From NCBI RefSeq assembly GCF_017873855.1, contig NZ_JAGGKR010000002.1, positions 186,001 to 250,000 on the forward strand: a stretch of DNA of 64,000 bases, written 5' to 3'. Below are positions 1 to 64,000 of this stretch, in pieces. The position numbers and the translations under genes were made by a program. The notes beneath the pieces were generated by a model, which was not told where the DNA came from, did not search any database, and saw only the letters and a program-made list of their open reading frames with translations. Source of the stretch: Methanolinea mesophila. GTDB lineage: Archaea > Halobacteriota > Methanomicrobia > Methanomicrobiales > Methanospirillaceae. Positions within the stretch are counted from its first letter, which is position 1. Each line of letters starts with the position of its first letter.

Positions 1-1
1 G

Positions 2-862
2 GTCCTCGCGTATCTCGGGCACCCGGAACTTATCCTCTTCGGAGTGATGGGGGCAGTGCTGATGGATTCGGACATCCTCTATTCCAGGATATCGGACCAT
101 TTCCCCTCCCTCTACGTATTCACCCACGGAGGGTTCACCCACTCTCTCGCCGGGGCACTGGTAACCGGCGGGGCGACCTCCGCGGGGATTTGCCTCACCG
201 CGTCAACCGGGATGATCCCTGCACTGATCCTGTCCGAAATCCCGCCTGCTGCTTTCGCGGCGGTATTCCTGGGGAGTTTCACTCACGTGGCACTCGATCT
301 TCTGGCATACCCGGGAATCCCGGTCTTCTATCCGGTGACCGACCGGAAATATACCCTGGGAGTGTTTGCCGGCCCAAGCCCGGTGATGATGGTAGTGAGC
401 TGGGTCTACCTTATCCTCCTCATACTCGGGGTGGCCCCCCTCTCCGCTCTCCCGGTCTGGTCTGCGCTCTTCATCCTCGTGGTAGCGTTTTTTTCGGTGC
501 TTAAAATCGCCATGGCGTTTCACCTGGAGGGAGAAAGTATCCCTACGTTCAATCCCCTCGTGTGGTACGAGATCCGGGAGACTGATGAAGCCTTCATATT
601 CCGGTGCATTTCACTCCTCCGAGGAACCTGCGGGGAAAAGGAATTTGTAAAATCCCGGGACGTGCCCTCCCGCGATGTCGCCCTGTCCTCCGGGGACCCC
701 GAGGTTAAAAGACTCCGCTATTATTCGTATTTCACGACGGCAGAGCGGGAAGGTGATGCCATTGTGATCCGTGACCCTCTCCGGGACGAAGGGATCATCT
801 TCTACCCCCCGTCATACAAGAAGATCAGGATCGAGAAGAATGGCGGGAGGGATGAGTGGTGA
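2..862 (+). CDS. Membrane-bound metal-dependent hydrolase, DUF457/YdjM-like (5' truncated)
   Basis: The reading frame is open to the left edge, so the N-terminus is missing; the internal GTG at 44 and ATG at 47 are probably not the true start. Near the visible N-terminus are an acidic D-x-D (MDSDIL) and a histidine motif HGGFTHS, followed by several hydrophobic helices, and a second histidine/aspartate motif (THVALDLL). This pattern is typical of the DUF457/LexA-induced YdjM family of membrane proteins annotated as metal-dependent hydrolases. The C-terminal 100 residues are soluble and charged. Substrate unknown. The family call is fairly secure; the enzymatic role is inferred. Confidence 0.75.
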   Translation, partial: VLAYLGHPELILFGVMGAVLMDSDILYSRISDHFPSLYVFTHGGFTHSLAGALVTGGATSAGICLTASTGMIPALILSEIPPAAFAAVFLGSFTHVALDLLAYPGIPVFYPVTDRKYTLGVFAGPSPVMMVVSWVYLILLILGVAPLSALPVWSALFILVVAFFSVLKIAMAFHLEGESIPTFNPLVWYEIRETDEAFIFRCISLLRGTCGEKEFVKSRDVPSRDVALSSGDPEVKRLRYYSYFTTAEREGDAIVIRDPLRDEGIIFYPPSYKKIRIEKNGGRDEW

Positions 863-990
863 CACCCTGAAAAATCGTCCCGGGTCCTCATGAGTGGACG
901 GGCGGGTCAGGGCTTTTTTCCCATGACCCCCTGCACGATGCGCATGTGCTTGCGTTTCATCTCCCACAGAACCGTAACCGCCACCCCGGG

Positions 991-1046
991 TTAACTATAA
1001 ATACTACTTTTTTCAAGTCCCTTTACCGGCATTTTGCCGGCAAAAG
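991..1046 (+). promoter_or_regulatory. Promoter and leader hairpin of secreted protein 1
   Basis: A TATA box (ACTATAAATA, about 994-1003) is followed by AAGTCCCTTTACCGGC at 1015-1030. The end of that element forms a perfect 6-bp hairpin CCGGCA-TTT-TGCCGG (about 1026-1040). The same 16-base element precedes the paralogue at 2338. A transcription start about 25 bp after the TATA box would fall inside the element, so the hairpin probably lies at the 5' end of the mRNA. A GGGGGA ribosome site follows at about 1055-1060. Confidence 0.55.
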
Positions 1047-1064
1047 CTAATATAGGGGGAATTC

Positions 1065-2039
1065 ATGAAAGTATCACTTCTCATCATTGTACTCTCATTA
1101 AGCATTTTTACCGGAATGGCATTGGCAGACAGCGCCGTTCCCCAAACGGAAGAGACCCAGGGCTTCCTCACGTCCACGATCATGCAGGCCGTGGGGACCG
1201 CGACCGAGACCGACAGCCTGTCATGGCAGATCACCAATGACGGGGTGAATGACTTCTTCGGCGGACTCAACCCGCCGCTGTTCGCATACGATGCGGCGAT
1301 TTATTCCCTGGCCTATAGCGAGGACACCATCGCGGACCAGGGTCTGGTCACCTACGCCAAGGAAGGGTCGGTGGACACCCAGGGGCAGGCTCTGGGGCAG
1401 TGGAACCTCGACATGGAGAAGGTGGTCGAGTTCGTAGGGCTCGATACCGGCCGGATGATCTCCGCTGAGGAGCAGACGCTCGACGGGGCAGGAACGCCCT
1501 TCTTCACTCCCGAGACCTTTATCTGTCCCTTTGCGGCGGAACAGACCCTGTTACTCCCAGCATTTTGCAACATCGTGCAGGAGGGAAGTTCGGTGGACCT
1601 TACGATAGGCTCACTCTCGACTCTCGCAGATACGCGGTTCGTTACGCCCCTGGCAAGCCATGCCGGACTCGATCTTATCGAGCTGCCGGGCTGGGATCTC
1701 CCCGTCTCGGATAACGGCGTGGAATCCGACTACCAGGTGAAACTTACCGGTTTCGGTGACATCCCTGCGATGGGATCCGCTGACGCGTACATCAATGTTC
1801 ACGTCCAGGAAGGAAGGGGCCTCGGCTTCGTTTTCGATGGTGCCGGTTTAGGAAACGAACTTGAACAAAATGGCTTCCACTTCTTTGATCCCAAGGCTGA
1901 AGATCTGACCTATTCGGAAGATTCCACCGCGTCAGGGGAGATCACCCTCTTCCAGAAGTCGATGAGTTACAACTCGAAACTTACAGGAGGAGCGGGATCG
2001 GAAGGGCTCATTGCAATCCCGCTGAGGGGGCCTTTTTAA
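1065..2039 (+). CDS. Secreted protein, paralogue 1 of 2
   Basis: 324 residues with a clear signal peptide (charged start, hydrophobic stretch to about residue 20, cleavage after ALA). The rest is soluble and acidic, with two cysteines (in ETFICPF and PAFCNIV) that could form a disulfide outside the cell. No C-terminal membrane anchor is seen. It is closely similar along its length to the next gene (2338-3261), with runs such as AVPQTEETQGF and IMQAVGTATE nearly unchanged, so the pair arose by duplication. ATG at 1065 has GGGGGA four bases upstream. I do not recognise a functional domain; a surface or secreted structural role is a guess. Confidence 0.8.
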   Translation: MKVSLLIIVLSLSIFTGMALADSAVPQTEETQGFLTSTIMQAVGTATETDSLSWQITNDGVNDFFGGLNPPLFAYDAAIYSLAYSEDTIADQGLVTYAKEGSVDTQGQALGQWNLDMEKVVEFVGLDTGRMISAEEQTLDGAGTPFFTPETFICPFAAEQTLLLPAFCNIVQEGSSVDLTIGSLSTLADTRFVTPLASHAGLDLIELPGWDLPVSDNGVESDYQVKLTGFGDIPAMGSADAYINVHVQEGRGLGFVFDGAGLGNELEQNGFHFFDPKAEDLTYSEDSTASGEITLFQKSMSYNSKLTGGAGSEGLIAIPLRGPF

Positions 2040-2050
2040 ACATTTTTTTG
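2030..2050 (+). terminator. T-rich terminator after secreted protein 1
   Basis: The end of the gene runs into CCTTTTTAAACATTTTTTTGG. Two T tracts flank the stop codon, which fits archaeal T-tract termination. There is no strong hairpin. Confidence 0.4.
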
Positions 2051-2270
2051 GAAGCGAAAATAGCGCAACTGTCCCGGTTTTCCCCTGCGATTGGACATAT
2101 CCGGAACCGGGTTCCTGCTGTTTCCCTGAATTGATACCGGCTGTGAGAACCTCATTCATTTCGGGAACCTAAGCTCCAGCATATTCCCTGTCTCTGGTTT
2201 CGCACCTGTATTACGATAGCATTCAGCTAAAAGAATTGGAATCCGTGAGGATATCCAGGATTTATGCAAG

Positions 2271-2322
2271 TATATTTATCTATTAGATCGCCAAAGTCCC
2301 TTTACCGGCCCGGCACCGGAAA
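2271..2322 (+). promoter_or_regulatory. Promoter and conserved leader of secreted protein 2
   Basis: TATA box TATATTTAT at 2271-2279, then AAAGTCCCTTTACCGGC (2293-2309), the same element found before the gene at 1065. The following bases (CCGGCCCGGCACCGG) again allow a GC hairpin, though with a different loop. Conservation of both the element and its distance from the TATA box in otherwise dissimilar upstream regions suggests common regulation. Confidence 0.55.
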
Positions 2323-2337
2323 AAATGAGAGGGAACT

Positions 2338-3261
2338 ATGAAGTTTCACTATATTCTTATCATTGCGGCATTATCTCTCCTTACAGGCCTCGCCCTCGCG
2401 GACAGTGCAGTGCCCCAGACGGAAGAGACCCAGGGTTTTATCACCTCCACGATCATGCAGGCCGTGGGGACCGCGACCGAGAGGGACAGCCTGGCATGGC
2501 AGATCACCAATAACGGTTTCATCGGCGGACTGACTGATATTCCGCCGCTCTTTCCTGAAGTGGTCGCAGTATATTCCATGGCCTATAACGAAGACACTAT
2601 CGCTGACCAGGGACTTGTAACCTATGCGAAGCAGGGATCCGTCGATACCCAGGGGAAGGTCCCGGAACAGTCGAATGTGAACATGGAGAAAGTGGTCGAG
2701 TTCGTGGGGCTCGATACCGGGCGGATGACCTCTGCGGAGGAGCAGGTGCTCGATGGTGCCGGAACGCCGTTCTTCAGTCTCGAGACCTTTATCTGTCCCT
2801 TTGCAGCGGAACAGACCCTGTTACTCCCTGCCTTCTGCAACATCGTGCAGGAGGGAAGTTCGGTCGACCTCACCCTTGGATCACTCTCGACCGCTGCGGA
2901 CACCCGGTTTGTCACGGCCCTTGCACCGGTGGGGAACCAGGCGCCCGGCTGGGATCGTCCGGTCTCTGACAACGGTGTCGAGTCGAACTACCGGGTCACG
3001 CTTACGGGCTTCGGTGACGTTCCGGCAATGGGATCAGCAGATGCCTTTATCAATGTCCATATCCAGGAAGGACGTGGCTTATTCGGTGTGGACGGGGCAG
3101 CACCGCTTAATCAGGAAGACCGTATCTCATTCGACCCTAAAGCGGAAGATCTGACATATTCGGAAGATTCCACCGCATCAGGCGAGATCACCCTCTTCCG
3201 GAAGCTGGTGGGGTACAACTCGAAGCTGACCGGAGGGCCGGGGGTTTTACCTTCATTGTAA
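2338..3261 (+). CDS. Secreted protein, paralogue 2 of 2
   Basis: 307 residues with signal peptide (hydrophobic to about residue 20, cleavage after ALA-DS). It aligns with the gene at 1065 from end to end, including the two cysteines, the TYSEDSTASGEITLF stretch near the C-terminus and the conserved region around the second cysteine. The main differences are a shorter loop near residue 195 and a different C-terminus. No anchor and no recognised domain. A GAGGG ribosome site lies just before ATG 2338. Function unknown. Confidence 0.8.
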   Translation: MKFHYILIIAALSLLTGLALADSAVPQTEETQGFITSTIMQAVGTATERDSLAWQITNNGFIGGLTDIPPLFPEVVAVYSMAYNEDTIADQGLVTYAKQGSVDTQGKVPEQSNVNMEKVVEFVGLDTGRMTSAEEQVLDGAGTPFFSLETFICPFAAEQTLLLPAFCNIVQEGSSVDLTLGSLSTAADTRFVTALAPVGNQAPGWDRPVSDNGVESNYRVTLTGFGDVPAMGSADAFINVHIQEGRGLFGVDGAAPLNQEDRISFDPKAEDLTYSEDSTASGEITLFRKLVGYNSKLTGGPGVLPSL

Positions 3262-3506
3262 CCCTTTTTTCCTCGGGTTCTCCACACACACAGTGATCCT
3301 CCGCCCTATAAGGAACGAGCGGCATGTCGTGTCCGGCATACGAGCCCGCACGAAAGGCACCCTCGAGTAGAATAATAGATTGGACGATGTTTTTCACCCC
3401 GGGCGATGCCGATATTTCCGGTTTTGACGCATCCGCCGGGGTCATTTTTGTGAAGCTCGTTCAGTTACCGATAGTCTTTTCATGAATGGAACACATGGTG
3501 CACCTG

Positions 3507-4124
3507 ATGAAGACCGTGCTCCTGGTAGACGACGGTGCCGAACTCGTCTCCCTTTACTGCCGCATGCTCTCCATGCTGGGATACATGCCCCTCGCAGCCA
3601 ACGGGAGCCGTGAATGCCTGGAGCGGATCGACGAGAAGGTTCCCGATGCGATCCTCCTCGACGTCATGATGGTCCCGGTGGACGGATGGGAGACCCTTAG
3701 ACAGATCAGGAAGAAAAAAGAGTGTCTCCTTACGCCGGTGCTCATGCTCACCGCCAGGTCGCCCCAGCCCCGGGAAATCCTGCAGTGCGGTGATCTCTTC
3801 GACGGCTATATCATGAAGCCCGTGACAAAATCGAACCTCGAAAGGGAGCTCGATTCCCTCTGGAACCGCTGCACTCTTATAAGGACGAACATGGAAAAGT
3901 TCAGGAACCTCGGCATCCCCCCTGAAAAGGCCAGGGATTACGCGGTGTCCATGAGGACCTGCGTGTCGATGACCCACGTGATGAATGCACTGAACGTCAT
4001 GAATCTCCCCTCTTTCCTCCCGGCAGAACCGGATACCCCGGTAATTGACGAGATTACCGGTATCGAGGAACGAATCAGGTACCACAAAAAGAAGATCCGG
4101 GAATATCACGCGATACTGGGATAA
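3507..4124 (+). CDS. Response regulator receiver protein
   Basis: From ATG 3507 the protein (205 aa) has a CheY-like receiver domain: acidic pair D8-D9, phosphoacceptor D52 in LLDVMM, T82 and K104 (IMKP). An upstream ATG at 3486 would add seven residues; 3507 is preferred because GGTG lies six bases before it and because receivers usually start this close to the acidic pair. About 80 residues follow the receiver without a recognised output domain; the last 30 are basic and helical. It probably works with a kinase elsewhere, since no kinase is adjacent. Confidence 0.85.
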   Translation: MKTVLLVDDGAELVSLYCRMLSMLGYMPLAANGSRECLERIDEKVPDAILLDVMMVPVDGWETLRQIRKKKECLLTPVLMLTARSPQPREILQCGDLFDGYIMKPVTKSNLERELDSLWNRCTLIRTNMEKFRNLGIPPEKARDYAVSMRTCVSMTHVMNALNVMNLPSFLPAEPDTPVIDEITGIEERIRYHKKKIREYHAILG

Positions 4125-4339
4125 CTGTCGATCGTGAAGATCAGCCCGGGAGCGGGAGGTCCCCGGACCGGCACCTGCCCCGGAAACCCGCAACTAAGTA
4201 TGCGTATCTTTCCGGAATTCCACCGGTGCCGCAATGCCTGGGGGAGGCCCCGATACCGTCAATGTCGTAAGAGAGGAACGTCACCGGGGTGACCGGATGG
4301 GCTATGCCGGAACGGCACCGGTGGAGGTAATCCGCGTCT

Positions 4340-4486
4340 TCAGATGATATCCAGTGCAACGAGCTCCTCGATCTCGTCTTCCTCCTCCTCCTCCTCGATC
4401 TCCTTTTCGGACTTATGAAGAGGCACTTCTTTCCGGGAAGGAGTTTTTTCCCCGAGGATTGTAAGGAGCCAACCGGGTAATTTCAT
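4340..4486 (-). CDS. Small acidic protein, 48 aa
   Basis: The minus strand encodes MKLPGWLLTILG... ending in LVALDII, with an uninterrupted acidic run of glutamates and one aspartate at residues 31-41. An AGGG ribosome site lies seven bases before ATG 4486. The N-terminal dozen residues are hydrophobic and could be an amphipathic helix. The gene is too short for usual ORF thresholds. Low-complexity acidic tails can occur by chance in GAG-rich DNA, so this is a moderately supported call. Function unknown. Confidence 0.5.
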   Translation of the reverse strand: MKLPGWLLTILGEKTPSRKEVPLHKSEKEIEEEEEEDEIEELVALDII

Positions 4487-4607
4487 GTGCGATCCCTGCG
4501 ACTAGGGTCGCGATGCACCCTGATAGAAGTTCCGGCCATCGGTGTGCTCCCGGACGTCACCCCCCGGGAATGAAGCCGGGGTACGGATTATGGTCCGGGA
4601 CCCCGGT

Positions 4608-5072
4608 TTATTCCGGGTTTTTCCGGGAGTGTCCCGCCCAGCTCCCGGGTCGCGACTTGTCGAGTGCTTTGCACCGGTTAAAATAGGTCTCCCCGAAGAT
4701 CCATGGCTGGTAATTGATGCACATCTCCGGTTTTGTGGTGTGGATGGAGCAGATGTATCTCCTCCTTCCCGTGCGGCGCAGGAACGGGCACGAAGTCACC
4801 AGCTCCCCGGTCCCGGGGTCACGAAGTTCGGCGAAGATCATCCCGCCCAGGTCCGAAGGGATAAGTTCACTGCACCGGACACGCCTGCCGTCCTCCAGGA
4901 ACGCGGTGAAATGGCGGAGAATGTCGGTCCTGCCGTCCTCCATCCAGCGAAGGAGGTTCGTATCCGTGGGGGCGATGCCGTCCCCGAGGATCTTGCAGCA
5001 CAGCCCGCAGAGTTCGCAGGGCTCGTCGTCCGGTTCTCCGTTCAAGGGTGTGACCTCCTGGATCCGGCTCAT
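4608..5072 (-). CDS. YkgJ-family cysteine-cluster protein (second of pair)
   Basis: 154 aa from ATG 5072. The N-terminal motif CELCGLCC (C-x2-C-x2-CC) and a distal cysteine in HTTKPEMC fit the YkgJ/UPF0153 family, which binds zinc or an Fe-S cluster and whose role is unknown. The start overlaps the stop of the upstream gene as ATGA (5069-5072), so translation is probably coupled; the longer upstream extension to 5363 is Arg/Pro-rich out-of-frame shadow of the neighbour. The two proteins share the cluster motif but little else. Confidence 0.8.
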   Translation of the reverse strand: MSRIQEVTPLNGEPDDEPCELCGLCCKILGDGIAPTDTNLLRWMEDGRTDILRHFTAFLEDGRRVRCSELIPSDLGGMIFAELRDPGTGELVTSCPFLRRTGRRRYICSIHTTKPEMCINYQPWIFGETYFNRCKALDKSRPGSWAGHSRKNPE

Positions 5073-5506
5073 TTCTTCCGTCGCGAACCCTTGAAGAACC
5101 CCTGCTGCGACTTGATCTCGGGAAGGGTCTCCTTCTTCTTCTCCTGCATGAACTCTGCCTTCGCCTCCTCGTACTTTTCGCCGAACACCTTCCAGTGGGG
5201 GCAATGTCGGAGGTCGAGGAGAAGCTCGTGGCCGAGCACGCTCCCTCCCAAAGCAGGAATCGCGACGAACGGGTAGATCCGGCAGCCGAGGGGGCGTTCC
5301 GCATAGGGGAGTACACAGCCGTCGGAAAGTTTTCCGGGGCAGTTCTCCACGAACATCAGCCATGCCCCGACCCGTTTCGGTTTGGCCGCCCGTACCTTTT
5401 CGAACCCGAGTTTGTCGACCATCCGCTGGTACTCCTCTTTGGTCATATTCGGGTGGCGGCAGCAGTTCCCGCCACAGTCCCGGCAGAGATCGGGCGATTC
5501 AGTCAT
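5069..5506 (-). CDS. YkgJ-family cysteine-cluster protein (first of pair)
   Basis: 145 aa from ATG 5506 (MTESPDLC...). The motif CRDCGGNCC and later cysteines (NCPGKLSDGC, LGCRIYPF, RHCPHW) define a YkgJ/UPF0153 cluster protein. The C-terminus is lysine-rich. The upstream part of the frame to 5617 lacks family similarity, so the internal start next to the motif is chosen. A TATA-like TTTAAATTT lies about 65 bp upstream on this strand. It forms a two-gene operon with the next gene through an ATGA overlap. Confidence 0.8.
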   Translation of the reverse strand: MTESPDLCRDCGGNCCRHPNMTKEEYQRMVDKLGFEKVRAAKPKRVGAWLMFVENCPGKLSDGCVLPYAERPLGCRIYPFVAIPALGGSVLGHELLLDLRHCPHWKVFGEKYEEAKAEFMQEKKKETLPEIKSQQGFFKGSRRKK

Positions 5507-5749
5507 CGAAGCTCTGTTTGCACCAGGGTTCGATATAGCCTTTGGTGGATGCAACGGCCTGGAATCAAAATTTAAAGAGGTGCATATTTCCAGGCGTTCT
5601 CCCATGAATCCCGGCAAACGGGAGAGCAGGGAGTGTGGGATATAAAAGGAACGATACGGCAGAGTTCTTTCAGAGAGACCGGTCCCTGACCCAGGTATTT
5701 ACGGGTTCTGGGGCTCGGAACAGATAAAACGTCAGAAGGGCCATTGGTA

Positions 5750-7201
5750 GTGAGCATGGAGCACGTTCGGGAGACCGGAGTCCTGGTGATCGGGGGAGGC
5801 CCCGCAGGCCTTTTTTGTGCGATCTCGTGTGGTCTCGGCGGAAGATCGGTCGTTCTCCTGGAGAAGATGCCCTCCTGCGGGCGAAAGCTCCTGATCACCG
5901 GTTCGGGCCAGTGCAACCTTACGCACGAAGGGGACATCTCCGATTTTTTCATCCGTTACGGGGACCACGGGAAATTTATCAGGCCCGCCCTGAAAAATTT
6001 TACCAACCGCGACCTTGTCACATTTTTCGAGTCCCGGGGGCTTCCCATGGTCACGCTTCCGGGTGGGAAGATCTTTCCCCGGTCAATGAAGGCATCCGAC
6101 GTGCTCGCGACGTTGCTTGCGGAGTGCGGCCGGGCGGGAGTAGATCTCCGGTGTGGAGAACGCGTGTGCGGGGTGACCCGCAAAGAAGGGAAATTCCTCG
6201 TCTCCACGCAGCAACCCGGCCGCGGAGGCAGGAATAGCACTACAATTTGTGAAGATCCGGGTCGCAGGTCGGGACGAACAGGTTTGCAGGGAGACTGGCG
6301 GAATAACGTCGCAGAGCAGGGAAGAACCCCCGGGACACCAGGGAGCACGGCGGGGTTCCTCCGGGATGGAGCCGCTTCCGTCTCTCCGGAAAAGGGAGGA
6401 GACGATCCCAGGGTGTACTCCGCTGATCACCTGGTACTCGCGACCGGCGGGGCCTCGTATCCGTCGACCGGGTCGACGGGCGACGGGTACGATATGATGA
6501 GGGCTCTCGGGCATCCGGTGACAGAGATCGGTCCCGCGCTTGTTCCGGTGGTGGTCGAAAGGTACCCGTTTGCAGACCTGGCGGGTATCTCCTTCGGCGG
6601 AGTGGGTATCGCGGTTTTTCGTTCCGGCCGGAAACTCACGGACCGGACCGGGGACCTCCTCTTCACCCACGAGGGGCTGTCGGGGCCGGGGATCCTCGAC
6701 CTCTCCCGGTACCTCCGGCCGGGGGACCAGCTGCGGGTCTCCTTCCTGCCCGGACGATCCCGGGAGGCCGTGGAGGAGTTTCTCATCGGAGTATTGGGGA
6801 AAGACGGATCCCGACAGGTAAGGAACGTTCTCCGTGAGATGAACCTCCCGGAACGGTTTGCCCGGAGGCTTCCGGATCTGGCCGGGATCCCGCCCGACCG
6901 GACCTGTGCCCACGTTACCAGGAAGGAGCGGAACGACCTTATGGACATGATCACGGGCTTCCCGTTCTCCGTCCGCGATCTCGCGGGTTTCGACCAGGCG
7001 ATGGTCACCCGCGGAGGTGCTGCGCTGGAGGCGATCGACCCCCGGACCATGGGGTCGCGGCCTGTACCCGGACTCTCCATCATCGGGGAGGCGCTTGACA
7101 TCGACGGGGATACGGGCGGGTACAATCTCCAGGCCGCCTTCTCGACCGCTGCGCTCGCTGCGGCAGCGCTCTCCGGGAGGCAGGGGCAGGTGTCTCCATG
7201 A
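5750..7201 (+). CDS. FAD-dependent oxidoreductase, HI0933/YhiN family
   Basis: N-terminal dinucleotide fold GGGPAGLFCA, then family motifs GSGQCNLTH, the second FAD motif ATGGASYPSTGSTGDGY, THEGLSGPGILDLSR and the C-terminal GEALDIDGDTGGYNLQ that closes the FAD site. These match the HI0933/BaiN-like flavoprotein family, whose substrates are mostly unknown. An unusual Gly/Arg/Thr-rich insert of about 70 residues (DNA about 6210-6415) precedes the second FAD motif. Start is uncertain: TTG 5744, GTG 5750 and ATG 5756 are in frame; GTG 5750 lies nine bases after AGAAGGG. A TATA box (GATATAAAAG) is near 5640. The stop overlaps the next start (ATGA). Confidence 0.85.
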   Translation: MSMEHVRETGVLVIGGGPAGLFCAISCGLGGRSVVLLEKMPSCGRKLLITGSGQCNLTHEGDISDFFIRYGDHGKFIRPALKNFTNRDLVTFFESRGLPMVTLPGGKIFPRSMKASDVLATLLAECGRAGVDLRCGERVCGVTRKEGKFLVSTQQPGRGGRNSTTICEDPGRRSGRTGLQGDWRNNVAEQGRTPGTPGSTAGFLRDGAASVSPEKGGDDPRVYSADHLVLATGGASYPSTGSTGDGYDMMRALGHPVTEIGPALVPVVVERYPFADLAGISFGGVGIAVFRSGRKLTDRTGDLLFTHEGLSGPGILDLSRYLRPGDQLRVSFLPGRSREAVEEFLIGVLGKDGSRQVRNVLREMNLPERFARRLPDLAGIPPDRTCAHVTRKERNDLMDMITGFPFSVRDLAGFDQAMVTRGGAALEAIDPRTMGSRPVPGLSIIGEALDIDGDTGGYNLQAAFSTAALAAAALSGRQGQVSP

Positions 7202-7704
7202 CGACAGACGATATGACCCTGGTATGCAGGTACGAACGTGAATCGGACAGTATCCAGCGGTTCTTCCGGAGGCCGTTCTTCCTCTCCCTCACCATCGGAA
7301 TCCCTTTCTGTGTCTACAAACTGCTCTTCGGAGTGAGCCTGCTCAGGGTCACCCAGGCGGCATACCCCTCGCTGCTTGTCCTCGGGGGCGTTGTGATCGT
7401 CTGGGCCGGGATCGACCTCCTCATGAACCTGGGACGGGTCGTGCTCGACCTCGCGCACCGGCCCGCGAATTTCGAGTACTGCACCATTGCACAGGCGGGC
7501 CGGGCTGCGGGAATGCCTCTGGTGTTCCTCGCGGTTGATACCCTGGTGTCGTTTTCCATTATCAGTTTCATGCTCTGGTCGGGGTGGATAGGGCTCCTCA
7601 CCCCGGTGGAATCGTATTTCTGGTACGGTGCCACGACACTAAACCTGATCAGCCTCTCCCTTGTCCTGCTCTATAACGAGATACGTAACACGAGGCCTGC
7701 CTGA
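7198..7704 (+). CDS. Membrane protein of unknown function, 4 TM
   Basis: 168 aa; starts in the ATGA overlap with the flavoprotein gene, so the two are co-translated. Hydrophobic segments are at about residues 27-50, 57-77, 102-125 and 138-160, with a cytosolic charged N-terminus. No family recognised. The tight overlap suggests functional association with the flavoprotein, but nothing shows what it does. Confidence 0.7.
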   Translation: MTTDDMTLVCRYERESDSIQRFFRRPFFLSLTIGIPFCVYKLLFGVSLLRVTQAAYPSLLVLGGVVIVWAGIDLLMNLGRVVLDLAHRPANFEYCTIAQAGRAAGMPLVFLAVDTLVSFSIISFMLWSGWIGLLTPVESYFWYGATTLNLISLSLVLLYNEIRNTRPA

Positions 7705-7896
7705 ATAACGGCCCTGCGGGAATGAGGTATCTTATGGGTTCGATACCCCGGGGTGACTCTCTACGACCCCCGGAGCCGGGTCTTTTCCGGGGAACAATTG
7801 CTATGGACATCCGGTCGCACGGTCATAGAGTCCGGTTTCGTCACGAGACGTGTGAAAAAAAGAATAATCGAAGTTCAGGAGGGTGGTGTTGTGGAG

Positions 7897-7921
7897 AACC
7901 CGAAACAGGTATCGGGTTTTT
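7897..7921 (+). terminator. Possible hairpin terminator
   Basis: AACCCGA (7897-7903) and TCGGGTT (7912-7918) form a perfect 7-bp stem with an 8-base loop and run into a T tract. It is 190 bp beyond the flavoprotein/membrane protein operon and 40 bp before the end of the convergent gene. The rest of 7705-7962 holds nothing else that I can identify. Confidence 0.35.
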
Positions 7922-7962
7922 CCCTCACCACCCGGTATCCATTCGAGGGAAGCACCCGGCCG

Positions 7963-8481
7963 TCAGGGCTCTTCAAGGTAAAACCGCCACTTGCAGAACA
8001 TATCAGGAGGGTGGGGGTCCGGCGGGGCAAAGAGGCATTCCACCCGGATCCTCTCGTCCACCTCGCGGGCGAAGGCGGTGAACTCCGCCCTGTGCATCTC
8101 GCGGCATACGTACTCTTCCAGTCCCCTCTTTCGCCTTGCCTCCTGGGTGGGGCAGGAGGGGACCGAGATCACCACCTCATCCTCGCGCTCCTCGATAAGA
8201 TAGTCGACGATTATCGCCCATGGAAAATGGCGAAGGGCCCGGACCAGCCCGGTGAGGCCTTTCTCCCGGATATCGAACCTCCGGATGATATCCTTCGCCG
8301 CCATCCCGGCGACCCTCCCCCAGACCTGCTCGTTGATAACCTCTGCAACCGGTTGCCCGTACTCCTCGGCAACGTAGATGAACCAGAAGGCGTCCACCAC
8401 CCGGTAGTGCCAGAGGAGGAATTCAAGGTAATTCCTCTTGTCGTCCGCATCCATTGCATCGAAAATTTCAAGGTTCATCAT
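7963..8481 (-). CDS. DUF6125 family protein
   Basis: 172 aa. The C-terminal half contains the conserved stretch [12 protein letters not shown], a cysteine and histidine in [10 protein letters not shown], and [11 protein letters not shown] with MFCKW near the end; I recognise these as DUF6125, a family related in fold to L-2-amino-thiazoline-4-carboxylate hydrolase-like proteins. The invariant Cys residues suggest metal or substrate binding. GGAGA lies eight bases upstream of the double ATG (8481/8478). Single gene, role unknown. Confidence 0.75.
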
Positions 8482-8737
8482 CGGTATGTCTCCGCATTTT
8501 GATCCGATAGCCTTCTTCCATGGATCTCTCCCGCCTCTGTGACCTTGTATCGTAGATCCGGCACAGGAATCCGCCCCCGTTCATACCCCGGTGACCGGTC
8601 GGGGCGGGATGGGGTGGAGAGGAAATCGGTTTGCCACTCGTTGGCGGCCGTGATCAAACCGGTCCCGGCCACACCGCCGGATCTTTCGTGTTTCCCGAAT
8701 TTGCGAGGATTCAATGTCGGGAGTGAGGGTGTGGAGA

Positions 8738-9130
8738 TCACCTGGCAGCTCTTTTCCGGTAGACCATGCCCTGGAAGAGGGCGATCCGGTCCCCGGCATC
8801 GTCGGTGACGGTCACCGTGTAGGTGGCGAGTTTCGGGTTCTGGGCAAACTCCTCCGCCGTGGCATGGAGATGACCCTCCCGGGCCGCTTTCATATAGGTG
8901 ATCGACGCATTGATCGCCGCCGCGGGTATTCCCTCCGAGTTGGAAGCGAGGGCAAAGGCGGTATCCGCGAGGGTGAAGATGGCCCCGCCGTGCACCGTAC
9001 CGTGGCTGTTCCTGTGCTGGTCCCGGATCTGCATGCTGACTTTTGCGGTTCCCTGCCCGGTCTCAACCAGCGTGATCCCGTTGAACCTGGCATAGAGATC
9101 CTGGTCGAAGAACCCGGTTAACGTATCCAT
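8738..9130 (-). CDS. PaaI-family hotdog thioesterase
   Basis: 130 aa with the hotdog-fold motif N-S-H-G-T-V-H-G-G-A-I-F-T-L-A-D, in which Asn, His-Gly-Gly and the following Asp mark the acyl-CoA thioesterase site, and the conserved core strand INASITYMKAA. Length and order match PaaI/acyl-CoA thioesterase proteins. It probably hydrolyses acyl- or aryl-CoA in the cytosol. No pathway partners are adjacent. The upstream gap 8482-8737 shows no further gene. Confidence 0.85.
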   Translation of the reverse strand: MDTLTGFFDQDLYARFNGITLVETGQGTAKVSMQIRDQHRNSHGTVHGGAIFTLADTAFALASNSEGIPAAAINASITYMKAAREGHLHATAEEFAQNPKLATYTVTVTDDAGDRIALFQGMVYRKRAAR

Positions 9131-9324
9131 GTTCCACCATGGAGTTCATCGCCCCGGAGAGAGAAAAATGCAGCGAAACGCGGGTGCCGGTTTCGTTCCC
9201 GGGAGATGCAGGCAAGGTTTTACCATGCCCCGGTCTCTGCCTTCTCCCTGCTGTTGCCCCGGGCCCCAAACCCACAAGTATATTCTGTTCCGTGACCACA
9301 TCCCCTAAAAACGGACCGAACTGC

Positions 9325-10452
9325 ATGCCGCGATCGTATCCCTCCCTTTCTGTCGGCCCTTCCGCTTATGTCTATGCATGCACCCGCCTCCAGATAAGAA
9401 AATCATCACGCTACAAATTACCCGACTACCACCGGATGCTGCACATGGACATCTTCGAATTTGTCCGTTACCTGGGGGAAGACCGGTACAAGGCCGAGTT
9501 CTCCGCAATACCCGCACGTCTCCCCCCGGATGACCGGCTCGAGGCGGCACTGGACCTGCACCTCTCCCGGAGCTTCCAGGACGTCCTCGACCTCACGAGC
9601 GGGAACCTTCGTCACTTCACCCTCCACTATCTGAAGAAGTACGATATCGTGAACGTGATGATGATCCTCCGGGGAAAGGCGCAGGGGATGGACCCTGCGA
9701 GGATTGAGCGGATTCTTATCCCCGCCGGGGAGATGGAAGCGAGATACCTCGACTCGCTCGCGGTGCTCCGGACCCCAGACGAAGTGGTCTCCGCCCTGAA
9801 AGGGTGGGACCTCTACCCCCTGCTTGCGAGGCTCTACGACCCGGAACGGGAGAAGGGGATGTTCGCGCACCTGGAGAACGAACTGTACAAAGGGTTCTAC
9901 ACCGGGCTCCTCGAGGTTGCGGGCTCCGGTCTGCCGGGAGGAGACATCTTCAGGCAGTATGTACGCCTGGAGATCGACATCCTCAATATCCGGAACCTCT
10001 TCCGGATCCACAGTTGCGAGGAGGAATGCGACGTCCTCTCCTACATTATCCCCGGAGGGGCGATCCCTCCCGGGCATTTGCGGGTGCTCTCGTTCACCGA
10101 TGACCGCGAACATTTCGAGGCGCTCTTCGGGAAACTGGGAGTATTCCACATCATTTTCGAGGCATTGAAGCAGAGCGCTCCCGAGAGTGTGGAAACCCGG
10201 CAGGATGCGCTGGATTTCATCTGGAAAAGGTGGGAGCACCACCAGGTCCAGGTCCCCGCGGTCGCACTCTCCATCACCCGTTCCCGCCTGAAAAAGATCG
10301 ACGGGCTCGCCCGCAGGCACCCCTTCTCGGTGCTCCCCGTCCTCACCTACCTTGAGCGCACCCAGGCCGAAGTGGCAAACCTGAGGGCGATCGGGAGGGG
10401 AAAAAAACTCGCCCTTGCCCCGGAACGAATCGCGAAGTACCTGATCGTATGA
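9325..10452 (+). CDS. atpC: A-type (V/A) ATP synthase subunit C homologue
   Basis: 375 aa from ATG 9325. The N-terminus (SAYVYACTRLQIRKS, then a helix ending LPDYHRML) matches the start of archaeal AtpC/AhaC, which forms the central funnel joining the rotor stalk to the membrane ring. The charged helical body contains repeated features of the vATP-synt_AC39 fold (DLTSGNLRHF, RKYDI-type, EIDILNIRNLFR). The frame extends upstream to 9139, but those residues are Pro/Cys-rich and unlike the family. It overlaps atpD by ATGA. No other ATP synthase genes are nearby, and C and D are not adjacent in the canonical archaeal operon. Confidence 0.85.
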   Translation: MPRSYPSLSVGPSAYVYACTRLQIRKSSRYKLPDYHRMLHMDIFEFVRYLGEDRYKAEFSAIPARLPPDDRLEAALDLHLSRSFQDVLDLTSGNLRHFTLHYLKKYDIVNVMMILRGKAQGMDPARIERILIPAGEMEARYLDSLAVLRTPDEVVSALKGWDLYPLLARLYDPEREKGMFAHLENELYKGFYTGLLEVAGSGLPGGDIFRQYVRLEIDILNIRNLFRIHSCEEECDVLSYIIPGGAIPPGHLRVLSFTDDREHFEALFGKLGVFHIIFEALKQSAPESVETRQDALDFIWKRWEHHQVQVPAVALSITRSRLKKIDGLARRHPFSVLPVLTYLERTQAEVANLRAIGRGKKLALAPERIAKYLIV

Positions 10453-11102
10453 CGAGCTATACCCCTCCCCCGACACGGATGGAACTCATCAGGATCAAAC
10501 AGAAGATCCTCCTCTTCGAGCGTGTCCACCATATCCTGAAGCTGAAACTGGAAGGGCTTATCATCGAGGCCCAGAAGCAGGTCAGGGTCCTTGCCGGGGA
10601 GCGGAAGGCGCTCGCACTCCGCTATCTTGAAAGCCAGGATATCCTGGTCGAAGCGATAATGATCGAGGGTGAACACGAGCTCTCCCTTGCCGCCTACGCG
10701 GTGGAGGGTGAACCGCAGTTCTCGGTCACCACCGAGAACCTGCTCGGGGTGCACCTCCCCTGGATTGCCGGAAAAGACGTGCATAAAAATGCGGTCCGGA
10801 GAGGATACGGGATTCTCGGCACCACGTCTCTTGTAGACCAGACCTCGGGAGCGTTCGAACAACTCCTCGATGAGGTGATCAGGACCGCCGGAACCGAGAG
10901 CCGGGTCAAGCTCCTCCTCCGGGAGATCGACCGCACCCGGCTGGTCGTGAACAGCCTGGAATACCGCCTGATACCCAGTCTCTATGACGCCCGGCACCGG
11001 GGGGAGCTGTTCCGGGACGAACTCGAACGGGAAGAGTATACCCGGCTGTTTCGAATCAAGAAGATCAAGCAGGCAAGTGACTGCCAGGAAGGTGGCAGAT
11101 AG
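10449..11102 (+). CDS. atpD: A-type (V/A) ATP synthase subunit D homologue
   Basis: 217 aa. The N-terminal helix (MELIRIKQKILLFERVHHILKLK) and C-terminal helix (TRLVVNSLEYRLIPSL) match archaeal AtpD, the coiled-coil central rotor shaft. The family's N-terminal P-T-R-x-E-L-x-x-I/L-K pattern is present (PPTRMELIRIK). Between the helices lies a longer, less conserved region. The start lies in an ATGA overlap with atpC, so the two are made together. Lacking catalytic A and B genes nearby, it may be a spare or specialised rotor shaft. Confidence 0.85.
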   Translation: MTSYTPPPTRMELIRIKQKILLFERVHHILKLKLEGLIIEAQKQVRVLAGERKALALRYLESQDILVEAIMIEGEHELSLAAYAVEGEPQFSVTTENLLGVHLPWIAGKDVHKNAVRRGYGILGTTSLVDQTSGAFEQLLDEVIRTAGTESRVKLLLREIDRTRLVVNSLEYRLIPSLYDARHRGELFRDELEREEYTRLFRIKKIKQASDCQEGGR

Positions 11103-11206
11103 TAAAGGGAAGACTGCGGACAGCTAAGAATCTTTTCGCCTTTTCCTCCGGGTCCGACCCACGGGATTGGGCAGGGTTCTGCGATCCGCCTGTCTCCAAT
11201 GCCTTA

Positions 11207-11899
11207 ATGAGCAAGGTCTTTCCATCCTATTCCATGGAGGAAGAGACTCCTCACGGAGAGATCCACCCCTCGGGGCTTTCCAAGGCCCGGGTCGAAACCC
11301 TGACCGACGGGATATTCGCCATTGCGATGACCCTGCTTGTATTAAGCATCGAAGTCCCCCAGGCAGGAAGCCCCCCGCCGCTCCGGGACCTTCTCGCCTC
11401 GCTCTACCCTGACATTATCCTCTATGTGCTCGCGTTCCTGGCACTCGCGGTGTTCTGGGTGCTCCATCACCAGATGTTCCACTTTATCAGGTCCGTGGAC
11501 TCGTTCATGCTCTGGCTCAACGTGATCTGGCTCCTCTTCGTGGGCCTGATGCCGTTTACATCCAACCTTGCCGACACCTATTTCAGCGAGTGGTTGGCCG
11601 AGGTGATCTTCGGGGCGAACGTGCTGGTGATCGCGTTCATCGTGCTCGCAGAATGGCATCACGTGACCAGGAATCCCCGGATGATGGACCCGTCGGTCGA
11701 TAAGACCCTTGTAGGATTCGAGATGAAGCGGGGCGAGATGGTGACCGGGATCGCCTTCCTCGGAACGATACTTGCTGCGTTCGGCATATTTCCCGGGGTG
11801 GCAGTCTTCGCGCTGATCCCCGTTGTCTTTGCCCTGAGTCCCCAGACCCTGGACTATCTCTCCTCGAAGTCAAGGAAGATGATGCCGGGGAAACGGTGA
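11207..11899 (+). CDS. TMEM175-like potassium channel family protein (DUF1211)
   Basis: 230 aa with about six transmembrane helices. The first helix holds R-x-E-x-L-x-D-G-I-F-A-I-A-M-T-L-L-V-L, the signature of the DUF1211/TMEM175 family, in which that helix lines the K+ pore. Prokaryotic members are K+-selective leak channels. A second start at ATG 11234 is possible; neither has a strong ribosome site. It stands alone. Confidence 0.8.
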   Translation: MSKVFPSYSMEEETPHGEIHPSGLSKARVETLTDGIFAIAMTLLVLSIEVPQAGSPPPLRDLLASLYPDIILYVLAFLALAVFWVLHHQMFHFIRSVDSFMLWLNVIWLLFVGLMPFTSNLADTYFSEWLAEVIFGANVLVIAFIVLAEWHHVTRNPRMMDPSVDKTLVGFEMKRGEMVTGIAFLGTILAAFGIFPGVAVFALIPVVFALSPQTLDYLSSKSRKMMPGKR

Positions 11900-12076
11900 C
11901 TCCGCTTTTTTTTAAGTCCCCGGAAATACCGTCGTAGGATGGCTTTTTTATGGGGTTTAGGGGACCTCTCGCCAGACCTCGCAGGCGGGTCGTCCGCGAA
12001 TCATCCGGTTCCGTCTTCGCCGGGAAACGAACCGTTAGGGCGGGTCCGGCCCGGCCGGGAGGAAAGGATCCGACGG

Positions 12077-12646
12077 TCAGGACTGCAGGATCTTCTCTAC
12101 ATCCGCAGTGTGTACCATAACCGTCCCTATATTTGCCATGTCCCTGCAGTTCGACCTGTGGACATCCTCGTTCGCGGCTCCTACCGCATCCTCAACCAGA
12201 TATGTCCGGTAATTGTATGCGAAGGCATCGAATACCGTAGTCCGGATGCAGTTCGGCGTCTGGATGCCGGCGACCACCACGCGCCCGACCCCCATCGAAC
12301 GGAGCAGGAGGTCCAGGTCGGTATCGAAGAATGCGCTCATCCGGACTTTCTTTATGATATATTCCCCCGCTTCGGGGGCAAGCTCGTCGATCACCCGCGC
12401 ACCGCGGGTTCCGTCGACGGCAAACGGCCGCCGCGCAAATAGCTCCCTGCGGGAGATCTCCACGTCGCTCCCGTCCGCACGGTGGACCCGTAGCACGTGG
12501 AAGACCGGGAGCCGGTGGCGGCGGAACAGCTCCAGGAGTATCCGGATATTGGGGATGATTGCTCCTGCTCCGGGCACCTGCAGGGGGGCACCGTCCCTGA
12601 TGAAGTCGTTCTGCATATCGATGATCAGCAGCGCTGCGTTGTCCAT
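12077..12646 (-). CDS. Isochorismatase-family cysteine hydrolase
   Basis: 189 aa from ATG 12646, which has GGAG eight bases before it; a GTG at 12655 overlaps that site. The N-terminal LLIIDMQNDF carries the catalytic Asp, YIIKKVRMSAF the lysine, and GIQTPNCIRTT the cysteine nucleophile, giving the Asp-Lys-Cys triad of the family (nicotinamidase, isochorismatase, ureidoacrylate amidohydrolase relatives). Substrate cannot be told from the sequence. Confidence 0.85.
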   Translation of the reverse strand: MDNAALLIIDMQNDFIRDGAPLQVPGAGAIIPNIRILLELFRRHRLPVFHVLRVHRADGSDVEISRRELFARRPFAVDGTRGARVIDELAPEAGEYIIKKVRMSAFFDTDLDLLLRSMGVGRVVVAGIQTPNCIRTTVFDAFAYNYRTYLVEDAVGAANEDVHRSNCRDMANIGTVMVHTADVEKILQS

Positions 12647-12795
12647 GGCACTCACTCCGGGGAAGTATGGTGGCGGGAGGACAATAAGGTACGGCGTTCC
12701 TGGAATTTACACCCCGGAGGATTCAGGAGATCTGCGTATCTTACCCCGCATTCTCTCCCGGGAGGGCCGATAGCCCTCCGCGGGGCCATGCGATT

Positions 12796-13368
12796 TCATT
12801 TTGCCGTGAGCGCTTTTCCAAGTTTCTTGCCGGCTTTTTCTGCCTTTTTAATCATTGCGGGGTCTTTGGCTGCATCGCCGAGGCTCATCACCCCTGCGGC
12901 GACGATGGTCTCGACCATGGCGATCCCGAAGAACCCCATGGTGTCTTCCAGGTGGTTGATCATGGACTCGTACATCTTCGGGTTCGCATCGCCCTGGGCC
13001 ACGACAAGGACCATCTTCTTTCCCGCGGGCAGGCGGGACGAAAAGTCCGGGTTCATCAGTGCGTACCACCGGTCGAGGAAGAGCTTGGTCTGCCCGCTCA
13101 TCTGACCAAAGTAGACCGGGGTTCCGAGAACGATGCCGTTCGCGGCGATAAGTTCCTGGTAGAGCAGTGTCATATCGTCATCGACCCTGCACCCCTCGTT
13201 CATCTTGCAATACCTGCACCCCTGGCACCCCTGGTATTCCAGGTCTTCAAGGTAGAAGATCTTGGTCTCGTCCCCCTCTGCCGCAGCTCCGGCAAGGACC
13301 TGCCTGACCAGGATGTCCGTATTCCCCCCTTTACGGGGACTCCCTACAATTCCGATGGTGGTCTTCAT
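12796..13368 (-). CDS. Iron-sulfur flavoprotein, NADPH-dependent FMN reductase family
   Basis: 190 aa. N-terminal GSPRKGGNT is the FMN phosphate loop of flavodoxin-like reductases. C-x2-C-x2-C with a fourth cysteine (QGCQGCRYCKMNEGC) is the compact 4Fe-4S motif of archaeal Isf. LGTPVYFGQMSGQTKLFLDR is the second FMN-binding loop. Isf proteins pass electrons and reduce O2 or peroxide in methanogens. Likely cytosolic, single gene. Confidence 0.85.
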   Translation of the reverse strand: MKTTIGIVGSPRKGGNTDILVRQVLAGAAAEGDETKIFYLEDLEYQGCQGCRYCKMNEGCRVDDDMTLLYQELIAANGIVLGTPVYFGQMSGQTKLFLDRWYALMNPDFSSRLPAGKKMVLVVAQGDANPKMYESMINHLEDTMGFFGIAMVETIVAAGVMSLGDAAKDPAMIKKAEKAGKKLGKALTAK

Positions 13369-13696
13369 CGCTTCGTATCCTCCTCTGGGAGAGGATGCCC
13401 CGTACTCCTATAGAGATTTTTCGGCCGGCGACCTTCGAAACACCATCCCTGGAGGCTCGCTGATTCCACCGTGGGGACGGTGCCTCACCCTTGAAGGATG
13501 CCTAAAAACCGACCCGGACTCGGGGGAAGAAGTGACGAGGAGTGAATATTCCGGGAGAGGGGCGGAGTATTGTTTTATGATAAAAATTCGGCCACGGGTT
13601 CCGTTCCTTCCGTGCAGTCCGAAGGAAACACCTCGAATCCATCCACAATATCGGGGACGTCGTGTATGGGGATTAATATACCCGTAACGCTGAACC
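13369..13696. other. Intergenic region, 328 bp
   Basis: No credible gene seen. It contains a small perfect hairpin (CACCGT-GGGG-ACGGTG, near 13468-13483) and a TATA-like TTAATATA at about 13673-13680 that fits the promoter of the following gene. Confidence 0.5.
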
Positions 13697-13714
13697 GTGA
13701 TCCGGAACCGGGTG

Positions 13715-14161
13715 ATGATGACGGAAGAGCGATCGCAGGAGCCGGCCGGGCGGTGGAAGAAGAGCCTCCTGTTCCTGGTCATTGTGATATTTGCGCTGGT
13801 CGTACTGGTGTTCATGCTTGTCCCAGGGATGTACCCTGCCGGAGGAACCGGAATTCTCGAGGGAAATGTCAGCATCGGCCCGCTCTGTCCTGTTGAACCC
13901 TGCAATGTCTCTCCCGACGTGCTCGCCCGGGCATACGAAGCCAGGAAGGTCGTGGTCACGCCCCTGGACCAGCCCGGAGGGAGCCGGACCGTGCAGATAG
14001 GTCCTACCGGTCACTACGAGGTGGTGCTTCCTGCGGGGACCTACCGGGTGGACATAAACCGGCCGGGTATTGATCGGAGTGCCGATGTCCCAGCGACTGT
14101 GACGATCCACCCCGGAGCGCGGGAGACCCTGGACATCTCCATTGACACCGGTATCAGGTAG
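13715..14161 (+). CDS. Membrane-anchored protein with carboxypeptidase-regulatory-like fold
   Basis: About 148 aa. After a short charged start comes one transmembrane helix (about residues 18-38). The extracellular part reads as a beta sandwich: GILEGNVSIGPLCPVEPC, then GHYEVVLPAGTYRVDI, a pattern usual for carboxypeptidase-regulatory-like or transthyretin-like domains. The two cysteines in PLCPVEPC may pair. In-frame starts at GTG 13697, ATG 13715 and 13718; the TATA box at about 13676 predicts an mRNA start near 13700, favouring the ATGs. Confidence 0.65.
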   Translation: MMTEERSQEPAGRWKKSLLFLVIVIFALVVLVFMLVPGMYPAGGTGILEGNVSIGPLCPVEPCNVSPDVLARAYEARKVVVTPLDQPGGSRTVQIGPTGHYEVVLPAGTYRVDINRPGIDRSADVPATVTIHPGARETLDISIDTGIR

Positions 14162-14279
14162 AGGAGTGTGGGTTCGGAAAAAATGAAGGGGGCCGGGCTG
14201 AAGCGATAGCGTCCCCGACCTCGTACCTTTCGAAATCCAGGTCCGAAAATTCCGGATAGTTCCCCTGATCCCGGGTCTT

Positions 14280-15176
14280 CTATTCCGGATGTTCCAGAAC
14301 CCCCTCGACGAGGGCGCACTCCCTGCACTGTTCACACTCGAATTCGAGTGTGGAGTGGAGGATATTGTACTTCTTCAGTCGCGCCTTGATCTCCTGCTTC
14401 ATCCCCTCGATCTTCGCTACATCACGCTCACATGAGTAGATATGCGAGTCGAGCACGTTGATGCCGGAGCAGAGGCTCCAAAGGTGCACGTGGTGCACGT
14501 TCTCCACCCCTTCTACAGAGGTCATGTCCCGGACCACGGCATCGAAGTCCACGTCCCGGGGGGTGAACTGGAGGAGGATGACAACGGTCTCACGGAGTAT
14601 TCTCACCGCGGAGATTACGATGATCACCGCGATTATCCCCGATAGGAGCGGGTCCACGATCACCTGCCCGGTCAGGGCGATCCATGCCGCGGCGACCATC
14701 ACGGCGACCGACGAGACGGTGTCCCCGATCACGTGGAGGAAGGCGCTCCGGATATTCAGGTCCCTGCTCCCGTGGAGGAGCCACACGATGGCGCCGTTCG
14801 CCACCAGCCCGACGAACGCGATGGCGAACATCAGCCCTCCCTCGATCGGTACCGGGTTCTGGAACCGGAGGTACGCCTCCCACACGATCCCGGCGGAGAC
14901 CCCGATCAGGACCAGCGAGTTGATGAACGCCACGAATATCTCTACCCGGTGATACCCGTAAGTCCTTGACGTGGTGGGGAGCTGCGTGGCGATGGTGACC
15001 GCCGCGAGCGAGAGGAGGAGGGAGAGCACGTCCGAGAACATATGCCCGGCGTCGGAGAGGAGGGCAAGAGAGCCGGAGACGAACCCCCCCGCGATCTCCA
15101 CGAGAAGGAAGACGAAGGTCACTGCCAGGGCGATCTTCAGCGACCGCCGGTAATCGCGCCGTTTCGGATGGTCCAT
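14280..15176 (-). CDS. Cation diffusion facilitator metal exporter, CzcD/ZnT type
   Basis: 298 aa. Six transmembrane helices, with H-x3-D in helix 2 (H45, D49 in SDAGHMFSD) and a second H-x3-D in helix 5 (FLHVIGD), the zinc-site pairs of CDF proteins. The C-terminal cytosolic domain has NVHHVHLWSL and a Cys/His tail (FECEQCREC) that could bind metal. Exports Zn2+ or a similar divalent ion in exchange for protons. No metal regulator is adjacent. Confidence 0.9.
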   Translation of the reverse strand: MDHPKRRDYRRSLKIALAVTFVFLLVEIAGGFVSGSLALLSDAGHMFSDVLSLLLSLAAVTIATQLPTTSRTYGYHRVEIFVAFINSLVLIGVSAGIVWEAYLRFQNPVPIEGGLMFAIAFVGLVANGAIVWLLHGSRDLNIRSAFLHVIGDTVSSVAVMVAAAWIALTGQVIVDPLLSGIIAVIIVISAVRILRETVVILLQFTPRDVDFDAVVRDMTSVEGVENVHHVHLWSLCSGINVLDSHIYSCERDVAKIEGMKQEIKARLKKYNILHSTLEFECEQCRECALVEGVLEHPE

Positions 15177-15384
15177 ACTCTGCAGTCAGTCGTATCGCTG
15201 AAAGGGGAAAATAGTTGTCGTCACGGGGCGGGCATCAGGGCCCCCGGAATCCCGGGCAGTCCGTCGGTCCCTGCAGCGCTCTGCCAGAGACTCCTTTCCC
15301 TGATCCGGCCCCGACCGGGGATCAAAACGCATCCCGTTAAGAGCTTCCGGACCCAACCTTTTTGCCTGCAGGGCGGAATCATCA

Positions 15385-16944
15385 ATGGACCAGACTATCC
15401 TCTTTATCCTCGCGATCCTCCCGATCATGGTGATCTTCGTCGGCCTGGTGTTCTTCCGCAGGTCGGGCACCCTGATGGCGTTCATCGGGTGGGCTCTCAC
15501 CGTGCTGATCGCGGTAACGTTCTTCAATACATCACTTTCCATCGCACTCTATGCATCGCTTGACGGGATCATCGCCTCGTTCGGGATCTCGCTGATGGTG
15601 CTGTTCACCATTCTCCAGGTGACCATGATGGATATCGGGGGCGCCATCCGGAGCATCACCGAGTACATCAAGGAGATCGCCGCCGAGCGGTACGACCAGA
15701 TCATGCTCCTCAACGTGGGGCTCGGCTCGTTCCTGGTCTCCATCGGGGCCACGCCGGTAACCATGCTTCCGCCCATCATGCTCGCACTCGGGTTCTCCCC
15801 CCTTGCCTCGGTCGCCCTCCCCTGCCTGGGCTACGACCCGCTTACATCGTTCTCCCTGCTCGCGGTCCCCATCACCCTCCCGGCGGCGATATTCGGGCTC
15901 GACGTGACCATCCTCGGGAGCACCATCGCCCTTTTCCTCCCGGTGGTCAGCACAGGATTCGCCCTTGGGATGCTCTGGCTCGCGGACGGGATTAACGGAC
16001 TGAAGAAAGGCCTGTTCCCTGCAATACTTGCTGGTCTCTCGCTCGGCCTCTCCTGTATCTTCTTTGTCAACATCCTGCCTGCATCGGCTATCGGCCTTGT
16101 GGGAGTCTTCTCAGGCCTGGTCACCATCCTCGTCCTGCTCGCGCACCGGAAACTCCAGGGCAAGCCCCTGCTGGTAAAACGGGAGATCCCGGCCGGTTCG
16201 CTGCCGCTCTGGAAGGCTGCGCTGCCCTGGATCCTTCTGGTCGTCTTCATCGTGATCATCAGCATCCCCGCGGTGCAGACCGGGCTCTACAACATCCTCG
16301 GTGACCTGCAGAAGATCCCTATCGTCGCGAACAAGTCGGTGGACATCAAGCTCCTCAACCAGGCCTATTTCTGGGTATTGATCAGCACCCTCGTTGCCGC
16401 TCCGTTCCTGATCAAACGGAAAGAGGACGGGAAGAAGATAGTGACGCTCTGGCTGAAACGGGCCTGGAGCCCCACCCTCGCGGCCGCCATCTTCTTTGCC
16501 ATCGCCTACGTGATGGACTGGTCCGGGCAGTCGGTGATCCAGGGGGCCGTAGGGTTCGCCCCCGGGGCGATGACCACCAACATGAACGTGGTGATCGGGC
16601 TCACCCTGGCGGGGATCCTCGGTGCCGCGTTCCCCCTGGTGAGTCCCCTGCTGGGCCTCTTCGGATCGTTCGTTTCAGGGAGCGAGACCTCTTCGAACGT
16701 GATGTTCTACGGGATTCTGAAGAGCTCGTCAGACGTCCTTTCCCTCGACTTCATCAAGGTCTACGCGGCCCATGCGGTTGCAGGCGGGATCGCGTCCTCC
16801 ATCGCTCCGGCGAAGATCATGAACGCCGCTGCGGTGATCGACCAGCCGGGGATCATCGGTGAAGTTATCAAGAAATCTGCAGTTGTAGCGATCATCCTCA
16901 CTGCGATCACCGGGGTCATGCTGGTGATCATGCTGGCCCTCTGA
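15385..16944 (+). CDS. L-lactate permease (LctP) family transporter
   Basis: 519 aa with 12 or more hydrophobic segments. The stretch GLGSFLVSIGATPVTMLPPIMLALGF and the C-terminal loop SGSETSSNVMFYGIL correspond to conserved loops of LctP permeases (GFGTPVAI- and GSDTSSNALF-like). Family members move lactate or glycolate with protons. In a methanogen the natural substrate is uncertain, and the sequence diverges from bacterial LctP in the first loop. Stand-alone gene convergent with the kinase at 17120. Confidence 0.75.
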   Translation: MDQTILFILAILPIMVIFVGLVFFRRSGTLMAFIGWALTVLIAVTFFNTSLSIALYASLDGIIASFGISLMVLFTILQVTMMDIGGAIRSITEYIKEIAAERYDQIMLLNVGLGSFLVSIGATPVTMLPPIMLALGFSPLASVALPCLGYDPLTSFSLLAVPITLPAAIFGLDVTILGSTIALFLPVVSTGFALGMLWLADGINGLKKGLFPAILAGLSLGLSCIFFVNILPASAIGLVGVFSGLVTILVLLAHRKLQGKPLLVKREIPAGSLPLWKAALPWILLVVFIVIISIPAVQTGLYNILGDLQKIPIVANKSVDIKLLNQAYFWVLISTLVAAPFLIKRKEDGKKIVTLWLKRAWSPTLAAAIFFAIAYVMDWSGQSVIQGAVGFAPGAMTTNMNVVIGLTLAGILGAAFPLVSPLLGLFGSFVSGSETSSNVMFYGILKSSSDVLSLDFIKVYAAHAVAGGIASSIAPAKIMNAAAVIDQPGIIGEVIKKSAVVAIILTAITGVMLVIMLAL

Positions 16945-17119
16945 CGATTGTCCGCGGAGAGACAGGAAAACGCTTTTTTCAGAAGTATCCGGAATATCCG
17001 TGGATACGGTCAGCCGGGATAAGTCCTTTCGAATCAGGCAAAAAGAGTCGGATCGGACGCTGACCGCCCGAATTCATGGGCGGTGCATCTCTTCAATTAC
17101 CGGAACGCACTTCAGACGG

Positions 17120-20100
17120 TTATCCTGATCTACGCCGGTACCCTCCGACCGGGACGGTAAGTTCGAACCGGGCCCCCGACCCCGCATTTCCCGTCTCCCG
17201 GATGGTGATATCGGTGATCCCGAGGATCTCCCGTGATATGGTCAGCCCGAATCCGGAATGTGCGCCGACTCCTGCCTCGAATATCCGTTCTTTCTCGGAG
17301 CCGGGCACACCGGTGCCATCGTCCTGGCAGACGATTATTCCGTGGTCTCCGCCATCCTCGAAAGAGAATATGATGGCGGTGATCGTTCCTCCATGACGAA
17401 GGGCATTGTCCATCAGGTTTCCGAGCACCCTTCCGAGAAGCGGATCGGCATATACCTCGAGGTCCCCGGGAATGTCGTTTTTGAGTTCGACCAACTCACG
17501 GATGACCCCCTGCCAGGCGGTGCTCACCACTTCCCTGACATTGTGCCAGACCGGTGCATGAACGCCTATCAGTTCGTATTCCCTGGCGATTGCGATCATG
17601 TCCCCGATCTGGCCGCTTGCTTTCATCAGGTGGGTGAGATACGCCGCACGCGTGGGATCGGAGATCATCTCCTGAAGGAGAACGGCGTATCCGTCGAGGA
17701 TTTGGAGCTGGTTGGTGATATCGTGCCTGGTGATGCGGGAGAGGAGGTTTGACTTCCTGTTCGCCTGCCGGAGTTCCTCTTCCACCTCCTTCTGGCTGGT
17801 CATATCGCGGGAGATCCCGAATACCTGGGTCACGTTGCCTGAATGGTCGCAGAGAGGGACGAGATAGTGATCGAACCAGCGGCGGTGCTCTCCGTAATCG
17901 AACATCCCGGTGCTTCTGAAGTGTTCCCCGGTCTCGAAGACCTTCGCTACCGCCTCTTTCTGGCGTTCTGCGATCTCCGGGGGAAACAGGCTGTCTCTGC
18001 TCCGCCCGGTAATCTCCTCTGCGGGCAGCCCCAGGAATTTCGCAGCGGCTTCGTTCACGAATGCGACCCGGTCGTCCCGGTCGATTATGAAGATGAGATC
18101 GGGAGACCCCTCGAGAAGCCCGCGGTACCGCGCTTCGCTCTCCCGGAGCGCCTCTTCCATCCTTTTCTGTTCCGTGATATCCGTAAGGACGCCCGAGAGG
18201 AGGAGATCTCCTCTTTCGTCTTCCATGTTCTGGATGAGATCCGAGACCCATCGGATCTCCCCGTCTTTTCTGAAGATGCGGTATTCCGCCCTGACGAAAT
18301 GTCCGGGGGTCGTGAACAGTTCCGTATCGCCGCGTTTCCGTAATCCGGCAATATCCTCGGGATGGATAAGATGATCCCAGCGCAGTGCTCCGCGTTCGAA
18401 ATCCTCCGGCGAATATCCTGTGATCTCCTCTACGGCACCGTGGATGAACACCGGACGCCAGTCCGGACGGGTAAGGTAGGCGATCCCCCGGAACTTCTCC
18501 ATAAACGATCGGTACCGCTCTTCGTTCTCTTTGAGCGAGTCCTGGACGAGCTTTTTCCGGGTAATATCTTCGATCTGGGCGAAATAGTGACGAAGGGTCC
18601 CGTCCTGACCTCGTATCGCAGTGACGGTAAGGGCGCCCCAAATCATGCCCCCGTCCTTCCTGACGTACCGTTTTTCCGCTTTGAAGTATGGGTGTTCACC
18701 GGCCCCGAGCAGCCGGATCCCCTCGGTGTCCGGGGCGATATCAGTGGGATACATGATATCGCCGACGGTCATTTCACCGAATTCCTCCTGGGTGTAGCCG
18801 AACATGGATGCCCATGAAGGGTTGACGGCCACGAACCGGAGATCGGGCTGCACGAGGGACATGCCCGGTGCGCTGTTCTCGAAGATGGCCCGGAATTTTT
18901 CCTCGCTCCCGCGAAGCTCCTCGTTGATACGCAGCAGCTCTTTCTCGGCTTTTTTAAGGCTGGTGGTCTCCGCCGCCATCGTCATGATAGCCGGCCGGTT
19001 GTTGATCGCGACGGGAATGGTGAAGAACGATACGAACACCTGATCACCGTTTTTCCCGGTAAGGGTCAGGGGAATGTTCCGGAGTTTCCCGGAGACCAGC
19101 AGGTGTGATGCGAGCCTGCCGAAATCCTTAAACGAGAGCAGTTTCAATTCCACGGGCCCCCTGCCGATCACTTCGGACTCGGAATACCCACTGCTTTTCT
19201 CGAACGCCGCGTTTACCGCGATAAATTTTCCATCCGGGAGGCTGTTGATCGCGATGGGATACGGGCTGTATTCGAAAATAGTCCGGAATTTTTCTTCCCG
19301 CTCTTTCAGAGCTTCTTCGGCGGCCTTTCGCTCGGTAATGTCCTCGATCATGGAAAGGATGTGAGGCCGGGCCCCCATCCTTATGTACCTCGACGAGAAC
19401 AGGCATCTCCGGATCTCTCCCGATTTCGTCCGGAACGAGACCTCCATCCCCTGCACCCCCCTCTCTTCACGGAGTGTGGCGAGCATCTGTTTCCGCTGGT
19501 TCCGGATTGCGAAGATTCCCAGGTGGTCCGCGGTGTTTCCTATCACCTCTTCACGGGAATATCCGGTGTTCCGGACGAAGGTATCGTTGATATCGATGAA
19601 CGTGCCGTCTACCGCGGACACGATCGTGAGCGCGACCGGGCTGTTCCGGAACACCGTGGCGAATTTGTTCTCGGATTCCCGCAATTCGGCTTCGGCGGTC
19701 TTTCGTCCGGTCACGTCCCTGAAGATACCCCTGACGTACTGCGCTCCACCCTCCACTCTCAGGTCCAGCATCCCTTCGGTGTAGACCCTCGCCCCTCCGC
19801 GGCTCATGAACACCACGTCGATGATCCCTGCGTTCTCGCCGGACAATACTCTCCGGAGTATGTCTTCCAGTCTCGCGGGTCCTTCTTCATGAGCGACTCC
19901 GGACAAGGTGAGTCCTGCGATCCCGGACTCGCGGTACCCGAGCGTATCGAGCCATTTGCTGTTCGCGAAAAGGATTCGACCGTCGGGTGCAATGCCCAGA
20001 ATGAGGTCGCGGGTGTTTCGCAGGTCCTGGTGCCGCTGTTCCTGCCCGGCGAGTGTCATCATGGGTTGTCTTTTCAGGACGACCTGCCGGATGGCGTGCG

Positions 20101-20452
20101 AGAGTTCATCATAGAAAACCTGCGGATCACGGGTTTTACGGAGAAAAAAGGTTGCCCCGTTGTTCAGCGCCTCGATGACCACGTCCTCGTGTCCCGGTTC
20201 GCAGGAGAGGATGAACGGGATGGTATTTCCCTCACCCCTGACGGTCCTGAGGAACTCGATGCCATCCAACTGCGGCATCCGGTAGTCAGAGACGATGACA
20301 TCGTACCTTGAGCCCGCCAGGAGTTCCAGGGCCTCATGAGCCGAACGCACGGCGTCGACCCGGAACCCGCCCTCCTGTTCGAGAAAGGTCTTTCCAGTCT
20401 CCAGAAGGCCGGGCTCGTCCTCTACCCACAGTACGTGTGCCCCCCCCGCCAT
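17120..20452 (-). CDS. Histidine kinase, REC-PAS(x6)-HK, soluble
   Basis: 1110 aa. Receiver at residues 5-120 (WVEDEPG, phosphoacceptor in VSDYRMP, Lys in FFLRKT). Six PAS domains follow, beginning at about 145, 265, 390, 515, 642 and 768, each closed by a D-I/V/M-T-x-x-K linker. The kinase region has the H-box RITRHDITNQL (about 915), and an ATPase with NLMDNALRHGG, QDDGTGV and GFGLTISREIL. No transmembrane helix, so it senses cytosolic signals. A TATA box near 20480 implies a nearly leaderless mRNA. Same kinase core as the genes at 35873 and 41197. Confidence 0.92.
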   Translation of the reverse strand: MAGGAHVLWVEDEPGLLETGKTFLEQEGGFRVDAVRSAHEALELLAGSRYDVIVSDYRMPQLDGIEFLRTVRGEGNTIPFILSCEPGHEDVVIEALNNGATFFLRKTRDPQVFYDELSHAIRQVVLKRQPMMTLAGQEQRHQDLRNTRDLILGIAPDGRILFANSKWLDTLGYRESGIAGLTLSGVAHEEGPARLEDILRRVLSGENAGIIDVVFMSRGGARVYTEGMLDLRVEGGAQYVRGIFRDVTGRKTAEAELRESENKFATVFRNSPVALTIVSAVDGTFIDINDTFVRNTGYSREEVIGNTADHLGIFAIRNQRKQMLATLREERGVQGMEVSFRTKSGEIRRCLFSSRYIRMGARPHILSMIEDITERKAAEEALKEREEKFRTIFEYSPYPIAINSLPDGKFIAVNAAFEKSSGYSESEVIGRGPVELKLLSFKDFGRLASHLLVSGKLRNIPLTLTGKNGDQVFVSFFTIPVAINNRPAIMTMAAETTSLKKAEKELLRINEELRGSEEKFRAIFENSAPGMSLVQPDLRFVAVNPSWASMFGYTQEEFGEMTVGDIMYPTDIAPDTEGIRLLGAGEHPYFKAEKRYVRKDGGMIWGALTVTAIRGQDGTLRHYFAQIEDITRKKLVQDSLKENEERYRSFMEKFRGIAYLTRPDWRPVFIHGAVEEITGYSPEDFERGALRWDHLIHPEDIAGLRKRGDTELFTTPGHFVRAEYRIFRKDGEIRWVSDLIQNMEDERGDLLLSGVLTDITEQKRMEEALRESEARYRGLLEGSPDLIFIIDRDDRVAFVNEAAAKFLGLPAEEITGRSRDSLFPPEIAERQKEAVAKVFETGEHFRSTGMFDYGEHRRWFDHYLVPLCDHSGNVTQVFGISRDMTSQKEVEEELRQANRKSNLLSRITRHDITNQLQILDGYAVLLQEMISDPTRAAYLTHLMKASGQIGDMIAIAREYELIGVHAPVWHNVREVVSTAWQGVIRELVELKNDIPGDLEVYADPLLGRVLGNLMDNALRHGGTITAIIFSFEDGGDHGIIVCQDDGTGVPGSEKERIFEAGVGAHSGFGLTISREILGITDITIRETGNAGSGARFELTVPVGGYRRRSG

Positions 20453-20646
20453 TGTAGTGTCATGTTTACGGGAGCGGATATTTTTTTCGTATCGGATTTG
20501 AGGATCGAATGCAGAAAAACTGAATACTCTCCATTATTTCTGATATCTCCTCCGTAATGGAGAGATTATTCCCCGGATCCGCCAGGCTCGGCCATTCGGG
20601 TAATAAACGATACCTATTTATCCGGTTGCTCGCGATTCTGAACGGT

Positions 20647-21087
20647 ATGAAAGCGATTGTGTATGCAGGAATTCTTATCCTCTTTGCAGCAGTGCTTATC
20701 TGCGGGTGCACTACGGTCCCGCAGGGTAACGCCGCTACGACTCCCGCGGTTACACCCGATCTCCTGGGGAACTGGTCCGGGACCTGGGTGGACTATACAA
20801 AAAGCGCGGGATATTCCGATGGGGCCGGGTATAGCATGGTTATGAGCGTTACGGGTCAGAAGGACCGGATTTTCTGGGGATCGTTCTATTTCACCGATCC
20901 TGAAGGCGCCACCGAGAGCGAGACGTTTGCAGGGGCGATCGGTCCCGACGGGAAAACAGTGTACATTGCCGAAGAGAATAACGGCTATACCTATGGTACC
21001 ATTACCGCACCTGACCAGATCGAACTGATTTATCTCCTGAGCGGCGAGAACTACAATGCCGCCATCGACACGCTGAAAAGGGGCTGA
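20647..21087 (+). CDS. Lipoprotein of unknown function
   Basis: 146 aa from ATG 20647. Signal sequence with a lipobox-like ICGC, lipid site C21, then a Thr/Pro linker and a soluble beta-rich domain starting LLGNWSGTWVDY. GNWSGTW is typical of small lipocalin-like or avidin-like barrels in lipoproteins, but the family is not certain. The frame runs upstream to 20557, but that part lacks a signal peptide; a TATA-like CTATTTATCC near 20611-20620 places the mRNA start just before 20647. Confidence 0.7.
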   Translation: MKAIVYAGILILFAAVLICGCTTVPQGNAATTPAVTPDLLGNWSGTWVDYTKSAGYSDGAGYSMVMSVTGQKDRIFWGSFYFTDPEGATESETFAGAIGPDGKTVYIAEENNGYTYGTITAPDQIELIYLLSGENYNAAIDTLKRG

Positions 21088-21221
21088 AATCCGGGTAATC
21101 TCTATTTTTTAGGATCCAGGCGGACGATTTGGGATCTCCCGCCCAATGATTCCTCGAGACCCGGCGTGCTTCAACGACTTCCTAATCCTGAAAAAAGAAT
21201 CTGACCCGAGGTCCTCCCCTC

Positions 21222-21683
21222 TCATAATTTTTCGCGATCGAGCCGGTAAGTATACCAGTCCAGCCTTGATGCGCCGATCTTCTCGTAAAAACGGATGGAC
21301 GGCTCGTTCCAGGTGAGCACCATCCAGTCCATCCTCCCGCACCCACGATTTCGCGCCTCGCTCCGGCAGAACTCGAAGAGCCGTCCCCCGAGACCCCTAC
21401 CTCTGTAATGTTCGAGAACGAAGAGGTCCTCGAGGAACAGGGTGGGGCGGGCGAGGAACGTGGAGTACGTGAAGTAGAACGTGACATACCCGACGGGTTG
21501 TCCATTAAACCTGCACAAGTAGCCTTCGAATCGCGGAGAATCACCGAATGCGTCCGCTGCAAGTCTGACTCGCCCCTCCTCGTCGGGCGGGTCGAGGTGT
21601 TCGTACTCGGCGAGCCGTTCGAGCAGGAACAGGAAATCCGGAAAGGTGCGTTCCGTCAGTCGTTCTATGGTGCAATCCGGCAT
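21222..21683 (-). CDS. GNAT family N-acetyltransferase
   Basis: 153 aa. The acetyl-CoA loop reads EDLFVLEHYRGRGLGGRLF, with R-G-x-G-L-G as motif A, and the C-terminal NEPSIRFYEKIGA is motif B. The layout is close to diamine/spermidine-type acetyltransferases (TIERLTERTFPDFLFLLERLAEYE at the N-terminus). Substrate unknown. Stand-alone. Confidence 0.88.
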   Translation of the reverse strand: MPDCTIERLTERTFPDFLFLLERLAEYEHLDPPDEEGRVRLAADAFGDSPRFEGYLCRFNGQPVGYVTFYFTYSTFLARPTLFLEDLFVLEHYRGRGLGGRLFEFCRSEARNRGCGRMDWMVLTWNEPSIRFYEKIGASRLDWYTYRLDREKL

Positions 21684-22048
21684 GGGACTATCTGTTCAGA
21701 AGATATGTTCTTCCGCCAGATAGCGACATCGCCGTCACGCTTGCAGGGAGTCAAAGAGCCGGACGACGAGATTTGCGGAGGTGGCGAAATGATTGTTTTC
21801 CTCCGTCACCGGATTCCTGGCCCCCGGTCCATGGTTATCATTTCACCATATGCAGATTCCGGATTTACACGGATCGGGGCGAGGAACGACAATCCCCGAG
21901 ACTGTACCCCCAGGCCCTCGTCCGGCCACCCGTGGTCTCCGGTAAGACCGATCCGACCTGGCATCACCTCCCGGTCCAGAAAGCGGGAACGTCCATATTT
22001 ATGAACGATCATCACGATATTCTGTTCATTCAAACGATCTGGTCATCC
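21684..22048. promoter_or_regulatory. Intergenic region with promoter of the cyclase gene
   Basis: 365 bp without a credible gene. A TATA box (CATATTTATG, about 21993-22002) lies 50 bp before ATG 22049, placing the mRNA start near 22025. This argues against the longer frame that reads upstream to 21773. Confidence 0.5.
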
Positions 22049-23551
22049 ATGAGCCGGGAAAGAACGCCAGCATCCGGGTTACGGCTGCTGCTCACCGCAC
22101 TATGCGTCATCCTTCTCGTACTGCCGGGTATCGTGCTCGCAGAGAACGTTACGAACACTACGCCAACCGGTGAAGTGACAACCGTTGCGACAACGGCCAT
22201 ACCTCCCCCGACCGAGACTCCCGCGGTATATCCCGACCCGCCGCCCTACCTCGTGCTCGGTGTTCCAGTCGTGGACAACCTTACCTGCACGATGTACGGG
22301 GTCGCGGCCCCGGGCTCCGGAAACGTGACCATCGAGAATATCCGGTGGGACTGGGGCGACAGCCAGACGCCGGAATACCACGGGTTCCCGTACTCGCACT
22401 TTTACTCCGGTGCCGGGGTATATACCCTCACGATCACCGCGCTCCAGTCCGACGGGCAGGAGACCGCGAGGAATGTCACGGTCACCATAGCGCAGCCTGT
22501 CGTCCCGGCAACCACCCCCGTCGCCACGGTCTCAGGTACGGCGACGGTCACCCCGACACAGACTACGGAGGGACCTGGTCCCGGGATCCCGGTGAGCCCG
22601 CCGGTCCTGACCCTCCTCGAGCCGGTGGTCGACGGGATGAACGTCACCGTGAACGGGAACCTTAACCCGGGTTCCCCGGGGACGGTCATCACGATAGTGA
22701 ACGTCGACTGGAATGACGGGAATACGACGACCTCTCCCGACCTCCCGGTGACCTACCGGTACTCCACCCCGGGGACCTACACCATCGCCATCACCGGGAC
22801 CCAGTCGGACGGGCTCTCGACCACCAAGAGGATCACCCTCGAGATCCGGAACCAGACGACCGGGTCGCCCGGGCCGACCCCCGGGTCCCCGCCGCCGACG
22901 GACCAGCCGATATTCGTGATAATCCTGGTCACCGCCATCGTGGTCGTCGTGGTCGGGGCGATCTTCCAGCAGATCCTGCACAGGAGAAGGGGACCGCCCG
23001 CAATGCCGGAGAACCACGGGGGGTTCACCCCGCGGACTGGGCCTCTCCCCAAGAACATCCCCTCTCTCGAGGTGCTGGAGACCCTGTGCACCGGGACCGA
23101 CGTATCGCCCGAGGTCCTCGACGCAGTCGTCCGGACGGCGGTGGAGATCTCCCGGGAAGGACGGGAGGGCAAGGCGGTGGGGACCTCGTTCGTGGTCGGC
23201 GACACCGGGAACGTGCTGGACCATTCACGACAGTTTGTCTTGAACCCGTTCCACGGCCACAACGAGGCCGAGCGCCGGATCACCGACGTGGGCATCAGGG
23301 GACATATCAAGGAGTTCGCCCAGCTCGACGGTGCGTTCATCGTCACCGGTTCCGGAGTGGTGGAGGCCGCCGGCCGGTATATCACCGTGGACGTGAGCCA
23401 GGTGAACCTTCCCGGCGGGCTGGGATCGCGTCATTCGTCGGTCGCGGGGATCACGCGGGTCACCAGGTCGATAGGGGTGGTCGTCTCCCAGAGCGGGGGG
23501 CTCATCACTCTCTTCCGGGACGGGAAGATCGTGTACACGATCAAGTCGTGA
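22049..23551 (+). CDS. PKD-domain membrane protein with cytosolic diadenylate cyclase (DAC/DisA_N) domain
   Basis: 500 aa from ATG 22049. Residues about 11-31 are a signal/anchor helix. Two PKD-like domains follow outside the cell (about 68-150 with RWDWGDSQ and AGVYTLTI; about 185-265 with VDWNDGN and PGTYTIAI), separated by Thr/Pro linkers with many N-x-T/S sequons. A second helix (about 285-308) ends in basic HRRRG. The C-terminal 125 residues match the archaeal DacZ/DisA_N domain: GTSFVVGD, VLNPFHGH, LDGAFIV (D427), EAAGRYI, GLGSRHSS (R461) and VVVSQSGG. This domain makes c-di-AMP from two ATP. The fusion suggests an extracellular sensor controlling c-di-AMP. RHS replaces the RHR of bacterial enzymes. 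Confidence 0.82.
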   Translation: MSRERTPASGLRLLLTALCVILLVLPGIVLAENVTNTTPTGEVTTVATTAIPPPTETPAVYPDPPPYLVLGVPVVDNLTCTMYGVAAPGSGNVTIENIRWDWGDSQTPEYHGFPYSHFYSGAGVYTLTITALQSDGQETARNVTVTIAQPVVPATTPVATVSGTATVTPTQTTEGPGPGIPVSPPVLTLLEPVVDGMNVTVNGNLNPGSPGTVITIVNVDWNDGNTTTSPDLPVTYRYSTPGTYTIAITGTQSDGLSTTKRITLEIRNQTTGSPGPTPGSPPPTDQPIFVIILVTAIVVVVVGAIFQQILHRRRGPPAMPENHGGFTPRTGPLPKNIPSLEVLETLCTGTDVSPEVLDAVVRTAVEISREGREGKAVGTSFVVGDTGNVLDHSRQFVLNPFHGHNEAERRITDVGIRGHIKEFAQLDGAFIVTGSGVVEAAGRYITVDVSQVNLPGGLGSRHSSVAGITRVTRSIGVVVSQSGGLITLFRDGKIVYTIKS

Positions 23552-23623
23552 ATACTGCACCTCTTTCGGGTGCCCGGCCCATTCCCAAAACCTCTATTAC
23601 CAATCAGCGTCACCCATGCTCAC

Positions 23624-24610
23624 ATGGCACAATCGCCTCCGGCCAAAGAAAAATCCCGCGATAAAGACCTTACCATCACGCGTATCTTCAATGCGCCCCG
23701 CGATCTGGTCTGGATGGTCTGGACCGAGCCCGAGTTCGTCATGAGGTGGTGGGGGCCCGAGGGGTTCACCTCCCCGGTCGCCCGGATCGACTTCCGGGTC
23801 GGCGGGAAGTACCTCTATTGCATGCGGTCACCGGAGTGCGAGGACTTCTGGAGCACGGGGGAGTACCGCGAGATCGTCCCGCTCGAACGGATTGTTGCCA
23901 CCGACAGTTTCTCCGACGAGATGGGCAACATCCTCCCCGCGGCGCACTACGGGATGACCGGGATCTGGCCGAAGGAACTGCTGGTGACGGTCACCCTCGA
24001 GGAGCATGACGGGGGGAAGACGAAGTTCACCCTGGTCCACACCGGGATCCCTCCCGGAGATTCCGTCGAATCCGCCCGGGCGGGATGGAACGGGTCCTTC
24101 GACAAGCTGGACCGGCTGCTCGACGAGGCCGTGTCCCGGACCGGAAAGACCCTGCTCGTGGCGATACCGGGAAGGCAGGACGCCTATATGACCCGGGTCT
24201 TCGATGCCCCCCGGGAGCGGGTATTCAGGGCGATAACGGACCCGGACCTCATCACGCAGTGGTGGGCGCCGGCGCGGTACACTATCGAGGTGGAAAAAAT
24301 GGAGGTGAAGCCTGGCGGTATGTGGAGGTACCTGAACCGGGACGCGGAGGGGAACGAGTCCTGGTTCCACGGAGTATACCATGACGTCACCCCGGGGAGG
24401 ATCGTGGAGACGTTCGAGTACGAGGGGATGCCCGGCCACGTCCTGCTGGGGATCGAGACCCTCGAGGAGCTGGACGGCGGGAGGACGAAGCTGACCTCGA
24501 GGTCGGTCTTCGAGTCGGTCGCGGACCGGGACGGGATGCTCGAGTCCGGGATGAGGGAGGGGGGAGTCGAGACCCTCGACCGGCTCGCGAAACTGGTTGA
24601 AATGAAGTAG
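23624..24610 (+). CDS. Tandem AHSA1/SRPBCC domain protein
   Basis: 328 aa from ATG 23624. Two similar START-like domains of about 155 residues stand in tandem. The first has ITRIFNAPRDLVWMVWTEPEF and WWGPEGFTSP; the second has MTRVFDAPRERVFRAITDPDL and WWAPARYTIEV. Each ends with the D-G-G-x-T-K-L/F-T strand and the helix that closes the pocket. AHSA1-like proteins bind hydrophobic ligands or act in stress responses. A fused double copy is less usual than single-domain members. Function unknown. Confidence 0.82.
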   Translation: MAQSPPAKEKSRDKDLTITRIFNAPRDLVWMVWTEPEFVMRWWGPEGFTSPVARIDFRVGGKYLYCMRSPECEDFWSTGEYREIVPLERIVATDSFSDEMGNILPAAHYGMTGIWPKELLVTVTLEEHDGGKTKFTLVHTGIPPGDSVESARAGWNGSFDKLDRLLDEAVSRTGKTLLVAIPGRQDAYMTRVFDAPRERVFRAITDPDLITQWWAPARYTIEVEKMEVKPGGMWRYLNRDAEGNESWFHGVYHDVTPGRIVETFEYEGMPGHVLLGIETLEELDGGRTKLTSRSVFESVADRDGMLESGMREGGVETLDRLAKLVEMK

Positions 24611-24661
24611 GGCGAAGTGGCCCCGGCCCCCGTTTGCAGGCACCGGGGAAGGAAACGGGAT

Positions 24662-24913
24662 TTAGATCTTCCGGATCTCCCTGCTGATCGAATTAATAGA
24701 CTCCTCGTACTGGTGCATACGGATCTCTTCGGGACTCCGCGGTCGGACCTTCCCCGCAGACCCCCTGCTCATCACGTCCGTAACAATCAGGATGATGACG
24801 ATAATTGCAACGACTATCAGCATAAGGAGCCACTGAAAGGTGACGACCCCATAGATCACGGCCGCAAGACCGATGATCATCAATATGAACATAAAAATGC
24901 CTTTCCTTTCCAT
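24662..24913 (-). CDS. Small membrane protein, 2 TM
   Basis: 83 aa from ATG 24913, which has GGTGA four bases upstream; the GTG at 24922 overlaps that site. Two adjacent hydrophobic helices (about residues 6-22 and 27-45) are followed by a basic, then amphipathic tail. No family recognised. Confidence 0.6.
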   Translation of the reverse strand: MERKGIFMFILMIIGLAAVIYGVVTFQWLLMLIVVAIIVIILIVTDVMSRGSAGKVRPRSPEEIRMHQYEESINSISREIRKI

Positions 24914-25104
24914 ACCAATCACCGTTCACCGGAAACAGGTCCGGATTCCTCCCGAACCGGAACCCGTTCCCTCACTTCCCTCCACACCATATATTTCTTC
25001 ATTGGTCTGCTTCCAGAAATACTCTTTTCTGCCCGTTCATGGTGTGGATCTGGTTTCCCGGATTTCCGGAAAGGTATATCAGGAGAGAATGCGTTTACGG
25101 GACC

Positions 25105-25479
25105 ATGCCAAACATCGCGTATTTCCAGATCCCGGCCGACGACGTGGCCAGGGCCAGGAAGTTCTACAGGACGCTCCTCGGCTGGGCGATCGAGCCGGAT
25201 ACCACACTCGAAGATACGTCGCTCGAGTGGCAGAATGTCGTCACCGGCGAGCCCGAGGAAGGGACCATGAACATGGGCGGGATCTACAAGCGGATGGGGC
25301 CCTCCCCGATCATGAACTTCGTGAAGGTCGGGGATATAGACCCGCTCCTCGCGAAGGTGGAGAAACTCGGCGGGAAGATCATGATGCCGAAGAGCGGGAT
25401 CAGGAACGTGGGCCTCGTCGCGGTCATCCAGGACACCGAGGGCAACGCGATCGGCCTCTGGAAACCGGAGCAGGGGTGA
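25105..25479 (+). CDS. VOC (glyoxalase/bleomycin resistance) family protein
   Basis: 124 aa from ATG 25105. Starts IAYFQIPADDVARARKFYRTLLGW, the usual first strand and helix of VOC proteins, and ends VAVIQDTEGNAIGLWKPE, the typical second metal-side strand. Members of this subgroup are annotated as glyoxalase-like enzymes. The part of the frame before 25105 is unlike the family. A TATA-like ATATATTT (about 24989-24996) is upstream. Confidence 0.85.
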   Translation: MPNIAYFQIPADDVARARKFYRTLLGWAIEPDTTLEDTSLEWQNVVTGEPEEGTMNMGGIYKRMGPSPIMNFVKVGDIDPLLAKVEKLGGKIMMPKSGIRNVGLVAVIQDTEGNAIGLWKPEQG

Positions 25480-25656
25480 TCTGCGGCTCCATCCCCAATA
25501 CAGGGTCCGGATCCTGCGGGATCGGATCGTTTCTCTTTTCCGCGATATCCGGCCCCGGACATCGAATTTCAGGGAGAATTCCCTGCCACATCCACGCTCT
25601 TCCTCCTCTTCCTCCTCTTCCGCACTCCCCCGGCATATTTCCCGGCCTGACCCTGG

Positions 25657-27147
25657 TCAGGGAATAAGCGCTGCTGCCGTTTCTTCGACACCCGCCTGGT
25701 AATCGGGATGCGTCTCCTGCCTGGCGAGTATCGCGAGGACAAGGATCACGATCCCGACCAGGAACGCGAAGAGGAACGCAAGGTCGAACCCCGCGACGAG
25801 CACCTCGGTCCTCACGTATGCCGGGGAGTCAGTCGTGATCCGGCTGTGGCTGGCGACCGCGATGATCCCGTGAATAAACACCAGGTTGATTATGGCGATA
25901 CCCATCGTCATCGGTGCGAACCGCTCGAGACTGGTCAGGCTGGAGACCATTCCCTGGTACCTCTTTCCGACCGAGTTCATGATCATGTTGGATGCCGGGG
26001 TGAGCATGAGGCCGAGCCCGAAGCCGATGAGGACAAGGCAGAGGACCACGAACCCGGTCGGGGTGCCCATCCTGATCAGGGTCAGCAGGAAGTACCCGGC
26101 GACGACCGCAATTCCGGCCGCGATGCAGAGCGGCCTGCCCCCCGCCCGGTTATAGAGGACCCCGGCGAGGAGCCCGCCGACCATCATCGCCCCCGAGAGG
26201 GAGGTCAGGATAAGCCCGGCGCTCGAGGGGTTGTATCCCTGCACGTATTCGAGGTAGAACGGGAGCAGGTAGCTGATGCCGGCGAAGCTGAAGAACAGCA
26301 GGATTACCATCAGGTTGGTCATCAGGAAATTCCTGCTCCTGAACAGGCGGAGCTCGAGCAGCGGGTCCGGGGACCGGAGTTCGCACCACACGAACCCGCC
26401 GAGGGTGAGCACTGCGAGGATAAGAGTCCCGATTACGGTCGGCGAAGTCCATCCGAGGGTCTGCCCTTCGGAAAGGGCGAAGAGGAGAGAGGCAAGACCG
26501 ACGAAGATAAGGGCCGCTCCCGCCCGATCCAGCCTGGCGGTCCCTTCCCGTCTATCCTGGTGCGGGATTACCTTCGCACCGAGAAGTATCGCAACGATCC
26601 CGACGGGGACGTTGATGAAGAAGATCCAGTTCCAGGAGAGGTACTGGGTGAGCATACCTCCGATGGTCGGCCCTATCGCCGTGCCGAGGGCGGCGAAGGT
26701 CAGCACTACGCCCATCGCCTTGCCTTTCTGTTCCATGGGTATGAATGCGGTAACCATGGCGGGTCCGATGGCGGTGATCATGGCGCCACCCAGCGCCTGG
26801 AACGCCCGCGAACCGATGAGTGCAGGAAAAGATGCGATGAAATCCGGGAGGAACCCGCAGGAGAACGACCCGATGGTGAAGATAAGGAATCCCGAAAGGA
26901 ATACTTTCTTGAACCCGATGTTATCCGAGACCTTGCCGAAGATCAGGACGCACCCGGCCATCACCAGCAGGTAGACGGTCGATACCCAGCTGACGGTGCT
27001 CGTGGAGACGTTGAATGCTTCAGATATCGTAGGCAGTGCGATATTGACGACGGTCCCGTCGAGGGCCGACATGAACGTTGCGAGCGAGATAGAGATGATG
27101 AGGAGCGTGTAGCCCTTTTCTGGTTTTTTCACCCGGCCGGCATCCAT
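25657..27147 (-). CDS. MFS drug exporter, DHA2 (EmrB/QacA) family
   Basis: 496 aa with 14 predicted helices. Motifs SALDGTVVNIALPTI (motif D1 of DHA2), GSRAFQALGGA (motif B-like with Arg) and PTIGGMLTQYLSWNWIFFINVPVG (motif C plus DHA2 signature) are clear. Proton-driven multidrug export. Divergent from marR at 27253 with a 105-bp intergenic region that contains a palindrome (27220-27234), so it is probably repressed by that MarR. Confidence 0.92.
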   Translation of the reverse strand: MDAGRVKKPEKGYTLLIISISLATFMSALDGTVVNIALPTISEAFNVSTSTVSWVSTVYLLVMAGCVLIFGKVSDNIGFKKVFLSGFLIFTIGSFSCGFLPDFIASFPALIGSRAFQALGGAMITAIGPAMVTAFIPMEQKGKAMGVVLTFAALGTAIGPTIGGMLTQYLSWNWIFFINVPVGIVAILLGAKVIPHQDRREGTARLDRAGAALIFVGLASLLFALSEGQTLGWTSPTVIGTLILAVLTLGGFVWCELRSPDPLLELRLFRSRNFLMTNLMVILLFFSFAGISYLLPFYLEYVQGYNPSSAGLILTSLSGAMMVGGLLAGVLYNRAGGRPLCIAAGIAVVAGYFLLTLIRMGTPTGFVVLCLVLIGFGLGLMLTPASNMIMNSVGKRYQGMVSSLTSLERFAPMTMGIAIINLVFIHGIIAVASHSRITTDSPAYVRTEVLVAGFDLAFLFAFLVGIVILVLAILARQETHPDYQAGVEETAAALIP

Positions 27148-27219
27148 ATCTTTTCATATCTGGCGGACCGGGAGATGAGGATGTCGTTTTTGGGTGATGC
27201 ACCACCCGTACCTTTATCA

Positions 27220-27234
27220 TTAGGTAATACCTAA
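27220..27234. promoter_or_regulatory. Putative MarR operator
   Basis: Perfect odd palindrome TTAGGTA-A-TACCTAA in the MFS/marR intergenic region, directly beside TATA-like sequences for both directions (CCTTTATCATT for marR; ATGATAAAGG for the exporter). Position and symmetry are what a MarR dimer site would show. Confidence 0.6.
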
Positions 27235-27252
27235 CTAACTAGAGATCGGAGT

Positions 27253-27672
27253 ATGAGACCACAGGACGAGCAGCTGTTCGAGATATTTGAACGCCTTCTT
27301 CGGGCCAGGAACGAATGCTCCTGCAAAATCTTCTCCGAATGCGGGCTGTCTGATATGACGGTCACCCAGATCTCCTACCTGAAGACGATCGATGAACAAG
27401 GGAGAGTCACCTTCAGCAGGCTCGCAGAGATCACCAGGAACTCGAAACCGACCGTAAGCGAGATGATCAACAAGTTCGTCCGGATGGACTGCGTGTACCG
27501 GGAACCCTCTCCCGACGACGGGCGGGTGCTTTACATCAGCCTGACCGAGAAAGGGCGGAGGATCGCCCAGGCGGAACGGTATGCGCTCCGGATGGTGATC
27601 GAGCAGATGATGGAGTCTCTCGACGAACGGGAGAAGGTACTCCTCGCAAGGCTGCTCGAAAAGGTCGGGTAA
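27253..27672 (+). CDS. MarR family transcriptional regulator
   Basis: 139 aa with a winged helix: recognition region RVTFSRLAEITRNSKPTVSEMINKFVRMDCVYREPSPDDGR and the wing DDGRVLYISLTEKGRRI, as in MarR/SlyA. The extra cysteines near the N-terminus (ECSCKIFSECGLS, three Cys in 10 residues) could sense oxidants or metals. Divergent from an MFS exporter and 55 bp upstream of lon. It probably represses both. Confidence 0.9.
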   Translation: MRPQDEQLFEIFERLLRARNECSCKIFSECGLSDMTVTQISYLKTIDEQGRVTFSRLAEITRNSKPTVSEMINKFVRMDCVYREPSPDDGRVLYISLTEKGRRIAQAERYALRMVIEQMMESLDEREKVLLARLLEKVG

Positions 27673-27693
27673 TTTTTTTCCCGGGCACTTTGG

Positions 27694-27712
27694 TTAGGTA
27701 AATTCGAACTAA
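27694..27712. promoter_or_regulatory. Second putative MarR site, upstream of lon
   Basis: TTAGGTAAATTCGAACTAA repeats the 8-base half-site TTAGGTAA of the palindrome at 27220 and ends in CTAA, an imperfect inverted partner. It lies 16-34 bp before the lon start, over the expected promoter. Confidence 0.45.
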
Positions 27713-27727
27713 ATTCAGAGGCAACAG

Positions 27728-30112
27728 ATGCTATCAGCACACAACGAAACCACACAGGACACCCTGGTCGTACCGCTCTTCGAGATCGTCGTATTTCCGG
27801 AGAGCCGGACGAAATTCCACGTCGACCAGTCCACAGGAGAACTCCTGCTCGCCCGGATGAAGGTTGCCGGGGCAGCGACCGCGGTCGGGCTCGCGGTGAA
27901 GGAGGAGACCTCCCCTTCCGAAGTGACCGCCGCGTCGCTCTACACTATCGGGAGCCTTCTCCACGTCACCCGGGTACAGCCCTCCGACGACGGGTACCTC
28001 GTCTGCGCCCAGGCGGTGCAGCGGGTGAAGGCCGTGTTCATGCATGAAAAAGCCGGGCATCTCTATGCGGAGTTGAAGGCGCTTCCCGATACCCATGACC
28101 TCGGAGAAGAGATGCGGGCACAGATCCTCGGGGATGTCAGGGCGACCGTGCTGGAGATCGGGAAACGGTTCCCGGGGTCCGAGCAGTTCGTCCGGCCGCT
28201 CGAGCGGATGGAGTCCGTCGACCAGATCATGGCGTTCGTGATGCCCTTCCTGCCGGTCGAGGTCGCCGAAAAGCAGGCGCTCCTCGAGACGGTCTCGGTC
28301 CGGCAGCGGTACATCCGGTTCCTGGAGATGCTCGTCACGGCCCGGGAGGATATCAACCTCAGGCTCGAGATGGCGCAGAAGGTCAACGAGCGGGTGAGCA
28401 GGTCGAACCGGGAGGCGATGCTTCGCGAGCAGCTCAGGGTGATCCAGGAAGAGCTCAACGAAGGCGACGGATCCTCCGCAGACGGCGGGTACAGGAAGCG
28501 CGTCGAGGAATCGGATATGCCCGAAGAGGTGCGTAAAAAAGCACTCGCCGAGGTGCGCAAGCTCGAGACCGGGGGGAGCCACAACCACGAGAGCGCCGTT
28601 ATCAGGAACTACCTGGACCTCATGCTCGAACTTCCCTGGGTGACCGGAGAGAAGAAGAGTATCGACATCGACGAGGCCCGACAGGTGCTGGACCGGCACC
28701 ACAACGGCCTGGAAAAGGTCAAGGAACGGATCATCCAGCACCTCGCGGTCATGAAACTCAAGCAGGAGAAGCAGGGCTCAATCCTCCTCTTCGCCGGCCC
28801 GCCCGGAACCGGGAAGACGAGCCTCGGCCGGAGCATCGCGGAGGCGCTGGGCCGGGAGTACGTCCGGATCAGCCTCGGCGGAGTCAGGGACGAGGCCGAG
28901 ATCCGGGGCCACCGGAGGACCTACGTCGGGGCCCTGCCCGGGAGGATTATCCAGGGGATGAAGAAAGCGGGCACGAAGAACCCGGTCTTCATTCTCGACG
29001 AGGTGGACAAACTCGCGGTGTCCTACGCGGGAGACCCGGCGGCGGCGCTCCTCGAGGTACTCGACCCCGAGCAGAACAGCACCTTCTCGGACCACTACCT
29101 GGAAGTCGCCTACGATCTCTCCGACGTGTTGTTCATCGCCACGGCGAACACGCTCGCCACGATCCCCGCACCGCTCCTCGACCGGATGGAGCTGATCGAG
29201 ATCTCGGGCTACACCAAGAACGAGAAGTTCGCCATCGCGAAGGACCACCTCCTGCCCGAGACGCTCAAGGAGCACGGCCTTGAGCCTGGTCAGCTGGTGA
29301 TAGAGGACGAGGCACTGAAGGTAATCATCGACAGCTACACCCGTGAGGCAGGGGTCAGGTGGCTCAAGAAGCAGCTCGCCAAGACCGCCCGGTACCTCTC
29401 CGAGAAGATCGTCTCCGGTAAGGCGGAGCTCCCGTTCGTGGTGACGGTGGAAATGCTGCCCGAAATCCTCGGAAAAGAGCCTGTCCGGAAGGAGATGGCG
29501 CGAAAGGAACCAGTGCCGGGGGTCGTGACCGGTCTCGCCTGGACCCCGGTCGGCGGGGAGATCCTCTTCATCGAGGGTACGTTCATGCCAGGCACCGGGA
29601 AGCTCACCCTCACCGGGCAGCTCGGGGACGTGATGAAGGAGTCGGCGACGATATCGCTCTCCCTCCTCCGGTCCCGGCTCGCCAACACCGAGAACGGGTT
29701 CGACTTCATCAAGAGCGACATCCACATCCACGTCCCTTCGGGAGCGACCCCGAAGGACGGGCCCTCCGCGGGAGTGACCCTCTTCTCGGCGCTGGCCTCG
29801 CTGATCACCGGGAAGACCGTCGACCCGCTCCTTGCCATGACCGGAGAGATCACCCTCTCCGGAGCGGTGCTCCCGGTAGGCGGGATCAAGGAGAAGGTCC
29901 TCGCCGCCCACCGGGCGGGGATCAGGAAGGTCATCCTGCCGAAGGAGAACGAGCGCGACCTGCAGGACGTCCCCGAAGATGTCCGCGAGGAACTCATGTT
30001 CGTCACGGTGGAGAACGTCGACGAGGTCCTCCGGGAGGCGCTCGGGATCGAGCTTCCCCGGACCGTGTTCCTGCACAAAGGGAACAGCGTGATCCCCGTG
30101 CAGAACTGCTGA
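27728..30112 (+). CDS. lon: ATP-dependent protease La, bacterial LonA type
   Basis: 794 aa, the usual LonA length. N-terminal LAN substrate domain (VPLFEIVVFPESRTKF), coiled region, AAA+ module with Walker A GPPGTGKT (357-364), Walker B VFILDEVDK and the LGGVRDEAEIRGHRRTYVG pore/sensor region, then the protease domain with catalytic S680 (KDGPSAG) and K723 (GGIKEK). It lacks the membrane helices of the usual archaeal LonB, so it is a soluble enzyme, probably acquired from bacteria. It degrades damaged proteins. A MarR-type half-site lies upstream, which suggests induction together with the MFS exporter. Confidence 0.95.
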   Translation: MLSAHNETTQDTLVVPLFEIVVFPESRTKFHVDQSTGELLLARMKVAGAATAVGLAVKEETSPSEVTAASLYTIGSLLHVTRVQPSDDGYLVCAQAVQRVKAVFMHEKAGHLYAELKALPDTHDLGEEMRAQILGDVRATVLEIGKRFPGSEQFVRPLERMESVDQIMAFVMPFLPVEVAEKQALLETVSVRQRYIRFLEMLVTAREDINLRLEMAQKVNERVSRSNREAMLREQLRVIQEELNEGDGSSADGGYRKRVEESDMPEEVRKKALAEVRKLETGGSHNHESAVIRNYLDLMLELPWVTGEKKSIDIDEARQVLDRHHNGLEKVKERIIQHLAVMKLKQEKQGSILLFAGPPGTGKTSLGRSIAEALGREYVRISLGGVRDEAEIRGHRRTYVGALPGRIIQGMKKAGTKNPVFILDEVDKLAVSYAGDPAAALLEVLDPEQNSTFSDHYLEVAYDLSDVLFIATANTLATIPAPLLDRMELIEISGYTKNEKFAIAKDHLLPETLKEHGLEPGQLVIEDEALKVIIDSYTREAGVRWLKKQLAKTARYLSEKIVSGKAELPFVVTVEMLPEILGKEPVRKEMARKEPVPGVVTGLAWTPVGGEILFIEGTFMPGTGKLTLTGQLGDVMKESATISLSLLRSRLANTENGFDFIKSDIHIHVPSGATPKDGPSAGVTLFSALASLITGKTVDPLLAMTGEITLSGAVLPVGGIKEKVLAAHRAGIRKVILPKENERDLQDVPEDVREELMFVTVENVDEVLREALGIELPRTVFLHKGNSVIPVQNC

Positions 30113-30140
30113 AGTTCACCTGCAACAAAAAGACCCGGGA

Positions 30141-30201
30141 CTGCCGGGGTACACCCCTTTTCCCGGCAGAAAATGCCAGTATATCTGGCACAAATTTTTT
30201 T
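30141..30201 (+). terminator. Terminator of lon
   Basis: Two inverted repeats follow lon: CTGCCGGG (30141-30148) with CCCGGCAG (30162-30169), then TGCCAG (30174-30179) with CTGGCA (30185-30190) followed by a run of seven T (30195-30201). The second resembles a classic intrinsic terminator. The remainder, up to 30455, shows no gene that I trust. Confidence 0.6.
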
Positions 30202-30455
30202 ATGGATTTAATAGGCGACAGGAGGAATGAGAACAGATATGGGGCACCCTTTCGGTATGCGCCAGCGTCCGGCAGATCCATGTGCTAACCGCGTGAGGAA
30301 GCCCGGTCAGCTACACCATACTTCTCCGGGGAATTCCCTTTTCGCCAATGGCAATTTCCCGGAATGAGTGGATGCCGGTCTTCGTCGTAACGAAGAGAGG
30401 GGGCTGGTGGAGGTCAGGTGATACAAACCTCGAGAAAAATAAGATATCTCCTGAA

Positions 30456-31181
30456 TCAGCCGATAAGGTAGGTCACGGTGACCGTCGCCGTCACGGTAAC
30501 GTCTCCGGCTTCGATCGGTGTCGACGACCCACCGGCCGATTTCTCGCTCACCGCATAGTTCTGGTATATCACGGGGGAGTACCCTCCGCCGATATCGACG
30601 GACTTCACCGAGGAGATGCTGACCCCCAGCGCGGACGCGACCGTCCGGGCATCGGCTGCCGCCCTGTCCGTGGCTTCTTTCAGCGCCTCTGTCCGCAGCA
30701 CCTGGTTCTGTTCGTCGGAGAGGAAGAACCGGATGGAATTCGCCTGGTTGATCCCGTTCGCGATCCCGATATCGATCACCTCTCCCGTCCGGCTCACATC
30801 GTGGAGCGTGACGGTCAGGGTGTTGGTCACGCGGTATGCCGTGATCTTCTGCCCGTAGAGGAGCTTGGAGTCATCGTATACCGGGTAGATGTTATATCCG
30901 GTTGTCTTGAGTGCGTCCTTCGGGATACCGGCTGCAATAAGGGCATCCATTACCGTCGACATCCGTGCGGCATTCGCGGCCTGGGCCACCCGCACGTCGG
31001 GGTTCTCTGTCTCGACGGCGAGCGAGATCTGGGCCCGGTCGGGGGTCCCCATTACGGAGCCGGTTCCGGAAGCGGTGATGGTATGCTCGATGCTGGTATC
31101 GGCCGCCGATACGGCCCCGGTCGCCGCGAGGACGACGAGGAGCACCGCGGCAGCGATGAGAATCGATAATCTGGCGTTCAT
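30456..31181 (-). CDS. SIMPL domain (DUF541) secreted protein
   Basis: 241 aa. Signal peptide to about residue 26 (VSAAD). The mature part has the SIMPL layout: ITASGTGSVMGTPDRAQISLAVE at the start, LKTTGYNIYPVYD in the middle and ALKEATDRAAADARTVASALG near the end. SIMPL proteins form large extracytoplasmic oligomers of unclear function. It is probably exported and remains outside the membrane. Stand-alone. Confidence 0.88.
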   Translation of the reverse strand: MNARLSILIAAAVLLVVLAATGAVSAADTSIEHTITASGTGSVMGTPDRAQISLAVETENPDVRVAQAANAARMSTVMDALIAAGIPKDALKTTGYNIYPVYDDSKLLYGQKITAYRVTNTLTVTLHDVSRTGEVIDIGIANGINQANSIRFFLSDEQNQVLRTEALKEATDRAAADARTVASALGVSISSVKSVDIGGGYSPVIYQNYAVSEKSAGGSSTPIEAGDVTVTATVTVTYLIG

Positions 31182-31341
31182 GTTCGTTCAGGACAAGATT
31201 TCACTTCAGCCCGGTTTAAGGTTGCCTTGACTGCGAACGGATTGGCAGTCATCATAAGGCTGCCGGGAACCCGGAATACACGTGCGGTTATTCATGATAG
31301 CGGCGGGAACAACCCGGCCTGCATCTTCAAAAAAAGTTGTT

Positions 31342-31767
31342 TCAACCAGTGACTCGCTCTGCCTGGTCCCTGATCCCGGAATTCATCGTTTCAAATTCCT
31401 GCTTCGTGGCTTTAATTGTCCCGGAAAGGAAGGGGAGAAGAAGCCCGGTGAATCTCTCGCTCTGGACGAGCAGCGTTTTTCCCTCTGAATCCTCCCTGAT
31501 TTCGAAACTATGCTCGCCGTCAAAAAGCCCGGGGATCCAGAGATACCCTTTCCACCGGATTTCCCGGAATGGAACGACCGCAAGGAGCGTTACCGTGAGG
31601 GTAGCACCTCTGCCACCGGCACTCATGGGTACACGCATACTCACCCCTGTCCTCCGGTCATGTATGGCGTCCCGGATCTCGACGGGAATGGCCGGGGAGG
31701 CCACAACTGCCTTCCAGACATGTTCCGGGGATGCGATGACCTGTAGTTCAGTATATATGGTCCGCAT
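31342..31767 (-). CDS. SRPBCC family protein
   Basis: 141 aa of the START/Bet v1-like fold: ASPEHVWKAVVASPAIP near the start, TLLAVVPFREIRWKGYL in the middle strands and a C-terminal helix FLSGTIKATKQEFETMN. Resembles the polyketide cyclase/dehydrase-like SRPBCC group that binds hydrophobic ligands. No partner genes. Confidence 0.78.
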   Translation of the reverse strand: MRTIYTELQVIASPEHVWKAVVASPAIPVEIRDAIHDRRTGVSMRVPMSAGGRGATLTVTLLAVVPFREIRWKGYLWIPGLFDGEHSFEIREDSEGKTLLVQSERFTGLLLPFLSGTIKATKQEFETMNSGIRDQAERVTG

Positions 31768-32081
31768 GGATGGATCATACGTCAGAAGGGTTTCCGCAGG
31801 GATAAATCGTGTCCCCGCTGCCCCATGAACATTCCCGGGTCATCAACCGGCGCCCGTGTCAGTATCCCGCACTGGATTGCACCCCGGACCTCCACTTCGC
31901 CAGGCTCTCTGCGGAACCGAGTATCGCTCGGGATGAACCGCGTACCCGTGGTCGGTGAAGTGCCGTGCAATCTGTCATCCCGGAAAATAAAAGAGGATTT
32001 TGGACCCTCGCCATCCTGGGCTCCTGGTAAAAAAACTCTTTTAAAGAGGACTCGGGAGGATCGCTCCCCGAGACCTCTCAT
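31768..32081. other. Intergenic region, 314 bp
   Basis: No convincing gene; both strands have short open frames with Arg/Pro/Ser-rich, unpatterned translations. Its right end carries the terminator of the membrane protein gene at 32082. Confidence 0.5.
32029..32048 (-). terminator. Terminator of the ECF-S-like gene
   Basis: On the minus strand, CTCTT-TAA-AAGAG (positions 32048-32036) is followed by seven T (32035-32029), an intrinsic terminator shape 35 bp after the stop at 32082. Confidence 0.55.
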
Positions 32082-32669
32082 TTACCGGGGAATGACGTGA
32101 TTCTTCGTCCATTCCCTGCCGTATACGAATCCTTTTCTTATCGCGGGTCCGAGCGCCAGCCCGAAGATTACCGCACCGGCGGTCATCGTCCAGAAGATAT
32201 TGTTCCCGAAGTAACTGACGAACTTGCTCACGAATGGCCGGCCGAAGAAGAGTGTCCCTGCGGTGGCGAGGAGTGCCATGCAGATAAGGGTGGCCACGAA
32301 GGCGACGATCCAGTACATCCCGAGGGCATACGGGCTCATCCGTATCGTGCGACGTTGCATCAGCCGGTGCCAGAGGAGGTAAGAGAGGTACGGATAGATG
32401 AAGTTGATGAGAAAGCCGAAGATAGAGAGCGGGGACCAGGAACCGAAGAGATCCCCGGCGACGTTCCCGATCCCGATGCCCCACGCGGCCGCAGGACCCC
32501 AGAGAATTCCGAAGACCACCGGGAGTGCCGCTGCCGGCCGGATGGAGATCCCCGCGACGACCAGGGACGCCTGGTTGAACGGGATCAGGAGCATCGCGTA
32601 AAGGACGGCAGTCACTGCAATGAATGCAATTCCCCTCCGGTCGGTCCAGACCCCGGCGAGCTCGTGCAT
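32082..32669 (-). CDS. Membrane protein resembling ECF transporter S component (QueT-like)
   Basis: 195 aa from ATG 32669; the open frame extends to 32870 but that part is not family-like. Six hydrophobic segments. The segment ISIRPAAALPVVFGILWGPAAAWGIGIGNVAGDL resembles the conserved region of small-molecule ECF substrate-binding (S) subunits, in which R-P-A/G and G-N-x-x-G-D are common. No ECF ATPase is adjacent. The substrate, such as a vitamin or queuosine precursor, cannot be assigned. Confidence 0.6.
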   Translation of the reverse strand: MHELAGVWTDRRGIAFIAVTAVLYAMLLIPFNQASLVVAGISIRPAAALPVVFGILWGPAAAWGIGIGNVAGDLFGSWSPLSIFGFLINFIYPYLSYLLWHRLMQRRTIRMSPYALGMYWIVAFVATLICMALLATAGTLFFGRPFVSKFVSYFGNNIFWTMTAGAVIFGLALGPAIRKGFVYGREWTKNHVIPR

Positions 32670-32961
32670 GCAATCCTGTCTTGGTGCGTGAGTAAAAAAA
32701 CATCCGGGTTTGAAACGACTGTTCCCCATCACCTTCCAGGGACCGGACAATAATTTCGGCACGTTCCACCGTCCGAGAACACTATCACGGACTCTTTCGG
32801 GAGATACGCCAGGCCCTTTCACTTCACGGCAGGAGATGTTCATAAAACGGGTAGTACGGGACGAGACCACAAACGTCTAAAAGGTGGTCAGAAGAAAAAT
32901 AATGGAGGACAGCCTTCATCCTCGCGGGCGATCCATCGGGTTTCCGGCACTATGCCCCGAT

Positions 32962-33465
32962 TTATATTCCCAGCTTCCCGGGCAGTTCCTTTGCCCAGGT
33001 CGCGATCGCGTCCCAGTCACGGAAGTCGCCGACCGGAGCCTGTGCCTTTCCGATCATCCACCTCTGCATGAAGGAAAGTTTCTCCGGGTCGACTTTTCCG
33101 GCAAAGATGGTCTCTGCCGCCGGCTTCAACGGGTCCAGGGCGCGATGGAAGATCTCCGTCGCCTTCTCCATCGATGCGGGATTCTTATCCACCGGGGACA
33201 TTCCCACGGTAAATGCGGCGACCGGTATCTTCTCCAGGTCATCGAGGTGTTTCCTGATGAATTTCGCCATATCTCCCACGACTTTTCCCATGTAGAGCGG
33301 AGCCCCCATGACGACCGCATTGTATCCTTCCACGGAGGAGACGGCCTTCATTTCTGCTATATCGATACTGTATCCGGCCGATTTCAGTTCTTTTCCAATA
33401 GCCTCTGCGATCTCGGCGGTCGAACCTTTCGGCGACACATATGCGACAAGTATCCGGGCGGACAT
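32962..33465 (-). CDS. Flavodoxin domain protein (paralogue A)
   Basis: 167 aa. RILVAYVSPKGSTAEIAEAIG is the FMN phosphate loop (S-P-K-G-S-T), followed by NAVVMGAPLYMGKVVGDMAKFI and DFRDWDAIATWAKELPGKLG near the end. This form is close to HemG-like protoporphyrinogen oxidase flavodoxins and archaeal homologues. A similar gene lies at 51611. It may transfer electrons in the cytosol; the exact partner is unknown. Confidence 0.82.
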   Translation of the reverse strand: MSARILVAYVSPKGSTAEIAEAIGKELKSAGYSIDIAEMKAVSSVEGYNAVVMGAPLYMGKVVGDMAKFIRKHLDDLEKIPVAAFTVGMSPVDKNPASMEKATEIFHRALDPLKPAAETIFAGKVDPEKLSFMQRWMIGKAQAPVGDFRDWDAIATWAKELPGKLGI

Positions 33466-33579
33466 GCGTGAACCTCAGCCGCTAATTGAAACGGAACAGA
33501 AATAAATGATTGTGCGGTGAGGTCTCCCGCAGGTTCCGTCGTCCCGAGACCTGGCCGGTTTCCCCAACGATGAGAAACG

Positions 33580-34026
33580 TCAACCGCTCAGTTTCTGCGA
33601 CTGGAACCAGAGGCCACTCAGCCGGTGGGACTCATCGTCCTTCCGAAAGACCAGCCGGACATTCACTCCGTCCTCGCGCTCGAACTTCGCCGGATAGTTC
33701 ACCGCGATGTACCCGCCACTCTCGGTAACAACCGGACTTCCCCTGGACACGTAGAGCCCGATCCTGGATACGACGAAATCGCGGTTCTGCTTAAATGCCG
33801 CCTCATCCAGGGCTGCTTTCATTTCCGGACCGAAATCAGCGGAGTACTTCGTATAATTGTCTTCGTTGAACCCCTGCAGCAGGCCGTCTGCAACAGGGTC
33901 CGCATACACAAGCACGGAGGCCCGTTCCTCATCGGGCACCACGGTGTCCCGGGTCGTACAGCCACAGACGCAAACCCCGGCAATGACCGCCAGCATCGCG
34001 ATGACCTGTATCGGAGTAAGTTTCAT
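33580..34026 (-). CDS. DUF3887-like lipoprotein
   Basis: 148 aa from ATG 34026. Signal sequence with CGC lipobox region (C21/C23), then a soluble domain with DGLLQGFNEDNYTKYSADF and FGPEMKAALDEAAF, the usual DUF3887 pattern. It probably sits on the outer face of the membrane. The frame runs upstream to 34290 but the extension lacks a signal sequence. Confidence 0.75.
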   Translation of the reverse strand: MKLTPIQVIAMLAVIAGVCVCGCTTRDTVVPDEERASVLVYADPVADGLLQGFNEDNYTKYSADFGPEMKAALDEAAFKQNRDFVVSRIGLYVSRGSPVVTESGGYIAVNYPAKFEREDGVNVRLVFRKDDESHRLSGLWFQSQKLSG

Positions 34027-34262
34027 CGTGATTATTTTAAACCGGCGGATGATGAATATGAGGTCGCGTGAACGGGCAGGAGACACCCCGGGATCACGGG
34101 CCGGAAAAGGACGTTGGTATTCCCCGGATAAACTGACAATGCCTGTGATCCCTGTTTCCAATCTCATTTTGGGGAATGAACGGAGCGGAATCCGTTCGCC
34201 CGCCGACCCGGGGCGATGGCCACCGCGGTCACGGAGGTTTCCTAAATCTATCTCCGGGATCT

Positions 34263-34511
34263 TCAAAACACTGCGTAGATCCACATGCACAGCATTACGA
34301 GTGCCCAGACCGCGACGATCACTACGAACACCCTTGCCCAGAACCTACTGGTCACTACGCCCGTCGGGTCCGGGTCCCTGGGGTGGACCCGGACATCGAC
34401 ATAGTCCCGCATAAATGGCCGGCCGCACTCGGGGCAGAGCGGATGGAACGCCGGGCTCTTATTTCCGCAGTGAGGACACCTGAAACACCCGTCCGGTTTT
34501 GCTGAATCCAT
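34263..34511 (-). CDS. Zinc-ribbon membrane protein
   Basis: 82 aa from ATG 34511 (alternative ATG 34541, which has GAAGGG nine bases upstream). C-x2-C (FRCPHCGN) and C-x2-C (HPLCPECGR) form a zinc ribbon; a transmembrane helix closes the protein (about residues 58-80). Small zinc-ribbon/TM proteins are common in archaea and their role is generally unknown. Confidence 0.72.
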   Translation of the reverse strand: MDSAKPDGCFRCPHCGNKSPAFHPLCPECGRPFMRDYVDVRVHPRDPDPTGVVTSRFWARVFVVIVAVWALVMLCMWIYAVF

Positions 34512-34773
34512 TCCTGTGCGATTTATGTAAAAAGGCGGCATAAGTGTTTCCCTTCGTGAACCCCCTTGTCCGGGGACCTCCGGAGCCCGCCATAGTGCGC
34601 TCTTCCCTCCCAACATATTATCCGATTTGGTGATTCCGGGATTGTACGGATCTCGTCGAAAAGTAAAATAAAGGGGTTTTCCCCCGGAAGAAATTTCAGT
34701 CGAGGGAGAGGCCATCCTTCCCGAAAGAAAAGTTTAATCCTGCATAGCTCATGCTGTTATCAGAGGTGAGAGA

Positions 34774-35430
34774 GTGGAAGTTCGCACGAAGGAGAAGATT
34801 CTTGCCGCGGGCATCGGGGCCGGGATATTTCTCATTGTCACGACCTGGGCGGTCACCGGCGTTACGTCCGGGCATCCTGCCGGACTGATCACCCTCCTCC
34901 TGATAGCCGAGATCCTCTTCACCATCGCGTGTATCGCGATATTCCTCAGGGAGGACTTTCGCGGTGCGGCGCTCGCCCCGCCTCTCGCAGCAGGATTCCT
35001 GCTCGCGGTCCTGGTGGTCGGGATAGTGCTCGTCAGCGAAGCGGCAGTGGCCCCCCTCCCCCCGCCACCGGATTCACCGGCATGGAACAGCGGAAACCAG
35101 GTCATCGCGATGGCCGTCCCGAGCGATGAGATCTCGACGGACTCGCCGGAGGCACGGGAGCTGCTTATCCAGGGGCTGACGACCGCCTCCCGGGACAACC
35201 GGTTCGCCGAGGCCATCCCGTATTACGACCGGGCAATTGCGCTCGATCCGGACTTTTCCGAAGCCTGGATGGCAAAGAGCGTCGCACTCTTCAACCTGGG
35301 ATACTATACGGAAGCTTCCGCATGTGTGGACAGGGCGATCCTTCTCGACCCGGAGAACGAGAGTGCACGATTCCTGAAAGAGCGTATTCTTTCTGCAATG
35401 AGCCGTTCAGGTCAGGCCGGATCGCCGTAG
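34774..35430 (+). CDS. TPR-repeat membrane protein
   Basis: 218 aa from GTG 34774, with GGTGA just upstream. Three hydrophobic helices in the first 95 residues, a Pro-rich linker, then two tetratricopeptide repeats (FAEAIPYYDRAIALDPDFSEAW; YTEASACVDRAILLDPENESAR). The TPR region probably binds a protein partner. Topology places it after the third helix. No partners are adjacent. Confidence 0.75.
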   Translation: MEVRTKEKILAAGIGAGIFLIVTTWAVTGVTSGHPAGLITLLLIAEILFTIACIAIFLREDFRGAALAPPLAAGFLLAVLVVGIVLVSEAAVAPLPPPPDSPAWNSGNQVIAMAVPSDEISTDSPEARELLIQGLTTASRDNRFAEAIPYYDRAIALDPDFSEAWMAKSVALFNLGYYTEASACVDRAILLDPENESARFLKERILSAMSRSGQAGSP

Positions 35431-35872
35431 CCCCGCAGCCTTGTAAGATGCAGGCCGGAGATCCCGGCAGAATCCCTGGTTTTGTAGATGCAGGTACAAA
35501 GTCTCCGCCGGGGAGAAATCCCGGCGGAGGAGTGCGGGACGGATGGCAGGAAGAGCCCCCCGCAAGCGATGGGAGAGTCCGAAAGACTCCTCCTATAGTG
35601 TCCCGATTTCGATACCGGCTTCAAACGATTCGGATCCCGGGGTTTCAGTCGGCTATGTCCTTTCTGGCCCTTTACGTGATGGCGGGGAAACCGGAACGGA
35701 TATGGCCTCTTCCAGGTATCCGTGAGGCCTGGAGACATACTTTTCCGGGCTTGGGTGGCCGGAAGGTATTCCTCCGCACTCACTTCGTCATCCGAACACG
35801 ATAGCGACGATGTATTAATATACCCTATAAGGAATTTCTACAAAGGAAGTCCGCTTCCGGGAAGGTTACATT
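35431..35872. other. Intergenic region, 442 bp, with strong hairpin
   Basis: No gene recognised. A perfect 10-bp hairpin CTCCGCCGGG/CCCGGCGGAG with a 7-base loop lies at 35503-35529. A TATA-like TTAATATACC near 35815 is the likely promoter of the kinase that follows. Confidence 0.5.
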
Positions 35873-38800
35873 GTGAAGGATACCCCCCGGACGACCCCGG
35901 CAGGAGAAGCTCTCCGGGAAAGTGAAGAACGGTACCGTACGCTCTTCAATTCGATGCTTGAAGGATTTGCCTACTGCAGGATGCTTTTTGATGCGCAGGG
36001 CCTGCCCGAAGACTGGATCTACCTCGATGTAAACCCTGCATTCGAGGAGATCACCGGGTTGAAGGAGATCACCGGAAAGAAGGTCACAGATGCGATCCCC
36101 GGTATCCGGGAGTCGTCTCCCGAGCTGTTCGAAATCTACGGCAGGGTTGTGAGAACGGGATCACCCGAACAGTTCGAGACATATTTCACCCCCTTCGATA
36201 AATGGCTGCACATCTCGGTGTACAGTCCGGGGAAGGACCATTTCGTCGCGGTCTTTGAAGATATCACCCGACGGAAACGGGCCGAGGAGGAGATGAGACG
36301 CTCTATCGGACGGTTCAAGACGGTTATGGACAGTATCGATGCACTCGTGTACGTCGCGGATATGGAGACGTACGAAGTCCTCTTTCTCAACAAATACGGC
36401 AGGGATGTGTGGGGCGATATCGAGGGAAAAGTCTGCTGGCGGACGATCCAGGCGGGCCAGAACGGGCCCTGCCCGTTCTGCACAAATGACCAGCTTCTTG
36501 ACGCCCGGGGGAAACCGGCCGGCACCCTGGTATGGGAATTCCAGAATACGGTGAACGGGCGCTGGTACGAGTGCAGGGACTCGGCGATCCAGTGGATGGA
36601 CGGCCGCCTGGTGCGAATGGAGATCGCGACCGATATTACCGAACGAAAGCGTGCGGAAGACGCACTGAAGGCGAGTGAATACCGGAGTGCGAAACTGCTC
36701 GAAGCCCTCCCGGACATGATGTTTGTCGTCACCCGCAACGGCACGTACCTCGATTTCAATACCCCCGATGTCTCCGAACTTGCGGTCCCCCCGGACCGGA
36801 TCATCGGGACGAATGTCCGCGACTCGGGGTTCGGGGAAGAGACAACGCGTATTATCCTTCGCTATATCGGACTTGCACTCGACACGAAAGAGCTCCAGCG
36901 GTTCGAGTACCCGCTGGTCCTCCCGTGGGGTACCCGTAATTTCGAAGCACGGATTGTGGCACTTTCCGGGAACGAGGCCCTCGGCATCGTAAGGGATATC
37001 ACCGAACGAAGGCTTGCAGAAGAGGAGATCAGGGAACGCGAGGAAAAATTCAGGATGATCTTCGAGCATTCCAACGACGCAATCCTTTTTGCCGAAGTTC
37101 CCGTGAAGGGAGTGCTCGGCAATATCATCGATGCGAATGAAGTGGCACTCCGTGAGCTCGGCTACACGAAAGATGAATTCGTGCCGGGCCCTGTTGCGAG
37201 GATTGTGTCTTCCCGGTTACAGGAAAAACTGCCTCACGCAATATCCGAATTACTCGCGACCGGATACATCACCTTCGAGAGTGAACTGGCCAGGAAAGAC
37301 GGGTCGCTTCTCCCGGTCGAGATCAGCGCCCGAGTCGTGACGATCCGGGAGCAGTCGTTCATCGTCGCCATCGCCCGCGATATCACCGAGAGAAAGGTTG
37401 CGGCCCGGGAGATGGAGGAGCATACCCGGTTCCTTGCCACGCTTATGGATACCCTCCCGGTCCCGCTCTTTTATAAGGATATGAACGGGAGATACCTCGG
37501 GTGCAACCCGCCGTTCGAGGAATATATCGGGATACAATGCAGCCAACTGAAGGGAAAGACCGCATACGACATCCAGCCGAAAGATCTTGCGGATACTTAC
37601 AACGAATCGGATCAGCGGTTGTTCGCGAGCCGCACCCGGCAGGTCTACGAGGCCCGGGTAATGTTTGCCGACGGGACCCGGCATGACGTCGTCTTCTACA
37701 AGGCGCCGTTCTTCAATGCCGACGGCTCGCTCGGCGGTCTTATCGGGACTTTTCTCGATATCAGCGAGCGCAAATCGATGGAAAAGGCACTTCGCGAGTC
37801 GCGCCAGATCCTCGAGGCCGTCCTCAATACCATCCCCGCCCGGGTCTTCTGGAAGGATAGAAATCTCGTGTATCTGGGCTGCAATGAACCTTTCGCCCGC
37901 GACGCCGGGTTCGAAAAACCGGATGACCTCATCGGGAAGACCGATTTCGAGATGGGCTGGAGCGAACAGGCAGAACTCTACCGGGCCGACGACCGTGCGG
38001 TGATCGAAAGCGGTAAGTCAAAACTGCTCTTCGAAGAGCCGCAGACGACCCCTTCGGGAGCGGTTATCTATCTCCTGTCGAGCAAGGTCCCGTTGAGGGA
38101 CGCCCGGGGGGAGATCATCGGCGTGCTGGGGACCTATCTCGACATTACCGATCGCAAGGAGGCAGAGGAAGCGCTTCGCGAAAGCGAGGACCGGTTCAGG
38201 GAATTGTTCAATTCCATGAGCAGCGGTGTCGTGGTCTATCGCGCGGTGGATGACGGGGCCGATTTCGAGATCGTGGATTTCAACCACGGTGCCGAGATCA
38301 TCGAGAAGATTTCGAAACAGGAGGTGATTGGAAAGCGTATCACCGAGACATTCCCCGGCGTAATGGAATTCGGACTTCTGGAGGTCCTTCGAAAGGTCTG
38401 GCGCAGCGGGGAGCCGGAACATTTCCCCCAGTCCCATTATCAGGACAAGAGGATTACCGGGTGGCGTGAAAATTACGTGTACAGACTCCCCTCCGGTGAG
38501 ATAATCGCAATTTACGACGATGTTACCGACAGGAAGGTGGCCGAGGACGCATTGCGGGAGAGTGAGAACAGATACCGGACCCTTTTCGAGGAATCCCCGA
38601 TCCCGCTCTGGGAGGATGATTTCTCGCCGGTAAAGGCATGGCTGAAAGGGAAAGTGCAGGGTGGGACTCCGGATATTTCAGCGTACCTGAAGGACCACCC
38701 GGAAGAGGTCGCGAAATGTGCGGGAAAGGTGAACGTGCTCCGTATCAACCGGGCGGCAATGACACTCTTCGGGACGGCATCCTTCGATGAGTTCGGGGAG

Positions 38801-39682
38801 AACCTCCCCGCGATCTTCCCCCGGGAATCTCACGACGCCTTCCGCGAAGAAATCTCAGCGCTCTGGATGGGCAAACGCGAGTTCGAAGGTGAAGTTCCCC
38901 TCCGGACCCTCCGGGGAGAGGCAAAAGTCGGTATCATGAGGGTGACGGTCGTTCCGGGCCACGAGGAGACCCTCTCCAGGGTGCTCGTCTCGGTGCTCGA
39001 CATTACCCAGCGCAAAAATGCCGAACAGGCCTTGCACCAGGTGAACAAAAAACTCAACATGCTCTCATCCATCACCCGTCACGATATCCTGAACCTGATC
39101 ATGGCGATCCGCGGGTACCTCGAACTGTCCGAAGACCTGGTGGAGAGTCCCGAGCTCCGCGGGTACCAGGTAAAAATGAACGAGGCGGTCGACGCGATCC
39201 AGCGTCAGATCGAGTTCACCCGGTTCTACCAGGACATCGGGGTGGAAGAGCCTTTGTGGCAGGACGCGGGTACGTTAGTAAAGAAGGTCGAGTCCCAGAT
39301 CGAGATTGGGGGAATAGTCCTTGAGAACGACCTGCCGGGGCTTGAAATCTTCGCGGACCCGCTCATTGAAAAGGTGTTCTATAACCTGGTCGAAAACTCC
39401 CTCCGTCACGGAGGTCACGTGACGAATATCCGGTTCTCCTTTACGGAGAATCCCGGGGGGCTGGTACTTTCTTACCGGGACAACGGGACCGGTATCTCCG
39501 CGGAAGATAAGAAAAAGCTCTTCCAGAGAGGGTTTGGGAAACATACCGGCCTGGGCCTCTTTTTATCCCGGGAGATCCTCTCTATCACCGATATGACCAT
39601 CCGGGAGACCGGGGAACCGGGAGAAGGGGTGAACTTTGAGATCTTCGTGCCAAAAGGCAGGTATCGCATCGTACCCGGTTAA
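35873..39682 (+). CDS. Histidine kinase with eight PAS domains, soluble
   Basis: 1269 aa from GTG 35873. Eight PAS domains begin at about residues 17, 145, 270, 392, 520, 645, 775 and 900; most end in D-I-T-E/D-R-K. PAS2 carries a cysteine cluster (GPCPFC plus an upstream CW). Kinase core with H-box SITRHDILNLI, then ATPase motifs NLVENSLRHGG, RDNGTGI and GLGLFLSREIL. No receiver and no transmembrane segment. It belongs to the same family as the kinases at 17120 and 41197; the partner regulator is not adjacent. Confidence 0.92.
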   Translation: MKDTPRTTPAGEALRESEERYRTLFNSMLEGFAYCRMLFDAQGLPEDWIYLDVNPAFEEITGLKEITGKKVTDAIPGIRESSPELFEIYGRVVRTGSPEQFETYFTPFDKWLHISVYSPGKDHFVAVFEDITRRKRAEEEMRRSIGRFKTVMDSIDALVYVADMETYEVLFLNKYGRDVWGDIEGKVCWRTIQAGQNGPCPFCTNDQLLDARGKPAGTLVWEFQNTVNGRWYECRDSAIQWMDGRLVRMEIATDITERKRAEDALKASEYRSAKLLEALPDMMFVVTRNGTYLDFNTPDVSELAVPPDRIIGTNVRDSGFGEETTRIILRYIGLALDTKELQRFEYPLVLPWGTRNFEARIVALSGNEALGIVRDITERRLAEEEIREREEKFRMIFEHSNDAILFAEVPVKGVLGNIIDANEVALRELGYTKDEFVPGPVARIVSSRLQEKLPHAISELLATGYITFESELARKDGSLLPVEISARVVTIREQSFIVAIARDITERKVAAREMEEHTRFLATLMDTLPVPLFYKDMNGRYLGCNPPFEEYIGIQCSQLKGKTAYDIQPKDLADTYNESDQRLFASRTRQVYEARVMFADGTRHDVVFYKAPFFNADGSLGGLIGTFLDISERKSMEKALRESRQILEAVLNTIPARVFWKDRNLVYLGCNEPFARDAGFEKPDDLIGKTDFEMGWSEQAELYRADDRAVIESGKSKLLFEEPQTTPSGAVIYLLSSKVPLRDARGEIIGVLGTYLDITDRKEAEEALRESEDRFRELFNSMSSGVVVYRAVDDGADFEIVDFNHGAEIIEKISKQEVIGKRITETFPGVMEFGLLEVLRKVWRSGEPEHFPQSHYQDKRITGWRENYVYRLPSGEIIAIYDDVTDRKVAEDALRESENRYRTLFEESPIPLWEDDFSPVKAWLKGKVQGGTPDISAYLKDHPEEVAKCAGKVNVLRINRAAMTLFGTASFDEFGENLPAIFPRESHDAFREEISALWMGKREFEGEVPLRTLRGEAKVGIMRVTVVPGHEETLSRVLVSVLDITQRKNAEQALHQVNKKLNMLSSITRHDILNLIMAIRGYLELSEDLVESPELRGYQVKMNEAVDAIQRQIEFTRFYQDIGVEEPLWQDAGTLVKKVESQIEIGGIVLENDLPGLEIFADPLIEKVFYNLVENSLRHGGHVTNIRFSFTENPGGLVLSYRDNGTGISAEDKKKLFQRGFGKHTGLGLFLSREILSITDMTIRETGEPGEGVNFEIFVPKGRYRIVPG

Positions 39683-39785
39683 AGCCTGCCGTACACAATG
39701 TCGCATGAACGACGGGGAACCCTTCGCCGGGCGGAAGAGACCGGCCTTCTCCCGGAAAATCCGGATTACCGGAAAAAAGGAGGTC

Positions 39786-40640
39786 CTACTCCACAATCGG
39801 GATCTGGATCTCCGTTAAAAGTTCTTCTGCGGGCGTCGCATCGGGATCGTTAAGGTAGACCTGCCGGTCCGGACCTTTGATCTCCAGTCCGTGTTCGTTC
39901 GCGAAACGGAACGCGTTCTCAAATGCGACCGAGAACCCGTCGTGCTCGTAGGGTCCCTTATACACGACCGAGACAACTTTTTCGGCCGGGAGCGTCCTCA
40001 CGGTATAGGTGGGCTTATCCGAGACAACCGGTCCCTGGACGGGGACCGCCATCTCGATGTCGGCATCGGTCTCTCTGTACTCCCCGTCGTAACACAGGGA
40101 TATGCAGGGCCCGGTGATGGTTACCCCGTTCCTCTGATTGAGCGGGCTGAATATGATGGCGAACAGTGCCGAACCGACCTCGGAGCACACCCCTTCGTAG
40201 GTCCCGGTCTTCCGCCCCGATATCACCCGCAATGCAGGAACATCTTTTATGACTGGCTCTGAAACATTCATGGCAAACAACTCCGAAAAATCCCTCTTTT
40301 CAAGCAGGAGGGACTGGATCTTTTCCAGCCGCCGGATCTCCGCCAGGGTCTCCCGATGACGCAGATTGAGCATTCTCAGAACGGTCTCTTCATCACCGGA
40401 CTCGAGTGCAGACAGGACTGCCGAAATATCCGAGAGCCCGAATCCAAGGCTGCACAGCGTTCTGATCTTTAATGCGCAATCGATCTGGCCGATTGAATAG
40501 TAGCGATAACCGGTGATCCGGTCTTTTACCTTCGGGACGAGGATCCCCTTCGTATCGTAGAGTCGGAGCGCTTTTTGAGAGAGGTACGTCAGGCGGGAGA
40601 ATCTCCCGATGGTGATCCGATCTGCTGGCATATCCTTCAT
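39786..40640 (-). CDS. MerR family regulator with GyrI-like effector domain (BmrR type)
   Basis: 284 aa. N-terminal MerR helix-turn-helix and wing (TIGRFSRLTYLSQKALRLYDTKGIL, GYRYYS), a dimer helix (about 75-115) and a C-terminal GyrI/SOUL-like ligand pocket (TYTVRTLPAEKVVSVVYKGPYE; GLEIKGPDRQVYLNDP). BmrR-type proteins bind hydrophobic drugs and activate exporters. No exporter is next to it. Palindromes GTCCGGAC and CTCCC-GCGG-GGGAG lie upstream (about 40650-40690) and may be operator or terminator. Confidence 0.9.
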   Translation of the reverse strand: MKDMPADRITIGRFSRLTYLSQKALRLYDTKGILVPKVKDRITGYRYYSIGQIDCALKIRTLCSLGFGLSDISAVLSALESGDEETVLRMLNLRHRETLAEIRRLEKIQSLLLEKRDFSELFAMNVSEPVIKDVPALRVISGRKTGTYEGVCSEVGSALFAIIFSPLNQRNGVTITGPCISLCYDGEYRETDADIEMAVPVQGPVVSDKPTYTVRTLPAEKVVSVVYKGPYEHDGFSVAFENAFRFANEHGLEIKGPDRQVYLNDPDATPAEELLTEIQIPIVE

Positions 40641-40738
40641 TGAATAGTCCGGACTTGCGTATAGTGGGTAGTTCTCTCCCGCGGGGGAGGGTTTCCCGAC
40701 CCGGAATTTCCCCGCGGACAGCCTGAAATTTCCTGCCT

Positions 40739-41002
40739 CTACGATCCCCGGGTCACCGTACCGCCTGCCGACCGGATTGATTCCTCGATCGTTCCGAGCA
40801 GGACCTCGTCCTTTAGTGCGAAGTCCAGGAAATCATACTTGTTCACCAGGGCGATGGGTTTGAGGATGACCAGGGGCTTCGTACCGCCGGTCTCACCGGT
40901 GTAATTCATCGGCACCACGGTCATCGTGTCGTCCGCCCATATCGCGATGTTGCCGTTTCCGGCCTCGTCCCAGAGTTTCCTGACAATATCCTGCGTTATC
41001 AT
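40739..41002 (-). CDS. Hypothetical protein, 87 aa
   Basis: 87 aa from ATG 41002 (alternatives ATG 41011 and the far upstream ATG). AGGA lies nine bases before 41002 and a TATA box (ACTATATAC, about 41048-41056) is upstream. The sequence is mixed alpha/beta (IAIWADDTMTVVPMNYTGE, KPLVILKPIALV, FLDFALKDEVLLGTIEESI). No family recognised. Confidence 0.6.
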   Translation of the reverse strand: MITQDIVRKLWDEAGNGNIAIWADDTMTVVPMNYTGETGGTKPLVILKPIALVNKYDFLDFALKDEVLLGTIEESIRSAGGTVTRGS

Positions 41003-41196
41003 ATCCTTCATTCCTGCTGGTTCAGAACAGGAACATCGGTCCGGGAGTATATAGTCATGATCAAACCGGCCCTCTCCCGGCCATAGGTTCTTCATTCCAG
41101 TGAGATCGCCTGCATGAAATCAAACCGGTGCATTTATCCTTCACGTATTATATTTAGATTCTAACCAAAAAAATCCCGTTCCGGTGCGGATAAACG

Positions 41197-43899
41197 ATGA
41201 TTTCAGTCCTGTTCGTTGACGACGACCCGGCGCTCTGCGACCTTGGGAAACTTTACCTTGAAAAAAATGAGAATTTCAGGGTTTATACGGCAGAATCCGC
41301 ACGGTCCGCGATAAAAAAGATGCGTTCCGCGTCGTACGACGCGATCGTTTCGGATTACCAGATGCCGGAATGCTCGGGGATAGATCTCCTGAAAAGGGTG
41401 CGGTCTGAATTTGGCTCTATCCCGTTCATCCTCTTTACCGGGAAGGGTCGCGAAGAGGTGGTGATCGAGGCAATAAATAACGGTGCGGATTTCTATCTCC
41501 AGAAGGGAGCTCATGCGAACGCCCTCTATGCCGAGCTTGGGCACAAGATCCAGCAGGCTGTCGGGAAAAGGAGGGCAGAGGCCCTGGTCGCCGCAATCCA
41601 GGATCTTACCCTGATAATTGCGTCGACCGCCACACGCAAGGAGGCGCTCTCCCTCTGCCTGGAGGCCGTGATTGACCTCTCGGGACTCGACAGCGGGGCG
41701 ATATACCTTGTCGACGGACACACCGGAGATCTCGACCTGGTCGCCTCGAGGGGTTTGTCTGAACGGCTCCTCGCCGATTCCTCCCACATCCCGGCATTCT
41801 CCCGTCCCACACGGGTTGTGTTCCGGAAAAAACCCGTATACCTTGATTTCTCCATGCTCGATCCGGACCCCGGGAGTGCACAGGAGTCCGAGGGGCTGAA
41901 GTGTATGGCGATAATCCCGATCCTGCACGAACGAAGGACGATCGGCTGTTTCAATGTATCGTCGCACACGGCGGAGTCCGTCCTCCCCGAGACCCGGAAG
42001 GTCCTCGAGATGATCGTGTCCCAGGTGGGAAACTCGATTGTTCGTATCATCGCAGAGGAGGCGCTGCGTGAGAGCGAGCAGCGGTACCGGAACGTGGTGG
42101 AGGACCAGACGGAGTTCATCTGCCGGTTCCTGCCCGACGGGACGCACGTCTTCGTCAACGAGGCGTATTGCAGGTGTTTCGGCAAGAGTCGTGAGGAGGT
42201 GATAGGTCACCGGTTCATCCCCGGGATACCCGCCGGGGAAGGTATGCCGATCCGGGAGCACCTCCGGTCGCTCACGCCTGAAAATCCGGTCGGGACGATA
42301 TCGCACCGGGTTATTTTACCCGATGGGACGGTGCAGTGGCAGCGGTGGTCGGACCGGGCCATCTTCGACGGGGACGGGAGGGTCGTGGAGTACCAGTCGG
42401 TAGGACGGGACATCACGGCGCAGAAACAGGTCGAAGAAGCGTTGCGTGAGAGCGAGCAGCGGTACCGGAACGTGGTGGAGGACCAGACGGAGTTCATCTG
42501 CCGGTTCCTGCCCGACGGGACGCACGTCTTCGTCAACGAGGCGTATTGCAGGTGTTTCGGCAAGAGTCGTGAGGAGGTGATAGGTCACCGGTTCATCCCC
42601 GGGATACCCGCCGGGGAAGGTATGCCGATCCGGGAGCACCTCCGGTCGCTCACACCGGAAAATCCGGTTGCGGCGATATCGCACCGGGTTATTTTACCCG
42701 ACGGGACGGTGCAGTGGCAGCGATGGTCGGACCGGGCCATCTTCGACGGGGACGGGAAGGTCGTGGAGTACCAGTCGGTAGGACGGGACATCACGGCCCA
42801 GAAACAGGTCGAAGAGGCGCTTCGAAATTCCGAGATGATCCAGCGGGAGATTATCAGTCACCTGCCTGACCCGACCCTGGTGATCGACCGGGACGGGGTG
42901 GTGATCGCCTGGAACCGGGCGCTCGAAATCCTGACCGGCACCCGGGCGGAGGACCTCATCGGGAGGGGAAACCATGCCCATTCCGTCCCATTCTATGGTG
43001 AACGTCGTCCGATCCTCATCGATCTCGTCCTACACGAAGATGAGGAAATCCTGGGGAAGTACCAGCAGATCCTCCGGGAAGGGCAGACGTACATGGCCGA
43101 GACGATCTTCGCCAGGCCCCAGGGAAAGACCGCGATCCTCTGGGGTAAGGCATCCCCCCTGTTGAATAACGACGGGCAGGTGATCGGCGCTATTGAGTCG
43201 ATCCGCGATATTACCGAGAGGAAGAGGGAAGAGGAGAGGATCGGGGCCATCGGCCATAAATTATCCCTTCTCTCAGATATCACCCGGCACGACATCCTCA
43301 ACCAGGTCCAGGTCCTGAAAGCATATCTCGAACTCGCGGGCGCATCGTTCGACGACCCCGCAGACCTCGCGGAATATCTTGACGCCGGCAAGAAGACCGC
43401 GATAACGATCGAGAGCCAGATCGCCCTCACCAGGGAATTCCAGAACCTGGGGAGAAACACGCCGGGATGGCTTCGCGTGTCCGGGGCGGTGGAGGAGGCC
43501 CGGTCGAAGGTCGCGTCCATGGGCATCCCCATCGCGATGACCGGCGACGACTACGAGATCTATGCCGATCCACTCTTCGAAAAAGTGATCTTCAACCTGT
43601 TTGACAATTCCGTGAAGCACGGGGGGGCGGGTCTGACGAAGATCCTTGTCTCCTCACATCCGTTGAACGGGGATCTCGTACTCGTGTGCGAAGACGACGG
43701 CGAGGGTATACCTGAAAAAGAGAAAAAACATATTTTCGAGAAGGGTTTTGGCAGGCACAACGGTCTCGGGCTTTTCCTCTCCCGGGAGATCCTGAACATC
43801 GCCGGGATGTCGATCCGGGAGACCGGTGTCCCGGGAAAGGGTGCCCGGTTCGAGATCGAGGTGCCTGCAGGAATGTACCGGAAACCGGGCGACGAATGA
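41197..43899 (+). CDS. Histidine kinase, REC-GAF-PAS(x3)-HK
   Basis: 900 aa. Receiver domain at 1-120 (VDDDPA, phosphoacceptor in VSDYQMPE, K in YLQKGAH), GAF-like domain about 135-285, then PAS1 (about 290), PAS2 (about 415) and PAS3 (about 540). PAS1 and PAS2 are almost identical. Kinase core with H-box DITRHDILNQV and ATPase motifs NLFDNSVKHGG, EDDGEGI, GLGLFLSREIL. Soluble. A TATA box (TATTATATTT, about 41147-41156) is upstream. The N-terminal receiver may be phosphorylated by another kinase, making a relay. Confidence 0.93.
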   Translation: MISVLFVDDDPALCDLGKLYLEKNENFRVYTAESARSAIKKMRSASYDAIVSDYQMPECSGIDLLKRVRSEFGSIPFILFTGKGREEVVIEAINNGADFYLQKGAHANALYAELGHKIQQAVGKRRAEALVAAIQDLTLIIASTATRKEALSLCLEAVIDLSGLDSGAIYLVDGHTGDLDLVASRGLSERLLADSSHIPAFSRPTRVVFRKKPVYLDFSMLDPDPGSAQESEGLKCMAIIPILHERRTIGCFNVSSHTAESVLPETRKVLEMIVSQVGNSIVRIIAEEALRESEQRYRNVVEDQTEFICRFLPDGTHVFVNEAYCRCFGKSREEVIGHRFIPGIPAGEGMPIREHLRSLTPENPVGTISHRVILPDGTVQWQRWSDRAIFDGDGRVVEYQSVGRDITAQKQVEEALRESEQRYRNVVEDQTEFICRFLPDGTHVFVNEAYCRCFGKSREEVIGHRFIPGIPAGEGMPIREHLRSLTPENPVAAISHRVILPDGTVQWQRWSDRAIFDGDGKVVEYQSVGRDITAQKQVEEALRNSEMIQREIISHLPDPTLVIDRDGVVIAWNRALEILTGTRAEDLIGRGNHAHSVPFYGERRPILIDLVLHEDEEILGKYQQILREGQTYMAETIFARPQGKTAILWGKASPLLNNDGQVIGAIESIRDITERKREEERIGAIGHKLSLLSDITRHDILNQVQVLKAYLELAGASFDDPADLAEYLDAGKKTAITIESQIALTREFQNLGRNTPGWLRVSGAVEEARSKVASMGIPIAMTGDDYEIYADPLFEKVIFNLFDNSVKHGGAGLTKILVSSHPLNGDLVLVCEDDGEGIPEKEKKHIFEKGFGRHNGLGLFLSREILNIAGMSIRETGVPGKGARFEIEVPAGMYRKPGDE
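42061..42816 (+). repeat. Tandem duplication of a 378-bp PAS-encoding unit
   Basis: The unit 42061-42438 is repeated at 42439-42816, in frame (126 codons). By eye there are about a dozen base differences, most of them synonymous. This is a recent duplication inside the kinase gene. Confidence 0.9.
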
Positions 43900-43909
43900 A
43901 TCCTTTCTC

Positions 43910-44134
43910 TCAGTGCATTTCAGTATCCCCGGGATCGGAACGCGGGGAGGTCCCGGCGAGAACATCCCGGATCTCTCCCAGAACTATAAGGATACAGGAA
44001 AATCCGGTGAAGAATGCGAGTCCGAACGCGACCAAAGCGCCAACCAGGCCCGTGGCCCCTCCGAGGAGTAATGCAACTATCCCGAGGACAATGAATACCG
44101 CGATCCAGGTGATTCCTGCCCTTACGTCAAACAT
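43910..44134 (-). CDS. Small membrane protein, 2 TM
   Basis: 74 aa. Two hydrophobic helices (about residues 8-26 and 30-54) and an acidic tail. An AT-rich stretch at 44170-44220 carries TATA-like sequence 35 or more bases upstream. Family not recognised. Confidence 0.6.
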   Translation of the reverse strand: MFDVRAGITWIAVFIVLGIVALLLGGATGLVGALVAFGLAFFTGFSCILIVLGEIRDVLAGTSPRSDPGDTEMH

Positions 44135-44167
44135 GTCGCATCTCCGGGGGATCCGGGATCCTCGCCC

Positions 44168-44222
44168 TTAAAAATATATCTATTATATATAATATAAATT
44201 ATTATATCGAATTTATCATATA
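44168..44222. promoter_or_regulatory. AT-rich promoter region
   Basis: About 55 bp of almost pure A/T (AAAATATATC, TATTATATATAATATAAATT) in otherwise GC-rich DNA, directly upstream of the small membrane protein gene. It contains several overlapping TATA-like boxes. Confidence 0.45.
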
Positions 44223-44305
44223 GCACGGACAATTGCGATGTATTCCCGGCGGTCCCTTCATCAATGTGCCGCGGGAATTACTCTGTTCGTGTTTCGTGCG
44301 CGGGA

Positions 44306-45172
44306 TTATACCTCGCCGATAACGATAATTCTCCATTCGGCGCCGTGCAACCCGGCGGTCGTCCAGAACGCCTCCTTTTCCACCACCGCCCCAAAGCCGG
44401 TAGCATAAAAAGAGTAGGTGGCGTATCCTGATCGGTTCGCTGCATATTCCCTGGCGAATGTTAGTACGCCGGGGTATTCCGCGTAGAGGGTCTCGTTGAA
44501 TGTCTCTTTTCCGACCTCCTGCGGGTCGGGATCATAGAGGATCCGGCCGCCGGGCTGTGCTACCATGAAGGAATACGGGGTCCCTGCAGTCGCATGCTCA
44601 GCAATCGGCGCGAAAAGTTCGTAGGGTGAGAACGTGGTACTGACCGCTCCGATACACCGTCCATCGGCGGAAAATACCGGGTACTCGATCGCCACCGCCT
44701 CTCCGCCCTGGGCGAGGGGGAAGAGATCGCTCATCAGGGGTTTTTGGGTCCCGAGCACCTTTCGCACGACATCCTGGTCTCCGATATTCTGCCCGACGAG
44801 CACCTTTGCGTCCCAGGGTTCTGCTGCCGCAACGGTCCCGTCCGGGGTTATCGTAATTACGGTCAGCACTGCCGGATCCGACATTGCCGCCGCAGCAAGC
44901 ACGGCCTCTGCACCAGGGCCGGAAAGACCGGTCTTCCCCAGGGCTGTCGCGGCACGGGAGGTCGCCAGGTCGATCCCGGACAGGGCCTGCATGGTCTCCC
45001 CGGTCACGTTGTCGAGAAGCAGGACCATCGCCACCTGGTGAGTCGTTGCCACCGGGCTGTTCGCTCCAGGCGTCGTCGGGGGCGCCTCCGGAACCTTTGA
45101 CTCCTGCAGGCAGCCCGCACCGGCGAGAACGACAAGCAGTGTCATGAACAGAAAGGCCGCCCGGATATTCAT
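44306..45172 (-). CDS. Cache-domain lipoprotein
   Basis: 288 aa. Signal sequence with lipobox LAGAGC (C21), a Pro/Thr linker, then an extracellular Cache-like sensor domain: VLTVITITPDGTVAAAEPW, NIGDQDVVRKVLGTQKPLMSDLF, AIEYPVFSADGRCIGAVSTTF and PGGRILYDPDPQEVGKETF. Double-Cache domains usually form the sensor part of chemoreceptors or kinases; here it is a stand-alone lipid-anchored protein, so it would need a membrane partner to signal. Confidence 0.8.
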   Translation of the reverse strand: MNIRAAFLFMTLLVVLAGAGCLQESKVPEAPPTTPGANSPVATTHQVAMVLLLDNVTGETMQALSGIDLATSRAATALGKTGLSGPGAEAVLAAAAMSDPAVLTVITITPDGTVAAAEPWDAKVLVGQNIGDQDVVRKVLGTQKPLMSDLFPLAQGGEAVAIEYPVFSADGRCIGAVSTTFSPYELFAPIAEHATAGTPYSFMVAQPGGRILYDPDPQEVGKETFNETLYAEYPGVLTFAREYAANRSGYATYSFYATGFGAVVEKEAFWTTAGLHGAEWRIIVIGEV

Positions 45173-45335
45173 ACAACTCCGTCACAGTCCGGTATGTTGT
45201 TCTTTACGATCTGCAACGGGAAATTGCCGTACTCCCGGGCATCCGGAACAGGAGTATACGCCTGAAGACCAAAGGTGATAACGTGGGGGGCCCTACGGGA
45301 AAGAAGGAAGTGTACAGACACTCCGGGAACCTGCG

Positions 45336-45518
45336 ATGAAACGAACATGCGATGTGTGCGGGAAAGAGGCGATCGGAATACAATGCCTGGGCTGCTGTGC
45401 GAGCACGGTCTGCGCAGAGCATGCGGAGCAGATGCTCGCCGGGTTGAAACCCGGAGAGAAGAAGGAATGGGGCGTCTGCTATTACTACCGGTTCGAGGAT
45501 GAAACCGGAACAGACTGA
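45336..45518 (+). CDS. Small Cys-rich zinc-finger-like protein
   Basis: 60 aa. Four cysteine pairs/singles and one histidine in CDVCGK, QCLGCC and VCAEHAE, a treble-clef-like pattern, then a short basic/acidic tail with CYYYRF. Probably binds zinc. Short, but the motif density supports a real gene. Function unknown. Confidence 0.65.
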   Translation: MKRTCDVCGKEAIGIQCLGCCASTVCAEHAEQMLAGLKPGEKKEWGVCYYYRFEDETGTD

Positions 45519-45731
45519 AGAGAATATCACACGATCTGCAGGAAGTAGGGGCACCCCCGGCTTTTCTATCGGACCTTGAGTACAGGCAGGCTCTTGGCCC
45601 GAATGCGTCCGGAGTGTCGATCCGTGAAAAAGCAACGTGGAATCGCGGCCGAATGAGGTACATGCGGTGCCGGATACATTCACTCCACCTTAATTGCTTC
45701 GGCATCATACGGAGGAGTACAGGGATACTTC

Positions 45732-46445
45732 ATGGAGACCGCTGCCACGCTGAAACACCTTGCAGAATCGCTCGGAGCTGACTACTTCGGTGTCGCCGAC
45801 CTCGGATCCGCCCGTGAATTCGTCCTGGCACAGGGCGGGCAGGAAATTGCGGACTACCCTGTAGCGATCTCCATCGGGATCGTCCTTCTCGATACGCTCG
45901 TCGATCTCCTTCCCACCCGGGAGAAGGACGGGGGAGGAGTCCTCTACCGGCACCACGCGTACGACGTGGTGAATACAGCCCTCGACCTGATAGCATTGCA
46001 GGTTGCGAATACTCTCCAGCGATCGGGATACCGTGCACTGCCGGTAGGAGCGTCCAAGAGGACCGACGATGCGAAGATCTGCGGGCCGGTCTCTCACAAG
46101 CTCGCTGCCCGCCTTGCCGGCCTCGGTTGGATCGGAAGGAGTTGTCTCCTGATTACACCCGAACACGGCCCCAGAGTGCGATGGGTGTCGGTGCTTACCG
46201 ATGCGCCCCTCGCGCCGACCGGCAGGGCGATTGAGGGCCGGTGCGGGGAGTGCCGGGAATGCGTCAACGCCTGCCCCGCCCGGGCATTCACCGGGATACC
46301 GTTCGATGAACGCGAACCCAGGGAATCCAGGTACGATGCCAGGGCCTGCGAACGGTATTTCAAGGAAGAGGAGATCCGGACCGGGTCGGCGGTGTGCGGG
46401 ATGTGCCTCTTTGTATGCCCTTTCGGGCGAAGAATGAAGAGATGA
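45732..46445 (+). CDS. Epoxyqueuosine reductase-like double 4Fe-4S protein
   Basis: 237 aa. C-terminal double 4Fe-4S clusters: C-x2-C-x2-C-x3-C (GRCGECRECVNACPA) and C-x2-C-x3-C (GMCLFVCPF). The N-terminal half has GVADLGSAREF and GLGWIGRSCLLITPEHGPRVRW, as in the QueG/DUF1730-type proteins. It lacks the full cobalamin-binding half of QueG (usual length about 350 aa). A redox enzyme with unknown substrate. Confidence 0.8.
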   Translation: METAATLKHLAESLGADYFGVADLGSAREFVLAQGGQEIADYPVAISIGIVLLDTLVDLLPTREKDGGGVLYRHHAYDVVNTALDLIALQVANTLQRSGYRALPVGASKRTDDAKICGPVSHKLAARLAGLGWIGRSCLLITPEHGPRVRWVSVLTDAPLAPTGRAIEGRCGECRECVNACPARAFTGIPFDEREPRESRYDARACERYFKEEEIRTGSAVCGMCLFVCPFGRRMKR

Positions 46446-46541
46446 GATACGCGATAACCCCGGTCCTGCTGCCTCCTTTTAGACGATTCAGGGGCCCGTA
46501 TTCCAGCGAGACCCTCTCATCAACTATCAGGGCCTAATTCA

Positions 46542-48053
46542 TCATGGGCCCGGGTCCCGGGGGGATTGGGGGGCGTCCGGAGGACATTCGTCACAACGGA
46601 TCACCCGCGAACCATCCGGGAGGACGGTGGTATGGAACAGGATATTTTTTCCGGTACCATTCCCGCACCTGACGGTGAGTGGACCGTTCCGGACGTCTCC
46701 GGGTCTCGGGTGTCCTGTCACCATAGACATAAATTCCTCGCGGGATACAGGATCCCGGAAGGCTTTTTCGCACCATGCACCCAGGTTCGGGATATCCTCC
46801 CGGGAATACCCGAGTATCTCCGTGAAGCGGCGGTTCACCAGCCTGATCTTTCCTGCCTGGTCGGTCATGAACAACGCATGATCGGAGAGCGTGATCAAAT
46901 CCTCGAATCTCTTCTCGCTTCGTGAAAGCCGTTCTTCGGTCATTCGCCGTGAAAAGGCAATCGAGACCTGTCGCAGGAAGGACTCGATCGCCTGCCTGTT
47001 TTCCAGGACTTCATCGGGAGAGAGGCAGATCCCGACCACTCCGAAGAGCTGATTCTGCCAGGTCAGCCCTATCAGCGCCATCTTCCCTATCCCATACCGG
47101 CGAAGAAACCTGTCACAGACATCCTTTGGGAAGATATGGGCACAGGCATCGTAGAAAGAGACCGTTTCGTCTTCGAAAAAAGGACGGAACCGCAACTCGC
47201 GAAACTCTTTCATCGTCGACGGGCTTTCGAAGAAGGGCGCCCGGGAGAAAAAATTATGCAGGTCAATCGTAATCCCGATGAGGTCTTTTCCTTCGTTTAT
47301 GGTAGTTGCGTCCTGACGGAATTCCTGACTGACTATTGCGCGCATTACAAATACTCCCCGCGTTTCGTCGAACGATTCGATAAAACACCTGGGATGTTCC
47401 GGCAGGAGTTCGGTTATCCGTTCCTCGATATATTCGAATATATCGGTGTCGGGGGAGATATCGACCAGTTCCATCGCGGTTCTTGCGAGAAACTCCATAT
47501 TTTTCAGGTGCCGGTTTTTCTCGGTGATATCTTCAAGAATTATGGTAAGTCCGGTTTCACCCGCTTCAAAAGTCGTCGGGATTACTTCCATCCTGTAGAA
47601 TAATTCCTGCCTGCCCGTCGTGGAGTGAATCTCGGTGACAATTTGTTCTTTCCCGACCGACCCGAGGATTGCGACAGCCTCGGGTGTCGACACGACGGGC
47701 AGGTTCAGGTCGAGGAGGTTTCTCCCGATCAGTTCCTCCTTGGCATATCCCGCGAGGGAGAGGTACTTGTCGTTTGCCTGGACGATGTTGAGCTCGCGGT
47801 CGACGATCAGGATGTCATTCCTCGTAAAACAGAGAAATGCAGAGAGCGGAACCCGGTGGGCGAGCGAGTAGACACGGGCCGACCCGATCGTTCGGACCTC
47901 GACCTTCCCCTCGGCCCGGAGCACATCGAGATATTTCGCAACCGAGTTCCGGTCTCTCCCGGTCTTCTTCGCGATATCCGTGATGGAAAGCCCCCGGGGG
48001 CTGAACTTGAGGGCTTTCAGCAAGGCCGCAGATGTCTCTTCCCCCGGATCCAT
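46542..48053 (-). CDS. HTH-PAS-GAF-PAS transcriptional regulator (copy A)
   Basis: 503 aa. N-terminal winged HTH (GLSITDIAKKTGRDRNSVAKYLDVLRAEGKVEVRT), then PAS (about 80-185), a GAF-like region (about 195-375) and a second PAS (about 385-490). No kinase domain, so it is a one-component regulator in which PAS/GAF sense a small molecule. An AT-rich stretch (48052-48084) with TTATATTATA is directly upstream, implying a leaderless mRNA. Close paralogue of the next gene, same strand. Confidence 0.85.
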   Translation of the reverse strand: MDPGEETSAALLKALKFSPRGLSITDIAKKTGRDRNSVAKYLDVLRAEGKVEVRTIGSARVYSLAHRVPLSAFLCFTRNDILIVDRELNIVQANDKYLSLAGYAKEELIGRNLLDLNLPVVSTPEAVAILGSVGKEQIVTEIHSTTGRQELFYRMEVIPTTFEAGETGLTIILEDITEKNRHLKNMEFLARTAMELVDISPDTDIFEYIEERITELLPEHPRCFIESFDETRGVFVMRAIVSQEFRQDATTINEGKDLIGITIDLHNFFSRAPFFESPSTMKEFRELRFRPFFEDETVSFYDACAHIFPKDVCDRFLRRYGIGKMALIGLTWQNQLFGVVGICLSPDEVLENRQAIESFLRQVSIAFSRRMTEERLSRSEKRFEDLITLSDHALFMTDQAGKIRLVNRRFTEILGYSREDIPNLGAWCEKAFRDPVSREEFMSMVTGHPRPGDVRNGPLTVRCGNGTGKNILFHTTVLPDGSRVIRCDECPPDAPQSPRDPGP

Positions 48054-48249
48054 ATATGGATTATATTATATTACGGACTATAGTGTTTGCCTTTATTCAC
48101 GAGGTTCATCGCAGTCAGGGTTCATGATCAGGTGAGTTATACGACTTATTCCGTGAAAACAGGACGTTTCCGTTTTCTCCCGAATGCAGGGCGAAATAAT
48201 CCTCTCTACGCAGGTACACCGGATGGAAGAACGCAGTCCGGTTAATACC

Positions 48250-49713
48250 CTAGGGGATTACATCGCACGAAAGAACCGTCGTTCCGTCGGCGAGGATAAC
48301 CGGTTTCAGGACAACGTGGAGCTCGGCCCCCTGGCGAGATCGGAAAGGGTAGATCCCGGGAGGCGGCGGTTCATTCCCGGGATGGTGTAAGAAGGAGATC
48401 GCTGCTCCACCGACCCCCGGGTCGGTGAACACCTTCCGGCATAGATCTTCCAGGGTCGGAAGATCCACGAGAGTGTATCCGGAAAACTCGGTGAATGCCG
48501 GGTTGATCAGTGAGATCCTGCCTTCGGGCCCGATGATCGCCGTCGGGCGATCTGCCTGGAGGATCAGTTCCCTGAAGTTCTCCTCGCTCTGCGAGAGCCG
48601 TTCCTCGGTCATCCTTCTTGAGATGGCGATAGAAGCCTGGCGCACGAAAGATTCGACTGCCATGGGATCGTTGAGCTCATGTCCGGGAGGGAGAAAGATT
48701 CCCGCCACCCCGAAGAGGTGGTCCTTCCAGGTAATACTGATCCCGATCACTTTCCCGATGTTGAACCGTCCGACGATCTCATGGCATACCTCTTTCGGGA
48801 TCTGCCTGAAGCAAAGGTCGTAGAAGGACCAGTCCTCCGGGCTTCTCCCCTGGCCGAAATTATGCTCCTGCATCAGGAATACCGTGCTGACCGTGTCATG
48901 ATGGGGGGCGCCGGAGAGATCGTCGACCCGGAAGGACATTCCCACCACGTCCCGCCCGATCATCCGGTACAGCCCTTCGCGGAAGGCCGGACAAAAAATC
49001 GCTCTCATTACGAACATCCGGTTCTCCTGATCATAGGAGTCCACGAAACCATTCGCGCCGGGCAGGAGTTCGGAGATACGGTCCGCGATATACTGGTAAA
49101 TATCCGCCTCCGGTGACATATCGACCAGTTCCATCGCGGTCCGGGCCAGGAACTCCATGTTCTTCTGGCTCGATTTTTGTTCGGTGATGTCCTCAAACAC
49201 GAGCGTGAACCCGGTCTCACCGGCCTCGAAGGTGGTGGGGATCACCTCCATCCTGAAGAACGACTCGTCCGACCCGACAAGGGAACGGATATCCCCGGTG
49301 ACCTGTTCTTTCCCCGTCGCCCCGATGATCTTCAACGCCTCCGGTGTAGACACGACGGGCAGGTTCAGGTCGAGGATGTTCCTCCCGATCAATTCGTCCT
49401 TGGTAAAGCCCGCCATGGCGAGATACTTGTCGTTTGCCTGGACGATGTTCAGGCCGCGGTCGACGATCAGGATGTTATTCCTCGTAAAACAGAGAAACGC
49501 AGAAAGCGGGACGCGCTGGGAGAGCGAGTATACCCTGGCCGACCCGATCGTCCTGACCTCGATCTTGCCCTCGGCCCTGAGCACTTCGAGAAGTTTCGCC
49601 ACCGAGTTCCGGTCCTTTCCGGTCTTCTTCGCGATATCTGTGATGGAAAGCCCCCTTGGGCTGAACTTGAGGGCTTTCAGTATGGCTGCAGACGTTTCTC
49701 CCCCCGTTTCCAT
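48250..49713 (-). CDS. HTH-PAS-GAF-PAS transcriptional regulator (copy B)
   Basis: 487 aa, paralogue of the gene at 46542. The HTH and first PAS are nearly identical; the GAF and last PAS are diverged, with different loops (e.g. around the ED(W)SFYD segment). It has its own TATA-like box (ATTATAAAAAG, about 49752-49762). The pair probably arose by duplication, with new ligand preferences and the same DNA-binding part. They may compete for the same sites. Confidence 0.85.
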   Translation of the reverse strand: METGGETSAAILKALKFSPRGLSITDIAKKTGKDRNSVAKLLEVLRAEGKIEVRTIGSARVYSLSQRVPLSAFLCFTRNNILIVDRGLNIVQANDKYLAMAGFTKDELIGRNILDLNLPVVSTPEALKIIGATGKEQVTGDIRSLVGSDESFFRMEVIPTTFEAGETGFTLVFEDITEQKSSQKNMEFLARTAMELVDMSPEADIYQYIADRISELLPGANGFVDSYDQENRMFVMRAIFCPAFREGLYRMIGRDVVGMSFRVDDLSGAPHHDTVSTVFLMQEHNFGQGRSPEDWSFYDLCFRQIPKEVCHEIVGRFNIGKVIGISITWKDHLFGVAGIFLPPGHELNDPMAVESFVRQASIAISRRMTEERLSQSEENFRELILQADRPTAIIGPEGRISLINPAFTEFSGYTLVDLPTLEDLCRKVFTDPGVGGAAISFLHHPGNEPPPPGIYPFRSRQGAELHVVLKPVILADGTTVLSCDVIP

Positions 49714-49810
49714 AGCTTGAATTTTATGGGGTGTAATAAAAACCTTGCTTTTTATAATTTTTCGGCAATCGTTTCAGTCCATGAAATTCCGGGAAGGACG
49801 CCGAAAAAGG

Positions 49811-50260
49811 TTACCTTCCGTCGAACCGTGCGATGAACCCGGTCTTTGATTCCCGCTCGAATCCTGCATGTTCGTAGAAGGGGATCGCATCCTTCCTGCC
49901 GGAGAGCAGCATGACTTTATAGCACCCCTGTTGCCGGGCGATGTCCAGGCCCCTCTGCAACAACCTGGTCCCAATCCCCCTCCTCCGGTACTCCGGGCGG
50001 GTGACGACGTTCTCTATCAGGGCATACGGAGTCGCATCCCGGGTCAGGTTCAAAACGATCACCAGCACGCAGGACGCGACGATGGTTCCGTCGACCTCGG
50101 CCACGAGGTAGTGCTGACCCGGGTCTGCCATGATCCGGTCCCATATCCCGGTAATACGTGTATCGGGGTGTAATTCGGGATCATCGGGGTTCAGGTACCG
50201 GTAGAGCGACAGGAGTTCTCCAAGTTCCTGTTGTTTTATCTCGCGGATCTTTTCGGTCAT
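49811..50260 (-). CDS. GNAT family N-acetyltransferase
   Basis: 149 aa. VAEVDGTIVASCVLVIVLNLTR, IENVVTRPEYRRRGIGTRLLQRGLDIARQQG (motif A, R-R-x-G-I-G) and AIPFYEHAGF (motif B) are clear GNAT motifs. Probable small-molecule or amino-acid acetyltransferase. Unlinked to the GNAT at 21222. Confidence 0.9.
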   Translation of the reverse strand: MTEKIREIKQQELGELLSLYRYLNPDDPELHPDTRITGIWDRIMADPGQHYLVAEVDGTIVASCVLVIVLNLTRDATPYALIENVVTRPEYRRRGIGTRLLQRGLDIARQQGCYKVMLLSGRKDAIPFYEHAGFERESKTGFIARFDGR

Positions 50261-50506
50261 CTCCCTTCAAGGTTATGCTATGCCGCCAGATTTGGTAATG
50301 ATATCTGAAGACCTGTGCCTCCCTTTTCCCGGATGAACAAACCGTCGATCCCTCGTTCCGGCCGCGAATTCAAAAAATACAGGTGGTGATCCCGGATGCA
50401 CACGAACCGTCCGGGCCTCGGGTACACGCTCGTGATCCGGGGGGAAAAGGTTCCGGCACCCTGAGACCCAAAAACTATTAATCTGTTCTCTTCTACCATT
50501 GACCAC

Positions 50507-50971
50507 ATGGTTACGAAGGCAGACTTTACCGCCGATGAATGGCACCTGCTGGTTGCGCTCCCCTATGCGGTTTCGACCGCGATCATTGCATCAGCCCCGA
50601 ACGTCATGGGGGTCTGGAGCGAGGTGAAAGCAACGATAGAGGCCCCGCAGGCTCTTGCGCCCGCGTCCGGCAGCGTCCTTGCGGGGCTGGTCAATGCCGA
50701 TGCCCAGCCGAAACAGAAGGAGTTGATCCAGGAGGAGCAGCATATCTGGAGGAAGGACATGGCCGGGTACAGGACGAAAGTCGTTGCCGAATGTAAATCT
50801 GTCGCCAATGCCCTCTCAAAGGTCCCTGCCGAAGAAGCCGTGGCCTATAAAAAATGGGTCATCGCCGTCGGCCAAAAGGTTGCCGAGGCTTCGAAGGAGC
50901 ACGGTGTGGCGGTCAGCGACCCTGAAAAGGAGGCCCTTTCAGAGATATCGGCTGCACTGGGGTTAACGTAG
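50507..50971 (+). CDS. Conserved hypothetical protein, 154 aa
   Basis: Helical soluble protein. The start MVTKADFTADEWHLLVALPYAVSTAIIASAP resembles a small family of helical proteins seen in archaea and bacteria (F-T-x-x-E-W-x-x-L at the N-terminus) without assigned function. A TATA-like ACTATTAATC at about 50475 fits a short leader. No partners. Confidence 0.75.
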   Translation: MVTKADFTADEWHLLVALPYAVSTAIIASAPNVMGVWSEVKATIEAPQALAPASGSVLAGLVNADAQPKQKELIQEEQHIWRKDMAGYRTKVVAECKSVANALSKVPAEEAVAYKKWVIAVGQKVAEASKEHGVAVSDPEKEALSEISAALGLT

Positions 50972-51074
50972 ATCTATTTTACGTCGTAACCGGCAGGAGT
51001 GGATGAAGTCGCCTCCCTTTCAGGGATACACTGAAGTGCTGCTCCGCTGCCGGGAAAATGCCCGCAACAGGTAA

Positions 51075-51608
51075 ATGTCACTTCCTCCCATTTTCATGCA
51101 CGTGACTCTGGAGCAGAACATTTCCTCATTATTCCGGATGGACGAAGAGGCATGGGCAAGGCATACGAACCCGTGGAGTGTATGGACCCGGAACACGGTG
51201 TTGCCGCTCCTGATACTCGCGATCTGGAGCCGGGTCTGGCTGGGGTGGTGGGCACTTATCCCGGTCGCCGGGGCGCTGCTCTGGACCTGGATCAACCCGA
51301 GACTCTTCTCAAAACCGGAATCGACCGAAAACTGGGCGTCGCGAGCGGTGCTCGGCGAAAGGGTCTGGGCAAAGAGGGATACGGACCCCGTACCGGAATA
51401 TCACCGAAGAGTGCCGAATATACTCTCCGCGGTCTCGGGGATTGGGTTTGTGTTCGTTATCTGGGGTATCTGCGCACTCGAGATATGGCCGACACTCTTT
51501 GGTGCAGCGGTAGTGTACCTCGGGAAGATGTGGTTCCTGGACCGGATGGTATGGCTGTACCTCGATGTGAAAGGTGCAGGAGGACCCGTCTCCCGGGACG
51601 TTCCCTGA
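51075..51608 (+). CDS. DUF6653 family membrane protein
   Basis: 177 aa. FRMDEEAWARHTNPWSVWTR and NPRLFSKPES, then REYHRRVPN-like, and a C-terminal pair of helices with KMWFLDRMVWLY: I recognise this as DUF6653. About four hydrophobic segments. Function unknown. An internal ATG at 51096 is possible as start. Confidence 0.75.
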   Translation: MSLPPIFMHVTLEQNISSLFRMDEEAWARHTNPWSVWTRNTVLPLLILAIWSRVWLGWWALIPVAGALLWTWINPRLFSKPESTENWASRAVLGERVWAKRDTDPVPEYHRRVPNILSAVSGIGFVFVIWGICALEIWPTLFGAAVVYLGKMWFLDRMVWLYLDVKGAGGPVSRDVP

Positions 51609-51610
51609 CC

Positions 51611-52111
51611 TTACAACCCCATTTTTCCCGGCAGGTCCCTGGCCCATGCCGCGATGGCTTCCCAGTCGCGGAAATCGCCGACCATGGATTTCTCCGCCCC
51701 GACCATCTTCCTCATGAAAAACCCGAACTTCTCGGGATCGACAACGCCGGCGAAGAGGGCTGTTGATGCGGGCTGTTGTGGTGCGACCGACGCCGAGGGC
51801 AGCCTCGTCTCGTCGTCGATCTGTTTCTGATCGTGAGAGACCGGGGCGGTCCCGACCGCGAAAACTGCCACCGGTTTTGCCGCAAGTCTCTCGCGAAACC
51901 TCTTTACGAACTTCCCGATCCCGATCATCTTACCCATGTAGACCGGCGCCCCAAGCACAATCCCGTCGTATTTCTCGAGCGCCATCACCTCTTTCATCTC
52001 CTTCACGGTGACTTCGTGACCAAGGGATTGAAGTTCTTTTCCGATCGCCCCGGCAATCTCCGCCGTTGAGCCCTTTTTCGTCGCGTATGCGACCAGGATT
52101 CTCGCCGTCAT
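51611..52111 (-). CDS. Flavodoxin domain protein (paralogue B)
   Basis: 166 aa. RILVAYATKKGSTAEIAGAIGKEL (FMN loop) and DGIVLGAPVYMGKMIG, ending DFRDWEAIAAWARDLPGKMG. Strong similarity to the gene at 32962, so the two are paralogues 18 kb apart. Converges with the DUF6653 gene, two bases apart. Likely HemG-like or electron carrier; partner unknown. Confidence 0.82.
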   Translation of the reverse strand: MTARILVAYATKKGSTAEIAGAIGKELQSLGHEVTVKEMKEVMALEKYDGIVLGAPVYMGKMIGIGKFVKRFRERLAAKPVAVFAVGTAPVSHDQKQIDDETRLPSASVAPQQPASTALFAGVVDPEKFGFFMRKMVGAEKSMVGDFRDWEAIAAWARDLPGKMGL

Positions 52112-52239
52112 GGATCTTCCCCGATGCAGTCTCGACAGGATGCGGGATAAATCTACGCCAGGGAGGAGTATGTGGAAAAATTCCCGGGGCCTTCATAGTC
52201 TTTGAAGATATCCGGCCGTGATGCGTGACGTGAAAAATA

Positions 52240-52830
52240 TTATTTTGGATTGGAATAGGTGATCCTAATCTCGGCGACGTCCCGCAGGAAGTTGATCTTC
52301 AGGACCTCGTAATCGTGGACGATGAGACCTGTCCTCTCGGTGAGGTCCCGGAGCATCTCCTCGCGGTTCTCCCGCTTTATCAGGTCGATCTTCTCGTACT
52401 TCACATTCATCTGGAAGTGTTCACGGTTGAATCCCCAGGCCCGGTCGAGTATCCAGATGGTCAGGATGATGATGACGTCGACTATCAGCAGCCGGTCGTA
52501 TTCTCCCAACCCCCAGAGCACCGAGTTCAGGATGGGCAATGCCGCCATCACGAAGAGATACGTCATCTCCCGGATCGGGACTGTTTCTGTCCGGTAGCGG
52601 AGGATGGAGAACAGCGCGAAAAGGCCGAATCCCGTCCCGATGGAAAGTTCGATGCTGGTAAACAGCCCCATTATGAAATAGATGACCGTGTTGAAGGCGA
52701 GAAAGGTAAAGACGTAGTTATTGCTCCGGCCGCGGGTGTAGTACACGAGCCGGACGATGATGAAGGCAGATACGAAGTTGAATGCGAATCCGAACCCTGC
52801 CAGGAACAGTGACATCGGGTCGCTTAACAT
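52240..52830 (-). CDS. DUF4956 membrane protein
   Basis: 196 aa, about four transmembrane helices, then a soluble C-terminal part. TGFGLFALFSILRYRTETVPIREMTYLFVM is the family core. DUF4956 genes are habitually paired with polyphosphate polymerase (VTC) genes. It overlaps the VTC gene by 7 bp. It probably forms the membrane channel or anchor of a polyphosphate-making complex. Confidence 0.88.
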   Translation of the reverse strand: MLSDPMSLFLAGFGFAFNFVSAFIIVRLVYYTRGRSNNYVFTFLAFNTVIYFIMGLFTSIELSIGTGFGLFALFSILRYRTETVPIREMTYLFVMAALPILNSVLWGLGEYDRLLIVDVIIILTIWILDRAWGFNREHFQMNVKYEKIDLIKRENREEMLRDLTERTGLIVHDYEVLKINFLRDVAEIRITYSNPK

Positions 52831-53672
52831 GACACCCCTCCTGCCGGGGCGAACCTTGAAAGGGAGAGCAGTGTCGGTTTGAACCGGTTATGCTTCAGGC
52901 GGTCATAGAGGAGCGATGCTCCGATACAGTACTTCGAAAACCCCTGTTTCCTGATACCCATGTCGTGCAGTTCCGAGAGTGCCGGGGAGTTCCTCGTTCC
53001 CTTCTCAAATTTTACCTCGCATATGACAAGGTCAGGATACGAGATTGTTCTCCGGCCGTCCCAGAAGGACACGCCGGTATCGAACGTGATGCGTTCGGGC
53101 GAGGTCTTCGAAACCAGGGTGAACCGGTCGTACTCGGTGAGGAGAACCGGGCGGAATTCCCTGCAGTCATAGGGAAACGCAGATTTCAGGAAATCCAGGT
53201 GTTCGGGCAGGAATCCTGATACCGGCCAGCCGGTCCTGATACGGGTCTTTTCTGTGGAGCCCCTGTTGCTCTTCTTCTTCACTTCCAGATAAGTGTCCCC
53301 GGACGATTCGTAATGGCGGAACCGGAGCTTGTACCGGTTTCCTTTCCCGTTGTGGTGCTGGATATACGTGACAAACGATGCGTTATCGAAATACAGGGTC
53401 TCATATCTGCTGACCCTCGTGTCCTGGACCTCCAGGACCCTGTAGGATCCTCGTATCCTGCGAAGCAGCGCACCGCATTGTGAAACGGACATCAGGTGCT
53501 TGCGTTCCATCCTGGTCAGGAGGAGCGCTCTGGTCGCGTCGAGCTCCCCGAGGGAGATGCGTTCGAATTCCCCGAGGCAGTCCTGGATCTGCAGAGCCGG
53601 TGTGAATCCGGGGTCAGAGACCAGTCGTTCATTGACGGGCCGGTTACCGGTGTGTGCGACTACTTCCTGCAA
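52824..53672 (-). CDS. Polyphosphate polymerase (VTC domain) protein
   Basis: 282 aa. VTC tunnel fold: MERKHLMSV (basic E-x-K-motif), YFDNASFVTYIQHHNGKGNRYKLRFRHY, TYLEVKKKSNRGSTEKTRI, LLTEYDRFTLV and VICEVKFEKG, giving the E-x-K and R-x-R-type phosphate-binding residues. VTC domains polymerise ATP gamma phosphates into polyphosphate. Operon with DUF4956. Confidence 0.88.
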   Translation of the reverse strand: MQEVVAHTGNRPVNERLVSDPGFTPALQIQDCLGEFERISLGELDATRALLLTRMERKHLMSVSQCGALLRRIRGSYRVLEVQDTRVSRYETLYFDNASFVTYIQHHNGKGNRYKLRFRHYESSGDTYLEVKKKSNRGSTEKTRIRTGWPVSGFLPEHLDFLKSAFPYDCREFRPVLLTEYDRFTLVSKTSPERITFDTGVSFWDGRRTISYPDLVICEVKFEKGTRNSPALSELHDMGIRKQGFSKYCIGASLLYDRLKHNRFKPTLLSLSRFAPAGGVSC

Positions 53673-54060
53673 GGTATCCGACCTCCTGTGACCTCACTGG
53701 TCGCCTGCCCGGACCCTTCCGCGGGTAACCCTGCCGGCCAGGAGACTGGGCGGCAGTCCATGGGATGTCCGGGGGAAGACTTGGATCCCCGTGTTCTCCC
53801 TGGCGAAGGGGTCGTCTTCATGAATCCATACCTGAGTGAACCGGACCATGCTCGGGCCGGGACTCTTTGTGACAAACCAGGTACAATCACATGATTCACC
53901 CGGATTGTTTCCCTCTCGCCATCCCTGCAGTTCACAGCGGTATCCCCGCGGCAGAGAGCAGGAACGGGAGGGATAAGGGCGGGGGATGCCGGAATACAAA
54001 ACGGCCCCCGTTGATTCCCGGGTGGTCTCTTCACTGCGACGGCGTGCATATGCCGATATG

Positions 54061-54079
54061 ATTTAACATTATGTTAAAT
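54061..54079. repeat. 19-bp perfect palindrome
   Basis: ATTTAACAT-T-ATGTTAAAT; 9-bp arms around one base. It lies in an AT-rich block beside TACTA...TAGTA inverted repeats and about 130 bp before the GYD gene. A likely protein-binding site. Confidence 0.55.
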
Positions 54080-54176
54080 ATACTTTACTATTAGTTTTAG
54101 TATTTTTACATATTTGGGGGTTTCGAGGCACAATAGGAACTCAATATATGCGAGAGTAGACAACTGGTGAACAGAA

Positions 54177-54195
54177 TCCTGTTTGTGGAACAGGA
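54177..54195 (+). promoter_or_regulatory. Leader hairpin before the GYD gene
   Basis: TCCTGTT-TGTGG-AACAGGA forms a perfect 7-bp hairpin, directly followed by the ribosome site GAGGTG and ATG 54207. Confidence 0.45.
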
Positions 54196-54206
54196 CGAGG
54201 TGAACG

Positions 54207-54476
54207 ATGCTGTTTATCGCACTGGTAAAATTCTCGAAAAAACTTACGAAGGACGTCGTCGAGCAGAACCTGAAGGACATCGAGGAGGATACGAAGGGTC
54301 AGATCACCTACCGGGGGATTTACTGGACGCTTGGGAAATACGATACCGTGGTACTCTTCGAGGCCCCGGACGAGAAAGCGGCGATCAACATGGTACTCAA
54401 ACGGGCCGACCGGATGAAGATCGACACGCTCGTAGCAGTCCCGGCGGACGGGTCGAGCCCGGCCGGACCGGTGTGA
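54207..54476 (+). CDS. GYD-domain protein
   Basis: 89 aa. Dimeric alpha/beta-barrel (ferredoxin-like) GYD protein: LFIALVKFSKKLTKD at the start, then GKYDTVVLFEAPDEKAAINMVL (the G-x-Y/F-D motif) and TLVAVPA. Role unknown. Starts 12 bases after a leader hairpin with GAGGTGA just before ATG. Confidence 0.8.
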   Translation: MLFIALVKFSKKLTKDVVEQNLKDIEEDTKGQITYRGIYWTLGKYDTVVLFEAPDEKAAINMVLKRADRMKIDTLVAVPADGSSPAGPV

Positions 54477-54635
54477 CCGTTCACTGATTTTTTCACCGCG
54501 TTTATTCCTTTTTTAAGCCTTTCACCAGGTTTCTCATCTGTATCGTAACGGGCCGCGAGGACAAACGCCACCTTCGCGCCGAAGAGGACCCCGCAGTCGA
54601 CAAGGGGTGAGAAGACCGGGTCAGACCTTCCGGTT

Positions 54636-55364
54636 TTAAGCATAATAGTACGTAAGAAAGGTAGAGTATATTCCCGCGATTATGAATGCGAGGGCCACCC
54701 CCCGCTGGATCCAGAACTCGACATTCGTGAGTTTCTTCATGACCGTCCCCACACGGGACGCGCTCGTAGCGAGCAGCACCGAGAACGCGATAACAGGCAG
54801 GGCGGTCGCGATCGCGAATGCAGTCGGGACCAGGAGGGCGTCACCGGTGCTCAGTGCGAGCGGGATGAGCATGCCAAAGAACAGCACCGCGCTGAACGGG
54901 CAGAAACTCAGTGAAAACAGCAGCCCGAGAAGAAACGCCCCGGGGATCCCCCGCGATGAGAACCGGGCGGCGACCCTGCTCATCATGCCCTCTCCCGAAC
55001 GCTTCCGTACAATGACCGGGAAGGGAATGATGTCCAGCATGAGGATCCCGATGACGATGAGCAGCGGTCCCAGGAGAAGTTCCCCGTACTTCTGCAGGAA
55101 AAGGGCGATGCCCTGGATATTCAGCCCGAACAGCACGATGACCGCGGCGATGGCCACGTAACCGGCAACCCTCCCGAGGCTATAGAGGAGCCCTGCGAGA
55201 ATGGTGCGCCGGGGGTCGCCGATGTTCTTCGACACGTAGGCGATCGCCACTATGTTGGTTCCCAGCGGACAGGGACTGATTGCCATCATCAGCCCTATGA
55301 AGAACGCCGCAACGAGGGGAATGCCACTCGTTCCCATGGTCTCCATGAAATTCATGAAGTCCAT
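54636..55364 (-). CDS. arsG: ArsG-type efflux permease (CcdA/DsbD-like)
   Basis: 242 aa, six transmembrane helices. ISPCPLGTN and SFCPFSAVL carry the paired Cys-Pro motifs of the CcdA/DsbD transmembrane fold. Together with the ArsF-like gene one base upstream, it fits the ArsG family annotated as aromatic arsenical efflux or nitroreductase-linked permease. Part of an ars operon controlled by arsR. Confidence 0.82.
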   Translation of the reverse strand: MDFMNFMETMGTSGIPLVAAFFIGLMMAISPCPLGTNIVAIAYVSKNIGDPRRTILAGLLYSLGRVAGYVAIAAVIVLFGLNIQGIALFLQKYGELLLGPLLIVIGILMLDIIPFPVIVRKRSGEGMMSRVAARFSSRGIPGAFLLGLLFSLSFCPFSAVLFFGMLIPLALSTGDALLVPTAFAIATALPVIAFSVLLATSASRVGTVMKKLTNVEFWIQRGVALAFIIAGIYSTFLTYYYA

Positions 55365-55365
55365 T

Positions 55366-55929
55366 TCAGGAGAAGTCCCCGTGTTGTCTCTTGGCGATAA
55401 TCCCGCTTAGATAGCCGATATAATCGTCTTTATTCCCGATTTTGTACCAGACCCGGGTATCCTCTTCTTTATGAAATCCGTTTTCATCGTAGACGCCGAT
55501 CCAGAGCGACGGACCGGTGGGGCCGTATCGCTCGACCAGGTCCCGGTTCCCGGGCAATTCGATATTGATGTGCCCGAACACGATCTTCCCGGATTCCAGT
55601 TCTCCTGCAAACCTGGTCTTTACGGTCTCTTCGGCATAGGCCCCCACGGTGGTGCAGCTATAACACTGCTGGGTCCGGTGGAAGTGATAGACTTCTACCC
55701 GGTCCGCCCGAACGGGAAGGTCGGAGCCTGACCCTCCGGAAGATTCGATAGAGGAAACATTCAAGCCCGGATTCGGGCCGATATCACTGCCGGGGGCATC
55801 CGATACGCACCCTGCGATGAAGAGTGTCGCGACCACCAGGGCAACCATGACGCAGAGGACCGGGAGGGTCTTCCCGGAGAGTGTCGCAAACACCCCGGGT
55901 CGTTTTCTTTCCGGATTCATTTTGTTCAT
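55366..55929 (-). CDS. arsF: ArsF-like lipoprotein (nitrophenyl nitroreductase subunit family)
   Basis: 187 aa from ATG 55929, which overlaps arsR as ATGA. Lipobox FIAGC (C41), then a thioredoxin-like domain with RVEVYHFHRTQQCYSC (C89, C92) and FGHINIELPGNRDLVERYG. This corresponds to the ArsF family, which is found with ArsG. It may pass electrons through the membrane. The reaction is inferred from family naming. Confidence 0.8.
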   Translation of the reverse strand: MNKMNPERKRPGVFATLSGKTLPVLCVMVALVVATLFIAGCVSDAPGSDIGPNPGLNVSSIESSGGSGSDLPVRADRVEVYHFHRTQQCYSCTTVGAYAEETVKTRFAGELESGKIVFGHINIELPGNRDLVERYGPTGPSLWIGVYDENGFHKEEDTRVWYKIGNKDDYIGYLSGIIAKRQHGDFS

Positions 55930-56315
55930 TTCATGAGACTCTCCAGGTATCGTGCACCGGTATCGGTAAGCCGGTAGATAATCCAGTTCTTCTCCGGTCT
56001 CCCCTCGATGAGACCGGTTTCTTTCAGGATATTCAGGTGATATGACAGTTTTGAGTCTGCAATTCCGACACACTGCTTGATGACACACACGCAGAGGGGC
56101 TGGACCCGGAGAAGGAGGAGGATCTTCAGGCGCACGGGGTCGGAGAGGGCATGGAACATCCCGGTCAGGAATTTCAACCGGTCCTCCGGGAGGACCTGGG
56201 AACATAATCCTTCCACCCCGCCGATCTGGTCCAGCTCTGCCCGGACTTCTTCGGGAATGTCTACCCGGATCGCACAGGATTCACAGCCCTTCGGTGCAGA
56301 TTTGCGTGCAGGCAT
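55926..56315 (-). CDS. arsR: ArsR-family arsenic-responsive repressor
   Basis: 129 aa from ATG 56315. Winged HTH (FHALSDPVRLKILLLLRVQPLCVCVIKQCVG, SKLSYHLNILKETGLI). C75 and C77 in LCVCV with C82 give the thiol site on the recognition helix region typical of ArsR As(III) sensors; extra cysteines C11, C14 and C38 lie near the N-terminus. The frame extends to 56366, but the promoter elements argue for 56315 as start. Confidence 0.87.
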   Translation of the reverse strand: MPARKSAPKGCESCAIRVDIPEEVRAELDQIGGVEGLCSQVLPEDRLKFLTGMFHALSDPVRLKILLLLRVQPLCVCVIKQCVGIADSKLSYHLNILKETGLIEGRPEKNWIIYRLTDTGARYLESLMK

Positions 56316-56318
56316 TTG

Positions 56319-56386
56319 TTTCAAAATAATATGAAATAGAAAGACTGATATAGTTACCGCCACCACGTTTCAATAAAAATTGAAAC
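56319..56386. promoter_or_regulatory. Divergent ars promoter with two matched operators
   Basis: Operator 1: GTTTCAATAAAAATTGAAAC at 56367-56386 (8-bp arms). Operator 2: TTTCAAAATAATATGAAA at 56319-56336. TTTCA and TGAAA are 13 bp apart in both. TATA-like sequences for each direction overlap these sites: AACTATATCAG for arsR and AATAAAAATT for the rightward operon (ATG 56400, 25 bp on). Confidence 0.65.
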
Positions 56387-56399
56387 AGAAATCAGGGGT

Positions 56400-57191
56400 A
56401 TGGATTGCATGAAAAGATTGCGCATCGTGTTTATCGGCGGCGGCAGGGTCGTCCGCATCATCCTCGGGGGATGGGACAAGACAGGACTTCTCTCTCAAAT
56501 GGATGTAGCCGTCTGTGACACCTCGGAGGAGACGCTTCGCACGCTCGTTGCGAAGTACCCGCAAATCAGCCCGTTACCGCCAGGCGGCTCGTCCGTCGCA
56601 CGGGCGGATATTGTTGTGCTCGCGGTGCATCCGCCCGCCGTGGGAGAAGTGCTCGCTTCGCTGGGGACGCATCTCAGGGAAGACGCGATCGTGGTCTCGC
56701 TCGTCCCGAAGATCACCACGAGGCACATTTCCGGGACCCTCGGAGGGTTTTCCCGTATCGCGAGGGTCATCCCCAATGCCCCCTCGATAATCGGAACGGG
56801 GTACAACCCGGTCAGCTTCTCCCCGGGACTCCCGGACGAGGGCAGGGCCCGGCTCCGGGCGCTCTTCGCCCCGCTCGGCGGGTTTCCCGAAGTACCGGAA
56901 CAAGATCTGGAAGCGTACGCGGTGATCACCGCAATGGGACCGACCTATCTCTGGTTCCAGCTCTACGAACTGGAGAAGGTCGCCGGCTCCTTCGGGCTCG
57001 CCCCGGAGAAGGCCGCCGAGGCGGTGGAAAAGATGGCTGCCGGTGCGATCGCGGCGATGACCTCCCCCGGCCTCTCTCCGGAGGAGGTCATGGACCTTGT
57101 CCCTGTCCGGCCTCTCGCGGAGGACGAGCCGGCGATCACCGGGATGTACCGGAAGCGTCTTCCGGGACTCTACCAGAAACTCAAAGGATAA
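56400..57191 (+). CDS. ProC-like (pyrroline-5-carboxylate reductase/F420 NADP-like) protein in the ars operon
   Basis: 263 aa. N-terminal nucleotide fold is degenerate (IVFIGGGRVVRIILGGW in place of G-x-G-x-x-A), followed by VLAVHPPAVGEVL, SLVPKITTRHI, RVIPNAPSIIGTGYNPV (the P5CR family substrate loop) and GPTYLWFQLYELEKVA. It is P5CR-like in length and order, but not a normal proline enzyme. Possible start at 56400 or 56409. First gene of the rightward ars operon. Confidence 0.75.
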   Translation: MDCMKRLRIVFIGGGRVVRIILGGWDKTGLLSQMDVAVCDTSEETLRTLVAKYPQISPLPPGGSSVARADIVVLAVHPPAVGEVLASLGTHLREDAIVVSLVPKITTRHISGTLGGFSRIARVIPNAPSIIGTGYNPVSFSPGLPDEGRARLRALFAPLGGFPEVPEQDLEAYAVITAMGPTYLWFQLYELEKVAGSFGLAPEKAAEAVEKMAAGAIAAMTSPGLSPEEVMDLVPVRPLAEDEPAITGMYRKRLPGLYQKLKG

Positions 57192-57210
57192 TCACGACAC
57201 GGTGTACGTC

Positions 57211-57636
57211 ATGAAGAAGAAGATCCTTTTTATCTGCACCCACAACAAGGCCCGCTCCCAGATGGCCGAAGGGTACCTCAGGGCCCGGTACGGAGACCGG
57301 TACGAACCGTTCTCCGGGGGGACCGAGCCCGGCCCGCTGGACCCGATGGCGGTCGAGGTGATGAAGGAGATCGGTATAGACATTTCGGGACAGAAGTCGA
57401 AAAATTTGAGCGAGTTCAACGGCGTGGAGATGGACGTCGCCGTGGCAGTCTGTGATTCCGCCCGTGCCGCGTGCCCGTTCTTCCCCTGGGCGAACGAGAA
57501 CATCCACGCGGAGTTTCCCGACCCCACAGGAACGAAAGGCACCCCGGAGGAGCGCGTCGCGGCATTCCGCGAGGTCAGGGACCGGATCACCTCCTGGATA
57601 GACGGGTACTTCGGCGACGCAGGAAAGATGAAATGA
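57211..57636 (+). CDS. arsC: Arsenate reductase, LMW phosphatase family
   Basis: 141 aa from ATG 57211. C9-x5-R15 P-loop (ICTHNKARSQ), second and third cysteines C81 and C88 (VAVCDSARAAC) and D104 in EFPDPT. This matches thioredoxin-coupled ArsC (three Cys relay), which reduces arsenate to arsenite. It overlaps the next gene by ATGA. Confidence 0.93.
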   Translation: MKKKILFICTHNKARSQMAEGYLRARYGDRYEPFSGGTEPGPLDPMAVEVMKEIGIDISGQKSKNLSEFNGVEMDVAVAVCDSARAACPFFPWANENIHAEFPDPTGTKGTPEERVAAFREVRDRITSWIDGYFGDAGKMK

Positions 57637-58001
57637 GCGACGGGAACCCGCACGTCACCCTCCTTACCTGTTCGGGGGTCTCCAACACGGGGAAACTCAG
57701 TTCCCAGGCGGCGCAGGCGCTGCTCATGAGAAGGCCGGGGCGGGTTACCTGGGTCCGGGCGGCACGGCCTCCCGAGGAGCTCGCGGCGGAGGCCACCGAA
57801 GCGGAACATCTGATCATCCTCAACGGGTGCGGTGATTGCTGCGCTACGAAGAAACTCCGTGCGGCAGGTGTCTCGGAAGGCACGGAGGTTATCATCACCG
57901 ATCTGGGGATTGAGAAAAACGGCATGGCAGAGGTCAGCTATGCTGAGATCGAGGTCGTGGTGAGCGGTCTGCTGGAGACTATGGGCCGGGGGCGGCCGTA
58001 A
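57633..58001 (+). CDS. DGC-domain zinc-binding protein
   Basis: 122 aa from ATG 57633 (ATGA overlap with arsC). [13 protein letters not shown] and [10 protein letters not shown] are the DGC motifs, with several cysteines for zinc. DGC proteins are frequently found in heavy-metal or arsenic gene sets but their function is not established. Position between arsC and ACR3 implies an arsenic role. Confidence 0.82.
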
Positions 58002-58057
58002 GAAATGAACGCTGTGCAACAGTCAGGAACGGGTCCCGAACGGCGCTTCCGGGGGGG

Positions 58058-59143
58058 TTGACCTTCGTGGAGGCGACCCGGCGGCTCTCGCTCCTGGACC
58101 GGTACCTCACTCTGTGGATATTCCTCGCAATGGCCGTCGGGGTGGCCATCGGCTACTTCGCCCCGGCGGTGACCGGGGTCATCACCGGGCTCTCGATAGG
58201 AACGACCTCGATCCCGATCGCACTCGGGCTCATCCTCATGATGTATCCCCCGCTCGCGAAGGTCCGGTACGAGGAACTCGGCAATGTTTTCCGGGACAGG
58301 AAGGTCCTCGGGCTTTCCCTGTTCCTGAACTGGGTCGTCGGGCCGGTCCTGATGTTTCTTCTCGCGGTGCTCTTCCTCCGGGACCAGCCCATGCTCATGT
58401 ACGGCCTGATCCTGGTCGGAATCGCCCGCTGCATCGCGATGGTCATCGTCTGGAACGACCTCGCCGGCGGGCACTGCGAATATTGTGCGGCGATCGTGGG
58501 GCTCAACTCGATCTTCCAGGTCTTCTTCTACGCGGTCTACGCATGGTTCTTCATCACCTATCTCCCGGTAGTTCTCGGGATCGCATCGGGTGCGGCGGTC
58601 CCGGTCGGTATCGCAGAGATTGCGGTGAGCGTCTTCATTTACCTCGGGATCCCCTTTATCGCGGGGGTGGTCACCCGCTTCGTGCTCATCCGGAGGAGGT
58701 CGAAACAATGGTACGAGCAGACGTTCATCCCGAAAATCTCGCCTATCACCCTGATTGCCCTGCTCTTCACCATCATTGTGATGTTCTCCCTCAAGGGAGA
58801 GTACATCATCGCGCTGCCGTTCGATGTGGTACGGGTGGCGATACCTCTCGCATTCTACTTCCTGATCATGTTCTTTGCAAGTTTCTGGCTCGCGTGGAAG
58901 ATGAAGATCGATTATCCGCGGTCGGCGACCCTCTCGTTCACTGCGGCATCGAATAATTTCGAGCTCGCCATCGCCGTTGCGATCGCGGTCTTCGGGATCG
59001 GTTCAATGGTGGCGTTTGCTACGGTCATCGGCCCCCTTATCGAAGTCCCGGTACTGATCAGCCTGGTCGACGTCGCGCTCTACCTTAAGAAACGCTGGTT
59101 CCCTGAGTCAGGAGAATCCTGTCCGACATCCTGCCAGGAATAA
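58058..59143 (+). CDS. acr3: ACR3-family arsenite efflux pump
   Basis: 361 aa from TTG 58058, ten helices. [20 protein letters not shown] opens the ACR3 core; [20 protein letters not shown] contains the conserved cysteine, and [17 protein letters not shown] and [17 protein letters not shown] are further signatures. Arsenite/H+ antiport. The start is odd: TTG right after a run of seven G. One more G would join the frame to ATG 58005. Last gene of the ars operon. Confidence 0.9.
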
Positions 59144-59161
59144 CCAGCTTGTAGTTCTCCG

Positions 59162-59190
59162 GGATCCCTGCCTGAGCAATCAGGCGATCC
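59162..59190 (+). other. GNRA-capped hairpin after acr3
   Basis: GGATC-cct-GCCTGA-GCAA-TCAGGC-GATCC: inner 6-bp stem with a GCAA tetraloop, outer 5-bp stem with a three-base bulge. It is 19 bases after the acr3 stop. Could be a processing/termination signal or the end of a mobile element. Confidence 0.4.
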
Positions 59191-59415
59191 CAAGACCTGG
59201 TTTTACGCCATCCGGGTTTTTGGGAAGAACCTGTGCATTCAACCAGCAAATCGTAAACACAACGCTTATCGCGAGTGGATTTCAACCTGAAACTACCGGA
59301 TTTCTGCAGAGTAACCTGAATACCTGCGCCTGACACCGGAGTCATGCTGTCGCGGGTGAAACTGCCGGATAACGTCTGGGATCCCGGGGAGGCATTCGAA
59401 GGTGGAACCGCGACA

Positions 59416-59803
59416 GTCGTGAAATAATGCCGTTATCGAGGCAGGTCACCTTCCCATAATCCCCGTAGACCGCGGACAGCTCGCGCTCGTGTTCCAGAAC
59501 CTTATCTCCAACGCCATCAAATTCCGGGAGGACGCAGTGCCGGTCGTGACCATCGACGGCACCCGCGGAGAGGGGGAATGGATCTTTTCGGTCCGCGACA
59601 ACGGGATCGGGATCGACCCGGAATACCAAGGGAGGATCTTCGAGATCTTCCAGCGGTTGCATCCGGGGAGTGAATATCCCGGTACCGGTATCGGACTTGC
59701 CATCTGCAAGCGGATCAGAGAACGACACGGCGGCAGTATCTGGGTGGAATCAGAACCCGGAGACGGGAGCACCTTCTTCTTCACGATCCCCGACAGGAAC
59801 TGA
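59416..59803 (+). pseudogene. Histidine kinase C-terminal fragment
   Basis: Only the ATPase domain remains: IIPVDRGQLALVFQNLISNAIKF, FSVRDNGIGIDPEYQGRIFEIFQRLH and GTGIGLAICKRIRERHGGSIW. The frame upstream stops at about 59410; no sensor or H-box is present. A GTG at 59489 could make a 104-aa protein. It is more similar to phytochrome-like/HisKA kinases than to the other kinases of this window. Probable relic. Confidence 0.75.
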
Positions 59804-60141
59804 GAAAAGAACGGGGGTCATCTGCCGGGTGTCCGCTTACGATATTCCGAATTAAGCGGAAAGGCATTTTTCGATGATATCATTTCCCGGTGATGTTTCC
59901 CGGGGATTGACTGCTGCCACTTCCAGAGGATCCCATTTTTTGCAATGCCGCTTCTTCCATTCTCCCGCGATATCGCGTATCGGAAGCGATAAACGTGAAA
60001 TTTCTCCTGGAAGAAGACAGGGCATGTCCAAATCCTGTTTGGTGATAAATTATTCAGGGTAATGAGCATCGTTACTCGAATCGTCAGTCCTGAAACCAGC
60101 GCGAGGAAAAGTGTCTGGAGAATGTAAGAAAATGTGAAAAG
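59804..60141. other. Intergenic region, 338 bp
   Basis: Lower GC than neighbours. No gene that I trust; the minus-strand frame 59818-60069 has no recognised family. Confidence 0.4.
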
Positions 60142-60215
60142 AGCCTATGGCGAGATTTGAACTCGCGGCTTCCTCCTTACCAAGGAGGCACACTGCCGGG
60201 CTGTGTCACATAGGC
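60142..60215 (-). tRNA. tRNA-Thr (anticodon GGU)
   Basis: 74 nt cloverleaf on the minus strand: acceptor GCCTATG/CATAGGC, D stem ACAC/GTGT with AGCCCGGCA loop, anticodon stem CCTCC/GGAGG with loop TTGGTAA (anticodon GGT), T stem GCGAG/CTCGC with loop TTCAAAT, and discriminator T73, usual for archaeal tRNA-Thr. CCA is not encoded. Its 3' end faces the kinase relic and the ars island. Confidence 0.92.
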
Positions 60216-60336
60216 ACAAGTGCACCACTACAGTTAGAGGTATTCGGTTTAAAAGATTACGGAAACAGCCCGGGAAATTTTGTCCTCCCTGAGCGAAACA
60301 GGGGATAGCCTTATAAGCCCGCGGGCGGTCCCGCGC

Positions 60337-61056
60337 TCAGACGCGGGAGAGCCGGTCGAGCGCACTGATGCTCATCCGGACCCCCTCCAGGGTATCGACC
60401 TCGATCACCGGGATGATCTTTTCCCGTTCCACGGCCTTCATGACCGGAAGGAAATCGATCGTCCCCGCCCCGACGGGCATATGGGTGTCTTCCTTCCCGT
60501 CGTTGTCGTGGAGGTGGATATGGCGGATAGGGTACTCCAGGAATGCCGGGAGGCAGTGGTTGAGGTGTGCGTGGCCGACATCGAGGGCAAACCCGGTGCC
60601 GTCGAGCAGGGGCATCTCATCGGGAGTCTTTAGGAAGAAATAGTTCCAGTTCCCCATGTTTTCAAGGAAGAACTGTATCCCGAGGTCGTCGGCCATCCGG
60701 GTGAGGTCGTGGATGGACCTCTTCAGCTGAAGTTCGGCCCGCGGCCGCTCCTCTTCCCAGGCGAAATAACCGGGATGGACGATGACCGACGCACCCACGT
60801 CGGCTGCGACCTCGAAGCACTGCCCGGTCACCTCGACGCTCGCCCTCCGGATCGGTTCGAGCAGGCTCGCGATGTTCACACCCCGTGAAGGGGCATGGAG
60901 GGTATAATGGAGGGAATGGGAGGCCAGGGGAGAGGAGTCCTCGAGGAAGTGGAGCCCCTCGTCCATGATCTCCACGTACCGGGTTATCTTTCCCAGTTCA
61001 TGGAGGGCGGCGGAGAGGGGCTGGTTATGGAGACAGAAGGTGGAGACCCCGAACAT
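60337..61056 (-). CDS. Sugar phosphate isomerase/epimerase (AP endonuclease 2-like TIM barrel)
   Basis: 239 aa. Metal-binding residues of the xylose isomerase-like fold: ENMGNWN (Glu), DVGHAHLN (Asp, His), HIHLHDNDGK (His, Asp) and PVIEVDT (Glu). It is on the short side for the family. Likely sugar or endonuclease-like function; not possible to decide between them. Confidence 0.85.
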   Translation of the reverse strand: MFGVSTFCLHNQPLSAALHELGKITRYVEIMDEGLHFLEDSSPLASHSLHYTLHAPSRGVNIASLLEPIRRASVEVTGQCFEVAADVGASVIVHPGYFAWEEERPRAELQLKRSIHDLTRMADDLGIQFFLENMGNWNYFFLKTPDEMPLLDGTGFALDVGHAHLNHCLPAFLEYPIRHIHLHDNDGKEDTHMPVGAGTIDFLPVMKAVEREKIIPVIEVDTLEGVRMSISALDRLSRV

Positions 61057-61294
61057 AAGCGATCGTGGGGACGTGCAGGGAAAAATATTGTGATCCGGGA
61101 TGATCCGATCGGGAAATAAAGCGACTGCCGGGAGCCTGCCTCAGGGTCCGGAACATCCAATGCATAATCGGATTTTTCTCTTTCGCCGTGAGAAATCCTG
61201 CGGGTCCGGAGTGACCGTCCGTTCGAGTACCGGTCTTCTCCCTGAAGTGACGGCGTATGTGAAACGATAGTGACAGAATAACCCGAAAAATGGA

Positions 61295-62347
61295 TTATTC
61301 TCTCTTCAGGTGCACGTCCATCTGGGGGAACGGGACCTCGATTCCTTCCTCAGCGAACCGTTGCGCGATTCGAACATTGATCGCGTCCTGTACCTCCCAG
61401 GTGAGGGAGAAATCATTGGACCAGAGCACGAGCTGGAAGTTAAGGCTGGAAGCCCCGAACTCCAGGAAATATACCAGCGGTGCCGGGTCGGTGAGAATAT
61501 ACGGGATCTTCTCCGCCTGCTCGCGTGCGATCTCAAGCAGGATCTCCTTTACCCGGATCACATCGGTCCCGTATGCGACCCCGATGGGGATGCGGACCTT
61601 CATCTTCGAGTCGGGCTGGGCATAGTTGACCACGTAACTGTCCAGCATCTTCTTGTTGGGGACGATGACGATCTGGTTGTCGAGGGTCTTGATCCGGGTG
61701 CTCCGGGTCCCGACACAGGTCACGTCCCCGAAATACTCGTCGATCTTGACCCGGTCGTTCACCTTGAACGGCTTATCCATCGCGATGACCGCACCACCCA
61801 TGAAGTTGGCGAAGATATCCTGGGCGGCGAACGCGATCGCGAGGGTGATGATCCCGGCACCGGCGAGCAGGGGGGTGATGTCGATCTCGAGCACGCTCAG
61901 GATCAGCAGGAACACGATGAACCAGACGATGTATTTCGCGGCAATCTCCGCGAATGCCACCATCCGGTCGTCGATATCGCTCTCGGTCAGGGAGGTGAGG
62001 CGGTGCCCGTAGGCCACGAGGGCATTGTGGAGAAATGTGGCCACGATCCATCCGCCGAGTATGATCCAGACGACATTCAGGTACTTGCTGTCGAGCACGA
62101 ACTGCCATGACGGTGGCAGGTCCGCCACCTGGAGGGCAAAGTATACCGTGACCACGATTATCGCGATTACTACCGGGGTCCCGAACGCCGCCACTATGAT
62201 GTCGTCCAGGACATTCTCGGTCTCTTCGGCTTTTTTCCTCAGCCATCGGACGATGCCGTACACGATGAACGCGGTCACGAGGCCGACGATGAAGACCACC
62301 AGGGCGGCCAGGTCCCCGGAAAGGCCGAATACCGTAGTGGTTGCCAT
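61295..62347 (-). CDS. mscS: MscS mechanosensitive channel
   Basis: 350 aa from ATG 62347. Four to five helices, pore helix region ITLAIAFAAQDIFANFMGGAVIAMDKPFKVND, then the beta domain (VTCVGTRSTRIKTLDNQIVIVPNKKML) of MscS. Releases solutes during hypo-osmotic shock. The shared AT-rich region with hypD contains TATA-like boxes for both directions. The ATG at 62389 would place the promoter inside the gene. Confidence 0.9.
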   Translation of the reverse strand: MATTTVFGLSGDLAALVVFIVGLVTAFIVYGIVRWLRKKAEETENVLDDIIVAAFGTPVVIAIIVVTVYFALQVADLPPSWQFVLDSKYLNVVWIILGGWIVATFLHNALVAYGHRLTSLTESDIDDRMVAFAEIAAKYIVWFIVFLLILSVLEIDITPLLAGAGIITLAIAFAAQDIFANFMGGAVIAMDKPFKVNDRVKIDEYFGDVTCVGTRSTRIKTLDNQIVIVPNKKMLDSYVVNYAQPDSKMKVRIPIGVAYGTDVIRVKEILLEIAREQAEKIPYILTDPAPLVYFLEFGASSLNFQLVLWSNDFSLTWEVQDAINVRIAQRFAEEGIEVPFPQMDVHLKRE

Positions 62348-62391
62348 ATCACTATAATTATCATTGAACCGGGTTAATAATAACTTCATAA
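62348..62391. promoter_or_regulatory. Divergent mscS/hypD promoter
   Basis: 44 bp AT-rich: ATCACTATAATTATC and GTTAATAATAAC. It can give TATA boxes in each direction, with very short leaders for both genes. Confidence 0.5.
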
Positions 62392-63420
62392 ATGGCAGTA
62401 GGAAAGGAGATCGCCCGAAAGATTCATGATCTCGTTGACAGGGACATGACCTTCATGCATATCTGCGGGACCCACGAGGCCGCCATCGCCCGGCACGGGA
62501 TCCGCAGCGTGCTCCCCGAACAGCTGAAGATCGTGATGGGTCCCGGATGCCCGGTCTGCATCACCCCCCAGGGGGAGATCGATGCCGCCCTCGAACTGGT
62601 AGACCGTGACTGCATCGTCGCGACCTACGGCGACCTGCTCAGGGTTCCGGGAAGCAGGGGTTCCCTCGAGTCGAGCGGCGGGGACGTCCGGGTCGTCCAG
62701 GGCGTGCACAAGGCGGTGGACATCGCCCGTTCCACGGAGAAAGAGGTAGTCTTCGTCTCGGTGGGGTTTGAAACCACCGCTCCCACCGTCGCGGCGACCC
62801 TCCTCACCAGGCCGCCGGACAACTTTTCCATTCTCTCCTGCCACCGGCTGGTCCCCCCGGCGATGAAGTGGCTCCTCGAACAGGGCGAGGCCTCCCTGCA
62901 CGGGTTCATGCTCCCCGGACACGTCTGCACCGTGACCGGGTACGCGGACTACGAGCAGTTCCCGGTCCCCCAGGTGGTTGCCGGTTTCGAACCGGACGAT
63001 ATCCTCCTTGGGCTCCTGATGCTGGTGCAGCAGGTCCGGGAAGGCGCCCACCGGATCGATAACGCCTATCCCCGGGCGGTCTGCCGGGAAGGAAACCGGA
63101 AAGCGATGGACCTTATGTACCAGGTCTTCGAACCGAGCGACGTTGAGTGGCGGGGCTTCCCGGTCATACCAGGATCAGGGTTGAAACTCCGGCCCGAGTT
63201 TTCAATGTACGACGCCCAGATCAAGTTCGGTATCGAGTTTAAACACGTCGACAAGCATACCGCATGCATCTGCGACAAGGTGCTCAGGGGCATCGCCCAG
63301 CCCGACGACTGCAAGCTCTTCGGGAAGGTCTGCACCCCCAGGACGCCGGTCGGGCCCTGCATGGTGAGCCACGAGGGCGCCTGCAAGATCTGGCACACCT
63401 ACCAGCTGAAAAAGGCGTGA
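62392..63420 (+). CDS. hypD: Hydrogenase maturation protein HypD
   Basis: 342 aa. CGTHE (C25), GPGCPVC, GFETTAPT, PGHVC and the C-terminal Fe-S cysteines (HTACICDKVL, CKLFGKVCTP, GPCMVSHEGACKIW) are all present. HypD with HypC makes the Fe(CN)2CO centre of [NiFe] hydrogenases, needed by hydrogenotrophic methanogens. Stand-alone here; other hyp genes are elsewhere. Confidence 0.96.
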   Translation: MAVGKEIARKIHDLVDRDMTFMHICGTHEAAIARHGIRSVLPEQLKIVMGPGCPVCITPQGEIDAALELVDRDCIVATYGDLLRVPGSRGSLESSGGDVRVVQGVHKAVDIARSTEKEVVFVSVGFETTAPTVAATLLTRPPDNFSILSCHRLVPPAMKWLLEQGEASLHGFMLPGHVCTVTGYADYEQFPVPQVVAGFEPDDILLGLLMLVQQVREGAHRIDNAYPRAVCREGNRKAMDLMYQVFEPSDVEWRGFPVIPGSGLKLRPEFSMYDAQIKFGIEFKHVDKHTACICDKVLRGIAQPDDCKLFGKVCTPRTPVGPCMVSHEGACKIWHTYQLKKA

Positions 63421-63711
63421 AGCCGGGTCAATTTTTTTCTCATTCCCGATCGTTTGCCTCGTCGGCGGCGATGAAACCCGCTGAAACGGGGATCGTCCTG
63501 ATCGGGTTTTCCCCGTAAGTGTGCGGGAGATCCCTGTCCGATCCCCTCGCGAACATCAGTTTTGCAACAATATTATACTGCAGCGCACGAACCGATGTAA
63601 AAGGACTTTATCATCGGACAAGTTCCCTCCGAAAATGCAATAAGAAGGAACTCCTGATCCAGAGAAGGTCCCGGTGTATTGCTGCCGCACCGGACAAGGA
63701 TGTGAGAACGC

Positions 63712-64000
63712 ATGGATGAAACGGACCGGGCTGGCCCGGTGAGAGAAGTGACGGGAACCGCATCGGATAACCGTGCATCTCTGGAAGAGATACTCACCGC
63801 TGAACTGGACCTGGGCACCACGCTCTTCTCCGCCGGGTCGCCGGGACAGAGGATCCTCGATTCGCTCACCGTCCTGAACGAGAAGCTCCGGGGTGGCCGG
63901 ATGCACGTCCTCCTTGGGTTCGAGGCCCTGGTGATCTCTCTCGAACGGGAAGGGGAGCAGCGGGTCGGCATGCGGCAGTTCCCGCTCCCGACGCGAATGA
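63712..64000 (+). CDS. ThrE-like (DUF1212) exporter, N-terminal part (3' truncated)
   Basis: Open to the right edge. ATG 63712; 96 codons visible. EILTAELDLGTTLFSAGSPGQRILDSLTVLNEKL and HVLLGFEALVISLEREGEQRV fit the cytosolic N-terminal region of threonine/serine exporter (ThrE/DUF1212) proteins. A TATA-like ATTATACTG near 63571 is upstream. The 63421-63711 stretch before it shows no gene. The transmembrane half lies outside the window. Confidence 0.65.
   Translation, partial: MDETDRAGPVREVTGTASDNRASLEEILTAELDLGTTLFSAGSPGQRILDSLTVLNEKLRGGRMHVLLGFEALVISLEREGEQRVGMRQFPLPTRM

Follow-up and report, generated by a model that had tools for sequence, protein, structure and literature searches.

The window, a stretch of 64,000 nucleotides from Methanolinea mesophila (contig NZ_JAGGKR010000002.1), carries at 22049-23551 on the forward strand an open reading frame with an ATG start, which encodes 500 amino acids plus a stop. 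It combines two PKD domains, a transmembrane (TM) helix and a diadenylate cyclase (DAC) domain in one chain, a layout called PKD-DAC below. The start codon is backed by orthologues with the same starting point (MRQER, MHQER and similar), and the in-frame ATG at 22001 would add merely 16 residues. Pfam finds the DAC domain at residues 369-493 (PF02457, 2.1e-15, 56.8 bits against a cut-off of 27) and two stretches of PKD_4 (1.8e-13, 50.7 bits against a cut-off of 27; PKD families PF00801 and PF18911).

Domain layout and membrane topology

All parts of the gene lie on the forward strand. The protein opens with a Sec-type signal peptide (residues 1-31, 22049-22141), seen as a hydrophobic helix at residues 8-29 in the predicted structure and aligned in the orthologues, with a cleavage site, placed by eye, between PGIVLA and ENVT. 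A weakly conserved Thr/Pro-rich linker follows (residues 32-64, 22142-22240; 27% mean pairwise identity, pLDDT below 50). PKD domain 1 (residues 65-150, 22241-22498) and PKD domain 2 (residues 183-268, 22595-22852) were each placed by Pfam, AlphaFold2 and Foldseek, and the linker between them (residues 151-182, 22499-22594) by the AlphaFold2 model and the comparison of identities. The TM helix (residues 288-313, 22910-22987), recognized by its charge pattern and in the model, is followed by HRRR and, as delimited in the alignment, by a juxtamembrane segment (residues 314-345, 22988-23083). The DAC domain, placed by the same three methods as the PKD domains, takes up the rest (residues 346-500, 23084-23548), with its DGA motif (D427-A429, 23327-23335) within LDGAFIV and its RHS motif (R461-S463, 23429-23437), the counterpart of bacterial RHR, within GLGSRHSS.

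The AlphaFold2 model was built on 20 orthologues. It has a leading hydrophobic helix, beta-sandwich domains at about 65-150 and 183-268, the TM helix at 288-313 and a DAC fold at 340-498. Mean pLDDT is 73.9, mostly 80-94 in the folded domains and low in the linkers, and with a pTM of 0.39 for the whole protein the model does not fix how the domains are placed relative to one another. For the PKD parts, the Foldseek matches were the PKD domains 6aem and 4l9d (TMt 0.85-0.87); for the DAC part they were, at probability 1.00, DisA with c-di-AMP (9y9y), MsDisA (7y0d), CdaA (6hvm) and DacA (6gyy). The first-pass annotation of this DNA had read the same order from the letters (signal or anchor helix, two PKD domains, a further helix, then a DAC core with the two motifs), and Pfam, AlphaFold2 and Foldseek bear it out. 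On the three points where that annotation saw its reading as vulnerable, the DAC match is present, the topology puts the DAC inside, and DGA and RH are kept in the homologues.

The topology was read from charges and from N-glycosylation sequons. In all 20 aligned orthologues, the 20 residues flanking the TM helix hold 0-2 lysines and arginines before it and 2-6 after it. The ectodomain of the window protein has 8 sequons against 3.0 expected in composition-preserving shuffles (0.002 of shuffles reach as many) and the cytosolic part has none, which agrees with the many sequons first remarked in the PKD part. The excess recurs in the protein's own subgroup, with a shuffle fraction below 0.05 in 14 of 15 relatives and of 0.066 in the remaining one (L061); L075 also has an excess. 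It is absent from the other subgroup, the one of Methanosphaerula palustris (L071, L072, L074, L076). Charge pattern and sequon distribution together place the PKD pair outside and the DAC domain inside, and the PKD pair is probably N-glycosylated.

Distribution, companion cyclases and neighbouring genes

So unusual an architecture could by itself raise the suspicion that a faulty gene model or assembly has joined two unrelated genes. The same architecture was found in 25 of the 108 genomes of the window's family, spread over 9 of 17 genera (E up to 1e-60), in independent assemblies and with colinear full-length alignment; these orthologues rule out a chimera, and we give that explanation practically no weight. 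A scan of named assemblies found the architecture in some 25 assemblies of Methanoregulaceae, Methanospirillaceae or unplaced Methanomicrobiales. In the DAC tree the PKD-DACs form one group, though support for it is modest (83/95 when a very long row is included, 89 without that row), so a single origin of the fusion is likely. Across 15 close orthologues, mean pairwise identity is 77% in the DAC domain, 68% in PKD domain 2, the better conserved of the pair, and 57% in PKD domain 1, against 27-38% in the linkers and stalk, so both PKD domains are under selection. Two copies look damaged: one is split into two frames (L067), and in another the match crosses one in-frame TGA (G153:C64:4710-5186); these look like occasional loss of the gene.

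Some relatives carry a helical hairpin, inserted in the juxtamembrane segment between the TM helix and the DAC domain, which is missing from the window protein and its close relatives. Its sequence matches in the PDB are mostly designed helical proteins. A comparison of the hairpin with the MIT-like domain found in Methanoperedens DACs gave a probability of only 23.5%, so an MIT identity is not claimed.

The first-pass annotation had suggested a search for a second DAC gene in the genome, and two were found. One encodes a REC-PAS-PAS-DAC (P0002, at C1:829709-830215, L052). The other (P0003, at C1:716525-716872, L053) is an extremely divergent DAC, with a branch length of 3.85, the motif GGARHIF and no significant Pfam match in its N-terminal half. 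At least two DACs are present in 24 of 26 PKD-DAC carriers, the two exceptions being genomes 77-80% complete, and in 12 of the 12 well-assembled carriers checked. The PKD-DAC is thus an extra input, not the housekeeping synthase.

Those companion cyclases bear on the main rival to a sensing role, in which the PKD pair does no more than tether a constitutively active DAC, at the S-layer or at some membrane site, and nothing outside the cell governs how much c-di-AMP is made. PKD domains frequently serve as spacers or adhesion modules, and with 87 PKD_4 matches in the genome a PKD ectodomain does not by itself imply sensing. The long flexible linkers are unfavourable to tight signal transfer, and the search beside the gene found no conserved partner. 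A simple tether fits poorly, however, with a cyclase that is nearly always additional to another DAC, and sister DACs have REC and PAS, which are known input modules, in the corresponding position, as expected of regulated enzymes. We regard the tether as unlikely, though as the most serious of the alternatives.

No conserved operon with osmotic genes was found, and the neighbours of the PKD-DAC differ between genomes. The TMEM175 and MscS homologues noted earlier in the window do lie there, at 11207-11899 (about 10 kb from the gene) and 61295-62389 (about 38 kb away), and are, as had been said, unlinked to it. In three relatives (L035:9811-11352, L056, L060) the PKD-DAC has a PPK2 polyphosphate kinase gene 88-169 bp upstream of it, and in four more such a gene is found nearby. 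An ArsR-like HTH plus V4R regulator lies downstream, at about 110 bp in L045, L072 and L076 and at 1.2 kb in L071. These neighbours are local, not universal. In the window, a small lipoprotein gene without a Pfam match is found upstream (20557-21087); in two close orthologues (L034, L055), relatives of this gene directly follow the PKD-DAC. An Rfam scan of the window returned only a tRNA. Candidate c-di-AMP outputs encoded elsewhere in the genome include TrkA_C/RCK proteins, TrkH, and KefB-like and Kch-like proteins, where names beyond Pfam come from reading the sequences.

Catalytic core and the modular DAC clade

D427, G428, A429, R461, H462, S464 and S480 are invariant in the 26 PKD-DACs. 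Two positions depart from the bacterial pattern: the PKD-DACs have S or A for the third R of RHR, and the glutamate which follows S480 in CdaA and most DacZ proteins is Q in the window protein. These changes, and the near-constant presence of another DAC in the same genome, would fit a degenerate domain which has lost c-di-AMP synthesis and serves either to read a bound nucleotide or to dominate another DAC as its partner. That reading seems improbable to us, as DGA and RH do not vary across the 26 proteins, many family genomes have a DAC of this RHxS type as their only one, and the two deviating positions also vary in other archaeal DACs. The DacZ-type DACs of other archaea have RHV, RHM, RHL, RHI or RHA, and three have SQSGG; the haloarchaea-like DacZ proteins, recognized by their acidic composition, have GARHM. 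DacZ of H. volcanii is a proven Mn-dependent DAC (PMC6741144), the RHM motif being taken here from the haloarchaea-like proteins and not from its own sequence. Since the position is not R in a class with proven activity, the third R looks dispensable in archaea, and neither the S or A there nor the Q after S480 looks disabling.

The family also offers genomes with one cyclase. Of 34 sampled, 17 have a single DAC, none of DacZ length (the one in G081 is cut by a contig end), and the ones read at sequence level are PAS-DACs of the window DAC's clade or, in G047, a TPR-TM-DAC. This clade is therefore the only DAC source in about half of the sampled family genomes. An RCK_N-DHH-DHHA1 protein, which by its GdpP-like domains would be a c-di-AMP phosphodiesterase, is kept in 21 of 21 genomes tested, among them 16 of the 17 with a single DAC. 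As judged from sequence, the window DAC is likely to be enzymatically active.

In the DAC tree, the window domain belongs to a clade of modular archaeal DACs apart from DacZ (100/100), whose fusion partners are PKD, REC-PAS-PAS, TPR-TM, MIT-like, AAA/Vps4_C and TrkH. The PKD-DAC is thus no lone oddity: it belongs, as a single branch, to a family of modular DACs in Methanomicrobiales and Methanoperedens. The REC-PAS-PAS-DAC of the same genome shares the clade and the motif G(S/T)RHxS and is 52% identical to the window DAC, but its input domains are cytosolic where those of the window protein are extracellular. PAS-DACs of this clade appear to stand in place of DacZ as the sole diadenylate cyclase in many family genomes. 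A census of archaeal response regulators (PMC5847659) does not mention DAC or DisA outputs.

A sister family fuses TrkH to a C-terminal DAC (L048:2178-4253; L049:368-2566, complement; L044:1456-3599). In the first two, TrkH and DAC both score far above the Pfam cut-offs (e.g. TrkH 3e-45, DAC 8.5e-18), and the third was recognized by similarity only. Such a protein is a potassium transporter which bears its own c-di-AMP synthase, and these fusions are direct evidence for a link to K+ in the clade. Another receptor-like layout is predicted to have TPR repeats outside the cell, joined through one TM helix to a DAC in the cytosol (L041:3017-4312, L042:3984-5333, L114:2765-4501), with TPR confirmed by Pfam in L041 and L114. 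In Candidatus Methanoperedens and its relatives, some DACs are joined to an AAA ATPase that has Vps4_C, and other, short ones begin with an MIT-like domain (1.2e-6, slightly below the cut-off) (L119:16-1908, L120:2687-4483, L082:1105-1872); ESCRT-type modules meeting c-di-AMP were unexpected. Among 148 genomes sampled from the phylum, DAC open frames longer than about 420 amino acids occurred only inside the window's order. This, with the Methanoperedens fusions, suggests that the diversification of DACs has its centre in Methanomicrobiales and that Methanoperedens holds a second set.

Proposed mechanism and known diadenylate cyclases

Altogether, the window protein is best read as a single-pass receptor cyclase, active as a dimer, which reports the state of the envelope to the c-di-AMP/K+ network, and we consider this reading probable, with some reserve. 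The signal peptide would bring the two PKD domains out into the S-layer space, with the TM helix leading to the cytosolic DAC. A DAC yields c-di-AMP only when two domains stand face to face, each with one ATP. The PKD pair would sense the cell surface or envelope: contact with a surface protein, or envelope strain, may act through the TM helix to change how the dimer is arranged, so that more or less c-di-AMP is made at the membrane. K+ transport and osmotic proteins, for which the genome has TrkA, TrkH and Kch-like genes, would read the nucleotide, and the RCK_N-DHH-DHHA1 protein would remove it. Of this scheme, we infer the catalysis, the signal and the direction of regulation.

To our knowledge, it is not known what sets c-di-AMP levels in archaea. 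The PKD-DAC has the look of a surface sensor coupled straight to a second messenger, and the gene is present in many related methanogens. The characterized haloarchaeal DacZ has no membrane or extracellular part, whereas the PKD-DAC has an explicit extracellular domain. With such a DAC, which has an ectodomain and occurs in a range of methanogen genera on top of another DAC, the control of archaeal c-di-AMP becomes testable, and the sister TrkH-DAC fusions point to potassium transport as an output.

The DAC core had first been taken for a DacZ core, and a phylogeny against DacZ had been proposed; the tree was made, and separates the two as clades (100/100). The window protein has no match to DacZ_A, which a DacZ of the same order matches at 1.5e-26, and it scores 118.2 bits against the NF041371 cut-off of 430, a cut-off which the order's own DacZ (L139, 99.2) also misses. 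Membership in DacZ was rejected on these grounds. DacZ and DacY/CdaZ have in common with the window protein a DAC domain with DG and RH motifs, but they are soluble and have a DacZ_A or PK_C-like N-domain in place of its signal peptide and TM helix.

The architecture, first thought to be new, was probably already catalogued. Among the five archaeal DAC classes of Corrigan and Gruendling 2013, as relayed by Braun et al. 2019 (PMC6741144), DacV is listed apart from DacZ, with B8GHP5 of M. palustris as its sole representative. The M. palustris genome (G069) has only two DACs, one of PKD-PKD-TM-hairpin-DAC layout (L046) and one of DacZ type (L142), so DacV is most likely the PKD-DAC architecture, as judged from that genome and not from the B8GHP5 sequence. 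The M. palustris protein has the helical hairpin between TM helix and DAC; the window protein and its close relatives do not. A literature search found no functional study of DacV and nothing relevant on PKD-type diadenylate cyclases. The novelty is lowered by the probable DacV entry and widened by the modular clade around it.

CdaA (DacA) of Firmicutes is a membrane-anchored cytosolic DAC with an extracytoplasmic regulator, CdaR. The window protein does not belong to it, having one TM helix besides the signal peptide and 25 bits against the TIGR00159 cut-off of 188.8. CdaA has three TM helices and a separate YbbR-domain regulator, while the window protein unites one TM helix after a signal peptide and PKD domains in one chain. 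By analogy, it would work like CdaA and its extracellular CdaR merged into one chain. A bolder and more tentative proposal is that this is the first transmembrane receptor diadenylate cyclase, in which contact or strain at a glycosylated PKD pair controls c-di-AMP in a methanogen, and that its clade has diversified inputs (PKD, REC-PAS, TPR, MIT-like, AAA/Vps4_C, TrkH) much as bacterial GGDEF proteins have for c-di-GMP. The modular clade suggests that archaeal c-di-AMP signalling may have been assembled mix-and-match, in the manner of bacterial c-di-GMP signalling.
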